From positions 23,876-64,497 of the forward strand of contig DUFN01000002.1 in the NCBI GenBank assembly GCA_013331935.1: a DNA stretch of 40,622 nucleotides, in the 5' to 3' direction. The notes under the pieces are model-generated. The model saw nothing but the letters and a program-made list of their open reading frames with translations. It ran no database searches and was not told the DNA's origin. Every line of letters starts with the position of its first letter. The first letter of the stretch is position 1. This document shows positions 1 through 40,622 of the stretch, piece by piece. The position numbers were made by a program, and so were the translations under genes. The DNA comes from Nanobdellota archaeon (GTDB lineage Archaea; Nanobdellota; Nanobdellia; UBA10117).

Positions 1-309
1 AGAAATAAAGAACTAACTTTGAAACTTGTTGATTATTTAATAGCTATGATGAAGAAATTGAAGCCAGAAAATAAATTCCCGCCGTCATTGCAAGTTTATG
101 ATAAAAAAGAGCTGGCGCAATTTGAAGAGCTAAATAAATATGGGCAATACTCCGCAGAATTTATTTTAGTTACAACTGAATTAATCATGATTCAAGAAAA
201 AACTAATTATCCAAAAGGAACTATGAACATAAAAGTATTTGAAAGCTTTAGAGATAAGCACGATGATATTTTTTCAGTTGTAAGCGCGGCCACGTTTCAA
301 GGCAGATAA
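1..309 (+). CDS. 3' end of an unrecognised protein, cut by the window edge
   Basis: The frame is open from the first base of the window to a TAA at 307-309, so the first in-frame start (TTG at 19) is probably internal and the gene begins upstream. The visible part is about 102 residues, soluble-looking and mixed alpha/beta, with a Lys-rich stretch near the beginning and no motif I recognise. It has no cysteine pairs, membrane segment or signal peptide. The next gene, xerA, converges on it from the other strand. Confidence 0.5.
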   Translation, partial: RNKELTLKLVDYLIAMMKKLKPENKFPPSLQVYDKKELAQFEELNKYGQYSAEFILVTTELIMIQEKTNYPKGTMNIKVFESFRDKHDDIFSVVSAATFQGR

Positions 310-362
310 CTCCCCCCACCCCCACTACTAATCGCCCATGAACGCAAGAAAAAGTACGCCAA

Positions 363-460
363 CAACGAATGTATAACCGTTTTCAAAGTCTGCGAGTTTC
401 CTCGCCTGCTCGGATCGTTGCACTAACTCTTGGTTCGGCTGCTAACGCAGCCTCACGAAC
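363..460 (-). ncRNA. candidate structured RNA downstream of xerA
   Basis: This gap between two convergent genes has no open frame but is dense in inverted repeats. GCGAG (392-396) pairs with CTCGC (401-405), and on the minus strand the loop is GAAA, a GNRA tetraloop. That hairpin is enclosed by CCG/CGG (377-379/411-413) and CAACG/CGTTG (363-367/416-420). Next to it GGCTGC/GCAGCC (437-442/447-452) closes a four-base loop and is enclosed by GTTCG/CGAAC (433-437/456-460; G437 can belong to only one of the two stems). The minus strand ends in a run of guanines (complement of 311-325). The strand is chosen from the GNRA loop. No known RNA family is recognised. Confidence 0.3.
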
Positions 461-492
461 GTAACACCCGATTAAGCGGTTTCACTCACAGA

Positions 493-1296
493 TTACAAAT
501 CATCCAGCGGGCTTCTCACTTTTTTCAGTTCCGCGGTTGAAACCTTTGTATAAATCTGCGTGGTTGAAAGATCTGAGTGGCCGAGTAATTCCTGAATCTT
601 GCGGATGTCCACCCCTGCTTCCAAAAGATGAGTTGCAAACGAATGCCGTAACATGTGCGGATGCACATGCTTGGAGAGGCCAGCCTTCCCAGCTAAGTCG
701 GCAAGAACTTTCTGCACCAATCTTTTTGACAGGTGGCCGTTTCTCCCCACAAATACAAATCCTTTTCGCTCCTTCAGAAATCTAGTTAGGTCTTTGGAAA
801 CTTTCTCGGACAAAATCATCAACCTGTCCTTTGCTCCTTTTCCGCGGCGCACCCAGCCGACCTTGTCTTTTATCTCTAAATCTTCGGTTTTCAGATTAAT
901 TAATTCTGACAATCGCAGTCCGGAAGAATACAATAATTCAATCATCAGTTTATGTTTGAAATTTTTTGCGGTGTTTAACAATAATTTTATTTCGTCTTTC
1001 GTCAAAACTATAGGAACTTTCTTCGCGCGCTTCGGGGTTTTTACATCAATAAATTTTCTGCCAAGAACTTCCTGAAAATAAAACACGAGCGCCGCCTTCG
1101 CCAGCGCAACTGAGGCCGGCTCGAGATTTTTCTCTGCAATCATATGCGCAAGAAAGGATTTTACATCATCGTTATTTACTGCGGCGGCGTCTTTCCTGAT
1201 GAAATCAAAAAACTTCTGCACGTGAAAGCAGTAGCTCGTCACAGTGTTCTCTGAGAATCCGCGGAGCTTTAACTCGGTGGCCAGCTTGCTGAGCAT
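493..1296 (-). CDS. xerA: XerA-type tyrosine recombinase
   Basis: Site-specific recombinase of the XerC/D/A family; archaeal XerA resolves chromosome dimers at dif-like sites. The protein is 267 residues, a little short for the family. It has an N-terminal SAM-like core-binding domain (about 1-85) and a C-terminal catalytic domain. Catalytic residues visible are Arg in SSGLRLSELINL, Lys in GKGAKDR, the HMLRH box (His-x-x-Arg), His in LLGHSDLSTT and the nucleophile Tyr in QIYTKV. It lacks the extra helix of integron IntI. A TATA-like box (complement of 1319-1326) lies about 25 bases before the ATG. It is transcribed divergently from the cupredoxin gene and ends beside a possible structured RNA. 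It could also serve an integrative element, but no element boundaries are visible. Confidence 0.93.
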   Translation of the reverse strand: MLSKLATELKLRGFSENTVTSYCFHVQKFFDFIRKDAAAVNNDDVKSFLAHMIAEKNLEPASVALAKAALVFYFQEVLGRKFIDVKTPKRAKKVPIVLTKDEIKLLLNTAKNFKHKLMIELLYSSGLRLSELINLKTEDLEIKDKVGWVRRGKGAKDRLMILSEKVSKDLTRFLKERKGFVFVGRNGHLSKRLVQKVLADLAGKAGLSKHVHPHMLRHSFATHLLEAGVDIRKIQELLGHSDLSTTQIYTKVSTAELKKVRSPLDDL

Positions 1297-1318
1297 ACCT
1301 CAGGCATGCCGTGCTAAG

Positions 1319-1363
1319 TTAATATACTTTTTGCGCATGGCAGACCAAATGCTTTAAATATTA
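1319..1363. promoter_or_regulatory. divergent promoter region, xerA / cupredoxin
   Basis: The minus-strand TATA-like sequence (complement of 1319-1326) sits about 25 bases before the xerA ATG. The plus-strand TTTAAATATTA (1353-1363) sits about 25 bases before the cupredoxin ATG at 1381. Both spacings suggest leaderless transcripts. Confidence 0.55.
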
Positions 1364-1380
1364 ATAAATACAAATAAATT

Positions 1381-1746
1381 ATGGCAATTGACAATAAATT
1401 AATAATAGTTGTTGGGTTTTTAGTAATGATAGTGTTGATTAGCGGCTGTTCCGCAGAGAAACAAGTGCAAACTGCACCGTCAGGAGATTCTAGCGTTAAA
1501 GTAGATGTTGATATAAGCGGTTTTGCATTTAATCCAGCTACATTAACCGTGCCAAAAGGCACAGCTGTTGTATGGGAAAACAGCGATTCTGTGAAACATA
1601 CAATTGTTTCTGATGCGGGCACGGAAATTAATTCAGCTGCTCTTTCAAAAGGACAGACTTATTCACACACGTTTAACACAGCGGGAACATACAATTATTA
1701 TTGCAGCCTGCATCCTGCGATGATTGGAAAGATAATTATTAATTAA
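1381..1746 (+). CDS. blue-copper (cupredoxin) lipoprotein
   Basis: Small extracytoplasmic type 1 copper protein of the plastocyanin/azurin class, likely an electron carrier or copper chaperone on the outer face of the membrane. Residues 6-22 form a hydrophobic signal sequence ending in a lipobox (LISGC) with the lipidated Cys at 23. The mature domain (about 38-121) shows the four expected copper ligands: His73, then Cys108, His111 and Met114 in the spacing Cys-x2-His-x2-Met. Length (121) is typical. The gene stands alone with its own TATA box. The membrane redox cluster at 5-9 kb could be a functional partner, but nothing in the sequence links them directly. Confidence 0.9.
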   Translation: MAIDNKLIIVVGFLVMIVLISGCSAEKQVQTAPSGDSSVKVDVDISGFAFNPATLTVPKGTAVVWENSDSVKHTIVSDAGTEINSAALSKGQTYSHTFNTAGTYNYYCSLHPAMIGKIIIN

Positions 1747-1781
1747 GGCAAATGTTCTGGCAGATAAATTAATTAATAATC

Positions 1782-3284
1782 TTATTCTGCCTGCGGCACT
1801 GGCCTCGAGAAGTCCTCAACGTGCCCAAGGACTGCCTTCGCGCCTTTTAAAGTATAAAGCAAGTCCTGCCATGATTTTATTTTTAACAAACGCATAGCTA
1901 TGTATCTTGGGTCCATAAAAATGCTGTAAATTTTATTGCACATCTGCTGTATTTCTTCCAGCGTCATGTCCGGGCTTTTGAAAACCGGCGCAGCCATATC
2001 ATAGGCATCATAATCGTACGGATCAAATTCATCCCTAAACCATCTGTTTTTGACTGCATCCCTGTTTAATGGAGTGCCAGGGTATGGAATAACAGTAGTT
2101 GACTGTAATACGTCCGCATAGCCTTTTAGCATTACTCTCTTTGCTAATTCATAAGTTCTCATAGCATCTGCTTTTGTTTCCCATGGATAGCCGACCATAA
2201 TTGTCAGATGCACCATCAGGCCAGCCTCCTTGGCAGCCCTGCAGCTAGGTTCAACTGCTTCTATCTTAGTTCCCTTGTCCAGCCTGTCAATTGTTTCCTG
2301 ATTTCCAGATTCTAACCCGAATTTTAATAATCTAAACCCCGCCTCTTTCATTAGTTTGCATTCCTCTGCGTTTATGGCTCCAAATCTCATGTTGCAGGAA
2401 TACATTACTTTTTTGTTATACCCAGACTCAATCATCAAATTGCAGAACTTTTTCAGCCAAGCCCCAACTGTTATGGTGCCGCAGTCATCAAAAATTTCCT
2501 TTACTCCGATTTCATCAACAAGATATTTTACTTCTTCCATTACATTTTCCGGTGACCTTGCCCTGAATGTTCCCAGAGGATACAATGTGTGGTCCCAAAC
2601 GCAGAAGGTGCATTTGCCCCACCAGCAGTCCCGCCCAGACATGATGTATGCCAAAGGCCTGCCAGCCAGATTAAATTCTTTTTGATATCGTTCATTATGT
2701 GTAAACTTTCTGTCAATTATCGGAGCATCATCAAGTTTCTTTTTTAATTCGTATCTTCCGTTTTCTACAATTTTTCCGTCTTTTCTGTACCAAATTCCTT
2801 TTGGTATTTCTTTTTTATTTTCCAGGGCGTCCGCCAGATCCACAGAAGCAAAATCATGATAGCCGCCGCAGATTAAGAAATCTATTGGCGAATTTTGCAT
2901 CGACTCTAAAGGCAGGGCAGTTGGATGGTCTCCGCACAAAACTAATTTTAGATGCGGATATTTTTCCTTTAAAACTTTTGCAATTTCCCAGTGCTTCTTT
3001 ATCGTAGGTGTTTTGGTGTCAAAAATAAACATATCTGGTTTTTCCTCATCTAAAAACTCGAAGAACTGTTCTGTGTTTAACCCTTCTGCAATGCAGTCCT
3101 TCCAGTAAGTTTTGTATCCTAAGTTTTTAAGCCACGTGGCAGCAGTCCCCATTGCAACTGGAAACAAGAAAGTAGGATTGTTGAAATACTGGAATTGCCT
3201 ATTTTGGCTTAGCAATGGAACTCCCTTTGCAGATATAGTTGGGGGATATCCAACAACAATCTTAAGCTTCTTATTTTCTGCCAT
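1782..3284 (-). CDS. B12-binding-domain-type radical SAM protein
   Basis: Radical S-adenosylmethionine enzyme of the class with an N-terminal Rossmann-like (cobalamin-binding-type) domain, about residues 1-150, and a radical SAM TIM barrel, about 205-420. The cluster-binding cysteines are Cys220, Cys225 and Cys228, a CX4CX2C arrangement (CWWGKCTFC) instead of the usual CX3CX2C; spacing variants with a WWG segment exist in some B12-type radical SAM families. The canonical cobalamin DxHxxG motif is not seen, so cobalamin binding is doubtful. Further barrel motifs include LKFGLESGNQ and IMVGYPWET. Length is 500 residues. Substrate is unknown. A TATA box lies near 3314-3325, so it is probably monocistronic. 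Confidence 0.85.
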   Translation of the reverse strand: MAENKKLKIVVGYPPTISAKGVPLLSQNRQFQYFNNPTFLFPVAMGTAATWLKNLGYKTYWKDCIAEGLNTEQFFEFLDEEKPDMFIFDTKTPTIKKHWEIAKVLKEKYPHLKLVLCGDHPTALPLESMQNSPIDFLICGGYHDFASVDLADALENKKEIPKGIWYRKDGKIVENGRYELKKKLDDAPIIDRKFTHNERYQKEFNLAGRPLAYIMSGRDCWWGKCTFCVWDHTLYPLGTFRARSPENVMEEVKYLVDEIGVKEIFDDCGTITVGAWLKKFCNLMIESGYNKKVMYSCNMRFGAINAEECKLMKEAGFRLLKFGLESGNQETIDRLDKGTKIEAVEPSCRAAKEAGLMVHLTIMVGYPWETKADAMRTYELAKRVMLKGYADVLQSTTVIPYPGTPLNRDAVKNRWFRDEFDPYDYDAYDMAAPVFKSPDMTLEEIQQMCNKIYSIFMDPRYIAMRLLKIKSWQDLLYTLKGAKAVLGHVEDFSRPVPQAE

Positions 3285-3394
3285 AAAACTAACTATTTTG
3301 CGTAAATTTGTGCTTATATAAACTTTTCTAAATTAACTTAACAGACGCAGGAATGGCGCCATGTGTGTTGTTATTGCCTAACATCTCAGAAAAA

Positions 3395-3679
3395 CTATTC
3401 CCCCACTTCCAAAGCATACTGCTTCTCTTTCTTTCTGAGTTTTCTCGCCACAACCCTGTATTTCTCAAAGCGGTAGTATGCAATAACTATTTGTGAAAAG
3501 CCGATTGTGAGAAGCAGGCTTCCAAGAAAAATATACGGGCTTCCAAAGAAAAACTTCAGTACAATCAGGCCGACGCCAATGAAGGACAGGCCAGTCGTCA
3601 TGTATTGCTGCATAGTCCTTTCCCGCGATAAAATGGTCTGTTCCTCAAGAAGAAGCATGTGTTTTTTTGATGAAGCCAT
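3395..3679 (-). CDS. DUF202/YidH-like small membrane protein
   Basis: 94-residue protein with two membrane segments (about 28-47 and 52-70). The N-terminal segment LSRERTMQQYMTTGLSFIGVG resembles the DUF202 signature, in which an ERT motif leads into a first helix with a conserved TGL. The C-terminal tail is strongly basic (KLRKKEK) and probably cytoplasmic. No enzymatic role is known for the family. It has its own TATA-like element near 3701-3712, about 27 bases before the ATG. Confidence 0.6.
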   Translation of the reverse strand: MASSKKHMLLLEEQTILSRERTMQQYMTTGLSFIGVGLIVLKFFFGSPYIFLGSLLLTIGFSQIVIAYYRFEKYRVVARKLRKKEKQYALEVGE

Positions 3680-3753
3680 AAAATAATAACTTCATGTTCG
3701 TATAAAAAGGATTTTTAGCACTGGAGATAAATAACTATATTATAATTAGCTAA

Positions 3754-4416
3754 CTATGCAAATTTATTCACATAAGTATTGATCTCATCCTGCGAGATGG
3801 CGCAGCCTGCAAATTTCAAAGCCCATAAAACGCCTTCCAGCGCGTCCTTGCTGTTGATGCCAAGCAGGCCAGCCTTCCATGCAGCAAAGGCCAGCTCTGC
3901 AGAGCGTATTACTTGCATGCCCTTGCAGAAGTCTGAAACAAAAGCCATATTATCTTTGTTTATTTTTACGTTAGTGTGAAGTTTTGACTGTAACATGTCA
4001 CGTAGCATTTCAGGATTTTCAATGACGAGCCGAGTTGTTCTTTCATCAATTGCCAGCGCATCTGCATTCGCAACTTTCCCAAGAACAAGAACAGAAATTT
4101 CGCCGGGATGAACTATTTTCAGGGGCTTGCCTTCTGCAAAAAACGAGCTGTTTATGGAATTCATCAGCGTGTTAATTTTCTGGGCATGCCCTTTCTCTTC
4201 GTAAAGTTTCAAAACATTCTGTCCGATTAGATTATTCAGCCTGATTCCTTCATACTTGAAACGCATTGTTTCCATTGATTTTCCGATTGTTTCGGCCTTG
4301 ACAGTATTTGTTATTGCAAAATCAGAGCCGTAAATCTTCTGGAGCTGAGGAAGGTAAGTAAGTCCGCATGTAGTTGCAAGGCTTATCAATGTTGATGAGT
4401 CAAATAGTATTGCCAT
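3754..4416 (-). CDS. PIN-like domain protein, putative RNase
   Basis: The N-terminus MAILFDSSTLISLA matches the first strand and first acidic residue (Asp6) of PIN nucleases. Later acidic positions are a Glu in HPGEISVLVLG and Asp residues in NADALAIDERTTR, as expected for the metal-binding pocket. The central part (about 60-110) looks like an insertion, and the C-terminal 60 residues are helical. At 220 residues it is longer than typical VapC toxins (about 130). It lies 3 bases downstream of the 190-residue gene in the same direction, so the pair is co-transcribed. Toxin activity is inferred from the fold and the two-gene arrangement only. Confidence 0.65.
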   Translation of the reverse strand: MAILFDSSTLISLATTCGLTYLPQLQKIYGSDFAITNTVKAETIGKSMETMRFKYEGIRLNNLIGQNVLKLYEEKGHAQKINTLMNSINSSFFAEGKPLKIVHPGEISVLVLGKVANADALAIDERTTRLVIENPEMLRDMLQSKLHTNVKINKDNMAFVSDFCKGMQVIRSAELAFAAWKAGLLGINSKDALEGVLWALKFAGCAISQDEINTYVNKFA

Positions 4417-4419
4417 TTT

Positions 4420-4992
4420 TTATTTTAATTTGAATAATTTCCTCACAAGATTTATTTTTTTTTCATCATCAACTATTGGCTCAACAAATTTTTCATGCGT
4501 GGTTGTCTCACCAGTCATCGGCATCAGTTCCCACTTTGTTACGCCAGTTGCTTCTGCCGCCTGCCCGAGAGACAAGCCATGTTCGTAAAGCTTTGAGCTT
4601 TTTTTAATTTTCGAAAAGTTCAACACATCTTCAATATAAAATCTGATTCTTTTGCTGAAGCCTTCTATGTCTCTGAAAAGCATCTGCAATGTATTCGAAT
4701 ATTTTTCTAAGTCATTCCTCTTTAGCGCAAAAATCGCATCGTCCATGTGCGAGAGGACTGCTTTAGTAAACTCTTTTATTTTCTTATGCTTTTTGTATTT
4801 CTCAGTTTCGAAAATTTTGGCAAGTGCATAAATTGCAACAGCGACATTTGTTATTTCCTTATCATTATATATTGACATTGAGTGAACTATGTGGTCAGAC
4901 AGGCCATGCAGATTTTCTATCTGCCCGCCTTTCACAGCAGCGTAAGCCCCTTCGAGAGCATTCAAAACATCTTTTTTAGCATTTAATTCCAT
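4420..4992 (-). CDS. helical partner of the PIN-like protein, possible antitoxin
   Basis: 190-residue, mostly helical protein. Residues 1-130 look like a helical bundle with many Lys/Glu. Around residues 138-156 a short helix-turn-helix-like stretch (LSLGQAAEATGVTKWEL) could bind DNA. The C-terminus is basic. It is the first gene of a two-gene unit with the PIN-like gene, with a TATA-like element near 5008-5020. Gene order (DNA-binding partner first, nuclease second) resembles toxin-antitoxin modules, but the protein is longer than usual antitoxins and I do not recognise its family. Confidence 0.5.
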   Translation of the reverse strand: MELNAKKDVLNALEGAYAAVKGGQIENLHGLSDHIVHSMSIYNDKEITNVAVAIYALAKIFETEKYKKHKKIKEFTKAVLSHMDDAIFALKRNDLEKYSNTLQMLFRDIEGFSKRIRFYIEDVLNFSKIKKSSKLYEHGLSLGQAAEATGVTKWELMPMTGETTTHEKFVEPIVDDEKKINLVRKLFKLK

Positions 4993-5047
4993 GTCAGTGC
5001 CAGCATAGTTTATTTATTTGGCTTAATAAATATTACTTCATACCTAA

Positions 5048-5698
5048 CTATCTAATTAGGCATTCTTCATACATGTCTGGATGGTGCCCCATATGCTCGC
5101 GCCATTGTGCATCAGTGTAGCCTGGTGGAGTTGCACATTTATCATTAGGATTCTGTGCTTTAATTGCGGCTTGGTATTTTTCAGAACTGAAACTAGTTTC
5201 AGCAGAGTAAACTTCGTATGCAACAAATCCCAAAAATATCGCAACAAACACTACAATGGCGATTGTTATTTGTTTATCTGTGTTTTTTCCATCCTGCAAA
5301 ACGTGATGTGTATGTTTCGCCCGCTCTGCAAAATACAATGCTATTGCCGAAATAACAACCGCAAGCCCTGCCACCATGAAAACTGCAAAGTAGCCTTTCG
5401 CGAAGGGAAAGCCAGCCAGAAGCAGGCCGGCATTTGCCAAAAGCATGTGTTTTGAGATGCATTTGCCCATCCGGAAATAAAGCACAGTTGCGATAATTAG
5501 CATAGTTATGCCTATTGCCCAGAAGTATAATTGATACCGCGTCAGGAAGAACAATGGCATGCCCGTGATAAATACCCCGAAAAACGCAAGCATGGCAATT
5601 GCGGCAGTGCATACTGAGTGGCAGATATTGTAAGAGCTGATTATACTCATCCCGCCTGTTGCAGCATTCGCCACGCCGATTGCACTTTCTTTATTCAT
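5048..5698 (-). CDS. polytopic membrane protein, last gene of the redox cluster
   Basis: 216 residues if translation begins at the ATG at 5698. There are about six membrane segments, then a short soluble tail with PPGYTDAQW and a His pair (HMGHH) near the end. A CHSVC pair of cysteines (26 and 30) lies at the start of the first membrane helix, suggesting metal or thiol chemistry in the membrane. An in-frame upstream ATG at 5791 overlaps the doxX-like stop as ATGA, but the extra 31 residues are encoded by two strong hairpins and look non-coding, so I chose 5698. The gene contains one copy of the cluster palindrome (5188-5201), where it encodes E-T-S-F-S. Function is unknown. Confidence 0.6.
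   Translation of the reverse strand: MNKESAIGVANAATGGMSIISSYNICHSVCTAAIAMLAFFGVFITGMPLFFLTRYQLYFWAIGITMLIIATVLYFRMGKCISKHMLLANAGLLLAGFPFAKGYFAVFMVAGLAVVISAIALYFAERAKHTHHVLQDGKNTDKQITIAIVVFVAIFLGFVAYEVYSAETSFSSEKYQAAIKAQNPNDKCATPPGYTDAQWREHMGHHPDMYEECLIR
5188..5201. promoter_or_regulatory. operator-like palindrome TGAAACTAGTTTCA, copy 1
   Basis: Exact copy of the 14-bp palindrome found at 8709, 8776 and 8885, extended here to 16 bp (CTGAAACTAGTTTCAG, 5187-5202). It lies inside the coding sequence of the last gene of the cluster. Confidence 0.5.
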
Positions 5699-5707
5699 CC
5701 GAACCGC

Positions 5708-5776
5708 AAGGGGGCTCCGCCCCCTTTCAGTTTGAGGTTCTTCCTGATTTCCCCCGAGCGCAGTCCTCGACTGCGC
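5708..5776. repeat. two strong hairpins between the doxX-like gene and the next gene
   Basis: AAGGGGGC (5708-5715) pairs with GCCCCCTT (5719-5726) around a 3-base loop. GCGCAGTC (5758-5765) pairs perfectly with GACTGCGC (5769-5776) around CTC. Both fall in the possible N-terminal extension of the downstream gene. They may form an mRNA processing or attenuation site, or be a small palindromic insertion. Confidence 0.5.
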
Positions 5777-5787
5777 ATACATTTTTA

Positions 5788-6243
5788 TCATAATAATAAC
5801 CTAAACCATTTATTTTTTTCAACTATTTTTGTTTTTGCAAGATATTTATCAATGCCAATAAATTTTCCAGCCTCAAAAACAATTAGTGCGAATAAAACCG
5901 CGGCGTAAACTATGTGCTCTTCAATTAAGTTATGTTTGGGTGGAAACCGCGCAAGGTAAAACAAAAGCATCATCACAATTCCAAGAGATGAGGCTGTTTT
6001 TACGAGCAGGCCAAGCAGAAGGCACAGGCCAATCAGGAAAAGCCCCCACGCAACAAGCAGGCTGACTGCGGGATTGCCGGCCATGCCTGCGTAAAAGCTT
6101 TGAAATGGCCCATAAGCAACCTTTGTCAGGAAAGAATCTGCGCTGAACTTTGGGTTTGTTATGTCTTGCCAGCCAGGAATAATAAATATAATTCCGATTA
6201 AGATTCTTAAAATAAAAATTGGAATTTTATTTATCCGCAGCAT
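5788..6243 (-). CDS. DoxX-family membrane protein
   Basis: About 151 residues with four membrane segments in the DoxX pattern: ILRILIGIIFIIPGWQDI at the start, a central pair of helices with LLLGLLVKTASSLG, and a last helix before a basic tail. DoxX proteins include the small subunit of archaeal thiosulfate:quinone oxidoreductase and other membrane redox partners. The start is uncertain. I chose the ATG at 6243, which has GGGAG about 11 bases upstream and matches the usual family N-terminus; a TTG at 6294 would overlap the upstream stop and add 17 residues. It sits in the cluster with rhodanese and PCYCGC-like genes, which favours a sulfur or thiol role. Confidence 0.75.
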   Translation of the reverse strand: MLRINKIPIFILRILIGIIFIIPGWQDITNPKFSADSFLTKVAYGPFQSFYAGMAGNPAVSLLVAWGLFLIGLCLLLGLLVKTASSLGIVMMLLFYLARFPPKHNLIEEHIVYAAVLFALIVFEAGKFIGIDKYLAKTKIVEKNKWFRLLL

Positions 6244-6286
6244 TCTTTTATCTTCTCCCACAATTTTTGTAACCAACTTTTTATTT

Positions 6287-6607
6287 TTAGCCAATCCATT
6301 TTAGCAAATAATAAACTACCGTTGTTCCGGCAATTATTACAATTATCTTGAAACCTTTAAGTTTTTCGTTTTTTTCCATTACATGCGTTGCGCCTGCAAT
6401 GCTCTGGCCCATTAGGATTGCCAGCAGTAGTTGTGTTTTCACAACAGAAAAAATATTCAGTAATAATAGAATAATCCATGTACTGACAACTGCCGCGCAG
6501 ACTGCACAGATATTTTTATCAAATCTCTTATCGATAATTGGTTTTATGGCCAGCCACGCAAAAAATAACCCTGCAATTGCCGCGAGTACGTAAATTATTA
6601 CATCCAT
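6287..6607 (-). CDS. small membrane protein of the redox cluster
   Basis: 106 residues with about four membrane segments and a pair of cysteines in NICAVCAAVVS at the cytoplasm/membrane boundary of the second segment. The ATG at 6607 overlaps the end of the upstream gene by 10 bases, indicating translational coupling; a longer in-frame version would extend deep into that gene and is unlikely. Family not recognised. The Cys-x2-Cys in a membrane context is shared with its neighbours. Confidence 0.55.
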   Translation of the reverse strand: MDVIIYVLAAIAGLFFAWLAIKPIIDKRFDKNICAVCAAVVSTWIILLLLNIFSVVKTQLLLAILMGQSIAGATHVMEKNEKLKGFKIIVIIAGTTVVYYLLKWIG

Positions 6608-7134
6608 TTTATCACGCCCCACAAAAATGCGGATAATGCTGCGCAGGCAATCACGACGAAAGAAACACCTTGGAATGGCCAAAGAGATTTGTTATTGCGG
6701 TTTTCTTTTATTGCATCGCTCAGCCACAATGCAAACCAAATGCCAAGCGTTCCGAAAAGAATTCCTGTCAGAAGTTTGTCAATACCAAACACGCCAAGGC
6801 CAAGCATTGCGTGATGCTCTGGCATGCTCTTGACCATGTCTACGTTTGTTATGAGGCCTGCCGCGTAAAACGGAATTACTGTGAGAAAGAATGAAGCCAC
6901 GATAAATGCGGCGTCCTGAAATTTGAAATTAATTTTTTTCTTGGCAAGCTTGCTGAACCACAATGCTGTTGATGCAACCATTGCGCCCATGAAAAGCCCA
7001 GAGATGCTATCATCAACACCGAACACACGCGCAAGCGCAACACCGCCGATTGCTGCGCCTGTGCAGAGTGGGCAGTGCGCGCGTACAGAACTGATTAGAG
7101 TTAAAAATAAAGGAAAGAGAAAAAACTTTTTCAT
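6598..7134 (-). CDS. secreted-end CPLC membrane protein
   Basis: 178 residues. A signal-like helix (3-18) ends in RAHCPLCTGAA, placing a His-Cys-x2-Cys motif (His20, Cys21, Cys24) at the outer membrane face, followed by about four more membrane segments. The ATG at 7134 follows the rhodanese stop as TAA-A-ATG, so the two are coupled; the longer in-frame reading inside the rhodanese gene was rejected. The exposed CxxC suggests disulfide or metal exchange with the rhodanese and the PCYCGC-like protein. No named family is recognised. Confidence 0.6.
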   Translation of the reverse strand: MKKFFLFPLFLTLISSVRAHCPLCTGAAIGGVALARVFGVDDSISGLFMGAMVASTALWFSKLAKKKINFKFQDAAFIVASFFLTVIPFYAAGLITNVDMVKSMPEHHAMLGLGVFGIDKLLTGILFGTLGIWFALWLSDAIKENRNNKSLWPFQGVSFVVIACAALSAFLWGVIKWM

Positions 7135-7135
7135 T

Positions 7136-7735
7136 TTAACAGCCAAATTCCTCCGTAACTGTGCAGCCAGAATTATTATTATCTGTTGCTGACATCGGCA
7201 CAGATTCAATATAATCTTCGGCTTTTGTTAAGTTCCATTCGTGCTCGTGGTTCCATAAAGTCCAAGAATAACGCCATTCATTCCAACCTATGCCTAAATG
7301 CTGCACATAAATACCATTTTCCGCAAGCATTAGGCCGATTTTTCTGCCAGTCATGCATGGCACACTGTAGCAGTAAACAATTATTTCTTTGCCCGGATTT
7401 TTTTCTTTCAACTTTGCAAAAGAATTTACTATCCGTTCTTCATCTTTGTAAGCAGACGTATCCGGATCTTTGTACGCAGGTATGTTTATTGCGCCTTTGA
7501 TATGTCCATTGGCATATTCCTGTGTGCTTCTTAAATCCACTAAAATGAAGCTGTCGTCGTTGCTATCTATTGCCTTGCGGACGCTGTGCGGGCTCACGTG
7601 GACAGCATTTTCAATCTCGTAAAATTCTTTAATTAATTTTTCTTTTGAAAATTGTTTGTCTATTACATAAAATGTAGCGCTTCCAATTGCGCTGCTTAAA
7701 ATTGCAACAATAAAAAATAAAAAAATCTGTTTCAT
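7136..7735 (-). CDS. membrane-anchored rhodanese (sulfurtransferase)
   Basis: 199 residues: an N-terminal membrane anchor (about 2-23), a single rhodanese domain (about 45-165) and a short tail. Rhodanese features are FILVDLRSTQEYANGHIKGAINIP (the conserved Asp-Arg and the His-Ile-x-Gly-Ala segment) and an active loop YCYSVPCMTGRK containing Cys122 and Cys127, longer than the usual CxxGxR loop. Rhodaneses carry a cysteine persulfide. The domain is predicted outside the cell because of the anchor. The tail has Cys191 and ends in Gly-Cys, a feature shared with the two upstream genes. It starts 3 bases after the upstream stop. Confidence 0.88.
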   Translation of the reverse strand: MKQIFLFFIVAILSSAIGSATFYVIDKQFSKEKLIKEFYEIENAVHVSPHSVRKAIDSNDDSFILVDLRSTQEYANGHIKGAINIPAYKDPDTSAYKDEERIVNSFAKLKEKNPGKEIIVYCYSVPCMTGRKIGLMLAENGIYVQHLGIGWNEWRYSWTLWNHEHEWNLTKAEDYIESVPMSATDNNNSGCTVTEEFGC

Positions 7736-7738
7736 TTG

Positions 7739-7945
7739 CTAGCAGCCGCCAACCATTGCTGACTGCGCTGGCGCTTGCGGTGCCTGCTGTTGTGCAGGTG
7801 CCTGCGCTTGTGTTTGGTATGCGCTTCCCGCGCTTATTGTTGCGCCGCCGAGCTGTGCCTTTATGTTGGCCAGCTCAATTGTTTGTATGCCTGCAAAGAT
7901 AATCAGGCCTATTATTACAATTGTCAATACAATATTTTTTTCCAT
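7739..7945 (-). CDS. 68-residue anchored protein ending in MVGGC
   Basis: One membrane helix (about 5-24), then a short linker, an Ala/Gln/Pro-rich stretch (about 43-62) and the C-terminal MVGGC. There are no other cysteines. It lies between the PCYCGC-like gene and the rhodanese with gaps of 9 and 3 bases, so it is real and co-transcribed. The low-complexity stalk would place the terminal Cys away from the membrane, as a flexible thiol arm. The same MVGGC ends the upstream protein. Function unknown; a thiol carrier or lipid/metal attachment is inference. Confidence 0.6.
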   Translation of the reverse strand: MEKNIVLTIVIIGLIIFAGIQTIELANIKAQLGGATISAGSAYQTQAQAPAQQQAPQAPAQSAMVGGC

Positions 7946-7954
7946 TTTAATTCC

Positions 7955-8662
7955 TTAACAACCTCCTACCATAGAACCGCCTTGTGTTCCTTTTTCAATT
8001 CCTCTGTATTTGTTTGACGCAAGGTTTATGTAATTCATTTCAATTCCCTGCGAGCGCATAATATCCGCCTTTTGCTGCATGATTCCGGGGAAGAACAGCG
8101 TTTTCCACTTTCCGAGTTCCTCAAGGACTGCATCGTTGCTCATTTCCGGATGTTTTGTCAGAAGATATTTTGCTAATCCGCGCATCGCAAAGCTGTGTGC
8201 GCATCCGCAGGCAGGCTTGCCATCATCAAATATAATTGACTTTGCACCGCAGCAGTATTCGCATGAAATTTGCGAGACGATTTTTACATATCTGCTTAGT
8301 TTTTCGCCAGATAGTTGCAGTGACCTGTCAAAGTTTCCCATCACAGTAATTGTTGCGTCCGCCTTTTTCGGATCGTTTGGCGAAATATCATCATACCTTA
8401 TTTTTAGTTCGCTTCCGTAGACTGCGGGCGTGCCAGTAGGAATCACACTTGCGCCGGTTGCAATTGTTTGGGTTGCAGTGTTTTCTGTGCCAGACGTAAT
8501 GAGCGCTTTTGAAATGCCTGATATCTGGTACTGGTTAAACAGCAATACAATTGCGGCTAATACGAGCAGGCCAATAAGCAGGCTGGACGGCTTCTCGTGG
8601 CTTTTCTTGCCTTCGGCTTTAGTTTCTTTATGTTCTCCGTGTTCTTCGCAACAATCTGTCAT
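7955..8662 (-). CDS. PCYCGC-like membrane-anchored cysteine protein ending in MVGGC
   Basis: 235 residues from the ATG at 8662 (a GTG at 8671 is also in frame). The cytoplasmic N-terminus carries a Cys pair and His residues (TDCCEEHGEH), followed by one membrane helix (about 27-45). The outer part has a cysteine-rich core, SCEYCCGA (Cys134, 137, 138) and PACGCAHS (Cys152, 154, His156), resembling the PCYCGC-motif family of putative metal-binding lipoproteins, and a C-terminal GGSMVGGC. It is the first structural gene of the cluster. Its TATA box (AGATATATATGC, complement of about 8689-8700) lies within 10 bases of the operator palindrome at 8709-8722. Confidence 0.7.
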   Translation of the reverse strand: MTDCCEEHGEHKETKAEGKKSHEKPSSLLIGLLVLAAIVLLFNQYQISGISKALITSGTENTATQTIATGASVIPTGTPAVYGSELKIRYDDISPNDPKKADATITVMGNFDRSLQLSGEKLSRYVKIVSQISCEYCCGAKSIIFDDGKPACGCAHSFAMRGLAKYLLTKHPEMSNDAVLEELGKWKTLFFPGIMQQKADIMRSQGIEMNYINLASNKYRGIEKGTQGGSMVGGC

Positions 8663-8707
8663 TTTTATCACATAAATCTAAGAAAGAAACAGCATATATA
8701 TCTGCTG

Positions 8708-8723
8708 GTGAAACTAGTTTCAC
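8708..8723. promoter_or_regulatory. operator-like palindrome, copy 2, at the cluster promoter
   Basis: GTGAAACTAGTTTCAC, a perfect 16-bp palindrome, sits immediately upstream of the TATA box of the PCYCGC-like gene. A further half-site GTGAAAC occurs at 8730-8736. The position fits a regulator acting at this promoter. Confidence 0.65.
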
Positions 8724-8775
8724 ATCCCTGTGAAACCTCAAAAAGAAAACTGCGGGCTCTATGAACTCGCTAAAC

Positions 8776-8789
8776 TGAAACTAGTTTCA
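8776..8789. promoter_or_regulatory. operator-like palindrome, copy 3, over the regulator stop codon
   Basis: Exact TGAAACTAGTTTCA. Its last three bases are the stop codon of the regulator gene (complement of 8787-8789). It is 67 bases from the copy at 8709. Confidence 0.6.
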
Positions 8790-9287
8790 TTTCAGCACAA
8801 TAATATTAGTCATGCCTCTTCTGCGCCTTTCAAGAACATTCATCATCTCCAGCTTGTCTAATATGCGCGTAATCTTGACCTTGCTGAAACTAGTTTCATT
8901 TACCAAGTCAGACTGGTATGCCGAGCCGCCCTTACCTTTTAGTATACCGTAGATTTTCTTTTCATCTTCGTCAAGTTTTGTTAAATCAATCTGTTTGAAT
9001 TCTTTTTTCTCTTCCATAATTAAAGGCGGTTTCTCTGCAGGCATGAAGCTAAGGTAAATCCCTGCACCAAGCATCAGGAAGCCGATCCCGAAAGCAAGGA
9101 CAAGCATCCAAGATGTACTATTGCTGTGTACGGGGCACAGATTCATGTCCATTCCGCTCTTGCTATAACTGTCGCACAGGGCCGCAGACTGCGTGTCAAA
9201 ATCTGCCTTTACGAAAACAAGTATGACTAATAGAAAGATGGCAATGCCAGCTAGCACATAGCCGAGGGTTTTATGAGTGATTTCCAT
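8787..9287 (-). CDS. membrane-anchored winged-helix transcription regulator
   Basis: 166 residues: two membrane segments (about 8-28 and 58-82) with a short outer loop holding two cysteines (ALCDSYS and NLCPVHS), then a cytoplasmic winged helix-turn-helix (about 100-166) of MarR-like type (KIYGILKGKGG, SDLVNETSFSKVKITRILDKLEMMNVLERRRRG). The loop cysteines could sense redox state or metal and signal across the membrane to the DNA-binding domain. It heads the operon and has its own TATA box (9309-9316). The gene carries one palindrome copy in its coding sequence (8885-8898) and one over its stop, suggesting autoregulation. Membrane-tethered wHTH regulators are common in archaea. Confidence 0.8.
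   Translation of the reverse strand: MEITHKTLGYVLAGIAIFLLVILVFVKADFDTQSAALCDSYSKSGMDMNLCPVHSNSTSWMLVLAFGIGFLMLGAGIYLSFMPAEKPPLIMEEKKEFKQIDLTKLDEDEKKIYGILKGKGGSAYQSDLVNETSFSKVKITRILDKLEMMNVLERRRRGMTNIIVLK
8885..8898. promoter_or_regulatory. operator-like palindrome, copy 4, inside the regulator gene
   Basis: Exact TGAAACTAGTTTCA within the recognition part of the regulator's winged helix, encoding E-T-S-F-S on the minus strand. It could be an autoregulatory roadblock site. Confidence 0.45.
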
Positions 9288-9308
9288 ATTTTTAGCTGGA
9301 GAAGTAAT

Positions 9309-9376
9309 TTTATAAATGTAATTGATTTTTTGTAAGCATAGCTATTCATTCGACACCCGATATGAACTCTTATAAA
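9309..9376. promoter_or_regulatory. divergent promoters, regulator / XPD helicase
   Basis: TTTATAAA (9309-9316, minus strand) lies 22-29 bases before the regulator ATG. TTATAAA (9370-9376, plus strand) lies 22-28 bases before the helicase ATG at 9398. Confidence 0.6.
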
Positions 9377-9397
9377 TCCACCAGCGGACTTTGATTT

Positions 9398-11278
9398 ATG
9401 TATTTCCCTTTTGAAAAAATACGCCCGATACAGCAGGAGCTGATAAATGACGTGACGCATGCTATTGATACAAAAAGGCATCTTATCGCCCACGCTCCGA
9501 CAGGGCTAGGAAAGACCGCAGCGACTCTTGGGCCAGCTCTTACCGTAGCGCTGGAAAAAGGTTATTCTGTTTTCTTCCTTACGCCGAAACATTCCCAGCA
9601 CCAGATTGCAATCGAAACTCTACAGAAAATAAAACAAAAACACGGTATTGATGTAAAGGCAACGGATTTAATTGGAAAAAAATGGATGTGCAGCCATGGC
9701 GGAGTCGAGCGGCTCAGCTCGAAAGAGTTTAACGAATTCTGCAAAAGCCTGAGGGAAGGAGAAAAATGCACATTTTACAACGCGGTTTTCGGAACAAAAA
9801 ATCAACTGCAGGGAAGTGCAATGGATATGCTCATGGGGCTGAAAAAAAAGAGCCCAATCCACGCAGAAGAGCTTTTCGAAATGTGCAAAGAAGATTTCTG
9901 CAGTTATGAGCTGGCCAGCCTTCTCGGAAAGGATTCGCAGGTAATTATTGCAGACTATTATCATATTTTTCAGCCGTCAGTCCGCCAGTTTTTCCTCGGC
10001 AGGCTGAAAAAGGAATTGAAAAATTCAATTCTGATAATTGATGAGGGGCATAACCTTCCATCACGCGTAAGAGATATATTGTCTGCAAAATTAAATAATT
10101 TCATAATAAACCGCGCAGCAAAAGAAGCAAAGGCATTTCACTTTGATGACTTGTCGGAAGCTCTTGAAAATCTGAACAATACATTTTACAACCTGAAAAA
10201 AAGTGCGCTGAAAAATAGCAAAGAAGCATTCATATCAAAAAAAGATTTCATTGATGAATTGCAGACCACAACCCAGTGGGCGTACGAGGACCTGTATTCT
10301 GATTTGGAATCTGCATCTGCTGAAATCCGCAAAAGTGCGAAAAAATCTTTTGTCGGCTCTGTTTCGGAATTTTTGGAAATGTGGACTGGCGATGATGCGG
10401 GATATTCCCGCATACTGCGAACAAAACTGGGGCACTCTGAGAGGCAAATGATTGAATTGTCTTATAACTGCCTCTCGCCAGCCATCTCAGCAGGCGAGGT
10501 AATAAACGAATCAGTTTCAACTATTCTGATGTCCGGAACGCTTGTCCCTGGCGAAATGTATCGGGATCTGCTTGGCTTCCCAGAAAATAGGACGGACTTG
10601 AAGACCTATGCCAGCCCTTTCCCGCCAGAAAACAGGCTCGTACTTATAGACACAAATACGACAACAAAATTCACTTCAAGGACTGCTGATGAATTCCAGA
10701 AAATCGCAAGGGACTGCATTGATATTGTTAAGTCAGTTCCGAATAACTGCGCAATATTTTTCCCAAGTTATTATATTTTGCAGGCAATCCTGCCATTCAT
10801 GGAGGGAAAAACCGCAAAAGAAGTTTTCATAGATAGTTCTGAATTAAAAAAATCCCAGAGGGCAGAGCTTCTGAACCAATTTAAGCTGGCTGCGAGCAAT
10901 GGGAATGGGGGATTGCTCCTTGCTGTCCAGGGCGGCTCCATGTCTGAAGGCATTGACCTTCCGGGCGATTTCCTGAAATGCGCGATTGTAGTTGGTGTGC
11001 CTCTTGCAAATCCTGATTTAGCTACAAAAAGCCTGATTGAGTTTTACGATTACAAGTACAACAAAGGATGGGATTATGGTTATACTCATCCAGCAATGAC
11101 GCGTGCGATTCAGGCAGCTGGCCGGTGCATTCGCAGGCCTGAAGATAAAGGGGCAGTTGTTTTTCTCGACAAAAGGTTTGCATGGGGTAGTTATTTGAAA
11201 TGCCTGCCTCCAGAGTGGAAGCCTATTGCTACTAAATTGACTGCAGATAAAATTAAGAGGTTTTTTAATTCGCAATAA
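9398..11278 (+). CDS. xpd: XPD/Rad3-family iron-sulfur DNA helicase
   Basis: Superfamily 2 DNA helicase, 626 residues, moving 5'-3' on single-stranded DNA; archaeal XPD acts in DNA repair and damage handling. Walker A is APTGLGKT (33-40) and the Walker B box is DEGH (215-218, a DEAH variant). Between them lies the iron-sulfur domain, with cysteines at 98, 115, 124, 163 and 168, of which four should hold a 4Fe-4S cluster. Helicase domain 2 has SGTLVPG, GSMSEGIDLPGD and the arginine-finger motif QAAGRCIRRPEDKG. The TATA box lies about 25 bases upstream. The last 19 codons recur, diverged, at 11373-11429 just after the gene. Confidence 0.93.
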   Translation: MYFPFEKIRPIQQELINDVTHAIDTKRHLIAHAPTGLGKTAATLGPALTVALEKGYSVFFLTPKHSQHQIAIETLQKIKQKHGIDVKATDLIGKKWMCSHGGVERLSSKEFNEFCKSLREGEKCTFYNAVFGTKNQLQGSAMDMLMGLKKKSPIHAEELFEMCKEDFCSYELASLLGKDSQVIIADYYHIFQPSVRQFFLGRLKKELKNSILIIDEGHNLPSRVRDILSAKLNNFIINRAAKEAKAFHFDDLSEALENLNNTFYNLKKSALKNSKEAFISKKDFIDELQTTTQWAYEDLYSDLESASAEIRKSAKKSFVGSVSEFLEMWTGDDAGYSRILRTKLGHSERQMIELSYNCLSPAISAGEVINESVSTILMSGTLVPGEMYRDLLGFPENRTDLKTYASPFPPENRLVLIDTNTTTKFTSRTADEFQKIARDCIDIVKSVPNNCAIFFPSYYILQAILPFMEGKTAKEVFIDSSELKKSQRAELLNQFKLAASNGNGGLLLAVQGGSMSEGIDLPGDFLKCAIVVGVPLANPDLATKSLIEFYDYKYNKGWDYGYTHPAMTRAIQAAGRCIRRPEDKGAVVFLDKRFAWGSYLKCLPPEWKPIATKLTADKIKRFFNSQ

Positions 11279-11358
11279 GGGAATTGAGTGAAACGAGATT
11301 CCCTAGCTTCTTTCTTTTAGGTGCCCAGGAGCCTTTTCTTTCCGCAGAAGAAAGAAAA
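11279..11358. repeat. hairpins in the XPD 3' spacer
   Basis: GGGAAT (11279-11284) pairs with ATTCCC (11298-11303) right after the helicase stop. TTTTCTTTC (11334-11342) pairs perfectly with GAAAGAAAA (11350-11358). They could be termination or processing structures, or ends of the inserted segment that separates the two copies of the xpd 3' end. Confidence 0.45.
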
Positions 11359-11361
11359 AGA

Positions 11362-11429
11362 TGCTGGAGTAGAAGCCGATTGCTACTAAATTGACTGCTG
11401 ATAAGATTAAAAGATTTTTTGAAAAATAA
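11362..11429 (+). pseudogene. second, diverged copy of the XPD 3' end
   Basis: The 57 bases at 11373-11429 read K-P-I-A-T-K-L-T-A-D-K-I-K-R-F-F then E-K-stop, matching the end of the helicase (11219-11278), which finishes N-S-Q-stop. Internal differences are at third codon positions (CCT/CCG, GCA/GCT, AAA/AAG, AGG/AGA), and only the last residues change the protein. Just upstream the match continues about 10 bases, with TGG changed to TAG. There is no start codon or frame before it, so it is a remnant, not a gene. Such a pattern arises when a related allele or a mobile segment replaces the end of a gene and leaves the old end downstream. Confidence 0.75.
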
Positions 11430-11430
11430 G

Positions 11431-12426
11431 TTATTTTTTCTGCTTTAACAGCAGGCTAATTAAATCTGCCTGATTAATTCCAAGTCTCTGGTTTATTTTA
11501 AGACCAAGGTGTCTGGCATCAATAATTTCTTCAGCAGCACCAACTTCCTGCACCAACAAACATCCATCACCGGTTCTGGCAATTGGAAAGCCGTCTTTTA
11601 TTCCAACTATCTGGCCAGGTACGCCAAAATATTTATTAGCAGGCGCAAATGGCGTGGCTTTCCAGATTTTCAATTCCGCTAAAGTATCGCTAATATATGT
11701 AAACGCGCCAGGATAGTACGGGTGTGTTAATGCCCGCACCATTGCATAAATATTTGCAGTTGATTGTGTCCAATCTATGAATCCATCCGAAGGAATTCTT
11801 TTTCGCGTCCATGTTGCCATATTCTCATCTTGTGGCGTTCCGCGCAAATTCCCAGAAAGAATGCGCGGAATTAACCCTGTAATAATTTGTCGACCTAATG
11901 GCATATAGTGTTTTTGATAAACTGTAGTTGATGTATCGTCTGGCAAAATTGAAAATTCTTTTTGTGCATAAATCTGGCCAGCGTCTGCTTTTTCTACTAA
12001 TTTAAAGCAAGTTACAGCGCTTGCTGTTAGACCGCGCAATATTGCCCAAGGTATTGGTGCCTGACCGCGGTTTTCAGGCAGTTTTGAAGGGTGCATGCCG
12101 ATTTTGTATTTTGGTATTTTAAGAATTTCTTTTCCAAGAAGGACAGGCCAGCCGATGCAAAACAAAACATCCGGGGAAATCGAGCGAATTTTTTCCACAT
12201 AGCCACGATCGTTTATTTTTTCTGGGCTAATTTTAATTAGTTCGACACCTGATTTTTCAGCTAAAGCGTCAAATTGGCCCAAGTCTGTTATCTGCGCGGT
12301 TCTGGCAGTTTGCTCATCAGCTGTAAAGACTGCTTTAACTTGTATGCTGTCTTGAAGAAGCAGCTCTTCCAAGCAAGCTGCGCTAATGTTAGCGCAACCG
12401 ATAAATACCGCGCTAATGTTTTGCAT
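11431..12426 (-). CDS. Fmt/ArnA-type formyltransferase, probably sugar N-formyltransferase
   Basis: 331 residues with an N-terminal Rossmann-type formyl-transfer domain (about 1-200) and a C-terminal beta-barrel domain (about 215-310), the layout of methionyl-tRNA and sugar formyltransferases that use N10-formyltetrahydrofolate. The signature HPSKLPENRGQAPIPWAI gives catalytic His112, and Asp148 follows in EKADAGQI. The Asn usually two residues before the His is Gly here (KIGMH), as in some divergent sugar formyltransferases. Archaea do not formylate initiator Met-tRNA. It lies 5 bases downstream of a PIG-L deacetylase, so an amino sugar freed by deacetylation is the likely acceptor. Confidence 0.85.
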   Translation of the reverse strand: MQNISAVFIGCANISAACLEELLLQDSIQVKAVFTADEQTARTAQITDLGQFDALAEKSGVELIKISPEKINDRGYVEKIRSISPDVLFCIGWPVLLGKEILKIPKYKIGMHPSKLPENRGQAPIPWAILRGLTASAVTCFKLVEKADAGQIYAQKEFSILPDDTSTTVYQKHYMPLGRQIITGLIPRILSGNLRGTPQDENMATWTRKRIPSDGFIDWTQSTANIYAMVRALTHPYYPGAFTYISDTLAELKIWKATPFAPANKYFGVPGQIVGIKDGFPIARTGDGCLLVQEVGAAEEIIDARHLGLKINQRLGINQADLISLLLKQKK

Positions 12427-12431
12427 TTAAG

Positions 12432-13373
12432 TTACCGTCCGTGTGTTTTTAAATCTGCTACGCGTTTTATCAACGGAAAGCCAACGGCGCGCCTTGCGTT
12501 GAACGCTTCTGCAAGCGGTGCGTCATACCGGCTATCGCGCATCGCCTGCCTGCCAAAATAAAATGCATTTGTCAGCATTTCAGCTAGGTTGAAATATGAG
12601 CGCCGGCCATCTGGTGCTGGCCTGCTAACATAATAAGCATCCTGATGCTGCTGCAGGGCAAACATTTTTCTGGCAAAGTGCTTCGTACTAATCGGCACTA
12701 ATTGATTTGGCAAAAATTGGCTCATGCCTTCTGGCCCGACATATTCCCACGAATTTACCGGCCGCCGGTATGCATCGCGCACCGCACTGCTGACAGCTAC
12801 ATGGTCTGCAGTATTGTCTGCTAGACCTGGCGCCAAAACTAAATCTGGCTCGAATTCCGTTAAATGAGCATATACTGCTTTTTGCATATTTAGTGCACAC
12901 CCATCTAATAGGCGCGTATCCGGAGAAACCCTGTGCTTTTCATACAATTCTTCTAGTGCGCTGTCAGATTTGCTATCCAGCCCGCCAACCAAGTTCAATA
13001 ATTCTTTTGCGGGCGTTATGCCAACATAAGGCGAATGCCCTAATATCGTGCCTTCTGTTATTGTTGCCTGAATTCTCTTTCGCGCAAGTTCAATATCATC
13101 GCACAAAGACATAGTAACACAGCGAATCTCGCATCCAAGTTCTTTCATCAAGCTTAGAGTACCGCCAGCGGCCAGCGCAATATCATCAGGGTGTGATTCT
13201 ATTGCTAATATTCTATAATCCAACTGTCTTGTTTCAACAAGCGCATTTACATTTGGGTTGTTGTACCCCATGGACTGCAGAACAGAACGCACATATAATT
13301 CCCACTGGGATATATTTTCGAATCTGACGGAACTATTTTTTGCAATTTTCAGCGCATCTTCAACAAATCTCAT
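12432..13373 (-). CDS. PIG-L/LmbE-family N-deacetylase
   Basis: Zinc-dependent deacetylase of the PIG-L/LmbE/MshB family that removes acetyl groups from GlcNAc-type substrates. From the ATG at 13373 it has 313 residues. AIESHPDD at about 61-64 supplies zinc ligands and the general-base Asp, and NTADHVAVSSAV supplies the third-ligand His. A TTG at 13385 is in frame, but GAGGTG (13378-13383, minus strand) just before the ATG is a good ribosome-binding site. The N-terminal 50 residues precede the catalytic core and are not typical. It is co-transcribed with the formyltransferase. A TATA box near 13411-13417 sits between two 8-base inverted repeats. Confidence 0.85.
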   Translation of the reverse strand: MRFVEDALKIAKNSSVRFENISQWELYVRSVLQSMGYNNPNVNALVETRQLDYRILAIESHPDDIALAAGGTLSLMKELGCEIRCVTMSLCDDIELARKRIQATITEGTILGHSPYVGITPAKELLNLVGGLDSKSDSALEELYEKHRVSPDTRLLDGCALNMQKAVYAHLTEFEPDLVLAPGLADNTADHVAVSSAVRDAYRRPVNSWEYVGPEGMSQFLPNQLVPISTKHFARKMFALQQHQDAYYVSRPAPDGRRSYFNLAEMLTNAFYFGRQAMRDSRYDAPLAEAFNARRAVGFPLIKRVADLKTHGR

Positions 13374-13400
13374 CTCACACCTCAAAAGTAAATTATTACT

Positions 13401-13428
13401 TTCAGAAAATCTTTTAAGGCTTTCTGAA
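13401..13428. promoter_or_regulatory. inverted repeat flanking the deacetylase TATA box
   Basis: TTCAGAAA (13401-13408) and its complement TTTCTGAA (13421-13428) flank a 12-base spacer that holds the minus-strand TATA element (CCTTAAAAG). A protein bound here would block the promoter. Confidence 0.4.
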
Positions 13429-13443
13429 GTGGCATCACAATAT

Positions 13444-14142
13444 TTATTTCTTGCTTAAAATATTCTTTAATTCTAATTCAACGCGCGGTATGTCTTCGAG
13501 TCTGCCCAAATCAACCCAATAGTCTTTTATATTTTTTATTTTCACTTTTCCCTGCACAGCTAAAAGATTTATAGCGTCCGTTAAGTAATATTCGCCAGTA
13601 TTAGATTTTTTAATCTGTTTTAGCGCAGAAAAAATCTCTGAGTTTAACTTATATAAGCCAACATTTATGAAATTTGACGGCGGATTTTCTGGTTTTTCAA
13701 GAATTTGTTTCAGGTTTTCGCCAGAAGCTTCTAAAACGCCATAGTTGCTTGGGTCAGCAACATTAAATCCAGCAACAACTGTGCCATGTGCACTTGCCGC
13801 GGCGCTTATGTCATCTTTTGAGTAAAGATTATCGCCACTGACGAGCAAGAAATCTTCGCCGCATACAAACTTTTCTGCCTGCGCGAGCGCGTGCCCCGTG
13901 CCAAGCTGTTCTTCCTGCGCAATTAGCGTTGCATTAATTTTGTTTTCTTTTATAAATTCTGCAACTTTTTCTTTTAGATGGCCAACTATTATCCCGAATT
14001 CAGAAAAGCCAGCCGCCTGTAAATTACCCAGCACGTAGCTAAGAAATGGCTTGCCATTTAACGAAATCAAAACTTTTGGAATTGTTTTTGTCAATGGTAG
14101 GCAACGAGTGCCTTTGCCTGCGGCGAGAATTATTGCTTTCAT
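13444..14142 (-). CDS. sugar-1-phosphate nucleotidylyltransferase
   Basis: 232-residue NTP transferase of the GlmU-N/RmlA type that activates a sugar 1-phosphate with UTP or dTTP. The N-terminus MKAIILAAGKGTRCLPLT is the nucleotide-binding signature (GxGTR), followed by IPKVLISLNGKP and the metal-binding LLVSGDNLY. It lacks the C-terminal beta-helix of full GlmU, but a separate beta-helix gene lies 1 base upstream in the same direction, so the two may together make up a split GlmU-like pair. Sugar and nucleotide specificity cannot be read from the sequence. Confidence 0.87.
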   Translation of the reverse strand: MKAIILAAGKGTRCLPLTKTIPKVLISLNGKPFLSYVLGNLQAAGFSEFGIIVGHLKEKVAEFIKENKINATLIAQEEQLGTGHALAQAEKFVCGEDFLLVSGDNLYSKDDISAAASAHGTVVAGFNVADPSNYGVLEASGENLKQILEKPENPPSNFINVGLYKLNSEIFSALKQIKKSNTGEYYLTDAINLLAVQGKVKIKNIKDYWVDLGRLEDIPRVELELKNILSKK

Positions 14143-14143
14143 T

Positions 14144-14884
14144 CTATTCTAGTAACGTTCCCAAGTTTCTGTATTTTTCTGCCAGCACGGAATCTGCAAA
14201 ATCTCCATTAGGCAGACGTCTCCGAAGTGTGTTTTCGGGAATGAATCCGCCTACGTGGAATCCCTCATCTAGCCATACATTTGGCCCAATCAAAGTGCCT
14301 GGCGCAGTTGTTGTTTTGCAGCCAGTTTTTGAATAATCTCCAATTACGCATCCAAATTTTATCAAGCCAGTATCGATTCCGCCAACCGATATTTTTTTAT
14401 GCGTGTGTTTCAAATTTCCGCTATCAAATGAAGTTGCAATATTAACTTTGTAGCCCAGTATTGAATCACCAATGTATCCGTGATGATGGCTCATAACGCC
14501 ATCATGCAGAATTGAACCTTTGACTGCAGTTCCGCGCAGTTCGACATTATTTCCAATTAGCGTACCTTTTCTAATGTATGCGTAGGGCCCAATCTCGCAG
14601 TTTTTGCCAATATAAATCGGTGCTTTATCAGTGGCTTCTATATATGTAAATGGCTTGATAACTGTGTCTTTGCCTATGTGCACGGGCCCAATTATGTGCG
14701 CAAGACTGTTTATCTGCGCAGAATCCGCTACTTGCCTGCCAGTAACTTTTTGCCTTAGAAGGTCATCTTTTTTTGCCAAGGCCTGCCAGATATGTTCAAC
14801 TTCGAAAATTTCTGGAAAATCAAGGCTGTCTGCCTGCCTGAAAAAATATTTTGGGTCTGTTCTAGTAGTAATCAAATCTAACAC
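14144..14884 (-). CDS. left-handed beta-helix acyltransferase, GlmU C-terminal type
   Basis: 246 residues. After an N-terminal helical part (1-50) come hexapeptide repeats (about 60-220) such as IGPVHIGKDTVIKP, IYIGKNCEIGPYAYI and GCVIGDYSKTGCKT, typical of acetyl-CoA-dependent amino-sugar acetyltransferases. A His-rich loop MSHHHGYIGDS lies where GlmU carries its catalytic His. The start is a GTG (14882-14884), supported by a TATA box (14908-14915, minus strand) about 27 bases upstream. It is immediately followed by the nucleotidylyltransferase. It may feed the deacetylase/formyltransferase genes, giving a pathway that acetylates, activates and then reformats an amino sugar. Confidence 0.8.
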   Translation of the reverse strand: MLDLITTRTDPKYFFRQADSLDFPEIFEVEHIWQALAKKDDLLRQKVTGRQVADSAQINSLAHIIGPVHIGKDTVIKPFTYIEATDKAPIYIGKNCEIGPYAYIRKGTLIGNNVELRGTAVKGSILHDGVMSHHHGYIGDSILGYKVNIATSFDSGNLKHTHKKISVGGIDTGLIKFGCVIGDYSKTGCKTTTAPGTLIGPNVWLDEGFHVGGFIPENTLRRRLPNGDFADSVLAEKYRNLGTLLE

Positions 14885-14907
14885 CTATTTCAGATAAATT
14901 TCGTTAA

Positions 14908-14957
14908 GCTTTTAACACTTCTGATGAAATGGCTCTTAGTTAGGCTTTTAAATAAAT
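14908..14957. promoter_or_regulatory. divergent promoters, beta-helix gene / orphan operon
   Basis: The minus-strand TTAAAAGC (14908-14915) serves the beta-helix gene. CTTTTAAATAAA (14945-14956) on the plus strand lies about 27 bases before the ATG at 14974. Confidence 0.55.
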
Positions 14958-14973
14958 TACCAAGGCTACTCGT

Positions 14974-15408
14974 ATGAAACGTAGCGAACACATAGCATTT
15001 CCAATCGGCAGTCAGGATTCGCTCCAAGACCTTGTTGATGTAGTTGAAGGAGACTTCTGGCCAGAAATTCCAAAGGTCATTTATTTAGTGGCAGGTGCAG
15101 AAAATGAAGAAAGTGCAAAGGTATTGATGCGCCAATACTTTGCCAAAGAAACTGGAAAAGTAAAGGGTATTTATTGGGCGCTGGTTGGCGGTGTGGCTTT
15201 CCTCGGCGCAGTGGCAGGCAACATGGCAGGCACATGGACTGATTTGAATTTAGACACTAATTATGCGAATGCGGGCTTTGCGATTTTCGGCGGGCTTGGC
15301 ACGATGATGTATGCGCTCCTTAATCTGCCAAAGCGCGTAGATATCATTCTTAGGCTAGCGCAGGAATTTAACGAAGGCAGAGCCATTGCCGAGCCTGCCA
15401 AAGATTAG
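14974..15408 (+). CDS. orphan protein with two membrane segments
   Basis: 144 residues: a soluble acidic N-terminal half (1-60), then two membrane segments (about 66-86 and 99-117) rich in Gly/Ala, and a cytoplasmic tail. No family is recognised. It is the first of a run of small proteins preceding rnp2 on the plus strand and has its own TATA box. Confidence 0.6.
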   Translation: MKRSEHIAFPIGSQDSLQDLVDVVEGDFWPEIPKVIYLVAGAENEESAKVLMRQYFAKETGKVKGIYWALVGGVAFLGAVAGNMAGTWTDLNLDTNYANAGFAIFGGLGTMMYALLNLPKRVDIILRLAQEFNEGRAIAEPAKD

Positions 15409-15438
15409 CCTTTAAAACCCACTATTCAGAATTGGCAC

Positions 15439-15771
15439 ATGGAAAAAATACCGACAAACTGGTGCAGGTACACAGTTTTGCCGATGGTAATTTACAAAGA
15501 TGGCGAGCCGTATGCGATCTGCCACAAATATGATCCGCACAATCATATAACGCCAAAAGATTTGGAATTTCCATTATATAACTTGTTAAGCGCAGTCATA
15601 AAAACTGAAAAAAACCGGATGAGCGCCATAAGGCGCCGAGGCGGGCTGGTAGCCTTAGTGTCTACCGCGCCAATGCGCCGCAAATTGGTCGCAGTTCAGA
15701 GCGCCAGAAGAACAATAGAAGCGCTAATAGCAGGCATAGGGTCTCAAAATAGCGAATTAACTGGCCAATAG
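15439..15771 (+). CDS. orphan basic protein
   Basis: 110 residues, not recognised. The N-terminal half contains aromatic residues, Cys and His (NWCRYTV, AICHKYDPHNHI). The C-terminal half is basic and Ala-rich (AIRRRGG, MRRKLVAVQSARRT), which could bind nucleic acid. TTTAAAA at 15412-15418 lies about 25 bases upstream and gives it a separate promoter. Confidence 0.55.
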   Translation: MEKIPTNWCRYTVLPMVIYKDGEPYAICHKYDPHNHITPKDLEFPLYNLLSAVIKTEKNRMSAIRRRGGLVALVSTAPMRRKLVAVQSARRTIEALIAGIGSQNSELTGQ

Positions 15772-15794
15772 CGCCGCAGCGTTATGTTTTTAAG

Positions 15795-16142
15795 ATGAAT
15801 GCTGTTTATTCATACATGCTTAGCATCACAAAGCCTTACGTATTGGGGGGAAGTGCTGTGCCACATAAGGTTGGCCTGCTGCGTGGAATGGGTGGCGAGC
15901 TGGTTTATGCGTATTATTTTGGCATTTATCCTGACGGAAGCAGAATTACAGAACACTTCGACAATAGAAAAGTTTCGAGGCACTTTGTTGTTGTGCCGGG
16001 AATAGTTATGAAACGCACTGGCCTTGAGGACAGAGTGCTTATGTGCGCCCCTGTGCCGTTGAATCAGCGGAGTGAGGCGACCACTGCAATAGCAGAGGAT
16101 TTAAAGCTGCTATCCAGAGATATCGGGTTTACGTTCTGGTAG
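15795..16142 (+). CDS. orphan soluble protein
   Basis: 115 residues, mixed alpha/beta, Gly- and Tyr-rich in the first half (MGGELVYAYYFGIYPDG). No motif, cysteine pair or membrane segment points to a function. It lies 23 bases after the previous gene without a clear TATA box, so the two are probably co-transcribed. Confidence 0.55.
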   Translation: MNAVYSYMLSITKPYVLGGSAVPHKVGLLRGMGGELVYAYYFGIYPDGSRITEHFDNRKVSRHFVVVPGIVMKRTGLEDRVLMCAPVPLNQRSEATTAIAEDLKLLSRDIGFTFW

Positions 16143-16184
16143 TTTATTGAATAACTTTTTAAATTTAATTAAAAATTACGGTCT

Positions 16185-16553
16185 ATGGATCTTGAAACAA
16201 TCGCAAATACGGCAATTGGAAGTTTAAATATAGTTCTCAGTACAAAATTAATGGAATATTTAATGGTTGGCGCAGTATATCATTTGCCAACTATTGCAGC
16301 GCCGGCAATTATGTATGATATCGTTAAGCAGACATCTGCAAAATATCACACAAAAGTAAATCCGCTTACGACTGCGATTAAAGCGATGGGCGTGGCAATA
16401 ATACCTACTGGTTTTCTAGTCGGCCTTGTCACGCATGACAATCAGTTCGGCTTCAACAACATTGCAGCATACCTGTTCGGCTCAGCATTGGTGGCTTATT
16501 GGCACTACTCACGGCCCGTTGCAGCACCGCAGAAGCCGGCATCTATTAAATAA
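16185..16553 (+). CDS. orphan membrane protein
   Basis: 122 residues with about three membrane segments (25-45, 65-83, 91-107) and a short tail with a Pro-Gln-Lys stretch. No family is recognised. TTTTTAAATTTAA (16156-16168) gives a well-placed TATA box. It lies directly upstream of rnp2, which has its own TATA box (CTTTTTAAAC, 16554-16563). Confidence 0.55.
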   Translation: MDLETIANTAIGSLNIVLSTKLMEYLMVGAVYHLPTIAAPAIMYDIVKQTSAKYHTKVNPLTTAIKAMGVAIIPTGFLVGLVTHDNQFGFNNIAAYLFGSALVAYWHYSRPVAAPQKPASIK

Positions 16554-16585
16554 CTTTTTAAACTTCTCTTTCTGATTTATTAGCA

Positions 16586-16909
16586 ATGAAAACATTTCCT
16601 TCAACAAAGCAAGAGCGAAAACGTTATATATTGATAAAAATTGAAGGTTTTGAAGCTGAGAAAGAAATCGTACAGAAGCTTGTCATCCAGGCAGGCTTGC
16701 AATTTCTCGGCGAGTTAGGAATGGCTCGCGCAGGATTACAGGTAGTGGAAGACACTTGGGAACCAAAGAACAACACAGTCATAGTCCGTGTCGGCCACAA
16801 GTTTGTTGACGATGCAAAGGCCGCGTTTGCGCTGGTAAAAGAGTTTGAGGGCAAGAAAATTCAAATGCATTCGTTAAAAGTTTCGGGGGAGATAAATAAG
16901 TTAAAATGA
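16586..16909 (+). CDS. rnp2: RNase P protein component 2 (Pop5)
   Basis: 107-residue Pop5-family subunit of archaeal RNase P, which removes 5' leaders from pre-tRNA; with Rpp30 it supports the catalytic domain of the RNA. RYILIKIEG near the start, the helix with LGELGMARAGLQVVE, and the strand NTVIVRVGHKFVDDAKAAFAL fit the alpha/beta sandwich of the family, and the length is typical. In many archaea rnp2 lies next to psmA, SBDS and the exosome genes; here seven small open frames separate it from psmA. Its stop (TGA) overlaps the next start as ATGA. Confidence 0.87.
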   Translation: MKTFPSTKQERKRYILIKIEGFEAEKEIVQKLVIQAGLQFLGELGMARAGLQVVEDTWEPKNNTVIVRVGHKFVDDAKAAFALVKEFEGKKIQMHSLKVSGEINKLK

Positions 16910-17265
16910 ACGCGGAGCAACACACAACGAAAGATGAGTGCTGGGTAATACAAGCAAATAAACATTTCCCAAACATACCGGGGGCAGTTTCTATTACTAG
17001 CCAAGCCTCCGCGGGCGGTTGTGTTGTGGCGCGGCATTACTTAGTTTATGAAAAATATAATTACTTACTTGTCGCTGATGGTATCTCAAACGTACTACGC
17101 GCTTCCGCATTAGCGCTCGATGAGGAACAACTCTTAATTGGTAGTCCTAATAGATTTCCGACGCGCGGTGCTGCTTTGGAGTTTATTATCGCCAATGCAA
17201 TAACTGTAAAAGAGCTGGAAGGCTGTTTGTTTAATGCTTCAGATGAGGTAAATAAATTAAAATGA
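16889..17265 (+). repeat. 21-bp direct repeat bracketing an orphan gene
   Basis: Bases 16889-16909 (end of rnp2) and 17245-17265 (end of the next gene) match at 19 of 21 positions. Both encode Glu-(Ile/Val)-Asn-Lys-Leu-Lys-stop and both end in the ATGA overlap with the following gene. The intervening gene could have entered as a cassette by recombination at this junction. Confidence 0.55.
16906..17265 (+). CDS. orphan protein, possible operon-inserted cassette
   Basis: 119 residues, soluble, not recognised. It contains two cysteines (ECWVIQ, GGCVVARH) and a segment NRFPTRGAALEFI that resembles KIFPTLEEAVAFV in the next protein, hinting that the two are distant paralogues. Both ends overlap neighbours as ATGA, and its 3' end repeats the 3' end of rnp2. 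Confidence 0.6.
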   Translation: MNAEQHTTKDECWVIQANKHFPNIPGAVSITSQASAGGCVVARHYLVYEKYNYLLVADGISNVLRASALALDEEQLLIGSPNRFPTRGAALEFIIANAITVKELEGCLFNASDEVNKLK

Positions 17266-17603
17266 TTGGAGTAACAATCGCGAAAAAAGAATATGTTGTT
17301 GCAGGGCTGGAACAGCCTGCCGACGGAATTGCCTTCGTCGTAACGCCGCAAAGCAGGTATTACTCAATTGTTCCGCTAAGCGGATGGGAACATTTTATAA
17401 TTTCGATTTTAGAACAAAAAGTTATGGTAACAATGAAAAAAATATTTCCAACACTTGAAGAAGCTGTGGCATTTGTAAAAGCCGGCGGCGAGGATAGCAA
17501 GGCATACCAAGACGAGAGCATGAGGCTGCTTCACGAATGGAAAGAACTGGCAAGAACCACGCCGCCAATAGTTTTTAGTGGAGGCACATACACTAAAGTT
17601 TAA
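17262..17603 (+). CDS. orphan protein, possible paralogue of the preceding gene
   Basis: 113 residues, mixed alpha/beta. The first half has short strands (GVTIAKKEYVVAGLE), followed by a helix with KIFPTLEEAVAFVKAGG. No known domain. It overlaps the previous gene by 4 bases, with GAGG about 14 bases before the start. Confidence 0.58.
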   Translation: MIGVTIAKKEYVVAGLEQPADGIAFVVTPQSRYYSIVPLSGWEHFIISILEQKVMVTMKKIFPTLEEAVAFVKAGGEDSKAYQDESMRLLHEWKELARTTPPIVFSGGTYTKV

Positions 17604-17635
17604 AAGAGGGCGAAATTAAAATAAACGTGAATAAA

Positions 17636-17734
17636 ATGCAATTTCCAAAAATAATAGTGCACAAGGAAGACATTCCATATGTAATATTATTCATAATAGG
17701 AATGGCATTAGCAATAATAATAGCACTCAAATAA
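17636..17734 (+). CDS. 32-residue single-span membrane peptide
   Basis: A short frame beginning MQFPKIIVHKED and continuing into one hydrophobic helix (about 15-31) that ends in a Lys. It occupies the gap between two orphan genes and joins the next gene by the same TAA-A-ATG junction as real genes in this operon, which supports translation. An upstream GTG (17628) would add three residues. Function unknown; the shape recalls small translocon or membrane-complex subunits, but I see no specific match. Confidence 0.4.
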   Translation: MQFPKIIVHKEDIPYVILFIIGMALAIIIALK

Positions 17735-17735
17735 A

Positions 17736-18035
17736 ATGGCAAACAAAATAGAAGAAGGAATACACATAATAACGATTTTGAAATGGATCGCGGCTGCGTC
17801 TGTAATTGCAACTTTAGCGTGGGTGGCTTTCAGCCATTCACCAACACAAGAGCAAATCTTTGCGCTAGTAATGAATGGTATATTTTTCTTTTTGGCAATG
17901 GAAAATCGTACTGTGACATTAAACATAACCGAAAAACTAGGAAAAGTTGATAAATTAGATAAGTTAGAAAAATTGGATTCAATGCAGCAAACTTTAAATG
18001 AAATCCGCGACATATTAAAGGAGAGGTTGAAGTAA
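17736..18035 (+). CDS. orphan membrane protein with coiled-coil tail
   Basis: 99 residues: two hydrophobic segments (about 14-31 and 40-54), then a charged heptad-like region (about 60-99; KVDKLDKLEKLDSMQQTLNEI) predicted to form a coiled coil. It may anchor a complex at the membrane. It follows the 32-residue peptide by one base. Confidence 0.58.
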   Translation: MANKIEEGIHIITILKWIAAASVIATLAWVAFSHSPTQEQIFALVMNGIFFFLAMENRTVTLNITEKLGKVDKLDKLEKLDSMQQTLNEIRDILKERLK

Positions 18036-18036
18036 A

Positions 18037-18447
18037 ATGGATGACACAGATGAATCATTGTCAACACATCCGGACTCGGCATTCGCAAGAGATACAATTG
18101 GGCCGAACTTGGCAGAAATACTCAGGCCAGTAGTTGGGCGATCGCTCCGCGCGATCGTTCATGAGATAGGGCCATATGCATCAGAATTTTCTGCGCAGAA
18201 CTATGCGAATCCAGATGCAGCGTATGCTATTGTTGGCGCAGTAATTTGTCTAAATTCAGCAAAAAAGCGCGCAACAGTCGAAGATTTACTGCGAGTGCGT
18301 AAGGGCGCGTTTGCAACATTAATCGGACAAATTAGCGAAAAAGACATTCGACTAACTGTAGAACAATTAATCGCCAGACAGATGTTATATTTAAATCAAG
18401 GCGAACTATTAGTTGATTTAACAGGGAAGCAAAGGGAAATAAAATAA
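18037..18447 (+). CDS. orphan helical protein
   Basis: 136 residues, mostly helical. The C-terminal part (LTVEQLIARQMLYLNQGELLVDLTGK) resembles the end of a winged helix, with a recognition-type helix followed by two short strands. A hairpin lies in the coding sequence at 18139-18157 (CGATCGC/GCGATCG). Joined to both neighbours by TAA-A-ATG. Not recognised. Confidence 0.55.
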   Translation: MDDTDESLSTHPDSAFARDTIGPNLAEILRPVVGRSLRAIVHEIGPYASEFSAQNYANPDAAYAIVGAVICLNSAKKRATVEDLLRVRKGAFATLIGQISEKDIRLTVEQLIARQMLYLNQGELLVDLTGKQREIK

Positions 18448-18448
18448 A

Positions 18449-18811
18449 ATGGGCGATCCAACAAAATTAGTATTGGGAGAATTGATTAATGACGTGCTTA
18501 GCGAGGGGCGCATACTAAAAGAGCTTGCAGGCCAAGATTTAACAGGTCATCTTTTGGAAGCAACTGTATTTTTCGTAGGCGAACCAGTGCCAAGATTTAA
18601 AGCGTCAGGAATAATAGAACATATAGGCATTGATACTCGCAGAGAAAATGGGGCTGTAGTGCCAGTGCAGGCGCTAATATCATTCAGAGGCCAAGCAGCT
18701 GGTGCTGAAAAAGCAACGCTACTCCAGCTGGGAATCGGAACAGTTGGCGCAGAAGATTATTTAAGTGGCCACAGAGTAGAAATTAACATATATAAAAATC
18801 AAGGTGAATAA
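18449..18811 (+). CDS. orphan protein upstream of psmA
   Basis: 120 residues, soluble, rich in Gly and Leu, mixed alpha/beta (LLEATVFFVGEPVPRF, VQALISFRGQAAGAEK). Not recognised. One-base spacing to psmA means the two are translated from one message. Confidence 0.57.
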   Translation: MGDPTKLVLGELINDVLSEGRILKELAGQDLTGHLLEATVFFVGEPVPRFKASGIIEHIGIDTRRENGAVVPVQALISFRGQAAGAEKATLLQLGIGTVGAEDYLSGHRVEINIYKNQGE

Positions 18812-18812
18812 A

Positions 18813-19505
18813 ATGCAAGTACTACCAAATCAAGCAATGGGTTACGACCGCGCTATAACTGTATTCAGCCCGGATGGGCGGATTTTGCAGATAGAATATG
18901 CAAAAAAAGCTGTCTCGGCAGGGGCAATGACTTTGGGAATTGTCTATAAGGACGGCGTTCTTCTCGCTGCAGACAGAAGAATAGTTGAAAAACTGCTCGT
19001 GGCAGAATCCGTAAAAAAAGTGGCGCAGATAGACGACCACATAATTTCAACCTTCGCAGGCTACACCTCTGACGCAAGGGTTCTTGTGAGAAAAATGAGG
19101 GTTTTCGCCCAACAGCACAGGCTTACTTACGGCGAAGAAACAGACGGCGAAGGTGTGGTAAGGTACGTATCTGACATGGCGCAGACATATACACAGTACT
19201 CTGGCATCAGGCCTTTCGGAATCTCCTTTCTGCTGGCTAGCATTGACAAAAAAGGCGTAAACTTATTCATGACAGAGCCTTCCGGAATTTACTCGCAATA
19301 TTATGCAAAAGCAATCGGGCTTGGCTCAACAGAGGCAAACAAGGCACTCGAAAAGAAATATAGGGAAAATATGAAGTTCGAAGAAGCGAAAAAGCTCGCC
19401 CGTGAGGTTTTTAAAGAGATTTTGAATGAAGAATTCTCAATCGACAGGCTTGAAGCAATGGCTGTCACAAAAGACGGAGTTCAAAAAGTCGATTTGAAGG
19501 AATAG
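18813..19505 (+). CDS. psmA: proteasome subunit alpha
   Basis: Structural outer-ring subunit of the archaeal 20S proteasome. From the ATG at 18813 it has 230 residues, close to the usual size. The N-terminus holds the gating YDR (residues 10-12) and the alpha-subunit signature FSPDGRILQIEYAKKAV, followed by the conserved SAGAMTLGIVYKDGVLLAADRR and the central IRPFGISFLLA. It lacks the N-terminal Thr nucleophile, as expected for alpha subunits; the beta gene is outside this window. An upstream in-frame GTG at 18804 lies inside the preceding gene and was rejected in favour of the TAA-A-ATG start. Confidence 0.95.
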   Translation: MQVLPNQAMGYDRAITVFSPDGRILQIEYAKKAVSAGAMTLGIVYKDGVLLAADRRIVEKLLVAESVKKVAQIDDHIISTFAGYTSDARVLVRKMRVFAQQHRLTYGEETDGEGVVRYVSDMAQTYTQYSGIRPFGISFLLASIDKKGVNLFMTEPSGIYSQYYAKAIGLGSTEANKALEKKYRENMKFEEAKKLAREVFKEILNEEFSIDRLEAMAVTKDGVQKVDLKE

Positions 19506-19510
19506 TAAAA

Positions 19511-20278
19511 ATGCCAGGCATGATGATTCCAGACAGAGCAAAAGAAACTCGGGCTAGCTTTAACCTTGCCAAGCTCAAAAAATTCGGTATAAATTTTGAA
19601 ATAGTTTTGAAAAGTCCGGAACTTGCGCTCGAATTTAGGCATGGAAAAGCAATTGACACGCGCGACATACTCGATACTCCAAAAGTTTTTGAAGATGTTC
19701 AGAAGGCAGTCATCCATGGCTCTGGCAAACTCAGAGAACTTCTGAAAGGAAAAGTTGATGAAAAGAAATTAGCAGCTATGTCTGACCACGATCTCGTGCA
19801 CGAATCTGCGAAAGTAATCCTGAAGGACGGCGAAATCGCGCTCACTCAGGAAATGAGGAAGAAATTCTTTGATGCAAAAAGAAAAAAGATAATTGAATTC
19901 ATACACGCAAACGCATGCGATCCGAAGACAGGCCTGCCTCACCCAGTCCAGCGAATTGAACTCGCAATGGAGCAGGCAAAGATTCAAGTAGACCCGTACC
20001 AGCAGGCAGACGCGCAGATTGAAAATATAATTAAGCTGTTAAGGCCGATAATACCAATCAGTTTCGAGAAAGCGAAAATAAAAGTAATATTGCCTGCACA
20101 GCATGCAGGGACAGCATATTCAGCCATAAAAAATAAGTTTGAGCTAAAAAACGAAGACTGGAAAGACGACGGCGCAGTTTCATTTGAAGTTGAAATTGCA
20201 GCAGGAGTCAAGGCAGACTTCTTTAATTTTGTGAACAAGCTTACTCAAGGCGAAGCGACAATAGAGGAGAAAAAATAA
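19511..20278 (+). CDS. sbds: SBDS ribosome maturation protein
   Basis: 255-residue archaeal homologue of Shwachman-Bodian-Diamond syndrome protein, which helps release the anti-association factor IF6 from the large ribosomal subunit. The N-terminal FYSH domain (about 1-95) has the expected GINFEIVLKSPELALEFRHGK, then KVFEDVQKAVIHGSG. The middle helical domain contains HANACDPKTGLPHPVQRIELAMEQA, with the conserved PxTGLPHP. The C-terminal ferredoxin-like domain ends near residue 245. It follows psmA by 5 bases, as in many archaea, and its stop overlaps the next ATG by one base (TAATG). Confidence 0.93.
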   Translation: MPGMMIPDRAKETRASFNLAKLKKFGINFEIVLKSPELALEFRHGKAIDTRDILDTPKVFEDVQKAVIHGSGKLRELLKGKVDEKKLAAMSDHDLVHESAKVILKDGEIALTQEMRKKFFDAKRKKIIEFIHANACDPKTGLPHPVQRIELAMEQAKIQVDPYQQADAQIENIIKLLRPIIPISFEKAKIKVILPAQHAGTAYSAIKNKFELKNEDWKDDGAVSFEVEIAAGVKADFFNFVNKLTQGEATIEEKK

Positions 20279-20598
20279 TGGCAAGTGCAACAGCCAATAA
20301 AAGAGTGATTCTGCGCAAAGAACCCGGCGAGTTAGAACTAGCATTAGAAGCTATGCTCGCCAAGATACGGATGCCAGTCATAGCAAGAGAATGGATTGTT
20401 CGGGGCAGATCCGTAACTATATTACATACCAGCATCTTTGACTGCGAACAATTTTCCCAAGATTCGCAAAAATACAAGCCCGTTGGATTACCGTATCTGG
20501 GCGAAGTTGATGTCCAAACATATTTACAATTAGTAATTGCTGATGCTAATTCAGGCATTATGATAGTTAACGCTGATAAAATTAAAAGGATTGAATAA
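20278..20598 (+). CDS. orphan protein between SBDS and rrp4
   Basis: 106 residues, soluble, no recognised domain. The C-terminal half (YLGEVDVQTYLQLVIADANSG) is hydrophobic with predicted strands. It interrupts the normally adjacent SBDS-rrp4 pair, overlaps the SBDS stop by one base, and joins rrp4 by TAA-A-ATG. Confidence 0.57.
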   Translation: MASATANKRVILRKEPGELELALEAMLAKIRMPVIAREWIVRGRSVTILHTSIFDCEQFSQDSQKYKPVGLPYLGEVDVQTYLQLVIADANSGIMIVNADKIKRIE

Positions 20599-20599
20599 A

Positions 20600-21286
20600 A
20601 TGGAAAAAGTTTTTGTAAACGATAAAGACATTGTTATTCCCGGCGAGCCTCTTGCAGAAGGATTTGATTTCCTTCCAGCAGGCAAGGCATTCAGGGAAGA
20701 CGAAAAGATTTTTGCATCAACCATCGGATTGGTTTATGTGAAAGGAAGGGTAATAAAAGTAATACCGCTGGCAGGCAAGTACATGCCAAAGCGTGGCGAC
20801 ATTGTAATCGGAAAGGTTACAAACATAGGGCATTCCGGCTGGACGCTGGATATTGACTGTCCTTACCTTGCTGACTTAAACATCGGCGAAGCTTCAAGCG
20901 AGTATATAGATTTGAGGAAGGCTAGCATGAACCAGTTCTTCGACATTGGCGATTATGCGCTGACAGAAGTTACTGCCATCTCGGAAGGCATGTTTGTAAA
21001 GCTGACTGCAAAATACAGGCCTTACAGAAGGCTGGTTGGCGGAACAATAATCAAGGTAAGCCCGACAAAAATCCCAAGAATAATAGGAAAGGCAGGCTCT
21101 ATGATTAAGATGCTGAAAGACCATTCAAACTGCGACATAACTGTTGGCCAGAACGGATTAATCTGGATAAAAGGCGATGCTGAAAAGCAGGCATTGGTCA
21201 GCAGGATAATTAAAGTCATAGAAAAAGAAAGCCATTTGCCAGGACTTACAGATAAAATAAAGCACATGCTTGAAGGAGGCAAATAA
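20600..21286 (+). CDS. rrp4: exosome RNA-binding cap subunit Rrp4
   Basis: 228 residues from the ATG at 20600. Cap protein of the archaeal exosome that feeds RNA into the Rrp41/Rrp42 ring. Three domains are visible: an N-terminal beta domain (IVIPGEPLAEGFDFLPAG), an S1 domain (about 55-135; GDIVIGKVTNIGHSGWTLDI) and a KH domain (about 140-205; GTIIKVSPTKIPRIIGKAGSMI, with the GxxG-like loop GKAG). Order and length match the family. It begins one base after the previous gene and ends one base before rrp41. Confidence 0.94.
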   Translation: MEKVFVNDKDIVIPGEPLAEGFDFLPAGKAFREDEKIFASTIGLVYVKGRVIKVIPLAGKYMPKRGDIVIGKVTNIGHSGWTLDIDCPYLADLNIGEASSEYIDLRKASMNQFFDIGDYALTEVTAISEGMFVKLTAKYRPYRRLVGGTIIKVSPTKIPRIIGKAGSMIKMLKDHSNCDITVGQNGLIWIKGDAEKQALVSRIIKVIEKESHLPGLTDKIKHMLEGGK

Positions 21287-21287
21287 A

Positions 21288-22052
21288 ATGGGAGGTAAAT
21301 TTGGAGCACCTGATAAAATGATTATCGGCGGAAAGCGCCTTGATGGGAGAAAACCAGACGAGCTCAGGCCGATTACAATAAAAGCAGGAGTCATCCCAAG
21401 TGCAGACGGCTCTGCAGAAATTACACAAGGCGAAACAAAAATAGTTGTAGCTGTTTACGGCCCAAGGGAAGTTTTCCCGAAGCACATGTCAATAGCCGAT
21501 CGGGCCTGTGTTGAATGCAGGTATGATATGGCATCATTCTCGACGCCGGAAAGGTCCAGGCCTGGCATGAGCAGGCGCTCAACTGAAATTTCAAAAATAA
21601 TGGCAGAGGCTTTGATGCCTGCCATCTATTTAGAAAAATATCCTAAGACAAAAATTGACATCTATGTTGAAGTTACAAATGCAAATGCAGGAACGAGATG
21701 CGCTGCAATAACAGCTGCGTCTGTTGCTCTTGCAGACGCAGGAATTGAAATGAGGGACATGGTTGTAGCAGTTGCATCTGGCAAGGTTGATGGCAAGCTT
21801 GTCCTCGATATGTTCGAAATAGAAGATAATTTCGGTTCAGCAGACCTGCCCCTCGCATACATGCTAAGGAAAGGCGAAATAACTTTACTGCAGATGGACG
21901 GCGAGCTTACAAAAGAAGAAATACAAGAGCTTGTTGAAATGAACATTGAAGCGTGCAAAAAGATTTACGCTATGCAGAAAAAAGCCCTGCAGGATAAATA
22001 TAGTGTTGAAAAGAAGGCAATGCCTGACGCAGGAGAAGAAAATGGGAATTGA
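21288..22052 (+). CDS. rrp41: exosome catalytic subunit Rrp41
   Basis: 254-residue RNase PH-like phosphorolytic 3'-5' exoribonuclease, the active subunit of the archaeal exosome. The signature KRLDGRKPDELRPI starts the domain. Phosphate/RNA-binding Arg residues occur around ERSRPGMSRRSTE, and acidic active-site residues occur in FEIEDNFGSADLPLAYM. The C-terminal helix is longer and more charged than usual. The ATG at 21288 follows the rrp4 stop by one base; an upstream in-frame ATG inside rrp4 was rejected. Its end overlaps rrp42 by 11 bases. Confidence 0.95.
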   Translation: MGGKFGAPDKMIIGGKRLDGRKPDELRPITIKAGVIPSADGSAEITQGETKIVVAVYGPREVFPKHMSIADRACVECRYDMASFSTPERSRPGMSRRSTEISKIMAEALMPAIYLEKYPKTKIDIYVEVTNANAGTRCAAITAASVALADAGIEMRDMVVAVASGKVDGKLVLDMFEIEDNFGSADLPLAYMLRKGEITLLQMDGELTKEEIQELVEMNIEACKKIYAMQKKALQDKYSVEKKAMPDAGEENGN

Positions 22053-22830
22053 TTCAATAAAAAGCTACATGTCAGAACTACTGAAGAAAGGACAGCGCGA
22101 AGATGGCAGAAAGATTTTCGATTACAGGAAGATTGAAGTTGAAGTAAATCCGCTGGCCAGGGCATGCGGTTCTGCTCGCGTAAGAATCGGGGAAACAGAA
22201 GTGCTCGTCGGTGTTAAAATGGACGTAACAAAACCGTATCCTGATTCACCTGACGATGGAACACTTATGGTAAATGCAGAATTAATACCATTGGCAAATC
22301 CTGATTTCGAGCCAGGCCCGCCAAGCCCGCAGTCTGTCGAGCTGGCAAGGGTAGTTGACAGAGGAATCAGGGAATCGGGAGCAATTGACACTGCAAAATT
22401 GTGCATCACACCGAAAGAAAAAGTCTGGACTGTGTTTATTGATATCTATCCGATGAACGACGATGGCAATCTTTTGGATGCAGCTGCGCTCGGCGCGATT
22501 GTTGCGCTGAAGCATGCATACATACCGAAATACGATGAGAAAGAGGAAAAAGTGCTTTACAAGGAATTGACAAAAGAGAAACTCCCTTTGACATGCCTGC
22601 CAGTCATGACAACTTTTGGCAAGCTTGATGGAAATGTTTTCCTTGACGCTTCAAGGCGGGAAGAAAAATCCTACGATGGCAGATTGTCAATCGCAACCCT
22701 AGAAAACGGCGCCATCTCAGCAATGCAGAAGGGCGAGGCAGGCACATTTACTGAAAAAGAAGTGTTTGAACTGCTCGGGACTGCTATAGAAAAGGGAAAA
22801 GAACTGCGGGGGCTTATCAAAAAGGTTTAA
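22042..22830 (+). CDS. rrp42: exosome ring subunit Rrp42
   Basis: 262 residues. Non-catalytic RNase PH-like partner that alternates with Rrp41 in the hexameric ring. It has the family start REDGRKIFDYRKIEVEVNPLARACGSARVRIGETEVLVGVK and the PFxPLSxPEF-like stretch ALANPDFEPGPPSP variant (IPLANPDFEPGPPSP). It lacks the catalytic acidic pair of Rrp41, as expected. The ATG at 22042 overlaps rrp41, implying coupled translation in equal amounts; a longer frame running back into rrp41 is an artefact. Confidence 0.94.
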   Translation: MGIDSIKSYMSELLKKGQREDGRKIFDYRKIEVEVNPLARACGSARVRIGETEVLVGVKMDVTKPYPDSPDDGTLMVNAELIPLANPDFEPGPPSPQSVELARVVDRGIRESGAIDTAKLCITPKEKVWTVFIDIYPMNDDGNLLDAAALGAIVALKHAYIPKYDEKEEKVLYKELTKEKLPLTCLPVMTTFGKLDGNVFLDASRREEKSYDGRLSIATLENGAISAMQKGEAGTFTEKEVFELLGTAIEKGKELRGLIKKV

Positions 22831-22904
22831 AAGGCAAAATTGCCGTTTGTTTTTGGTAATAGGTCATTAGTTACGCCAAGAACCAAAAACTAACAACCAA
22901 AAAC
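22826..22904 (+). promoter_or_regulatory. rpoK promoter and leader with competing inverted repeats
   Basis: TTTAAAAGG (22826-22834) overlaps the rrp42 stop and is a good TATA candidate, giving a leader of about 55 bases before rpoK. GTTTTTGGT (22849-22857) can pair with either of two ACCAAAAAC copies (22882-22890 or 22896-22904). Two mutually exclusive hairpins are therefore possible if transcription starts early enough to include the first arm. Confidence 0.4.
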
Positions 22905-22910
22905 AGCAAA

Positions 22911-23105
22911 ATGACATACACTAAATTTGAAATTGCAAGGATTATTGGTGCGAGGGCATTGCAGTTAGCTATGGGCGCACCGCTTTTGATAAAGAAGCCA
23001 GAAGAAATGTTCAAGTCGAACGATGTTGCCAAGGCAGAATTAGAGGCAGGCATCCTGCCAATTACAATAAGAAGGCCAAGGCCGCACAAGATTGAAGTCG
23101 AATAG
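22911..23105 (+). CDS. rpoK: RNA polymerase subunit K
   Basis: 64-residue homologue of bacterial omega and eukaryotic Rpb6, which stabilises the large polymerase subunit. The diagnostic segment [21 protein letters not shown] occupies residues 4-24, and the C-terminus [12 protein letters not shown] is the usual basic strand. Length is typical. It precedes enolase in several archaeal genomes, and one orphan gene lies between them here. Confidence 0.93.
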
Positions 23106-23134
23106 CTTAAAAAGCAACACAGTATGCAAATTTT

Positions 23135-23548
23135 ATGGACTTAGTAAGCCTATTGCATGAACGCATATCTGAATTCAATAATGCATGCAGAACTAACTTG
23201 AATGCGGAAATAGAAATAACGGATAGAAATTTAAAAGTAAAAATAATTTCAGATAAATACGGCCGCCCAACATTCCAATTTAATTTCATTGATGGGTCTA
23301 ATGTTGATATTATGGCTGCAAGAGCTGCGTATCAACGAGTACTGGAAAGTTTAGGTTTGCGAGAATACGTGATCGCTGGCAGTAAAAGATATTTTTCCTA
23401 TCTGATGCGTGACAGAGGTAATGTGGAGGGTTATGTTACTTCGCAGAGATTTAGCATTAACGAGTTCGACAAGCCTGATGGATTAAAAGCTGCAAAAGCA
23501 TTTTTTGTATTTTATTTAGCTAATAAATCCAAGGCAACTGATAGTTAG
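23135..23548 (+). CDS. orphan protein between rpoK and enolase
   Basis: 137 residues, soluble, mixed alpha/beta: a helix (LVSLLHERISEFNNACRTN), then strands (AEIEITDRNLKVKIIS), a loop and further helices. Not recognised. It has its own TATA box, CTTAAAAAG at 23106-23114, overlapping the end of rpoK. Confidence 0.57.
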   Translation: MDLVSLLHERISEFNNACRTNLNAEIEITDRNLKVKIISDKYGRPTFQFNFIDGSNVDIMAARAAYQRVLESLGLREYVIAGSKRYFSYLMRDRGNVEGYVTSQRFSINEFDKPDGLKAAKAFFVFYLANKSKATDS

Positions 23549-23578
23549 ACTTAAAAACAAAAGACTACAAAAGATATT

Positions 23579-24763
23579 ATGAAACCCACTGACATTAGAG
23601 CCATAAAGATATTGAATTCCCTTGCAAAGCCAGCCATCGCAGTCAGAGTTAAGGCGGAAACATCTGAAGGCTGGGGTGCTGCGCCATCAGGAACTTCCAA
23701 AAGTTCATTTGAAGTGCCGGAATTTATTCAGGATGTGGATTTGACAATCGAACTGTTCAACAATTACGCAAAAAAAATAATTGATTTTAATTTCCAAAGC
23801 TTCGATGACTTAGAAGAGGTTGAAAAGGTAATAAATGTTGGAAATGTTGGCGGCTCCGCAGTAATCGCATTGGAATACGCGATGCTCAACGCACTCGCAC
23901 AGGAACGCAAGCGCCCCTTATGGAAAATACTTAACCCGAACGCAAAAACCTTTCCGAGAATTTTAGCTAATGTTGTCGGCGGAGGACAGCATGCCACAAA
24001 TTCAATTGACATACAGGAGATTTTAGTGTCTCCGACAGAAAAAAGCGTTAGCGAAGCAATCTTCACTGCTTCTGAAATTTACAACAAGGTAAAGTTTGAG
24101 CTGGCAAAAAAAGATAAGCACTTCCTCGGCGGAAGGACTGCTGAAGGCGCATGGACAACAAGCCTGCCCGATGAAACAGCTTTAGAGATTGTTGACAGAA
24201 CTGCGAATAAGCACAAATCAGAAGTCGGAATAGATATGGCTGCGACGAGTTTATTTGTCAGAGGCAAATATCTCTGGAAAAACTTTTCGAGAAAGCAGAA
24301 AGGGATTCATGCTGATGAAAAGAAACATATTGAATTAATGGAGCATATTTCAAATAGATTCCATTTATTTTATATTGAAGACCCGCTCCATCAGGATGCC
24401 TACAAGGCATTTTCAGATTTCAATAAATTATCAAATAAATATTCGCGGAAATTAGTCTGCGGAGACGATTTAATTTCAACAAACCTATCAAGATTAAAAG
24501 TTGCAGCAGGCCAGAATTCTATAAACGCTGTAATTATAAAACCAAACCAGATTGGCTCGCTTTTCAAGGCAAAACAGGTTTTGGACTATGCAAGAAAGAA
24601 CAATATTGTTCCGGTTCTTTCACACAGGTCAGGAGAAACTAATGATTCCATTCTCGCACACCTTGCGTTTGCATGGCAAGCCCCCTTCGTGAAGTTCGGG
24701 CTGGCTGGCGGTGAACGCACGGCAAAATTGAATGAATTGATAAAAATAGAGCAAGGTTTGTGA
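23579..24763 (+). CDS. eno: enolase
   Basis: 394 residues, slightly short for enolase (usually 410-430). Converts 2-phosphoglycerate to phosphoenolpyruvate in glycolysis/gluconeogenesis. The mobile Ser loop (PSGTSKSSFEV), magnesium ligands in VGIDMAATS, YIEDPLHQD and VCGDDLIS, the catalytic Lys in AVIIKPNQIGSL and the HRSGETND motif are all present. The usual NVGDEGGF loop is replaced by a shorter GGRTAEGAWTTS, which keeps one Glu. A TATA box (CTTAAAAAC, 23550-23558) lies 21-29 bases upstream. It probably ends a transcription unit. Confidence 0.92.
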   Translation: MKPTDIRAIKILNSLAKPAIAVRVKAETSEGWGAAPSGTSKSSFEVPEFIQDVDLTIELFNNYAKKIIDFNFQSFDDLEEVEKVINVGNVGGSAVIALEYAMLNALAQERKRPLWKILNPNAKTFPRILANVVGGGQHATNSIDIQEILVSPTEKSVSEAIFTASEIYNKVKFELAKKDKHFLGGRTAEGAWTTSLPDETALEIVDRTANKHKSEVGIDMAATSLFVRGKYLWKNFSRKQKGIHADEKKHIELMEHISNRFHLFYIEDPLHQDAYKAFSDFNKLSNKYSRKLVCGDDLISTNLSRLKVAAGQNSINAVIIKPNQIGSLFKAKQVLDYARKNNIVPVLSHRSGETNDSILAHLAFAWQAPFVKFGLAGGERTAKLNELIKIEQGL

Positions 24764-24792
24764 TAGCTAGTATCGCAAAATCATGCAAAAGG

Positions 24793-24800
24793 TATTTAAA
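24793..24800 (+). promoter_or_regulatory. TATA box for the post-enolase small-gene unit
   Basis: TATTTAAA ends 17 bases before the ATG at 24818, so its centre is at the spacing seen for other units in this window. The transcript would begin at or close to the 29-residue frame. Confidence 0.5.
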
Positions 24801-24817
24801 CGTATATTGCATATAAC

Positions 24818-24907
24818 ATGATAGGAACACCAATTTACTATCATAACACATATAGCAATTGTGGCTTGCCACTTGGCTGTTGGTGCCAATACATTGCTAT
24901 CGACTGA
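24818..24907 (+). CDS. 29-residue Cys-rich small protein or leader peptide
   Basis: A short frame starting MIGTPIYYHNTY with three cysteines at 15, 21 and 23 (the last two as CWC). It begins at the position expected from the TATA box and its TGA is one base before the next ATG, the coupling used by real genes here. It could be a metal-binding peptide or a regulatory leader peptide. Confidence 0.4.
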   Translation: MIGTPIYYHNTYSNCGLPLGCWCQYIAID

Positions 24908-24908
24908 A

Positions 24909-25211
24909 ATGACTAAAAAATTTGAATCAAGGCTAGAAGTAATGCGAGTGCGCCAGAATTTTGCCGCACCCTATCTTAAATATCGATTTCTTTTTGTCCA
25001 AAAACCTGACCTTAAAGACAAAAAATCCTTTGTCACACGCATTCAGCGTGTGTGTACCTCCTGGCCTCCGGGAGTCTATTACTTAAAATTGGCGGATGGC
25101 GCTGTTTTTTCTCGTTTTGAAGTTTCTGATGGCAGGGTAAAAAAAATATATGAAAATTCCCCTGCGACTAACAAGCCATATCCGATAACTGAGTTTTTCA
25201 AAGTGAATTAA
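24909..25211 (+). CDS. orphan small protein
   Basis: 100 residues from the ATG at 24909; a longer in-frame reading beginning at 24861 would overlap the 29-residue frame and is less likely. Soluble, basic first half (LKYRFLFVQKPDLKDKKSF), then a beta-rich stretch with WPPGVYYLKLADGAVFSRFEV. Not recognised. It joins the next gene by TAA-A-ATG. Confidence 0.52.
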   Translation: MTKKFESRLEVMRVRQNFAAPYLKYRFLFVQKPDLKDKKSFVTRIQRVCTSWPPGVYYLKLADGAVFSRFEVSDGRVKKIYENSPATNKPYPITEFFKVN

Positions 25212-25212
25212 A

Positions 25213-25644
25213 ATGGAATATATTTTTGCCAGAAATTACTTAGAAAGATTAGGCGCGGTCCCTCCGCCAGCCTTGGGAAATTGGGGTTGGGTAGCTTATA
25301 GGCTAGGGGATGCTATTTTTAGATTATACAATGACAGAATTGAATTAGAAATAGAAAAATTTCCAAAGAGTCGCACTGCAATAGCACTTGGAGATTTGTC
25401 ACCGCTTGGCGCCTTGGATGCGACTGGGGCGGTATCTCTGGGTGTTGCACTTCTCGGATGGGCGGAGAGCATGGAAAATCACATTCGTAAAAATCCAAGC
25501 CTAACAAAGCATTTGCAAACGATAACAAGGCTTAACGAATCTATATTGAAGTCTTTTGAAGGGCATAAAATTCTTGAAGATGAAATAAAAACAACAGAAC
25601 AGCAGTCCTCTGGCATGGCTGGCGGGCAAGGGCTTTCGCGTTAA
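25213..25644 (+). CDS. orphan small protein
   Basis: 143 residues. A central Gly/Ala/Leu-rich stretch (ATGAVSLGVALLGWAESM) is moderately hydrophobic, and the C-terminal 50 residues are helical and charged. The end is GMAGGQGLSR, a flexible Gly-rich tail. No family recognised. Co-transcribed with the preceding gene. Confidence 0.55.
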   Translation: MEYIFARNYLERLGAVPPPALGNWGWVAYRLGDAIFRLYNDRIELEIEKFPKSRTAIALGDLSPLGALDATGAVSLGVALLGWAESMENHIRKNPSLTKHLQTITRLNESILKSFEGHKILEDEIKTTEQQSSGMAGGQGLSR

Positions 25645-25693
25645 TTGCGCAGCATGCAGAAAGCTTTAATAAAATATTGCTATTAGTATTTGC

Positions 25694-26023
25694 ATGAAAA
25701 ATGCAATTTATATCGGAAAATATGCTGAAGGTAGCAAAATTAGCCCGGATGGAGTAATAGAACTTCCAGATTCGCATTTGAAGATTATCAGGTCATATAT
25801 CGTAACAAGCCCGCCAGACACGGCGGATGCTCTTGCACAAACAATAGAGGATAAAATAATACTAATTTTGCAAGACGGGAATTTCTGGCCAGTTATTTGC
25901 AAATTAAGTGAAGAGGAAGCGAAAAAATTAACAAGTGCGTTAGAAGAGGCAATAAATCACAAAACAAATCCGAACTCAAAACCCGGCGACGATGATTTTG
26001 TACAGTTTAACAAAAAAGTATAA
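25694..26023 (+). CDS. orphan small protein
   Basis: 109 residues, acidic and soluble. Strands (AIYIGKYAEG, IILILQDGNFWPVICKL) are followed by a helix and a disordered C-terminus (NPNSKPGDDDF). An A/T-rich TATA-like stretch (about 25664-25675) lies 20-30 bases upstream. It converges with the eL33 gene, two bases apart. Not recognised. Confidence 0.55.
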   Translation: MKNAIYIGKYAEGSKISPDGVIELPDSHLKIIRSYIVTSPPDTADALAQTIEDKIILILQDGNFWPVICKLSEEEAKKLTSALEEAINHKTNPNSKPGDDDFVQFNKKV

Positions 26024-26025
26024 CT

Positions 26026-26286
26026 TTATTCCACATCAACCTTCTGCCCAAGTGCCTGCCCCGGCAGTCCTTTGTCTGAGAAAATAACCCTTACAGCGCC
26101 TTTGTTTCCATGCGGAGCAGAAATTTTTCCTGAGATTTTTTTGCCGGTTTCAGTCGTGTAAGTTACTGTCTTGCCGACAAGCTTTGCCGCATCTTCTTTT
26201 TTATCTATGCCTTCGGCTTTGATTATCATCTGGTTGTTTGTCTGTTCCTTTTGGGAACCTCTGTAATTCATAACGACTGCTTTCAT
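26026..26286 (-). CDS. rpl35ae: ribosomal protein eL33 (L35Ae)
   Basis: 86-residue large-subunit protein shared by archaea and eukaryotes. It starts with a strand (AVVMNYRGSQKEQTNNQMIIK). The family motifs are LVGKTVTYTTETGKKISGKI, the APHGNKGAVRVIFSDKGLPG block and the terminal LGQKVDVE. It is monocistronic with a TATA-like CCTTAAAAAC (complement of 26311-26320), divergent from the next orphan gene. Confidence 0.88.
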   Translation of the reverse strand: MKAVVMNYRGSQKEQTNNQMIIKAEGIDKKEDAAKLVGKTVTYTTETGKKISGKISAPHGNKGAVRVIFSDKGLPGQALGQKVDVE

Positions 26287-26310
26287 TCCAATCTTCTGCC
26301 GTCTGTTTTG

Positions 26311-26354
26311 GTTTTTAAGGCTTTTTATTAGATTAAGAGATGGGTTTTAAAATC
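26311..26354. promoter_or_regulatory. divergent promoters, eL33 / orphan gene
   Basis: The minus-strand CCTTAAAAAC (26311-26320) and the plus-strand GTTTTAAAATC (26344-26354) lie 20-35 bases before their respective start codons. Confidence 0.5.
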
Positions 26355-26373
26355 TTCTGATGCTATTAGTGGT

Positions 26374-26790
26374 ATGGTAAGCGTAGCATATCGCATGGCG
26401 CGCTATTCTGCATTGGCGTCTGTCGTTTTTAGAAATGAGCCTAGGCACGGCAGAGATCTTGCTGCAAAGATCAGAGAATTATTTGATATATATGTCGATC
26501 CCATTGCTTTGAATGCTTATCTGAGAATTGGCGTTGGCATGCCATATTATAATGCGATTAAGCCTACAGAAACAGATAGATTTTATTTATTTTGCCTTAA
26601 GCCAGAGTTTTACATTTGCCTTCAAAACGCAATCATGAAAGACACCGGCATGGAGCCTACTGCTGGCGTGAAATGGCTGGCCAAGCAATACACTGAACGC
26701 CACCACCCAAGGCATACGCCAATCACGGTATTTAACAAGGCAATAACGAAATTCGATAAAAATTCAAAAAAAACGAAAACGCTGATTTAA
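26374..26790 (+). CDS. orphan basic protein
   Basis: 138 residues, net basic, helical at the start (SVAYRMARYSALASVVF). Two His/Arg-rich stretches (NEPRHGRDLA, YTERHHPRHTP) and a Lys-rich C-terminus suggest nucleic-acid contact. Not recognised. Its stop codon overlaps the stop of the opposing nucleotidyltransferase gene (shared TTAA). Confidence 0.55.
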   Translation: MVSVAYRMARYSALASVVFRNEPRHGRDLAAKIRELFDIYVDPIALNAYLRIGVGMPYYNAIKPTETDRFYLFCLKPEFYICLQNAIMKDTGMEPTAGVKWLAKQYTERHHPRHTPITVFNKAITKFDKNSKKTKTLI

Positions 26791-28724
26791 GCGCCAATAA
26801 CTAATTTAACATTCTCCGCCAGAATCTTCTTCAAAGAATCTATTGTGGCCTTTGTCAGTGTTGTTGGCGTGCCAGCAAATTTTTCAACAACTGCATTCAG
26901 CTCTTTTAAGTTAGATGCGGCTTCTTTTACAAGACAGCCGTCCTTGTCAACTGTGAACTTCTTTATTGTCGTGTCGGCCTTTGCAGTATCCATGACAATA
27001 AATGCAGAGTCAGTCAAAAGCCATATGTCTGCTTTCTTGTTCTCGCTGTAATGTGCGGATATCTTGTATTTCTCTACTTTTTTGCCTTTCTCTGCGCGTA
27101 TGTGTTCGAAAACATCTTTTGCCAGCCGTTCCTGCTCAAAGGCCAGGGATGCAATCTCACGCCTGTCACCTTTGCCTTCCTTGTGAAGCGCAACAATGCG
27201 CTCAATTAATTCCAAATATTTTGAGTGGGCAAGCTTTTTTGCAATGACATTTTTCTCAAACTGTTTTACAACATCATCTGAATTGAATTTTACATCAAGC
27301 ATCTTCAGTGCAGCAGACATATCATCAATTAATTTTTCATTCAGCTGTTTCAATTCTTTCTTGACTTCCTGCGTTTCAATCTGCACCATTAATTTATCCA
27401 ATCGTGACAGAAATTTTTCTGTGCTGTCCATGTATTCGCCGATTGTTTTTGCGTCAATGTCTTTTATTTTTCCGTGTTCAAAATCTTTTCTCAGCTGTAA
27501 AATATCTTCAAGTATTTTTACATATTTTTCTTCAAGCAATCCAGATTTAACAAGGTATTCCCTCATCATTGCAGGAGTTTCTTTTGGGTCTGGAGGCGGA
27601 ACGCCCATCAGCATCAAAGCACCCTGTGCAGGTGTCAGTGTTGCCCAGAAAAAATCTTCCATTGCAATATTTCTCAGCGTAAATTTTGTCCTGTCCACCA
27701 TTTGCCTGCCTGACTTCATATACATATCAACTGCTTCTGGTGTTGGGGTTATTTTTCCCTGCTTGAGCAGAAGTTTCCAAGGTGCAAACATTCCCCTATC
27801 GTACAGAGGAATGCCGTCCCTCAGCAAAGTGAAAATTACGGGATTGGCGGTCTTGATGTTGTTCCACATGTCTGTCAAAACATAAATTTGGACATTCATC
27901 TTGTTGCCTACACCTGCCGCAAAGCCTGATTCAGAAGCCATGCCTAAAATTATCGCCCGCAGTTTTGAAATCAATTCCGCGCCAGTCATTCGTGTAACGT
28001 CTGTGTCATCGATTACGACAAAAGTATCTATATCTGACTCTTTTGTAGCCCTTCCTTTTACAAGAGAACCGCCGATTGCATAAGTAACAACATATTTTTC
28101 GAATTTCTGCAAAACCATGCGCTTGTGGATTTCAGATGCCTTTAATGCGCCAACCATTCCAGTGTCATAAAGGATTACGCCCATTGTCAGAAGATTTAGT
28201 ATATCGTATTTGCCTTTGAAACACATATCCCATATTTCATCAAGCAAAACGCTTGAGACATTTATTTGCGGGAGTTTCTTCTGCGCTATTTCTTTGATTT
28301 TGACATCTGCTTCATCTTTTTTCTTGAACTTTTCTTCAAGGTTTGCGCCCTCAAACTGCATCAGAATTAGCATATCTAAAGTGTTAAAGTCAGAATTACA
28401 GGTCGTGCAGTGCCCTTTGAACTCATCAAGGACTTTTACTGTGTTTGAACCGCACTTAAGGCAGGCCTGCACTGGTCTTGGAGGCAATAGGATTAATCCA
28501 ACAGTCTCTTTCTTGAATTTTGTTGTGATTTCCTTCTGGAAGTCTTCTGCTTTGTTTTTGATTGAGTCTAAGAATTCCTTTGCTTTTTGTGCAAGGGCCG
28601 CCTGTTGCTGAGGAGTCAGTTGGGGCGGCATGCCCTGGCCTGCTTCTGGCATTGGCGCTAGATCTGCTGGCAAGGCGTAATTTTTAGCACCTGCAGAAGC
28701 TTGATATGGTTTCTTATTTGCCAT
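26787..28724 (-). CDS. large nucleotidyltransferase-domain protein with zinc ribbon
   Basis: 645 residues. Order: a Pro/Gln/Ala-rich N-terminus (1-45), a helix, a zinc ribbon (CLKC and CTTC; Cys88, 91, 106, 109), a segment (about 163-205) that looks like the tail of a degenerate nucleotidyltransferase unit, and a second unit with an intact pol-beta-type signature GGSLVKGRATKESDIDTFV (Gly-Ser at 219-220, Asp231, Asp233). A long helical region follows (about 340-560), then a mixed C-terminus. The 285-residue protein at 30065-30922 is a shorter paralogue (RDGIPLYDRG versus RYGIPILDPG). It may modify nucleic acid or protein with nucleotides, or bind RNA; the target is unknown. The TATA box is at 28742-28754. 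Confidence 0.72.
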   Translation of the reverse strand: MANKKPYQASAGAKNYALPADLAPMPEAGQGMPPQLTPQQQAALAQKAKEFLDSIKNKAEDFQKEITTKFKKETVGLILLPPRPVQACLKCGSNTVKVLDEFKGHCTTCNSDFNTLDMLILMQFEGANLEEKFKKKDEADVKIKEIAQKKLPQINVSSVLLDEIWDMCFKGKYDILNLLTMGVILYDTGMVGALKASEIHKRMVLQKFEKYVVTYAIGGSLVKGRATKESDIDTFVVIDDTDVTRMTGAELISKLRAIILGMASESGFAAGVGNKMNVQIYVLTDMWNNIKTANPVIFTLLRDGIPLYDRGMFAPWKLLLKQGKITPTPEAVDMYMKSGRQMVDRTKFTLRNIAMEDFFWATLTPAQGALMLMGVPPPDPKETPAMMREYLVKSGLLEEKYVKILEDILQLRKDFEHGKIKDIDAKTIGEYMDSTEKFLSRLDKLMVQIETQEVKKELKQLNEKLIDDMSAALKMLDVKFNSDDVVKQFEKNVIAKKLAHSKYLELIERIVALHKEGKGDRREIASLAFEQERLAKDVFEHIRAEKGKKVEKYKISAHYSENKKADIWLLTDSAFIVMDTAKADTTIKKFTVDKDGCLVKEAASNLKELNAVVEKFAGTPTTLTKATIDSLKKILAENVKLVIGA

Positions 28725-28741
28725 AGTTTAAACAGCATTTA

Positions 28742-28890
28742 CTATTTTATAAAGTTAACCTATGCTAGCTTGCTTTTTAAATAGGGCTTTTTAAAGGCAA
28801 AAATCGCACGCGTGTGCGAGCTAAGAGCTTATTTATAAAGGAGTACGATATAGAAAGATTTATATACTACTAACTATATTGAAATATAGT
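28742..28890. promoter_or_regulatory. divergent promoter region with two palindromes
   Basis: The minus-strand TATA (28742-28754) serves the nucleotidyltransferase gene. On the plus side there is TTATATAC at about 28859-28866. TCGCAC/GTGCGA (28804-28809/28814-28819) forms a hairpin, and ACTATATT/AATATAGT (28873-28880/28883-28890) is an 8-base inverted repeat 12 bases before the ATG at 28902. Both genes could be controlled here together. Confidence 0.45.
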
Positions 28891-28901
28891 AAATAAATAC
28901 C

Positions 28902-30047
28902 ATGGCACTGCGAGACATACCTGGAAAAGTTAAAAAAGGCATAGCTGGGGCTGTAAGGTCATTGAGACCTAACATGGCAAATCCACGTCAGATCCCAGCA
29001 CCGCAAACGCCCGCCGCGCCTACTCCTAATGCTCCGCAACCACAGGCACCAACTCCAGCCCCTGCTTCTCAAGCACCTCCACCGCAAGCGCCTGCAACTC
29101 CTAGTCCTGTGCCTGCTCAGGCGCCGCCAACTCCAACACCAGCTGCGCCACAGCCAGCCAGTGCTCCAATAATGCCTCCTGCTTTTGAATGGGATAAATT
29201 AAACAAAGATGCACAAAGCGGATTGGAAGCAGTCGTAACAAATCCGCTAAATGGCCCGTTTCACACTTTACAAAGAATACAGGAATTCGCAGGTAGAAAA
29301 GATGCAGAATCACAAAAATATGCAAAAAGCCTGGCAGATGGTTTTGAAAAAAATCTTGGCTGGTATTACAAAGCTCTTGGAATCACCGATGAAAATGATA
29401 TCAAGCAATACACTAATGCGGCACTACGTGCATTTAATAGCAAAGATGCTAACGCTATAAAATATGTTAGTGCGTTTATGCAGGAAATCGCAAAGAGAAT
29501 GTATAATGGCATGCCTGCAGACAAAAAGTCTGCCTTGGCAAAAAAGGCATTTGAGTCTGACTTTGAAAGCAGATTCGGAATAAAACTTGATGCATGGAAA
29601 GAAGGCTCATTAATTGACAAGCTTGATTTCGGAAGCCTGCCAGCTGATGCGCAGAAAACAATACTAAACGCTTTGAAGGAAGGCGAAAGCTACCAATTAG
29701 TAATTGGACAATACCTGCAGATAAAAGAAGCGCAAACCCATAATGGCGATCCGGTATTGAAGAAAAAACTTACTGACAAAGAAAAAGAACTAAGAGGAAA
29801 ATTAAAAGCCTACAATTCAGCTGCATTGACTGCATATGGTTTCAGCAACGAATTCAAAGAACGCGCAAATAAAATGCTGGATGAAGTAGAGCCGCAACTG
29901 CTAATACAACTATTGATGACAACCACAGAACCGCTGTTCAAGCTGGCTTCAAAGAAAGCTGCATTAACACTCGGCACAGAACAATCAGGCGTTGAAGATT
30001 GTATTGCCGTAAGGCACATGAACGAAGCATACCAAGTAGAAGCTTAA
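28902..30047 (+). CDS. Pro/Ala-rich linker protein with helical C-terminal domain
   Basis: 381 residues. A basic amphipathic start (about 1-24), then a low-complexity Pro/Ala/Gln linker (about 27-92), then a predicted all-helical domain (about 95-381) with repeated Ala/Lys/Leu helices and no recognised motif. No membrane segment. It is transcribed divergently from the zinc-ribbon nucleotidyltransferase and lies between the two nucleotidyltransferase paralogues, which suggests a shared function. Other proteins of this locus also have Pro/Gly/Gln-rich stretches. Unknown family. Confidence 0.62.
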   Translation: MALRDIPGKVKKGIAGAVRSLRPNMANPRQIPAPQTPAAPTPNAPQPQAPTPAPASQAPPPQAPATPSPVPAQAPPTPTPAAPQPASAPIMPPAFEWDKLNKDAQSGLEAVVTNPLNGPFHTLQRIQEFAGRKDAESQKYAKSLADGFEKNLGWYYKALGITDENDIKQYTNAALRAFNSKDANAIKYVSAFMQEIAKRMYNGMPADKKSALAKKAFESDFESRFGIKLDAWKEGSLIDKLDFGSLPADAQKTILNALKEGESYQLVIGQYLQIKEAQTHNGDPVLKKKLTDKEKELRGKLKAYNSAALTAYGFSNEFKERANKMLDEVEPQLLIQLLMTTTEPLFKLASKKAALTLGTEQSGVEDCIAVRHMNEAYQVEA

Positions 30048-30052
30048 TTTTC

Positions 30053-30060
30053 TTTTTTTT
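30053..30060 (+). terminator. T-tract between convergent genes
   Basis: A run of eight T follows the stop of the Pro/Ala-rich gene by a few bases, matching archaeal T-rich intrinsic termination. The opposing gene ends at 30065. Confidence 0.45.
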
Positions 30061-30064
30061 AAAT

Positions 30065-30922
30065 TCAATCTTTTATCTTATGATAACTATTGGCAGGCTT
30101 CTCGCTCTCAAGCAGTTTCATCATCATATTTGTAAATTCTTCACTGCGCTTCAGCCATAAGTCATAAGCCCTTCCAGGAAGATTGCTTGTTTCATTATTT
30201 TTTATGCTGTGCGCAAGGGAATACATTTCCCGGTACCAATCAACATACTGCTTGTCGAGTTTTTTATTTGCAACAAAAACTTTTTCCAATAATTCTGGAA
30301 CATGCTCTGGGCTTGGAGGGATCTGGCCAGCCTGCATTAACGGTGCATGGGCTGAATCAACAAATGCCCAGTAAAAATCACCTATTGCACCAAGAATTTT
30401 TATTTTTCCGCGAAACATGTGCCATGGTACCCTGCCAGCGCAGTTATAGACTGCTTCCTGGCTTGGGCGTATTCTTCCCTGATAGAGCAAGAACTTAAGA
30501 GGCATGATAAATCCTGGATCAAGAATTGGAATGCCATAGCGCAGGATGTTTATTGAGGCTGGCTCGCCCACCAGAATGTTTTCCCAGAAGCTAGAAAGCG
30601 TAACTGTATTTATATGCAGTCTTTCTTTTTCATCTTTCTTGCTTACAATCTTCTTTAATTCTTCTTGATACCATGCAATCGCTTCCCTATCCCATTTAAT
30701 CGAAGCATCATCAACAATTATAACAATATCAATATCCGAAGCCGGTGTTGCCTCGCGTTTTGCAACAGAGCCGAAAAGTATTATGCTTTTTACAACACTT
30801 TTGAATTTTTTCATAACTTCTTCTGCAAAATCATATGCAATCCTGTAATCCCTGTCAAGAACTTCGAGGTTTCCGATTTTTTTAATCACAGTTGTTTTAT
30901 CTGTTTTTTTCTCAGCAGCCAT
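30065..30922 (-). CDS. nucleotidyltransferase with helical (HEPN-like) C-terminus
   Basis: 285 residues. The pol-beta/MNT-type core is ILFGSVAKREATPASDIDIVIIV (Gly51-Ser52, Asp63, Asp65). The C-terminal half (about 165-285) is helical and could be HEPN-like; a helix contains YREMYSLAHSIKN, but no clear Rx4-6H ribonuclease motif is certain. The middle region (SINILRYGIPILDPGFIMPLKFLLYQGRIRPS) is paralogous to the 645-residue protein. MNT-HEPN pairs in separate genes act as toxin-antitoxin systems; here both parts appear in one chain. It has its own TATA-like element (30945-30953). Confidence 0.75.
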   Translation of the reverse strand: MAAEKKTDKTTVIKKIGNLEVLDRDYRIAYDFAEEVMKKFKSVVKSIILFGSVAKREATPASDIDIVIIVDDASIKWDREAIAWYQEELKKIVSKKDEKERLHINTVTLSSFWENILVGEPASINILRYGIPILDPGFIMPLKFLLYQGRIRPSQEAVYNCAGRVPWHMFRGKIKILGAIGDFYWAFVDSAHAPLMQAGQIPPSPEHVPELLEKVFVANKKLDKQYVDWYREMYSLAHSIKNNETSNLPGRAYDLWLKRSEEFTNMMMKLLESEKPANSYHKIKD

Positions 30923-31055
30923 GTTTATTTTATAGTTTTGGCGTATTTAAGTTTTTGGTTGGGGCAATGCCTTTAGTCTTATACTCTGAGTCTTCTGTGG
31001 CGCTGCAACAAAAACAGAGAACTGAAAACTGAGAACCATGTAAATTGCACTAAAG

Positions 31056-33029
31056 CTATGACATCGGAGTGCCTGTAAACTTGCTCTTATCTCCACCACC
31101 CATCTGTCCGCCAAGGATAGGCAGGCCTGTGAAGCCTGAACCGTACATTCCAAAGTGCTGTTCTGGCAGGATGTTTCCATAGCCAGCGACATAGCTTGAT
31201 GAGCCGGAGAAATAACTTGTGCCGATATCTCCACCCGTGTCACTCCAAGCCTTTTCCTGATTTTCTGTTTCATAAATTGGGGAATTCATATAAGTTAGTG
31301 TGTCCGGCCACGGCGAAACTCTTTGGTGCTCGACAAACCCGCCGATTTCCATGATTTCTTTTGTGCTTGCGGATAGGGGCTTGCCTGCAGCCAGTGCAGC
31401 ATCCCGGATTGCCTTGACCTGCTCTGTGGGGATGGCATTGCCCTGCCCCGGCGCAAGATGCGAGTCTGATGAGCCGAAATTATCTGTTATGTGAAAGTGC
31501 TTTACAAGAGGCGCTATTTTTTTCGCTTCTTCTATAATTTCTTTCTCTCCGAAGCCGGCAGTCCTCAGGAGATTTATGTGGCCGACGTCCCATGTTGCGC
31601 CAACAATCTTCTCAGCAATTTTGTTTGCTTCTGCCCTGCCATATTTTCCTTCCAGCAGGCCTGCTGTTTTAATTCTGGTTTCCTCGACAAGCCTTTTCAG
31701 CTGGTCTGCCCGTCCGAAGGCCTGCATGTTGGCTGGCATGTTTTCAATGTTAACCATGGGCACAATATCAAGCGGATTTAATCCTTTTTCCTTTGCTTTC
31801 CTGCCTGCTTCCTCAAGGGCATGCACTGCAGCTTCTGCAAAAGTCTTGGATGTGCGTTCCATTGAGAATTCTTCGAGAGGAATAAATTTTCTCGGTGCAA
31901 AAACATAATCATCATTTTTGCCTCTTTCGTGTGCTAATTTGTTAAAAAAGTCTGCCCACGCAGTATTATTATTGCGCATAGCCTGCGCAGACATAGCACC
32001 TAATGCCGCTTGTTCGTCCTTGTTTTCTGTTTTATTAATTTTATCGCGCATTTCTTCCATGGTTTTCAGAATTTTTTGGCTTTCTGTAGTCACATCGTTC
32101 TTCCACTTGCCATACTGTTCTTTATCTTCTGCTAAGCGTGTTTGTTCTTCTTTTGGCAATTTTTTCCAGTTTTCTTCTTCAAAAATAGAATGTATGCGTA
32201 CATCATTATATAATTCATGCATTTTGGACTGCGCATCCCTATTTAGTTTGTTTAATAAAGTTTGCAATTGCGGCGTAAACCCTTTTTCACCAGCCTGCTC
32301 GACAATAGCCCGCATTTGTTTCTCTTGAAATTCTGTTGCGCCAAAAGTTTGCGCTACTTCATTTTCCCAGCTAGTGACATTCATATTATCGAGGCGTTCT
32401 TCAGGTGTCCAAACTTTCACATGCTCTTTCTCGCCGGATTTTGTTGGAGGATAATATTTCACTTCAAACTTCAGCGGCGCTATCTGGCCACTTTCTGGAT
32501 CTATTGCAAAATCGGCATCCAAGTATTCTTTGCCTTTTGTCTTGAATACTTTTCCTTCGCTATCCTTCAGGTCTTCCTGCGCAATTCTGTATATTGGCCC
32601 CGGGATTGTTGATGGGTGGACATTTACAGAAATATTTCTCGGATTTTTTGGATCTACTAATTGCACTGCCCGATCCAATACTACATTGAGGTGCCTGCCT
32701 TCGCTTCTTCTAAGTTCCTCGCTGACTGTTGTTCCGCCTCCCTGTCCCTGCGTTAATCCAGACGGCTCAATCAAAGGCGCATGGATTGTCGGTTCGAAAC
32801 CAGTTAGTGTGCTCAAGCGCCTCATTTCGTCAAAATGCTGTATTGGGATTGTCTCCCAAATATTTCTCTGGAGCGTTATTACTTCTGCGCCGCCCTGTCC
32901 CGAAGAAATCATAGTATTTAATTGCTGAAGCTGGTTGGCCTGCCCTGGATTAAGCGACGTGCCCATATTTCCGAATGATTTGTAATCCCATTGCCTCGTA
33001 AAATTATCCTTGTGAAATTGCAATCCCAT
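31056..33029 (-). CDS. xylose-isomerase-like TIM-barrel protein with large insertion
   Basis: 657 residues, against about 280 for ordinary family members (AP endonuclease family 2 / sugar isomerase). The N-terminal part has strands typical of the barrel (AEVITLQRN, PTIHAPL, ISVNVHPS). Residues about 190-385 form a charged helical insertion. The barrel resumes with IVPMVNIENMP (Glu), GATWDVGHINLLR (Asp, His), KHFHITDNFGSSDSHLAPGQGN and a last acidic strand, STKEIMEIGG: the usual divalent-metal ligands. The C-terminal 80 residues are Gly/Ser/Tyr-rich. It begins 5 bases after the coiled-coil gene. Phosphodiester or sugar-phosphate chemistry is possible; the substrate is unknown. Confidence 0.75.
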   Translation of the reverse strand: MGLQFHKDNFTRQWDYKSFGNMGTSLNPGQANQLQQLNTMISSGQGGAEVITLQRNIWETIPIQHFDEMRRLSTLTGFEPTIHAPLIEPSGLTQGQGGGTTVSEELRRSEGRHLNVVLDRAVQLVDPKNPRNISVNVHPSTIPGPIYRIAQEDLKDSEGKVFKTKGKEYLDADFAIDPESGQIAPLKFEVKYYPPTKSGEKEHVKVWTPEERLDNMNVTSWENEVAQTFGATEFQEKQMRAIVEQAGEKGFTPQLQTLLNKLNRDAQSKMHELYNDVRIHSIFEEENWKKLPKEEQTRLAEDKEQYGKWKNDVTTESQKILKTMEEMRDKINKTENKDEQAALGAMSAQAMRNNNTAWADFFNKLAHERGKNDDYVFAPRKFIPLEEFSMERTSKTFAEAAVHALEEAGRKAKEKGLNPLDIVPMVNIENMPANMQAFGRADQLKRLVEETRIKTAGLLEGKYGRAEANKIAEKIVGATWDVGHINLLRTAGFGEKEIIEEAKKIAPLVKHFHITDNFGSSDSHLAPGQGNAIPTEQVKAIRDAALAAGKPLSASTKEIMEIGGFVEHQRVSPWPDTLTYMNSPIYETENQEKAWSDTGGDIGTSYFSGSSSYVAGYGNILPEQHFGMYGSGFTGLPILGGQMGGGDKSKFTGTPMS

Positions 33030-33034
33030 AGCCT

Positions 33035-33703
33035 TTACCTCCTTGGCAGATTGAGTTTATATTTGTTGTTGTCCTTTGCAAGCCAGCCTCCAGACTGCCT
33101 CAGCGAGCTGATATACCCCGCCACCTGCTCAGGAGGTACTGAATTTCCGAAATATTCCACAACCCTTCCAACGATGGCCTGCTGTGCTGTTGCAGAGCCA
33201 ATGCTATTTGCATCAAAGCCTTCTTCGCGCAGATAATGTACTAACGTGTTAAAAACATCCCTGCCTGAAATATCGCGCGAATATGAAATATCCCTTCTGA
33301 ACTGCTCTTTTCTTTCAACTCCCTGCGTGGCTTTGTCTGGAACTGGCGCTTTGTCAGAAATCAATTCTCTTTCCAGCCCGGATTCCGGCGCATCTGTGGC
33401 ATGCCTTTTGGGAACATATTTGCGCTCTTCAGCAGGCTTTTCCTCTGTTTCAGGCTCTGGCAGAGCCTTCGATTTTATTTCTAAAATCATTTCATCATCT
33501 GCCAATTCCTGCTCTGCTTTTCTTTTGTTTGTGTTTTCCTTTTCCTCGTGCTCTTTTTTCTGTTTTGCCTCTTTTTCAGACTTTTCAATCTCTTCGTTTA
33601 ATTTCCTGATGCTTTTTTCCCGTTTCCCAGCAGTTTGTTTTTTCAAATGCTCTTCCAAAAACTTTTTCCGCTCTTCAGGATTTTTTAATTCCGTTTTTAC
33701 CAT
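33035..33703 (-). CDS. charged coiled-coil protein with small C-terminal domain
   Basis: 222 residues. The first 80 are almost entirely Lys/Glu (coiled coil), then a disordered linker (PEPETEEKPAEERKYVPK). The C-terminal domain (about 140-222; FNTLVHYLREEGFDANSIG and YISSLRQSGGWLAKDNNKYKL) resembles a winged helix. It overlaps the upstream 501-residue gene by 7 bases and is followed by the TIM-barrel gene 5 bases later, so the three form one operon. Not a named family that I recognise. Confidence 0.62.
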   Translation of the reverse strand: MVKTELKNPEERKKFLEEHLKKQTAGKREKSIRKLNEEIEKSEKEAKQKKEHEEKENTNKRKAEQELADDEMILEIKSKALPEPETEEKPAEERKYVPKRHATDAPESGLERELISDKAPVPDKATQGVERKEQFRRDISYSRDISGRDVFNTLVHYLREEGFDANSIGSATAQQAIVGRVVEYFGNSVPPEQVAGYISSLRQSGGWLAKDNNKYKLNLPRR

Positions 33704-35202
33704 TTGAGCATGCCATGCTGTTTTTTATATTGCTCATACACTGTAAATATATCTTTTTTCGCCTTGGCTTTCGCCTCTTCTTCAAGGCGCTTCAGCTCCC
33801 AAGAATTTACTTTTGGCTTTTTCGCAGGGAAAAATTGTTTTATGCCTTCAGCAGCCTCCTTGAATGGCCTCGCAATTTCTTTTGCAGTTTCAACAATTGG
33901 AATCTTAAATTCTTTTTTCTTTTCGTCTTTTTTATCTTTGTCGGGCTTCGATTCAACATATTTTTTCAAATCCTCATTCATCGCTGAAAGAGTTTCTTCT
34001 GTAAGCCCAGAGACTAATTTCAGAAGCTCATTCTCTGCTTCTTCGTCTTTTAAAGTTATGTGCTTTTTCTGCATAATATATGCTCTGAAAGACATTATTA
34101 CTCGCCCTCGGTGGATTAGATGTCCGCGGTCTGTGGCACTGCCGCTAGGGCTTGTCCGGTGGTTTAGGCTTATTTCGATGCAACTGAACCATTTTTCTTC
34201 TTCTGGAACTTCAATCGGCCAGGAAGGTGTTTTTTTTGTCTGCGGGAGTTCTGCTTCCTTTTTGGCAAAAATCTCCAGATATACTTTTGCAACATCGAAA
34301 GAAGTTACAAGGTCTACGTCTATTCCATCCAAATCCTCAGTAATATCTGGCGGAAGTAATTTATTTGTTGCAATTAGGTATGGCTTTGCCCATGCAGTAT
34401 AAAGTTTCATTGAATTTACCTGCGATTTCAAATAGGCTTTTTCAATGCGATATCTTTCATTCAGCTCTTTGTCCGACAGCTCAACCCACTTGAGATAATC
34501 GCCAACCCTTGGCTTGAGGACGCGCTTGACTCTATCATTTAAATCCATGCTGTCAACATCTTCTGGTTTTTTTGCAACCATGAATGCGTCGCGGATTGTT
34601 ATGAAATTTAGGTCCTGCGCAAGGGAATTAATTGCAGCCCTGCCTTTCTTCATATCAACTTCTGTTAAATAGACTGCTTTGAGGGCGAGGTCCGCCTCTT
34701 CTTTTTCTTTTTCATTCTTACTCTTATATTTTTCATACCAATTCAATCTCATGTCAAATTCTTTTAAATCCCAAAGAAGATTTATGATTGACTTGATGAC
34801 CATGTTGATGGTGCCTATTAATTCACTGGCCCGTTTTTCTAAGGCAGTCCTGCGCATACCCATCTCGCTATACCAGCCTCCGCCTTCAGATGCTGCAAAA
34901 ACATCCTGCGTTTTCTTCAGCTTGTATTTCATGCCGTCTAAAAATTCCAAAAACCAATAATAAACAGGCTCAAGTCCTTCTGAAAATGCATCGTAAGTTA
35001 TGAAGTATTCGCCAATCGCATCGCCTTTTATAATTTTTGGAGTATAAATCTTCAAAATATCTTCTCGCAGGGTTTTGTTGTCTTCTGGCACTGCTGCAAG
35101 CGCGCCATCAAGTATTACGCGGGCTTTTGATATTCTGCCTTTTATTTTTTTATTTTTAACTAGCTCTTCTATCTTTTTCTTTAATTCGTCAACTGCAGCC
35201 AT
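33697..35202 (-). CDS. 501-residue helical protein of unknown family
   Basis: Predicted mostly helical. The first 300 residues contain conserved-looking Trp/Tyr positions (LEPVYYWFLEFLDGMKYKL, INLLWDLKEFDMRLNWYEKY). A beta-containing block near 340-380 (SCIEISLNHRTSPSGSATDRGHLIHRG) has His and Arg residues that could bind a polyanion. The C-terminal 90 residues are Lys-rich and coiled-coil-like. No membrane helix or signal. First gene of the minus-strand operon; TATA-like sequence at 35221-35234. No function can be named. Confidence 0.62.
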   Translation of the reverse strand: MAAVDELKKKIEELVKNKKIKGRISKARVILDGALAAVPEDNKTLREDILKIYTPKIIKGDAIGEYFITYDAFSEGLEPVYYWFLEFLDGMKYKLKKTQDVFAASEGGGWYSEMGMRRTALEKRASELIGTINMVIKSIINLLWDLKEFDMRLNWYEKYKSKNEKEKEEADLALKAVYLTEVDMKKGRAAINSLAQDLNFITIRDAFMVAKKPEDVDSMDLNDRVKRVLKPRVGDYLKWVELSDKELNERYRIEKAYLKSQVNSMKLYTAWAKPYLIATNKLLPPDITEDLDGIDVDLVTSFDVAKVYLEIFAKKEAELPQTKKTPSWPIEVPEEEKWFSCIEISLNHRTSPSGSATDRGHLIHRGRVIMSFRAYIMQKKHITLKDEEAENELLKLVSGLTEETLSAMNEDLKKYVESKPDKDKKDEKKKEFKIPIVETAKEIARPFKEAAEGIKQFFPAKKPKVNSWELKRLEEEAKAKAKKDIFTVYEQYKKQHGMLKW

Positions 35203-35220
35203 AGCTTTGGATATCTAAGG

Positions 35221-35270
35221 GTATTAATAAATATTGCTTTATGGCATGCTCTCTAAAGCTTTAAATATAT
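35221..35270. promoter_or_regulatory. divergent promoters, helical gene / Gly-rich gene
   Basis: ATATTTATTAATAC (complement of 35221-35234) serves the minus-strand operon. GCTTTAAATATAT (about 35258-35270) on the plus strand lies 20-32 bases before the ATG at 35290. Confidence 0.5.
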
Positions 35271-35289
35271 CTATCCTTAAATTATGAAT

Positions 35290-35679
35290 ATGGCTATCGG
35301 CGACTTTTTCAAAAAGAAGAAAAAAGACGACTTTCTCGATTTAGGCGAAACAGGACTTCCTGGTGGGCCAGGAGGATATGGGCCTGCTTTCCCAGGACAG
35401 CAACAACCCTTCGGACAACAGCAGGGCATGGGTGGAATGGGTGGGCTTCCAGGAATGGATATGGGTGGCTTGCCTGGCATGCCTCAACAGCAGATGCAGA
35501 TGCAAAGCCCATCAATAAGTTCTGAGCAGATTGACAATATAAGAAGAAGTGCCGAAGCACTCAACTACAAGCTTGACGCGCTGAAGGCCGCGATTGACTC
35601 AATTAACGCGAGGCTGGCAAACATTGAATCTGCATTAAAAGCATCTCCTACCGAAAAAGGGGGATGGAATACTTTCTAA
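35290..35679 (+). CDS. Gly/Pro/Gln/Met-rich protein with C-terminal coiled coil
   Basis: 129 residues from the ATG at 35290 (an ATG two codons upstream at 35284 is equally possible). A Lys-rich start (MAIGDFFKKKKKDD), a low-complexity segment (about 25-75) of Gly, Pro, Gln and Met, then a helical segment (about 80-115; IDNIRRSAEALNYKLDALKAAIDSINARLANIESAL) with clear heptads. Short proteins with this layout occur in DPANN archaea, from memory. It shares a divergent promoter region with the 501-residue protein, suggesting a joint role. No enzyme domain. Confidence 0.6.
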   Translation: MAIGDFFKKKKKDDFLDLGETGLPGGPGGYGPAFPGQQQPFGQQQGMGGMGGLPGMDMGGLPGMPQQQMQMQSPSISSEQIDNIRRSAEALNYKLDALKAAIDSINARLANIESALKASPTEKGGWNTF

Positions 35680-35687
35680 TAAATTAG

Positions 35688-36158
35688 CTAGGCATACATT
35701 CCATTTGTCAAATCATCTAATTGGCGGTTCAATTTGGCTTCTAATTCGCGCTGTGCCGCATCTATTGGTTTAATTACGGGCGCATGCAAAACTGGTCCGA
35801 CCACCATCATCTGTCCGGTCTTAGCGTTTTCGAGCATTTGTTTTGCAGTTATTGCCTTTGTATCGGGCTTTGCGCGATTTCTGAGAAGTAGCTCGAATAA
35901 ATGTCTGCTCATTAATCGTAAGCCATAACCCGCAGGATCATCGGAAATGCTTCGTATTAATTCGTCATTCTCTAATTTACCGCGTTCAGCTACACCATTC
36001 ATGCCATGTTTTGGATATTTAATTGTCCAAAAAAAATCTCCATGGAGTGCATAAATAGTATACAAACCAGCAACATCATGGCCTGCGATAATTCGCCAGC
36101 TATCTTGATTTGATTCATATTCTTTAGCTATACATTCCAAAGCTTCTTGTGCGCGCAT
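35688..36158 (-). CDS. orphan protein
   Basis: 156 residues, soluble, mixed alpha/beta then helical. The middle contains GLYTIYALHGDFFWTIKYP, and the C-terminus is Arg/Lys-rich and helical. Not recognised. Its TATA-like GTTTTAAAAA (36178-36187, minus strand) is divergent from the DUF63 promoter (36201-36209). Confidence 0.55.
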   Translation of the reverse strand: MRAQEALECIAKEYESNQDSWRIIAGHDVAGLYTIYALHGDFFWTIKYPKHGMNGVAERGKLENDELIRSISDDPAGYGLRLMSRHLFELLLRNRAKPDTKAITAKQMLENAKTGQMMVVGPVLHAPVIKPIDAAQRELEAKLNRQLDDLTNGMYA

Positions 36159-36177
36159 TATATTTGCTGCAATTCAT

Positions 36178-36209
36178 GTTTTAAAAACCTAATCGTAATG
36201 GTTTTAAAC
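36178..36209. promoter_or_regulatory. divergent promoters, orphan gene / DUF63
   Basis: Two TTTTAAA-type boxes, 36178-36187 on the minus strand and 36201-36209 on the plus strand, each about 20-30 bases before its start codon. Confidence 0.5.
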
Positions 36210-36229
36210 TGCAATTAGTAAACAAAAAC

Positions 36230-37093
36230 ATGGCATTGGCATTTGACTTCATAAATAAATATTTTATTACGCCGATTTACAGCAACACAAATGAATATAA
36301 TTATATAAATTCAATAACGTATGGATTAATTGCCGCCGGGATTTTGTTTTTGATTTACAAAGTGTTTGAAAAATACGAATTGAAAATAAATATGAAGTTC
36401 TTCTTGGCAGTCCTTCCGTTTATTTTTCTTGGCTCCATGGTGCGAATGTTTGTTGACAAAAATATCATTCCAGTGAGGTTTTTCACAGTTGCGCCAGGAA
36501 TTTATCTTTCGATTGCGAGTATTTTCCTTCTCGCGCTTTTTATTTCAGTTGTTATTGAAAAATTAGCGAAAATAAATTATGAAAAAATGCATCGCATTTT
36601 TCCATCCCTCAAACCGGCGGGTTTAAGTTATTGGAAAACATCTTTTGCAATTGGATTCATAACGCTGATTATTCCGGCGGTTTTTTACGGAAGATTTTTG
36701 AAGTTTGAACACGTAAATCACGGCATTGCAATCCTACTGCTGGGTTTTACTGCGGCTTCAATTGTTTATTTTATTTTACTGCGTGTGTGGAAATGGTTTG
36801 TTCCGATTTTCGCACTTCCGATTTTCGCACACATGATTGATGCCTCTTCCACTTTTATCGCAGTTGATTTCCTCGGCTTTGTTGAAAAACATCCGTTACC
36901 AACATTTCTGATAGGGCTAACGCATACTGCCGCAATTATGTATGCGCTGAAGCTCGTAATTTTAATCCCGGCAGTTTATTACATAAACAAAGAAGTGAAA
37001 TCTGAAAACATGAGGAACTTTATATTAATTGCAATTGCTGTCCTCGGGCTCGCTGAAGGCGTTAGGAACTTGCTGACGGTAGTGTTTGGATGA
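36230..37093 (+). CDS. DUF63 family membrane protein
   Basis: 287 residues with about eight membrane segments. The family block FAHMIDASSTFIAVDFLGFVEKHPLP (about 203-228) is clearly present, as are the SMVRMFVD stretch and an N-terminal segment YNYINSITYGLIAAGILF. DUF63 is found almost only in archaea; its function is not established. Length is typical. It has its own TATA box and no operon partner. Confidence 0.9.
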   Translation: MALAFDFINKYFITPIYSNTNEYNYINSITYGLIAAGILFLIYKVFEKYELKINMKFFLAVLPFIFLGSMVRMFVDKNIIPVRFFTVAPGIYLSIASIFLLALFISVVIEKLAKINYEKMHRIFPSLKPAGLSYWKTSFAIGFITLIIPAVFYGRFLKFEHVNHGIAILLLGFTAASIVYFILLRVWKWFVPIFALPIFAHMIDASSTFIAVDFLGFVEKHPLPTFLIGLTHTAAIMYALKLVILIPAVYYINKEVKSENMRNFILIAIAVLGLAEGVRNLLTVVFG

Positions 37094-37172
37094 TATTTGC
37101 CAAGCTTTTATCAACGCTTATTGAAACTTTTATTGATCCGATCATTAAATTACTACTAATTGCTACTTTTTG

Positions 37173-37357
37173 CTACTTTAAAAGGCTTGCGCGGGTGGCA
37201 GGGATTTCAACAGTATGCAGAGTCCATTGTTTAATCCAAGGCGTTTTATGTTCTGCAGTAACTTGCTCAACTTCTGTTTTTACAATTTTTATTTTTTTTA
37301 AATGCTTTTATTTTCTAAACTTTCTTCAATTATGACACCGATAAAACTTTTTTTCAT
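37173..37357 (-). pseudogene. frameshifted, shortened remnant of a conserved small protein
   Basis: On the minus strand an ATG at 37357 opens M-K-K-S-F-I-G-V-I-I-E-E-S-L-E-N-K-S-I and stops at a TAA (37298-37300) next to a run of eight A. Adding one base there restores a long frame (KIKIVKTEVEQVTAEHKT, PWIKQWTLHTVEI) that ends at a TAG at 37173-37175. The pattern E-H-K-T-P-W-x-K-Q-W-T-L-H-T-V resembles, from memory, a conserved uncharacterised family whose full length is over 100 residues, so the C-terminus is missing. A TATA box (TTTATAAAAGG, complement of about 37376-37386) stands 20-28 bases before the ATG. A sequencing error in the A run is possible. Confidence 0.6.
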
Positions 37358-37403
37358 AAATTAATCGCGCCGTTGCCTTTTATAAATTTTCATAATCTGT
37401 GAT

Positions 37404-37949
37404 TTATTTCGCGCACCCATCACACACAAACTTATTGTCCTGGAATACTAGATGTGTGTGGTCCCCGCAGGCCTCGCATTTGCCGAAAGCTGAGTGGGTT
37501 TCATTCAGGGCAGGCCCTTTTATCCTTGCCTGCTCTAAAAGGACATCAAGGAGTTCGCTGGAATGCTTTAGCAGGTCTTTGTTTGTCACGATGCCGAATA
37601 ATTTATTTGCCTTGTCAACAATCGGAATTCTGGAGACATCATACTTGCCCATTTTATGCGCAACTGCTGTAATGTCATCGTCCGGTCCGGCAATTACCCT
37701 TGGCGGCGAAACCATTGAGTCAGCAACAAAAACCTGGTCTGCCTGCTTATTTTCAGCAACAACTTTTCTCATGATTTCCCTTTCTGTAATTATGCCTATT
37801 AGCATGCCATTTTGTACAACAGGCAGGCCTCCAATCCTAAAAGAATTCATCAGCTTCGCGGCTTCGGCAACAGTCATGTCAGGATGGGCGATAACAACCT
37901 CTTTCTGCATTATTTCAGAAACCTTCACACCTGAACCAAGCCTTGCCAT
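37404..37949 (-). CDS. CBS-domain pair protein with C-terminal zinc ribbon
   Basis: 181 residues from the ATG at 37949 (an ATG at 37973 is also possible; TTTATATG near 37970-37979 fits the shorter form). Two CBS domains (about 10-66 and 75-130) with the usual VSEIM, MNSFRIGGLPVV, GIITEREI and SRIPIVDKANKLFGIVTNKDLL patterns form one Bateman module that senses adenine nucleotides or similar ligands. The C-terminus holds four cysteines as CEAC and CDGC, a zinc ribbon. Such proteins regulate enzymes or transcription in archaea; the partner is not visible. Confidence 0.88.
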   Translation of the reverse strand: MARLGSGVKVSEIMQKEVVIAHPDMTVAEAAKLMNSFRIGGLPVVQNGMLIGIITEREIMRKVVAENKQADQVFVADSMVSPPRVIAGPDDDITAVAHKMGKYDVSRIPIVDKANKLFGIVTNKDLLKHSSELLDVLLEQARIKGPALNETHSAFGKCEACGDHTHLVFQDNKFVCDGCAK

Positions 37950-38007
37950 GTTTTTTAGTAGCAGTCCATACATATAAACTTTTTTAATCTGGAGTGAACA
38001 GGAAAGC

Positions 38008-38070
38008 CTTTTAAATATTACACTTTGTGATATATCTTGTCGCGAAACGTGCCATCACGTAACACGACAA
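38008..38070 (+). promoter_or_regulatory. promoter and nested inverted repeat before the wHTH-NrdD-like gene
   Basis: CTTTTAAATATTA (38008-38020) is a TATA candidate. Downstream, TTGTCG (38037-38042) pairs with CGACAA (38065-38070), and inside it ACGTG (38047-38051) pairs with CACGT (38056-38060). The structure lies at the predicted transcript start. It could be an operator for the winged-helix protein itself or a 5' leader hairpin. Confidence 0.5.
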
Positions 38071-38086
38071 AAAAGCCCAAACAACT

Positions 38087-39907
38087 ATGTCAAAGTATGA
38101 TATATTAATCAGTGTTGCGGAAAAAGTCAAAGCTCTAGATAACGACGTTAAGCTGAAAATCCTTGCACTGTTAGTTGAAGAGGGTTCAAAATCAATTACA
38201 GACATTTCAAAGGAGCTTGGAATAAATTTCTCAACTACGCATAAATACCTCGAACAGTTCGAAGCCGTCGGGCTTGTATCTTCAAAGCAGGTTTCTGAGA
38301 ACAGGCTGAAGAGGCAGTTCACGATAAAGGATTTCAGCATAGATATAAGCCCCAAAGGTCTGTCAGAGCTTATCAGCGGAAAAGCAGCCCAGGAGATGAA
38401 AGGCGGGCTAAAAGTCCTGAATGAGACTGGCCAGCTTGTTGACTTCGATGAACGATTATTCTCGCAGAAATATCTGAAGAGGGGCATGCCACGCGGAACA
38501 ATGGCATCTGCGATTAAAAATATTTCAGAACAGGCATACGATGGAATAACTTTGTTGGAATTGCGAAGAATGTTTAAAAAAGAGCTTGAGAAAAAAACAG
38601 AGAACATTCATGAAGTATTTAAGCAAATTGAAATTGCAGACCGGCATAAAAGAACCTTCGCGCACCTATTGGAATTGGTCCATCCTGAAGCTCTAGATAT
38701 GCATGCTAATGGCGATATATTTATTAAAAACCTCAGGGAACCAAAATTATTAAACTTCGTACACGATATCAGAGGCTTAATCATACATGGCGTAAGCGGA
38801 ATTCAGGCAAAAAATATAAAAGACATACTACATCAAATGATTGCGGCAGTTGATTTTGTATCCGATTTATCTCCGCCAGCGCAAACTTTTGATACTTTTA
38901 ATTATTTCTTAGCACCATTAGTAAAAAATATGAGCGATTTAGATTTGCAAAATATATTGAGAGAATTTTTTGAGGCACTGCGTAAAATTAATTCGGAATT
39001 TTATATTTGCATCGATCTTAGCGCACCAAAATATATAGAAGACTTGCCAATTGGGTTCTGGGCTGAAAAAAACAAAGATACTTATTTAGGATATGATGAT
39101 GTCGCGCAAAAAATATCTAAAGTAGTGTTAGACTTAGCAAATAAAAATAATTACAACAATATACGTATAGTATTAAAATTCCAGAATGATGAATTAGAAC
39201 GCATCACAAAATTAAATTTGCCAAATAAAACACACATACTTAACATGTCTGCAGATTGGCAGCGCCCGAATGCCAGTTATGCGGGTGATGCGCGGTTTGA
39301 TTCTGAATGGAAGGGCTGGCTTGGCACAATACGTGTTGGCGAAATTCAAAACATCGTAATAAATTTGCCGAGGCTGGCCAAAGCATCTGCAACTTCCAAA
39401 GACCTTGGGATGCGCATAGAGAAATTAATCTTGCAGTGTTGTGATTATTTAGAAAACATGGCAGAATTGTCACTGGGCGAATTCCTGCGCAAACACAACA
39501 CGCGGCTGAAATCAATACATAAAGAACGATGGACTTATATTAATGTTGATGACTGTATGCATGCCATATCGATAACTGGATTGAAGAATTCATTAGAGGT
39601 TGCAAAAGAAAAAATAAATCCAGAGAAAATACTTAAAATTTGCGAACAGGCACTAGCCAAGCGGCCCAAAATACCACTGCGAATTCTATTAAAAGAGAAT
39701 GCGGATGAAGCCATAGCAAAGCGATTTCACACATTGGATTCGCGAACAAACAAAAATCTTGCGCCATATGCGCCGGGAGCGGCGCTCGATATAAATAATT
39801 TTCACCTGCAAAAATACCTGCGTGGCGGGCACTGCGCGCAAATAAGCAAAAATCAAATAAGCCTGCTAAAAAAATATAACTTTGGCGCAGTACTTTTAAC
39901 CAAATGA
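38087..39907 (+). CDS. winged-helix regulator fused to an NrdD-like domain without glycyl-radical site
   Basis: 606 residues. Residues 1-80 form an ArsR-type winged helix (KILALLVEEGSKSITDISKELGINFSTTHKYLEQFEAVGLV). From about 115 on, the sequence follows class III anaerobic ribonucleotide reductase: an ATP-cone-like start (RGMPRGTMASAIKN), then NGDIFIKNL (compare GDIHIHDLD), LLNFVHDIRGLIIHG (compare CLQHDLRYFL), FDTFNYFLAPLVKNMS, IVINLPRLA (425-431), ISITGLKNSLE and GGHCAQIS. The protein stops where NrdD would continue into its zinc-binding Cys4 and glycyl-radical motif, so it cannot be a normal reductase. A nucleotide-sensing transcription regulator is the likeliest role. Confidence 0.75.
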   Translation: MSKYDILISVAEKVKALDNDVKLKILALLVEEGSKSITDISKELGINFSTTHKYLEQFEAVGLVSSKQVSENRLKRQFTIKDFSIDISPKGLSELISGKAAQEMKGGLKVLNETGQLVDFDERLFSQKYLKRGMPRGTMASAIKNISEQAYDGITLLELRRMFKKELEKKTENIHEVFKQIEIADRHKRTFAHLLELVHPEALDMHANGDIFIKNLREPKLLNFVHDIRGLIIHGVSGIQAKNIKDILHQMIAAVDFVSDLSPPAQTFDTFNYFLAPLVKNMSDLDLQNILREFFEALRKINSEFYICIDLSAPKYIEDLPIGFWAEKNKDTYLGYDDVAQKISKVVLDLANKNNYNNIRIVLKFQNDELERITKLNLPNKTHILNMSADWQRPNASYAGDARFDSEWKGWLGTIRVGEIQNIVINLPRLAKASATSKDLGMRIEKLILQCCDYLENMAELSLGEFLRKHNTRLKSIHKERWTYINVDDCMHAISITGLKNSLEVAKEKINPEKILKICEQALAKRPKIPLRILLKENADEAIAKRFHTLDSRTNKNLAPYAPGAALDINNFHLQKYLRGGHCAQISKNQISLLKKYNFGAVLLTK

Positions 39908-40622
39908 TTTTTCAGCGCCAATCATGTCGCGCGTAGGTATGTACCTAACGCCGGCGAATATTCTGCTTATGTAATTATTGGCGCATGCAGTTCTCTCATC
40001 ATTTTCACCGTGGCGCAACATATCGTGAATAACCATATGCAACAATCCCAAAAAATACATCGCGTTTGATAATTCTGGATTGTGCTCGCCAGGCATAATA
40101 TAGTTTTGTTTTAAACCGATAAATTCGCCCATACCAATCATGCGCAGGACTGCGGCATTAAGCGGTTCTGAAAGTTTATCAGAATATACATTTTCATTTG
40201 CCACGATTGAATGCACCATCTGTCCTACTGTAAATTCTACTCTACCCAGCCAGGGGTTTGTTTTGCAATCAGACCCCGTATTAGTAAGTCTGCGCCATGC
40301 TTCTAATATTTCTGGCGAATAACCCTGATCAGTAAACATTGCATACTGCTGGCCACCTCGTGGATTAAATAAAATTATATTGTCTAAGCTAGCATCATTA
40401 GCTACACGCATTGCAATATCAGTGCTCCTCAAAACTTTATTTTTTATATGTGCGCAGACCCTTTGAATCTCGCCAGACCAATACCCTACCCTAGTTTTAT
40501 TCCGATCTTGCGTAACTTCGCTAGATTCTTGGCCTGCTGCCGAAACAAAATTGCCGCGTGCGATATCGTAGAGCATACTAATTTGCATCAAATCTATTGC
40601 ATCTTTTACATCTTCATGAGTT
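39896..40622 (-). CDS. unrecognised protein, 5' end outside the window
   Basis: The frame is open through the right edge (residues T-H-E-D-V-K-D-A-I-D precede the first in-window start codons), so the true start lies beyond 40622. The visible part is about 242 residues: soluble, helical C-terminal half with FLGLLHMVIHDMLRHGEND and a closing basic stretch; no known motif. Its 3' end overlaps the end of the convergent wHTH-NrdD-like gene by 12 bases. Confidence 0.5.
   Translation of the reverse strand, partial: THEDVKDAIDLMQISMLYDIARGNFVSAAGQESSEVTQDRNKTRVGYWSGEIQRVCAHIKNKVLRSTDIAMRVANDASLDNIILFNPRGGQQYAMFTDQGYSPEILEAWRRLTNTGSDCKTNPWLGRVEFTVGQMVHSIVANENVYSDKLSEPLNAAVLRMIGMGEFIGLKQNYIMPGEHNPELSNAMYFLGLLHMVIHDMLRHGENDERTACANNYISRIFAGVRYIPTRDMIGAEKSFG

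Follow-up and report, generated by a model that had tools for sequence, protein, structure and literature searches.

What do eight consecutive minus-strand genes do in a 40,622-nucleotide stretch of DNA (hereafter the window; contig DUFN01000002.1, positions 23,876 to 64,497) from a very small, uncultured Nanobdellota archaeon, when most of their products are membrane-linked? A large part of archaeal diversity belongs to the DPANN archaea, and many of their genes have no assigned function. For this locus, a first-pass annotation had suggested that the gene set moves sulfane sulfur, disulfides or a soft metal across the membrane. We consider it probable (roughly 0.8) that a copper module conserved among DPANN archaea is present here in a local version made up of these eight genes, and that it serves Cu(I)/Ag(I) homeostasis under the control of a winged-helix regulator that is anchored in the membrane and senses outward. 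The link to copper is drawn throughout from association.

Organisation of the locus

The eight open reading frames were borne out at the coordinates below. The topologies and families first assigned to them (a winged helix with two outer cysteines, an anchored rhodanese, HCPLC, CxxC and CxxxC proteins and a DoxX protein) agree with topology predictions and Pfam. Counts out of 80 refer to the recurring loci described in the next section.

8787–9287, minus strand: p8, membrane-tethered winged-helix regulator of subtype A (PF24034 (DUF7343), topology; 70 of 80 loci)
7955–8671, minus strand: p7, anchored extracytoplasmic CxxCCG...CGCxH protein (150 GTDB relatives, invariant residues, AF2)
7739–7945, minus strand: p6, 68-residue N-anchored protein with carboxy-terminus MVGGC (homologue in 79 of 80 loci)
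7136–7735, minus strand: p5, anchored rhodanese (PF00581, E 8e-17)
6598–7134, minus strand: p4, membrane protein with predicted mature amino-terminus HCPLC (59 of 80 loci)
6287–6607, minus strand: p3, small CAVC membrane protein (25 of 80 loci have a homologue)
5788–6294, minus strand: p2, DoxX-family membrane protein (PF07681, E 2.8e-7)
5048–5791, minus strand: p1, fusion of p1a and p1b (separate genes in loci L027, L028 and L029)

The intergenic gaps from p7 to p1 are 9, 3, -2, -10, -8 and -4 nt, so that these genes form one tight operon; the p8 gene is located 124 nt upstream of p7. A single amino-terminal transmembrane segment is predicted in each of p7, p6 and p5. The likely start codon of p7 is the ATG at 8662 rather than the GTG at 8671; for p3, whose reading frame opens at 6682, it is the ATG at 6607.

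Recurrence and copper-related neighbours

A search for the same gene order with the same cysteine motifs in other archaeal genomes had been proposed, and the order does recur. Relatives of p7 are present at 150 loci in GTDB genomes, 80 of which, from diverse DPANN archaea, have the arrangement regulator–p7–p6–(CopG/DUF411)–HCPLC protein–p3 or helical protein–p1a–p1b. This recurrence is not due to chance. A CopG-like DUF411 gene is present in 41 of the 80 loci (PF04214, E 5.8e-25, with a sequence match to the solved DUF411 protein 6WIS), a P-type ATPase in 30, a cupredoxin in 26 and a heavy-metal-associated (HMA) domain in 20. At least one of these four is found in 65 loci, although the loci are related and MAG binning errors are possible, which lowers the independence of the counts. 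The Cu(I)-type motifs CPC, YN and MxxSS are present in 19–21 of 22 full-length ATPases. Among 279 genomes of the phylum, 78 contain p7 (both p7 subfamilies counted), and DUF411 and p7 occur together in 43 of the 46 DUF411-bearing genomes (12.9 expected, p 2e-25). With DUF411, Cu(I)-type P-ATPases, cupredoxins, HMA domains and DsbD/DsbA as neighbours, the soft metal of the first-pass annotation can be narrowed to copper, a conclusion to which the co-occurrence across genomes and an operator-like palindrome held in common (see below) also lead. The idea that a regulator tethered in the membrane governs handling of the metal there is likewise supported.

The window itself contains no CopA, no DUF411 and no copper gene of known function. 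DUF411 (PF04214) is absent from the window's genome, and the single copper-type ATPase of the genome is on another contig. The place held by CopG/DUF411 in about half of the relatives is occupied here by the rhodanese p5.

DsbA is also frequent (21 of 80 loci), as are DsbD/CcdA, DsbD-HMA, thioredoxin-like and glutaredoxin-Sap genes, and short-tail relatives of p7 adjoin CcdA/DsbD-like and thioredoxin-like genes, not CopA. These neighbours would suit an extracytoplasmic disulfide or thiol-redox relay. In it, the CxxC proteins, the rhodanese and DoxX would carry disulfides or electrons from one side of the membrane to the other, with copper genes nearby because copper harms thiols. We regard such a relay as possible, although on balance improbable: DUF411, Cu(I)-ATPase, cupredoxin and HMA genes are no less frequent than the redox genes, and the residues conserved in p7 and the distribution of the palindrome, both described below, favour a metal. 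Given that DsbA, DsbD/CcdA and thioredoxin-like genes so often adjoin, disulfide chemistry is plausible as a partner activity.

A different role for the metal, namely acquisition of copper or metallation of an extracytoplasmic cuproenzyme instead of detoxification, would fit the frequent cupredoxins, a multicopper oxidase in one related locus (L149) and the resemblance of the outward Cys/His proteins to metallochaperones. It appears unlikely: no oxidase or other cuproenzyme is among the recurrent neighbours, and the presence of export ATPases and CopG suggests an excess of the metal. Copper transfer has also been proposed for CopG (PMC7558416), so acquisition and detoxification are not mutually exclusive.

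The outward-facing cysteine proteins

The motifs ISCEYCCG and ACGCAHS of p7 are kept across its family, with CxxCCG...CGCxH, including the histidine, invariant. As judged from sequence, this is a metal-like set, which argues against the disulfide relay. The carboxy-terminus of p7 is MVGGC, and the same terminus is present in 94 of 100 reading frames of the p6 family. The AF2 model of p7 has a pLDDT of 86.6 and that of p4 84.7. No sequence relatives of p7 were found in the PDB, fold relatives of p7 and p4 were absent there at E<0.9, and neither protein had a match in plasmids. The description of p7 as PCYCGC-like did not hold beyond a resemblance of motif. Membership of PF13798 was ruled out: the PCYCGC motif is absent, p7 has no Pfam match at E<1, and hhalign against a set of seven genuine archaeal PCYCGC proteins derived from the loci gave a probability of 1.8%.

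In p4, HCPLC comes immediately after a signal-peptide-like segment. Its homologues contain HC..C in 54 of 54 cases, preceded by alanine at -1 in 53 and by valine or alanine at -3 in 50. The CxxC motif of p3 is CAVC; in other loci a helical CC-tail protein stands in for p3, and the two are mutually exclusive (18 versus 35 loci, both in 0, neither in 0). In p1, a transmembrane protein with the CxxxC motif CHSVC (p1a) is fused to an anchored CATPPGYTDAQWREHMGHHPDMYEECL domain (p1b), the motif of which is conserved among the homologues listed.

The rhodanese p5 scores 61.9 bits against a PF00581 cut-off of 22.2. It has a plausible catalytic cysteine for a putative sulfurtransferase activity at the active-loop position (YCYSVPCMTGR) and a second one in the active-site loop (CYSVPC), and ends in the tail SGCTVTEEFGC, which is shared with the orthologues in L052 and L087. 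The DoxX match of p2 is likewise real (PF07681, 31.5 bits). With a rhodanese to carry persulfide and a DoxX protein akin to thiosulfate:quinone oxidoreductase, handling of sulfane sulfur (persulfide or thiosulfate) might be envisaged. However, clear orthologues of the p5-type rhodanese are present in only 2–3 of the 80 loci, DoxX is in no cluster common to at least four loci, and among the genes that recur nearby we noticed none for a persulfide or thiosulfate enzyme. Neither p5 nor p2 is a conserved part of the module; both are local extras of rare occurrence, and p7 does not belong to the PCYCGC family. Sulfane sulfur is thus not supported as the general function of the module, and we consider this reading very improbable.

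Palindrome and regulator

A perfect 14-bp palindrome, TGAAACTAGTTTCA, is typically located 50 nt upstream of p7. The window contains four exact copies, against 0.28 copies expected at up to two mismatches.

8709–8722: predicted operator of the p7 operon, 48 nt before p7 and just upstream of a TATA-like ATATATAT
8776–8789: second exact copy, overlapping the p8 stop codon
8885–8898: third exact copy, within the p8 coding region, encoding ETSF
5188–5201: fourth exact copy, within p1 between the p1a and p1b parts, encoding ETSF

In 45 of 53 subtype-A loci the 220 nt preceding p7 contain the palindrome with at most two mismatches; among shuffled sequences this was so in 0 of 53, even when three mismatches were allowed. 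The exact core is found in 37 of 48 loci with a subtype-A regulator and in 0 of 11 with subtype B (Fisher p 2.5e-6); the site thus matches one regulator subtype. Pattern searches across the phylum located exact copies in 69 of 279 genomes, compared with 2 for a reversed control, and where a genome has a listed P-type ATPase, 27 of 47 copies are no more than 6 kb from it. In the examples examined from related genomes, many lacking p7, the palindrome is 51–87 nt before HMA, DsbD-HMA, SHOCT or DUF411 genes, a homologous tethered regulator adjoins these genes, and Cu(I) motifs are present in 13 of 13 ATPases. The same site is therefore shared by p7 and by HMA–DsbD–CopA operons of related genomes, and its presence at such operons where p7 is missing again speaks against the disulfide relay.

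Upstream of the CopA gene of the window's own genome there is no copy of the palindrome (best match with five mismatches). The other five exact copies in this genome have no recognisable copper genes near them, and three are in coding sequence. For subtype-B regulators, a weak TGAACAAT/TGAACGAT signal was overall not above shuffle level. No mention of GAAACTAGTTTC was found in the literature searched.

The regulator p8 combines two predicted transmembrane segments and a carboxy-terminal winged helix of DUF7343/MarR type (PF24034, E 1.1e-11) in a single chain, as in transmembrane transcription regulators. Its only two cysteines, Cys38 and Cys51, are both in the loop between the membrane segments, LCDSYSKSGMDMNLCPVH; its tail is RRRRGMTNIIVLK (subtype A). 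An outer loop with exactly two cysteines is present in nearly all of its homologues from the 70 loci. Redox control, as suggested at first, may apply: these cysteines could be copper ligands or form a disulfide. We infer that p8 binds DNA and acts on TGAAACTAGTTTCA.

Proposed mode of action

In the copper module as we envisage it, p8 would respond to excess copper outside the cell, or to copper-driven thiol oxidation there, through an outer loop with two Cys plus Met and His residues. The winged helix on the cytoplasmic side would then act on TGAAACTAGTTTCA, which directly precedes the BRE/TATA region of the p7 operon, most likely activating transcription rather than repressing it. The operon would supply outward-facing Cys/His/Met proteins, namely p7 (with its set of five cysteines and one histidine), p6, p4, p3 and p1, which may bind Cu(I)/Cu(II) on the outer membrane face. 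Copper would be handed between partners by the flexible MVGGC tails and be kept reduced or sequestered. Clearing copper from the cytoplasm would fall to a Cu(I)-exporting ATPase, whose gene is at another place in this genome. As a tentative extension, p7, p6, p4 and p1 might constitute a new type of copper relay on the outer face of the membrane of DPANN archaea. Capture would take place at the amino-terminal HCPLC site left by signal-peptide cleavage, with passage between MVGGC tails; the controlling one-component regulator would read outside copper and act on DNA while anchored in the membrane.

Comparison with known systems

The literature search found no published description of this module, which is apparently a widespread, undescribed copper-handling module. 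A likely function, a regulator, an operator and a testable metal can thereby be proposed for several unnamed protein families in more than a quarter of the sampled genomes of one phylum. PCYCGC proteins (PF13798) share the anchored extracytoplasmic cysteine-motif build of p7, without detectable homology, and true PCYCGC genes are separate neighbours in eight loci; a paper in which the name occurs gives no function for them. HvfX (NF050144), a DoxX-like protein of Cu-binding RiPP operons, is of the same family as p2, but the match is weak (21 bits, far under the 80-bit cut-off) and p2 is not conserved in the copper module. Thiosulfate:quinone oxidoreductase consists of DoxD and DoxA subunits; p2 is a DoxX-type protein.

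CopG is described in section 6.5 of PMC7558416 as a copper-resistance protein with a tetranuclear copper cluster. About half of the relatives have a DUF411 gene of this kind (6WIS), with CGCC and a Met-rich motif, within the module; in the window's genome it is missing, with p5 in its place. The archaeal copper fitness islands, in the parts of PMC5498576 that describe them, comprise a CopA ATPase, a TRASH/YHS metallochaperone and an Lrp/AsnC-type regulator, with SHOCT and DUF302 neighbours in Cuniculiplasma and the ARMAN-like Mia14. Copper ATPase, SHOCT and DUF302 genes are thus common to these islands and to the surroundings of our module, but the module has a membrane-tethered DUF7343 winged helix instead of the Lrp/AsnC regulator, and its core of p7, p6, p4 and p1 goes unmentioned in those parts. 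Like p8, the transmembrane transcription regulators surveyed in PMC10269533 are one-component proteins with a DNA-binding domain anchored in the membrane. The survey text mentions neither copper nor cysteine nor DPANN, whereas for p8 a probable ligand loop and a predicted operator are proposed here, which makes it a candidate for an archaeal copper sensor that acts at a defined 14-bp site while held in the membrane.

Organization and recurrence of the gene set

The eight minus-strand open reading frames listed in the first-pass annotation were all found as stated, at window positions 5048-9287, in the following order:

8787-9287, minus strand: p8, membrane-tethered winged-helix regulator (subtype A)
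next, minus strand: p7, CxxCCG/CGCxH protein
next, minus strand: p6, 68-residue protein
next, minus strand: p5, rhodanese
next, minus strand: p4, HCPLC protein
next, minus strand: p3, CAVC protein
next, minus strand: p2, DoxX protein
5048-5791, minus strand: p1, a fusion of two genes (p1a and p1b) that are separate in relatives

The genes from p7 to p1 are closely packed, with gaps of 9, 3, -2, -10, -8 and -4 nt, and p8 lies 124 nt upstream of p7. Hydropathy agrees with the membrane anchoring proposed for the set, and the two outer cysteines ascribed to p8 are borne out, being its only two and located between its two transmembrane segments. In family profile searches p8 (DUF7343/MarR winged helix), p5 (rhodanese) and p2 (DoxX) gave matches above the cut-off, while p1, p3, p4, p6 and p7 gave none. 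The p1b part, for which no family name was found, has a strongly conserved motif, GYTxxxWxxHMSHHPDxYxxCL, and in relatives it stands alone as a small anchored protein.

When relatives were searched, p7 was present in 20 of 111 genomes. The GTDB collection yielded 150 stretches with p7 matches, of which 80 were retained as loci, many of them broken off at contig ends. Their depositors' titles name Woesearchaeota, Pacearchaeota, Aenigmatarchaeota, Diapherotrites, Micrarchaeota and similar groups; a contig titled 'Bacteroidetes' (L123), encoding p7 at 49% identity, is probably a mis-binned archaeal one. The 80 loci contain p6 (79), a regulator (70), p4 (59), DUF411 (41), P-ATPase (30), p1b (30), cupredoxin (26), p3 (25) and HMA (20), counts that overstate independence since the loci are phylogenetically related. 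A literature search found no description of the module or of the palindrome discussed below, which is not proof of novelty.

Features of the module proteins

The CxxCCG and CGCxH motifs of p7 are invariant across the family. Its predicted structure is confident (pLDDT 86.6), and comparison of the model with the PDB revealed nothing similar. Both p7 (75/81) and p6 (94/100) end in MVGGC; all but one of the 141 reading frames ending in GGC in the loci belong to the p7 or p6 clusters, and the exception is p6-like. Short-tail p7 relatives (L038-L046), most ending in LPGMVGGC and often located beside CcdA/DsbD-like and thioredoxin-like genes, perhaps form a second module, one acting on thiols instead of copper.

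In p4, alanine directly precedes the HC..C motif in 53 of 54 sequences, with valine or alanine at -3 in 50, a pattern resembling a signal-peptidase site, whose cleavage would make the histidine the mature amino-terminus. An amino-terminal histidine is a known copper ligand (the histidine brace). Among the 80 loci, the position behind p4 holds p3 in 18 and, in 35, a soluble protein that is probably helical and has a carboxy-terminal CC tail; no locus has both or neither. The membrane protein p3 and the soluble protein strictly replace each other at this operon position.

A palindrome upstream of p7

A perfect palindrome with core GAAACTAGTTTC, the predicted operator, is located upstream of p7 in about 45 of the 80 loci, usually at -50 to -52 relative to the start of the reading frame; in a shuffled control any such repeat was common to at most 3 loci. 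Of 53 loci whose regulator is of subtype A, 45 have it when up to two mismatches are allowed within 220 nt. Among typed loci it accompanies subtype A in 37 of 48 cases and subtype B in 0 of 11 (Fisher p 2.5e-6), an exploratory test because the subtypes were defined by tail motifs picked after the loci had been seen. The exact palindrome is absent from L050, L051, L055, L056, L061, L089, L093, L116, L118 and L128, which have subtype-B (LSKTKLS-like) regulators; TGAACAAT/TGAACGAT, which shows a weak recurrence in subtype-B loci, is a possible operator for them.

The window contains four exact copies, versus 0.28 expected:

5188-5201: palindrome, within coding region
8709-8722: palindrome, directly upstream of ATATATAT
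8776-8789: palindrome
8885-8898: palindrome, within coding region

The two coding-region copies, like one in L139 (5243), encode Glu-Thr-Ser-Phe. Nine exact copies occur in the window genome, for which composition predicts about 0.007; other genomes usually have one. None of the five outside the window is near clear copper genes. The copy at 8709-8722 abuts the BRE/TATA region. In archaeal promoters such a position suits an activator, though the regulator may instead repress. We infer that p8 is the DNA-binding protein.

Across 279 genomes the exact palindrome occurs in 69, mostly as a single copy, and the reversed control in 2. It also precedes thioredoxin-like, HMA, DsbD, PCYCGC, Met-rich transmembrane and regulator genes. 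In the examples examined, many of them without p7, it lies 51-87 nt ahead of HMA, DsbD-HMA, SHOCT or DUF411 genes, with a homologous tethered regulator adjoining. Two genes starting 52-87 nt behind it and adjoining a tethered regulator (L158:4066-4284 and L161:3814-4053) encode short secreted Cys/Gly-rich proteins with metallothionein-like tails, for example CGGGCGVSSCGCGR. A Met-rich membrane protein family without a name is also found behind it (L103:12001-12684, L115:11333-12019, L151:5536-6219 and L159:4719-5399), with the motif C-M-S/T-G-M-M-I-G-M-T-I-G-M; the one relative scanned had no Pfam family above the cut-off.

Association with copper genes

Genomes for which an ATPase position was listed contain 47 palindrome copies, of which 27 lie within 6 kb of the ATPase, against a chance of about 2% each (binomial probability 1e-32). 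All 13 ATPases in the palindrome examples examined have Cu(I) motifs. Of the 22 full-length ATPases of the p7 loci, 19-21 likewise carry CPC, YN and MxxSS, the motifs of the Cu(I) type. P-type ATPases occur in 262 of the 279 genomes; their listed density, about two per genome of about 1 Mb, gives an estimate of about 3% for random 16.6-kb stretches, compared with 30 of the 80 loci. The genome that contains the window, 769 kb long and 88% complete, lacks DUF411, and its one CopA is on a different contig, with no palindrome found upstream.

Of the 46 genomes with DUF411, 43 also have p7 (12.9 expected, p 2e-25); for 23 of the 46 DUF411 matches, a p7 match is no more than 3 kb away. The module proteins are proposed to bind copper and would hand it over through the MVGGC tails. 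The DUF411 neighbours match PF04214 (E 5.8e-25) as well as 6WIS (E 1.7e-20), a DUF411 protein of solved structure, which a review describes as the copper-resistance protein CopG, with a tetranuclear copper cluster bound by CxCC (PMC7558416).
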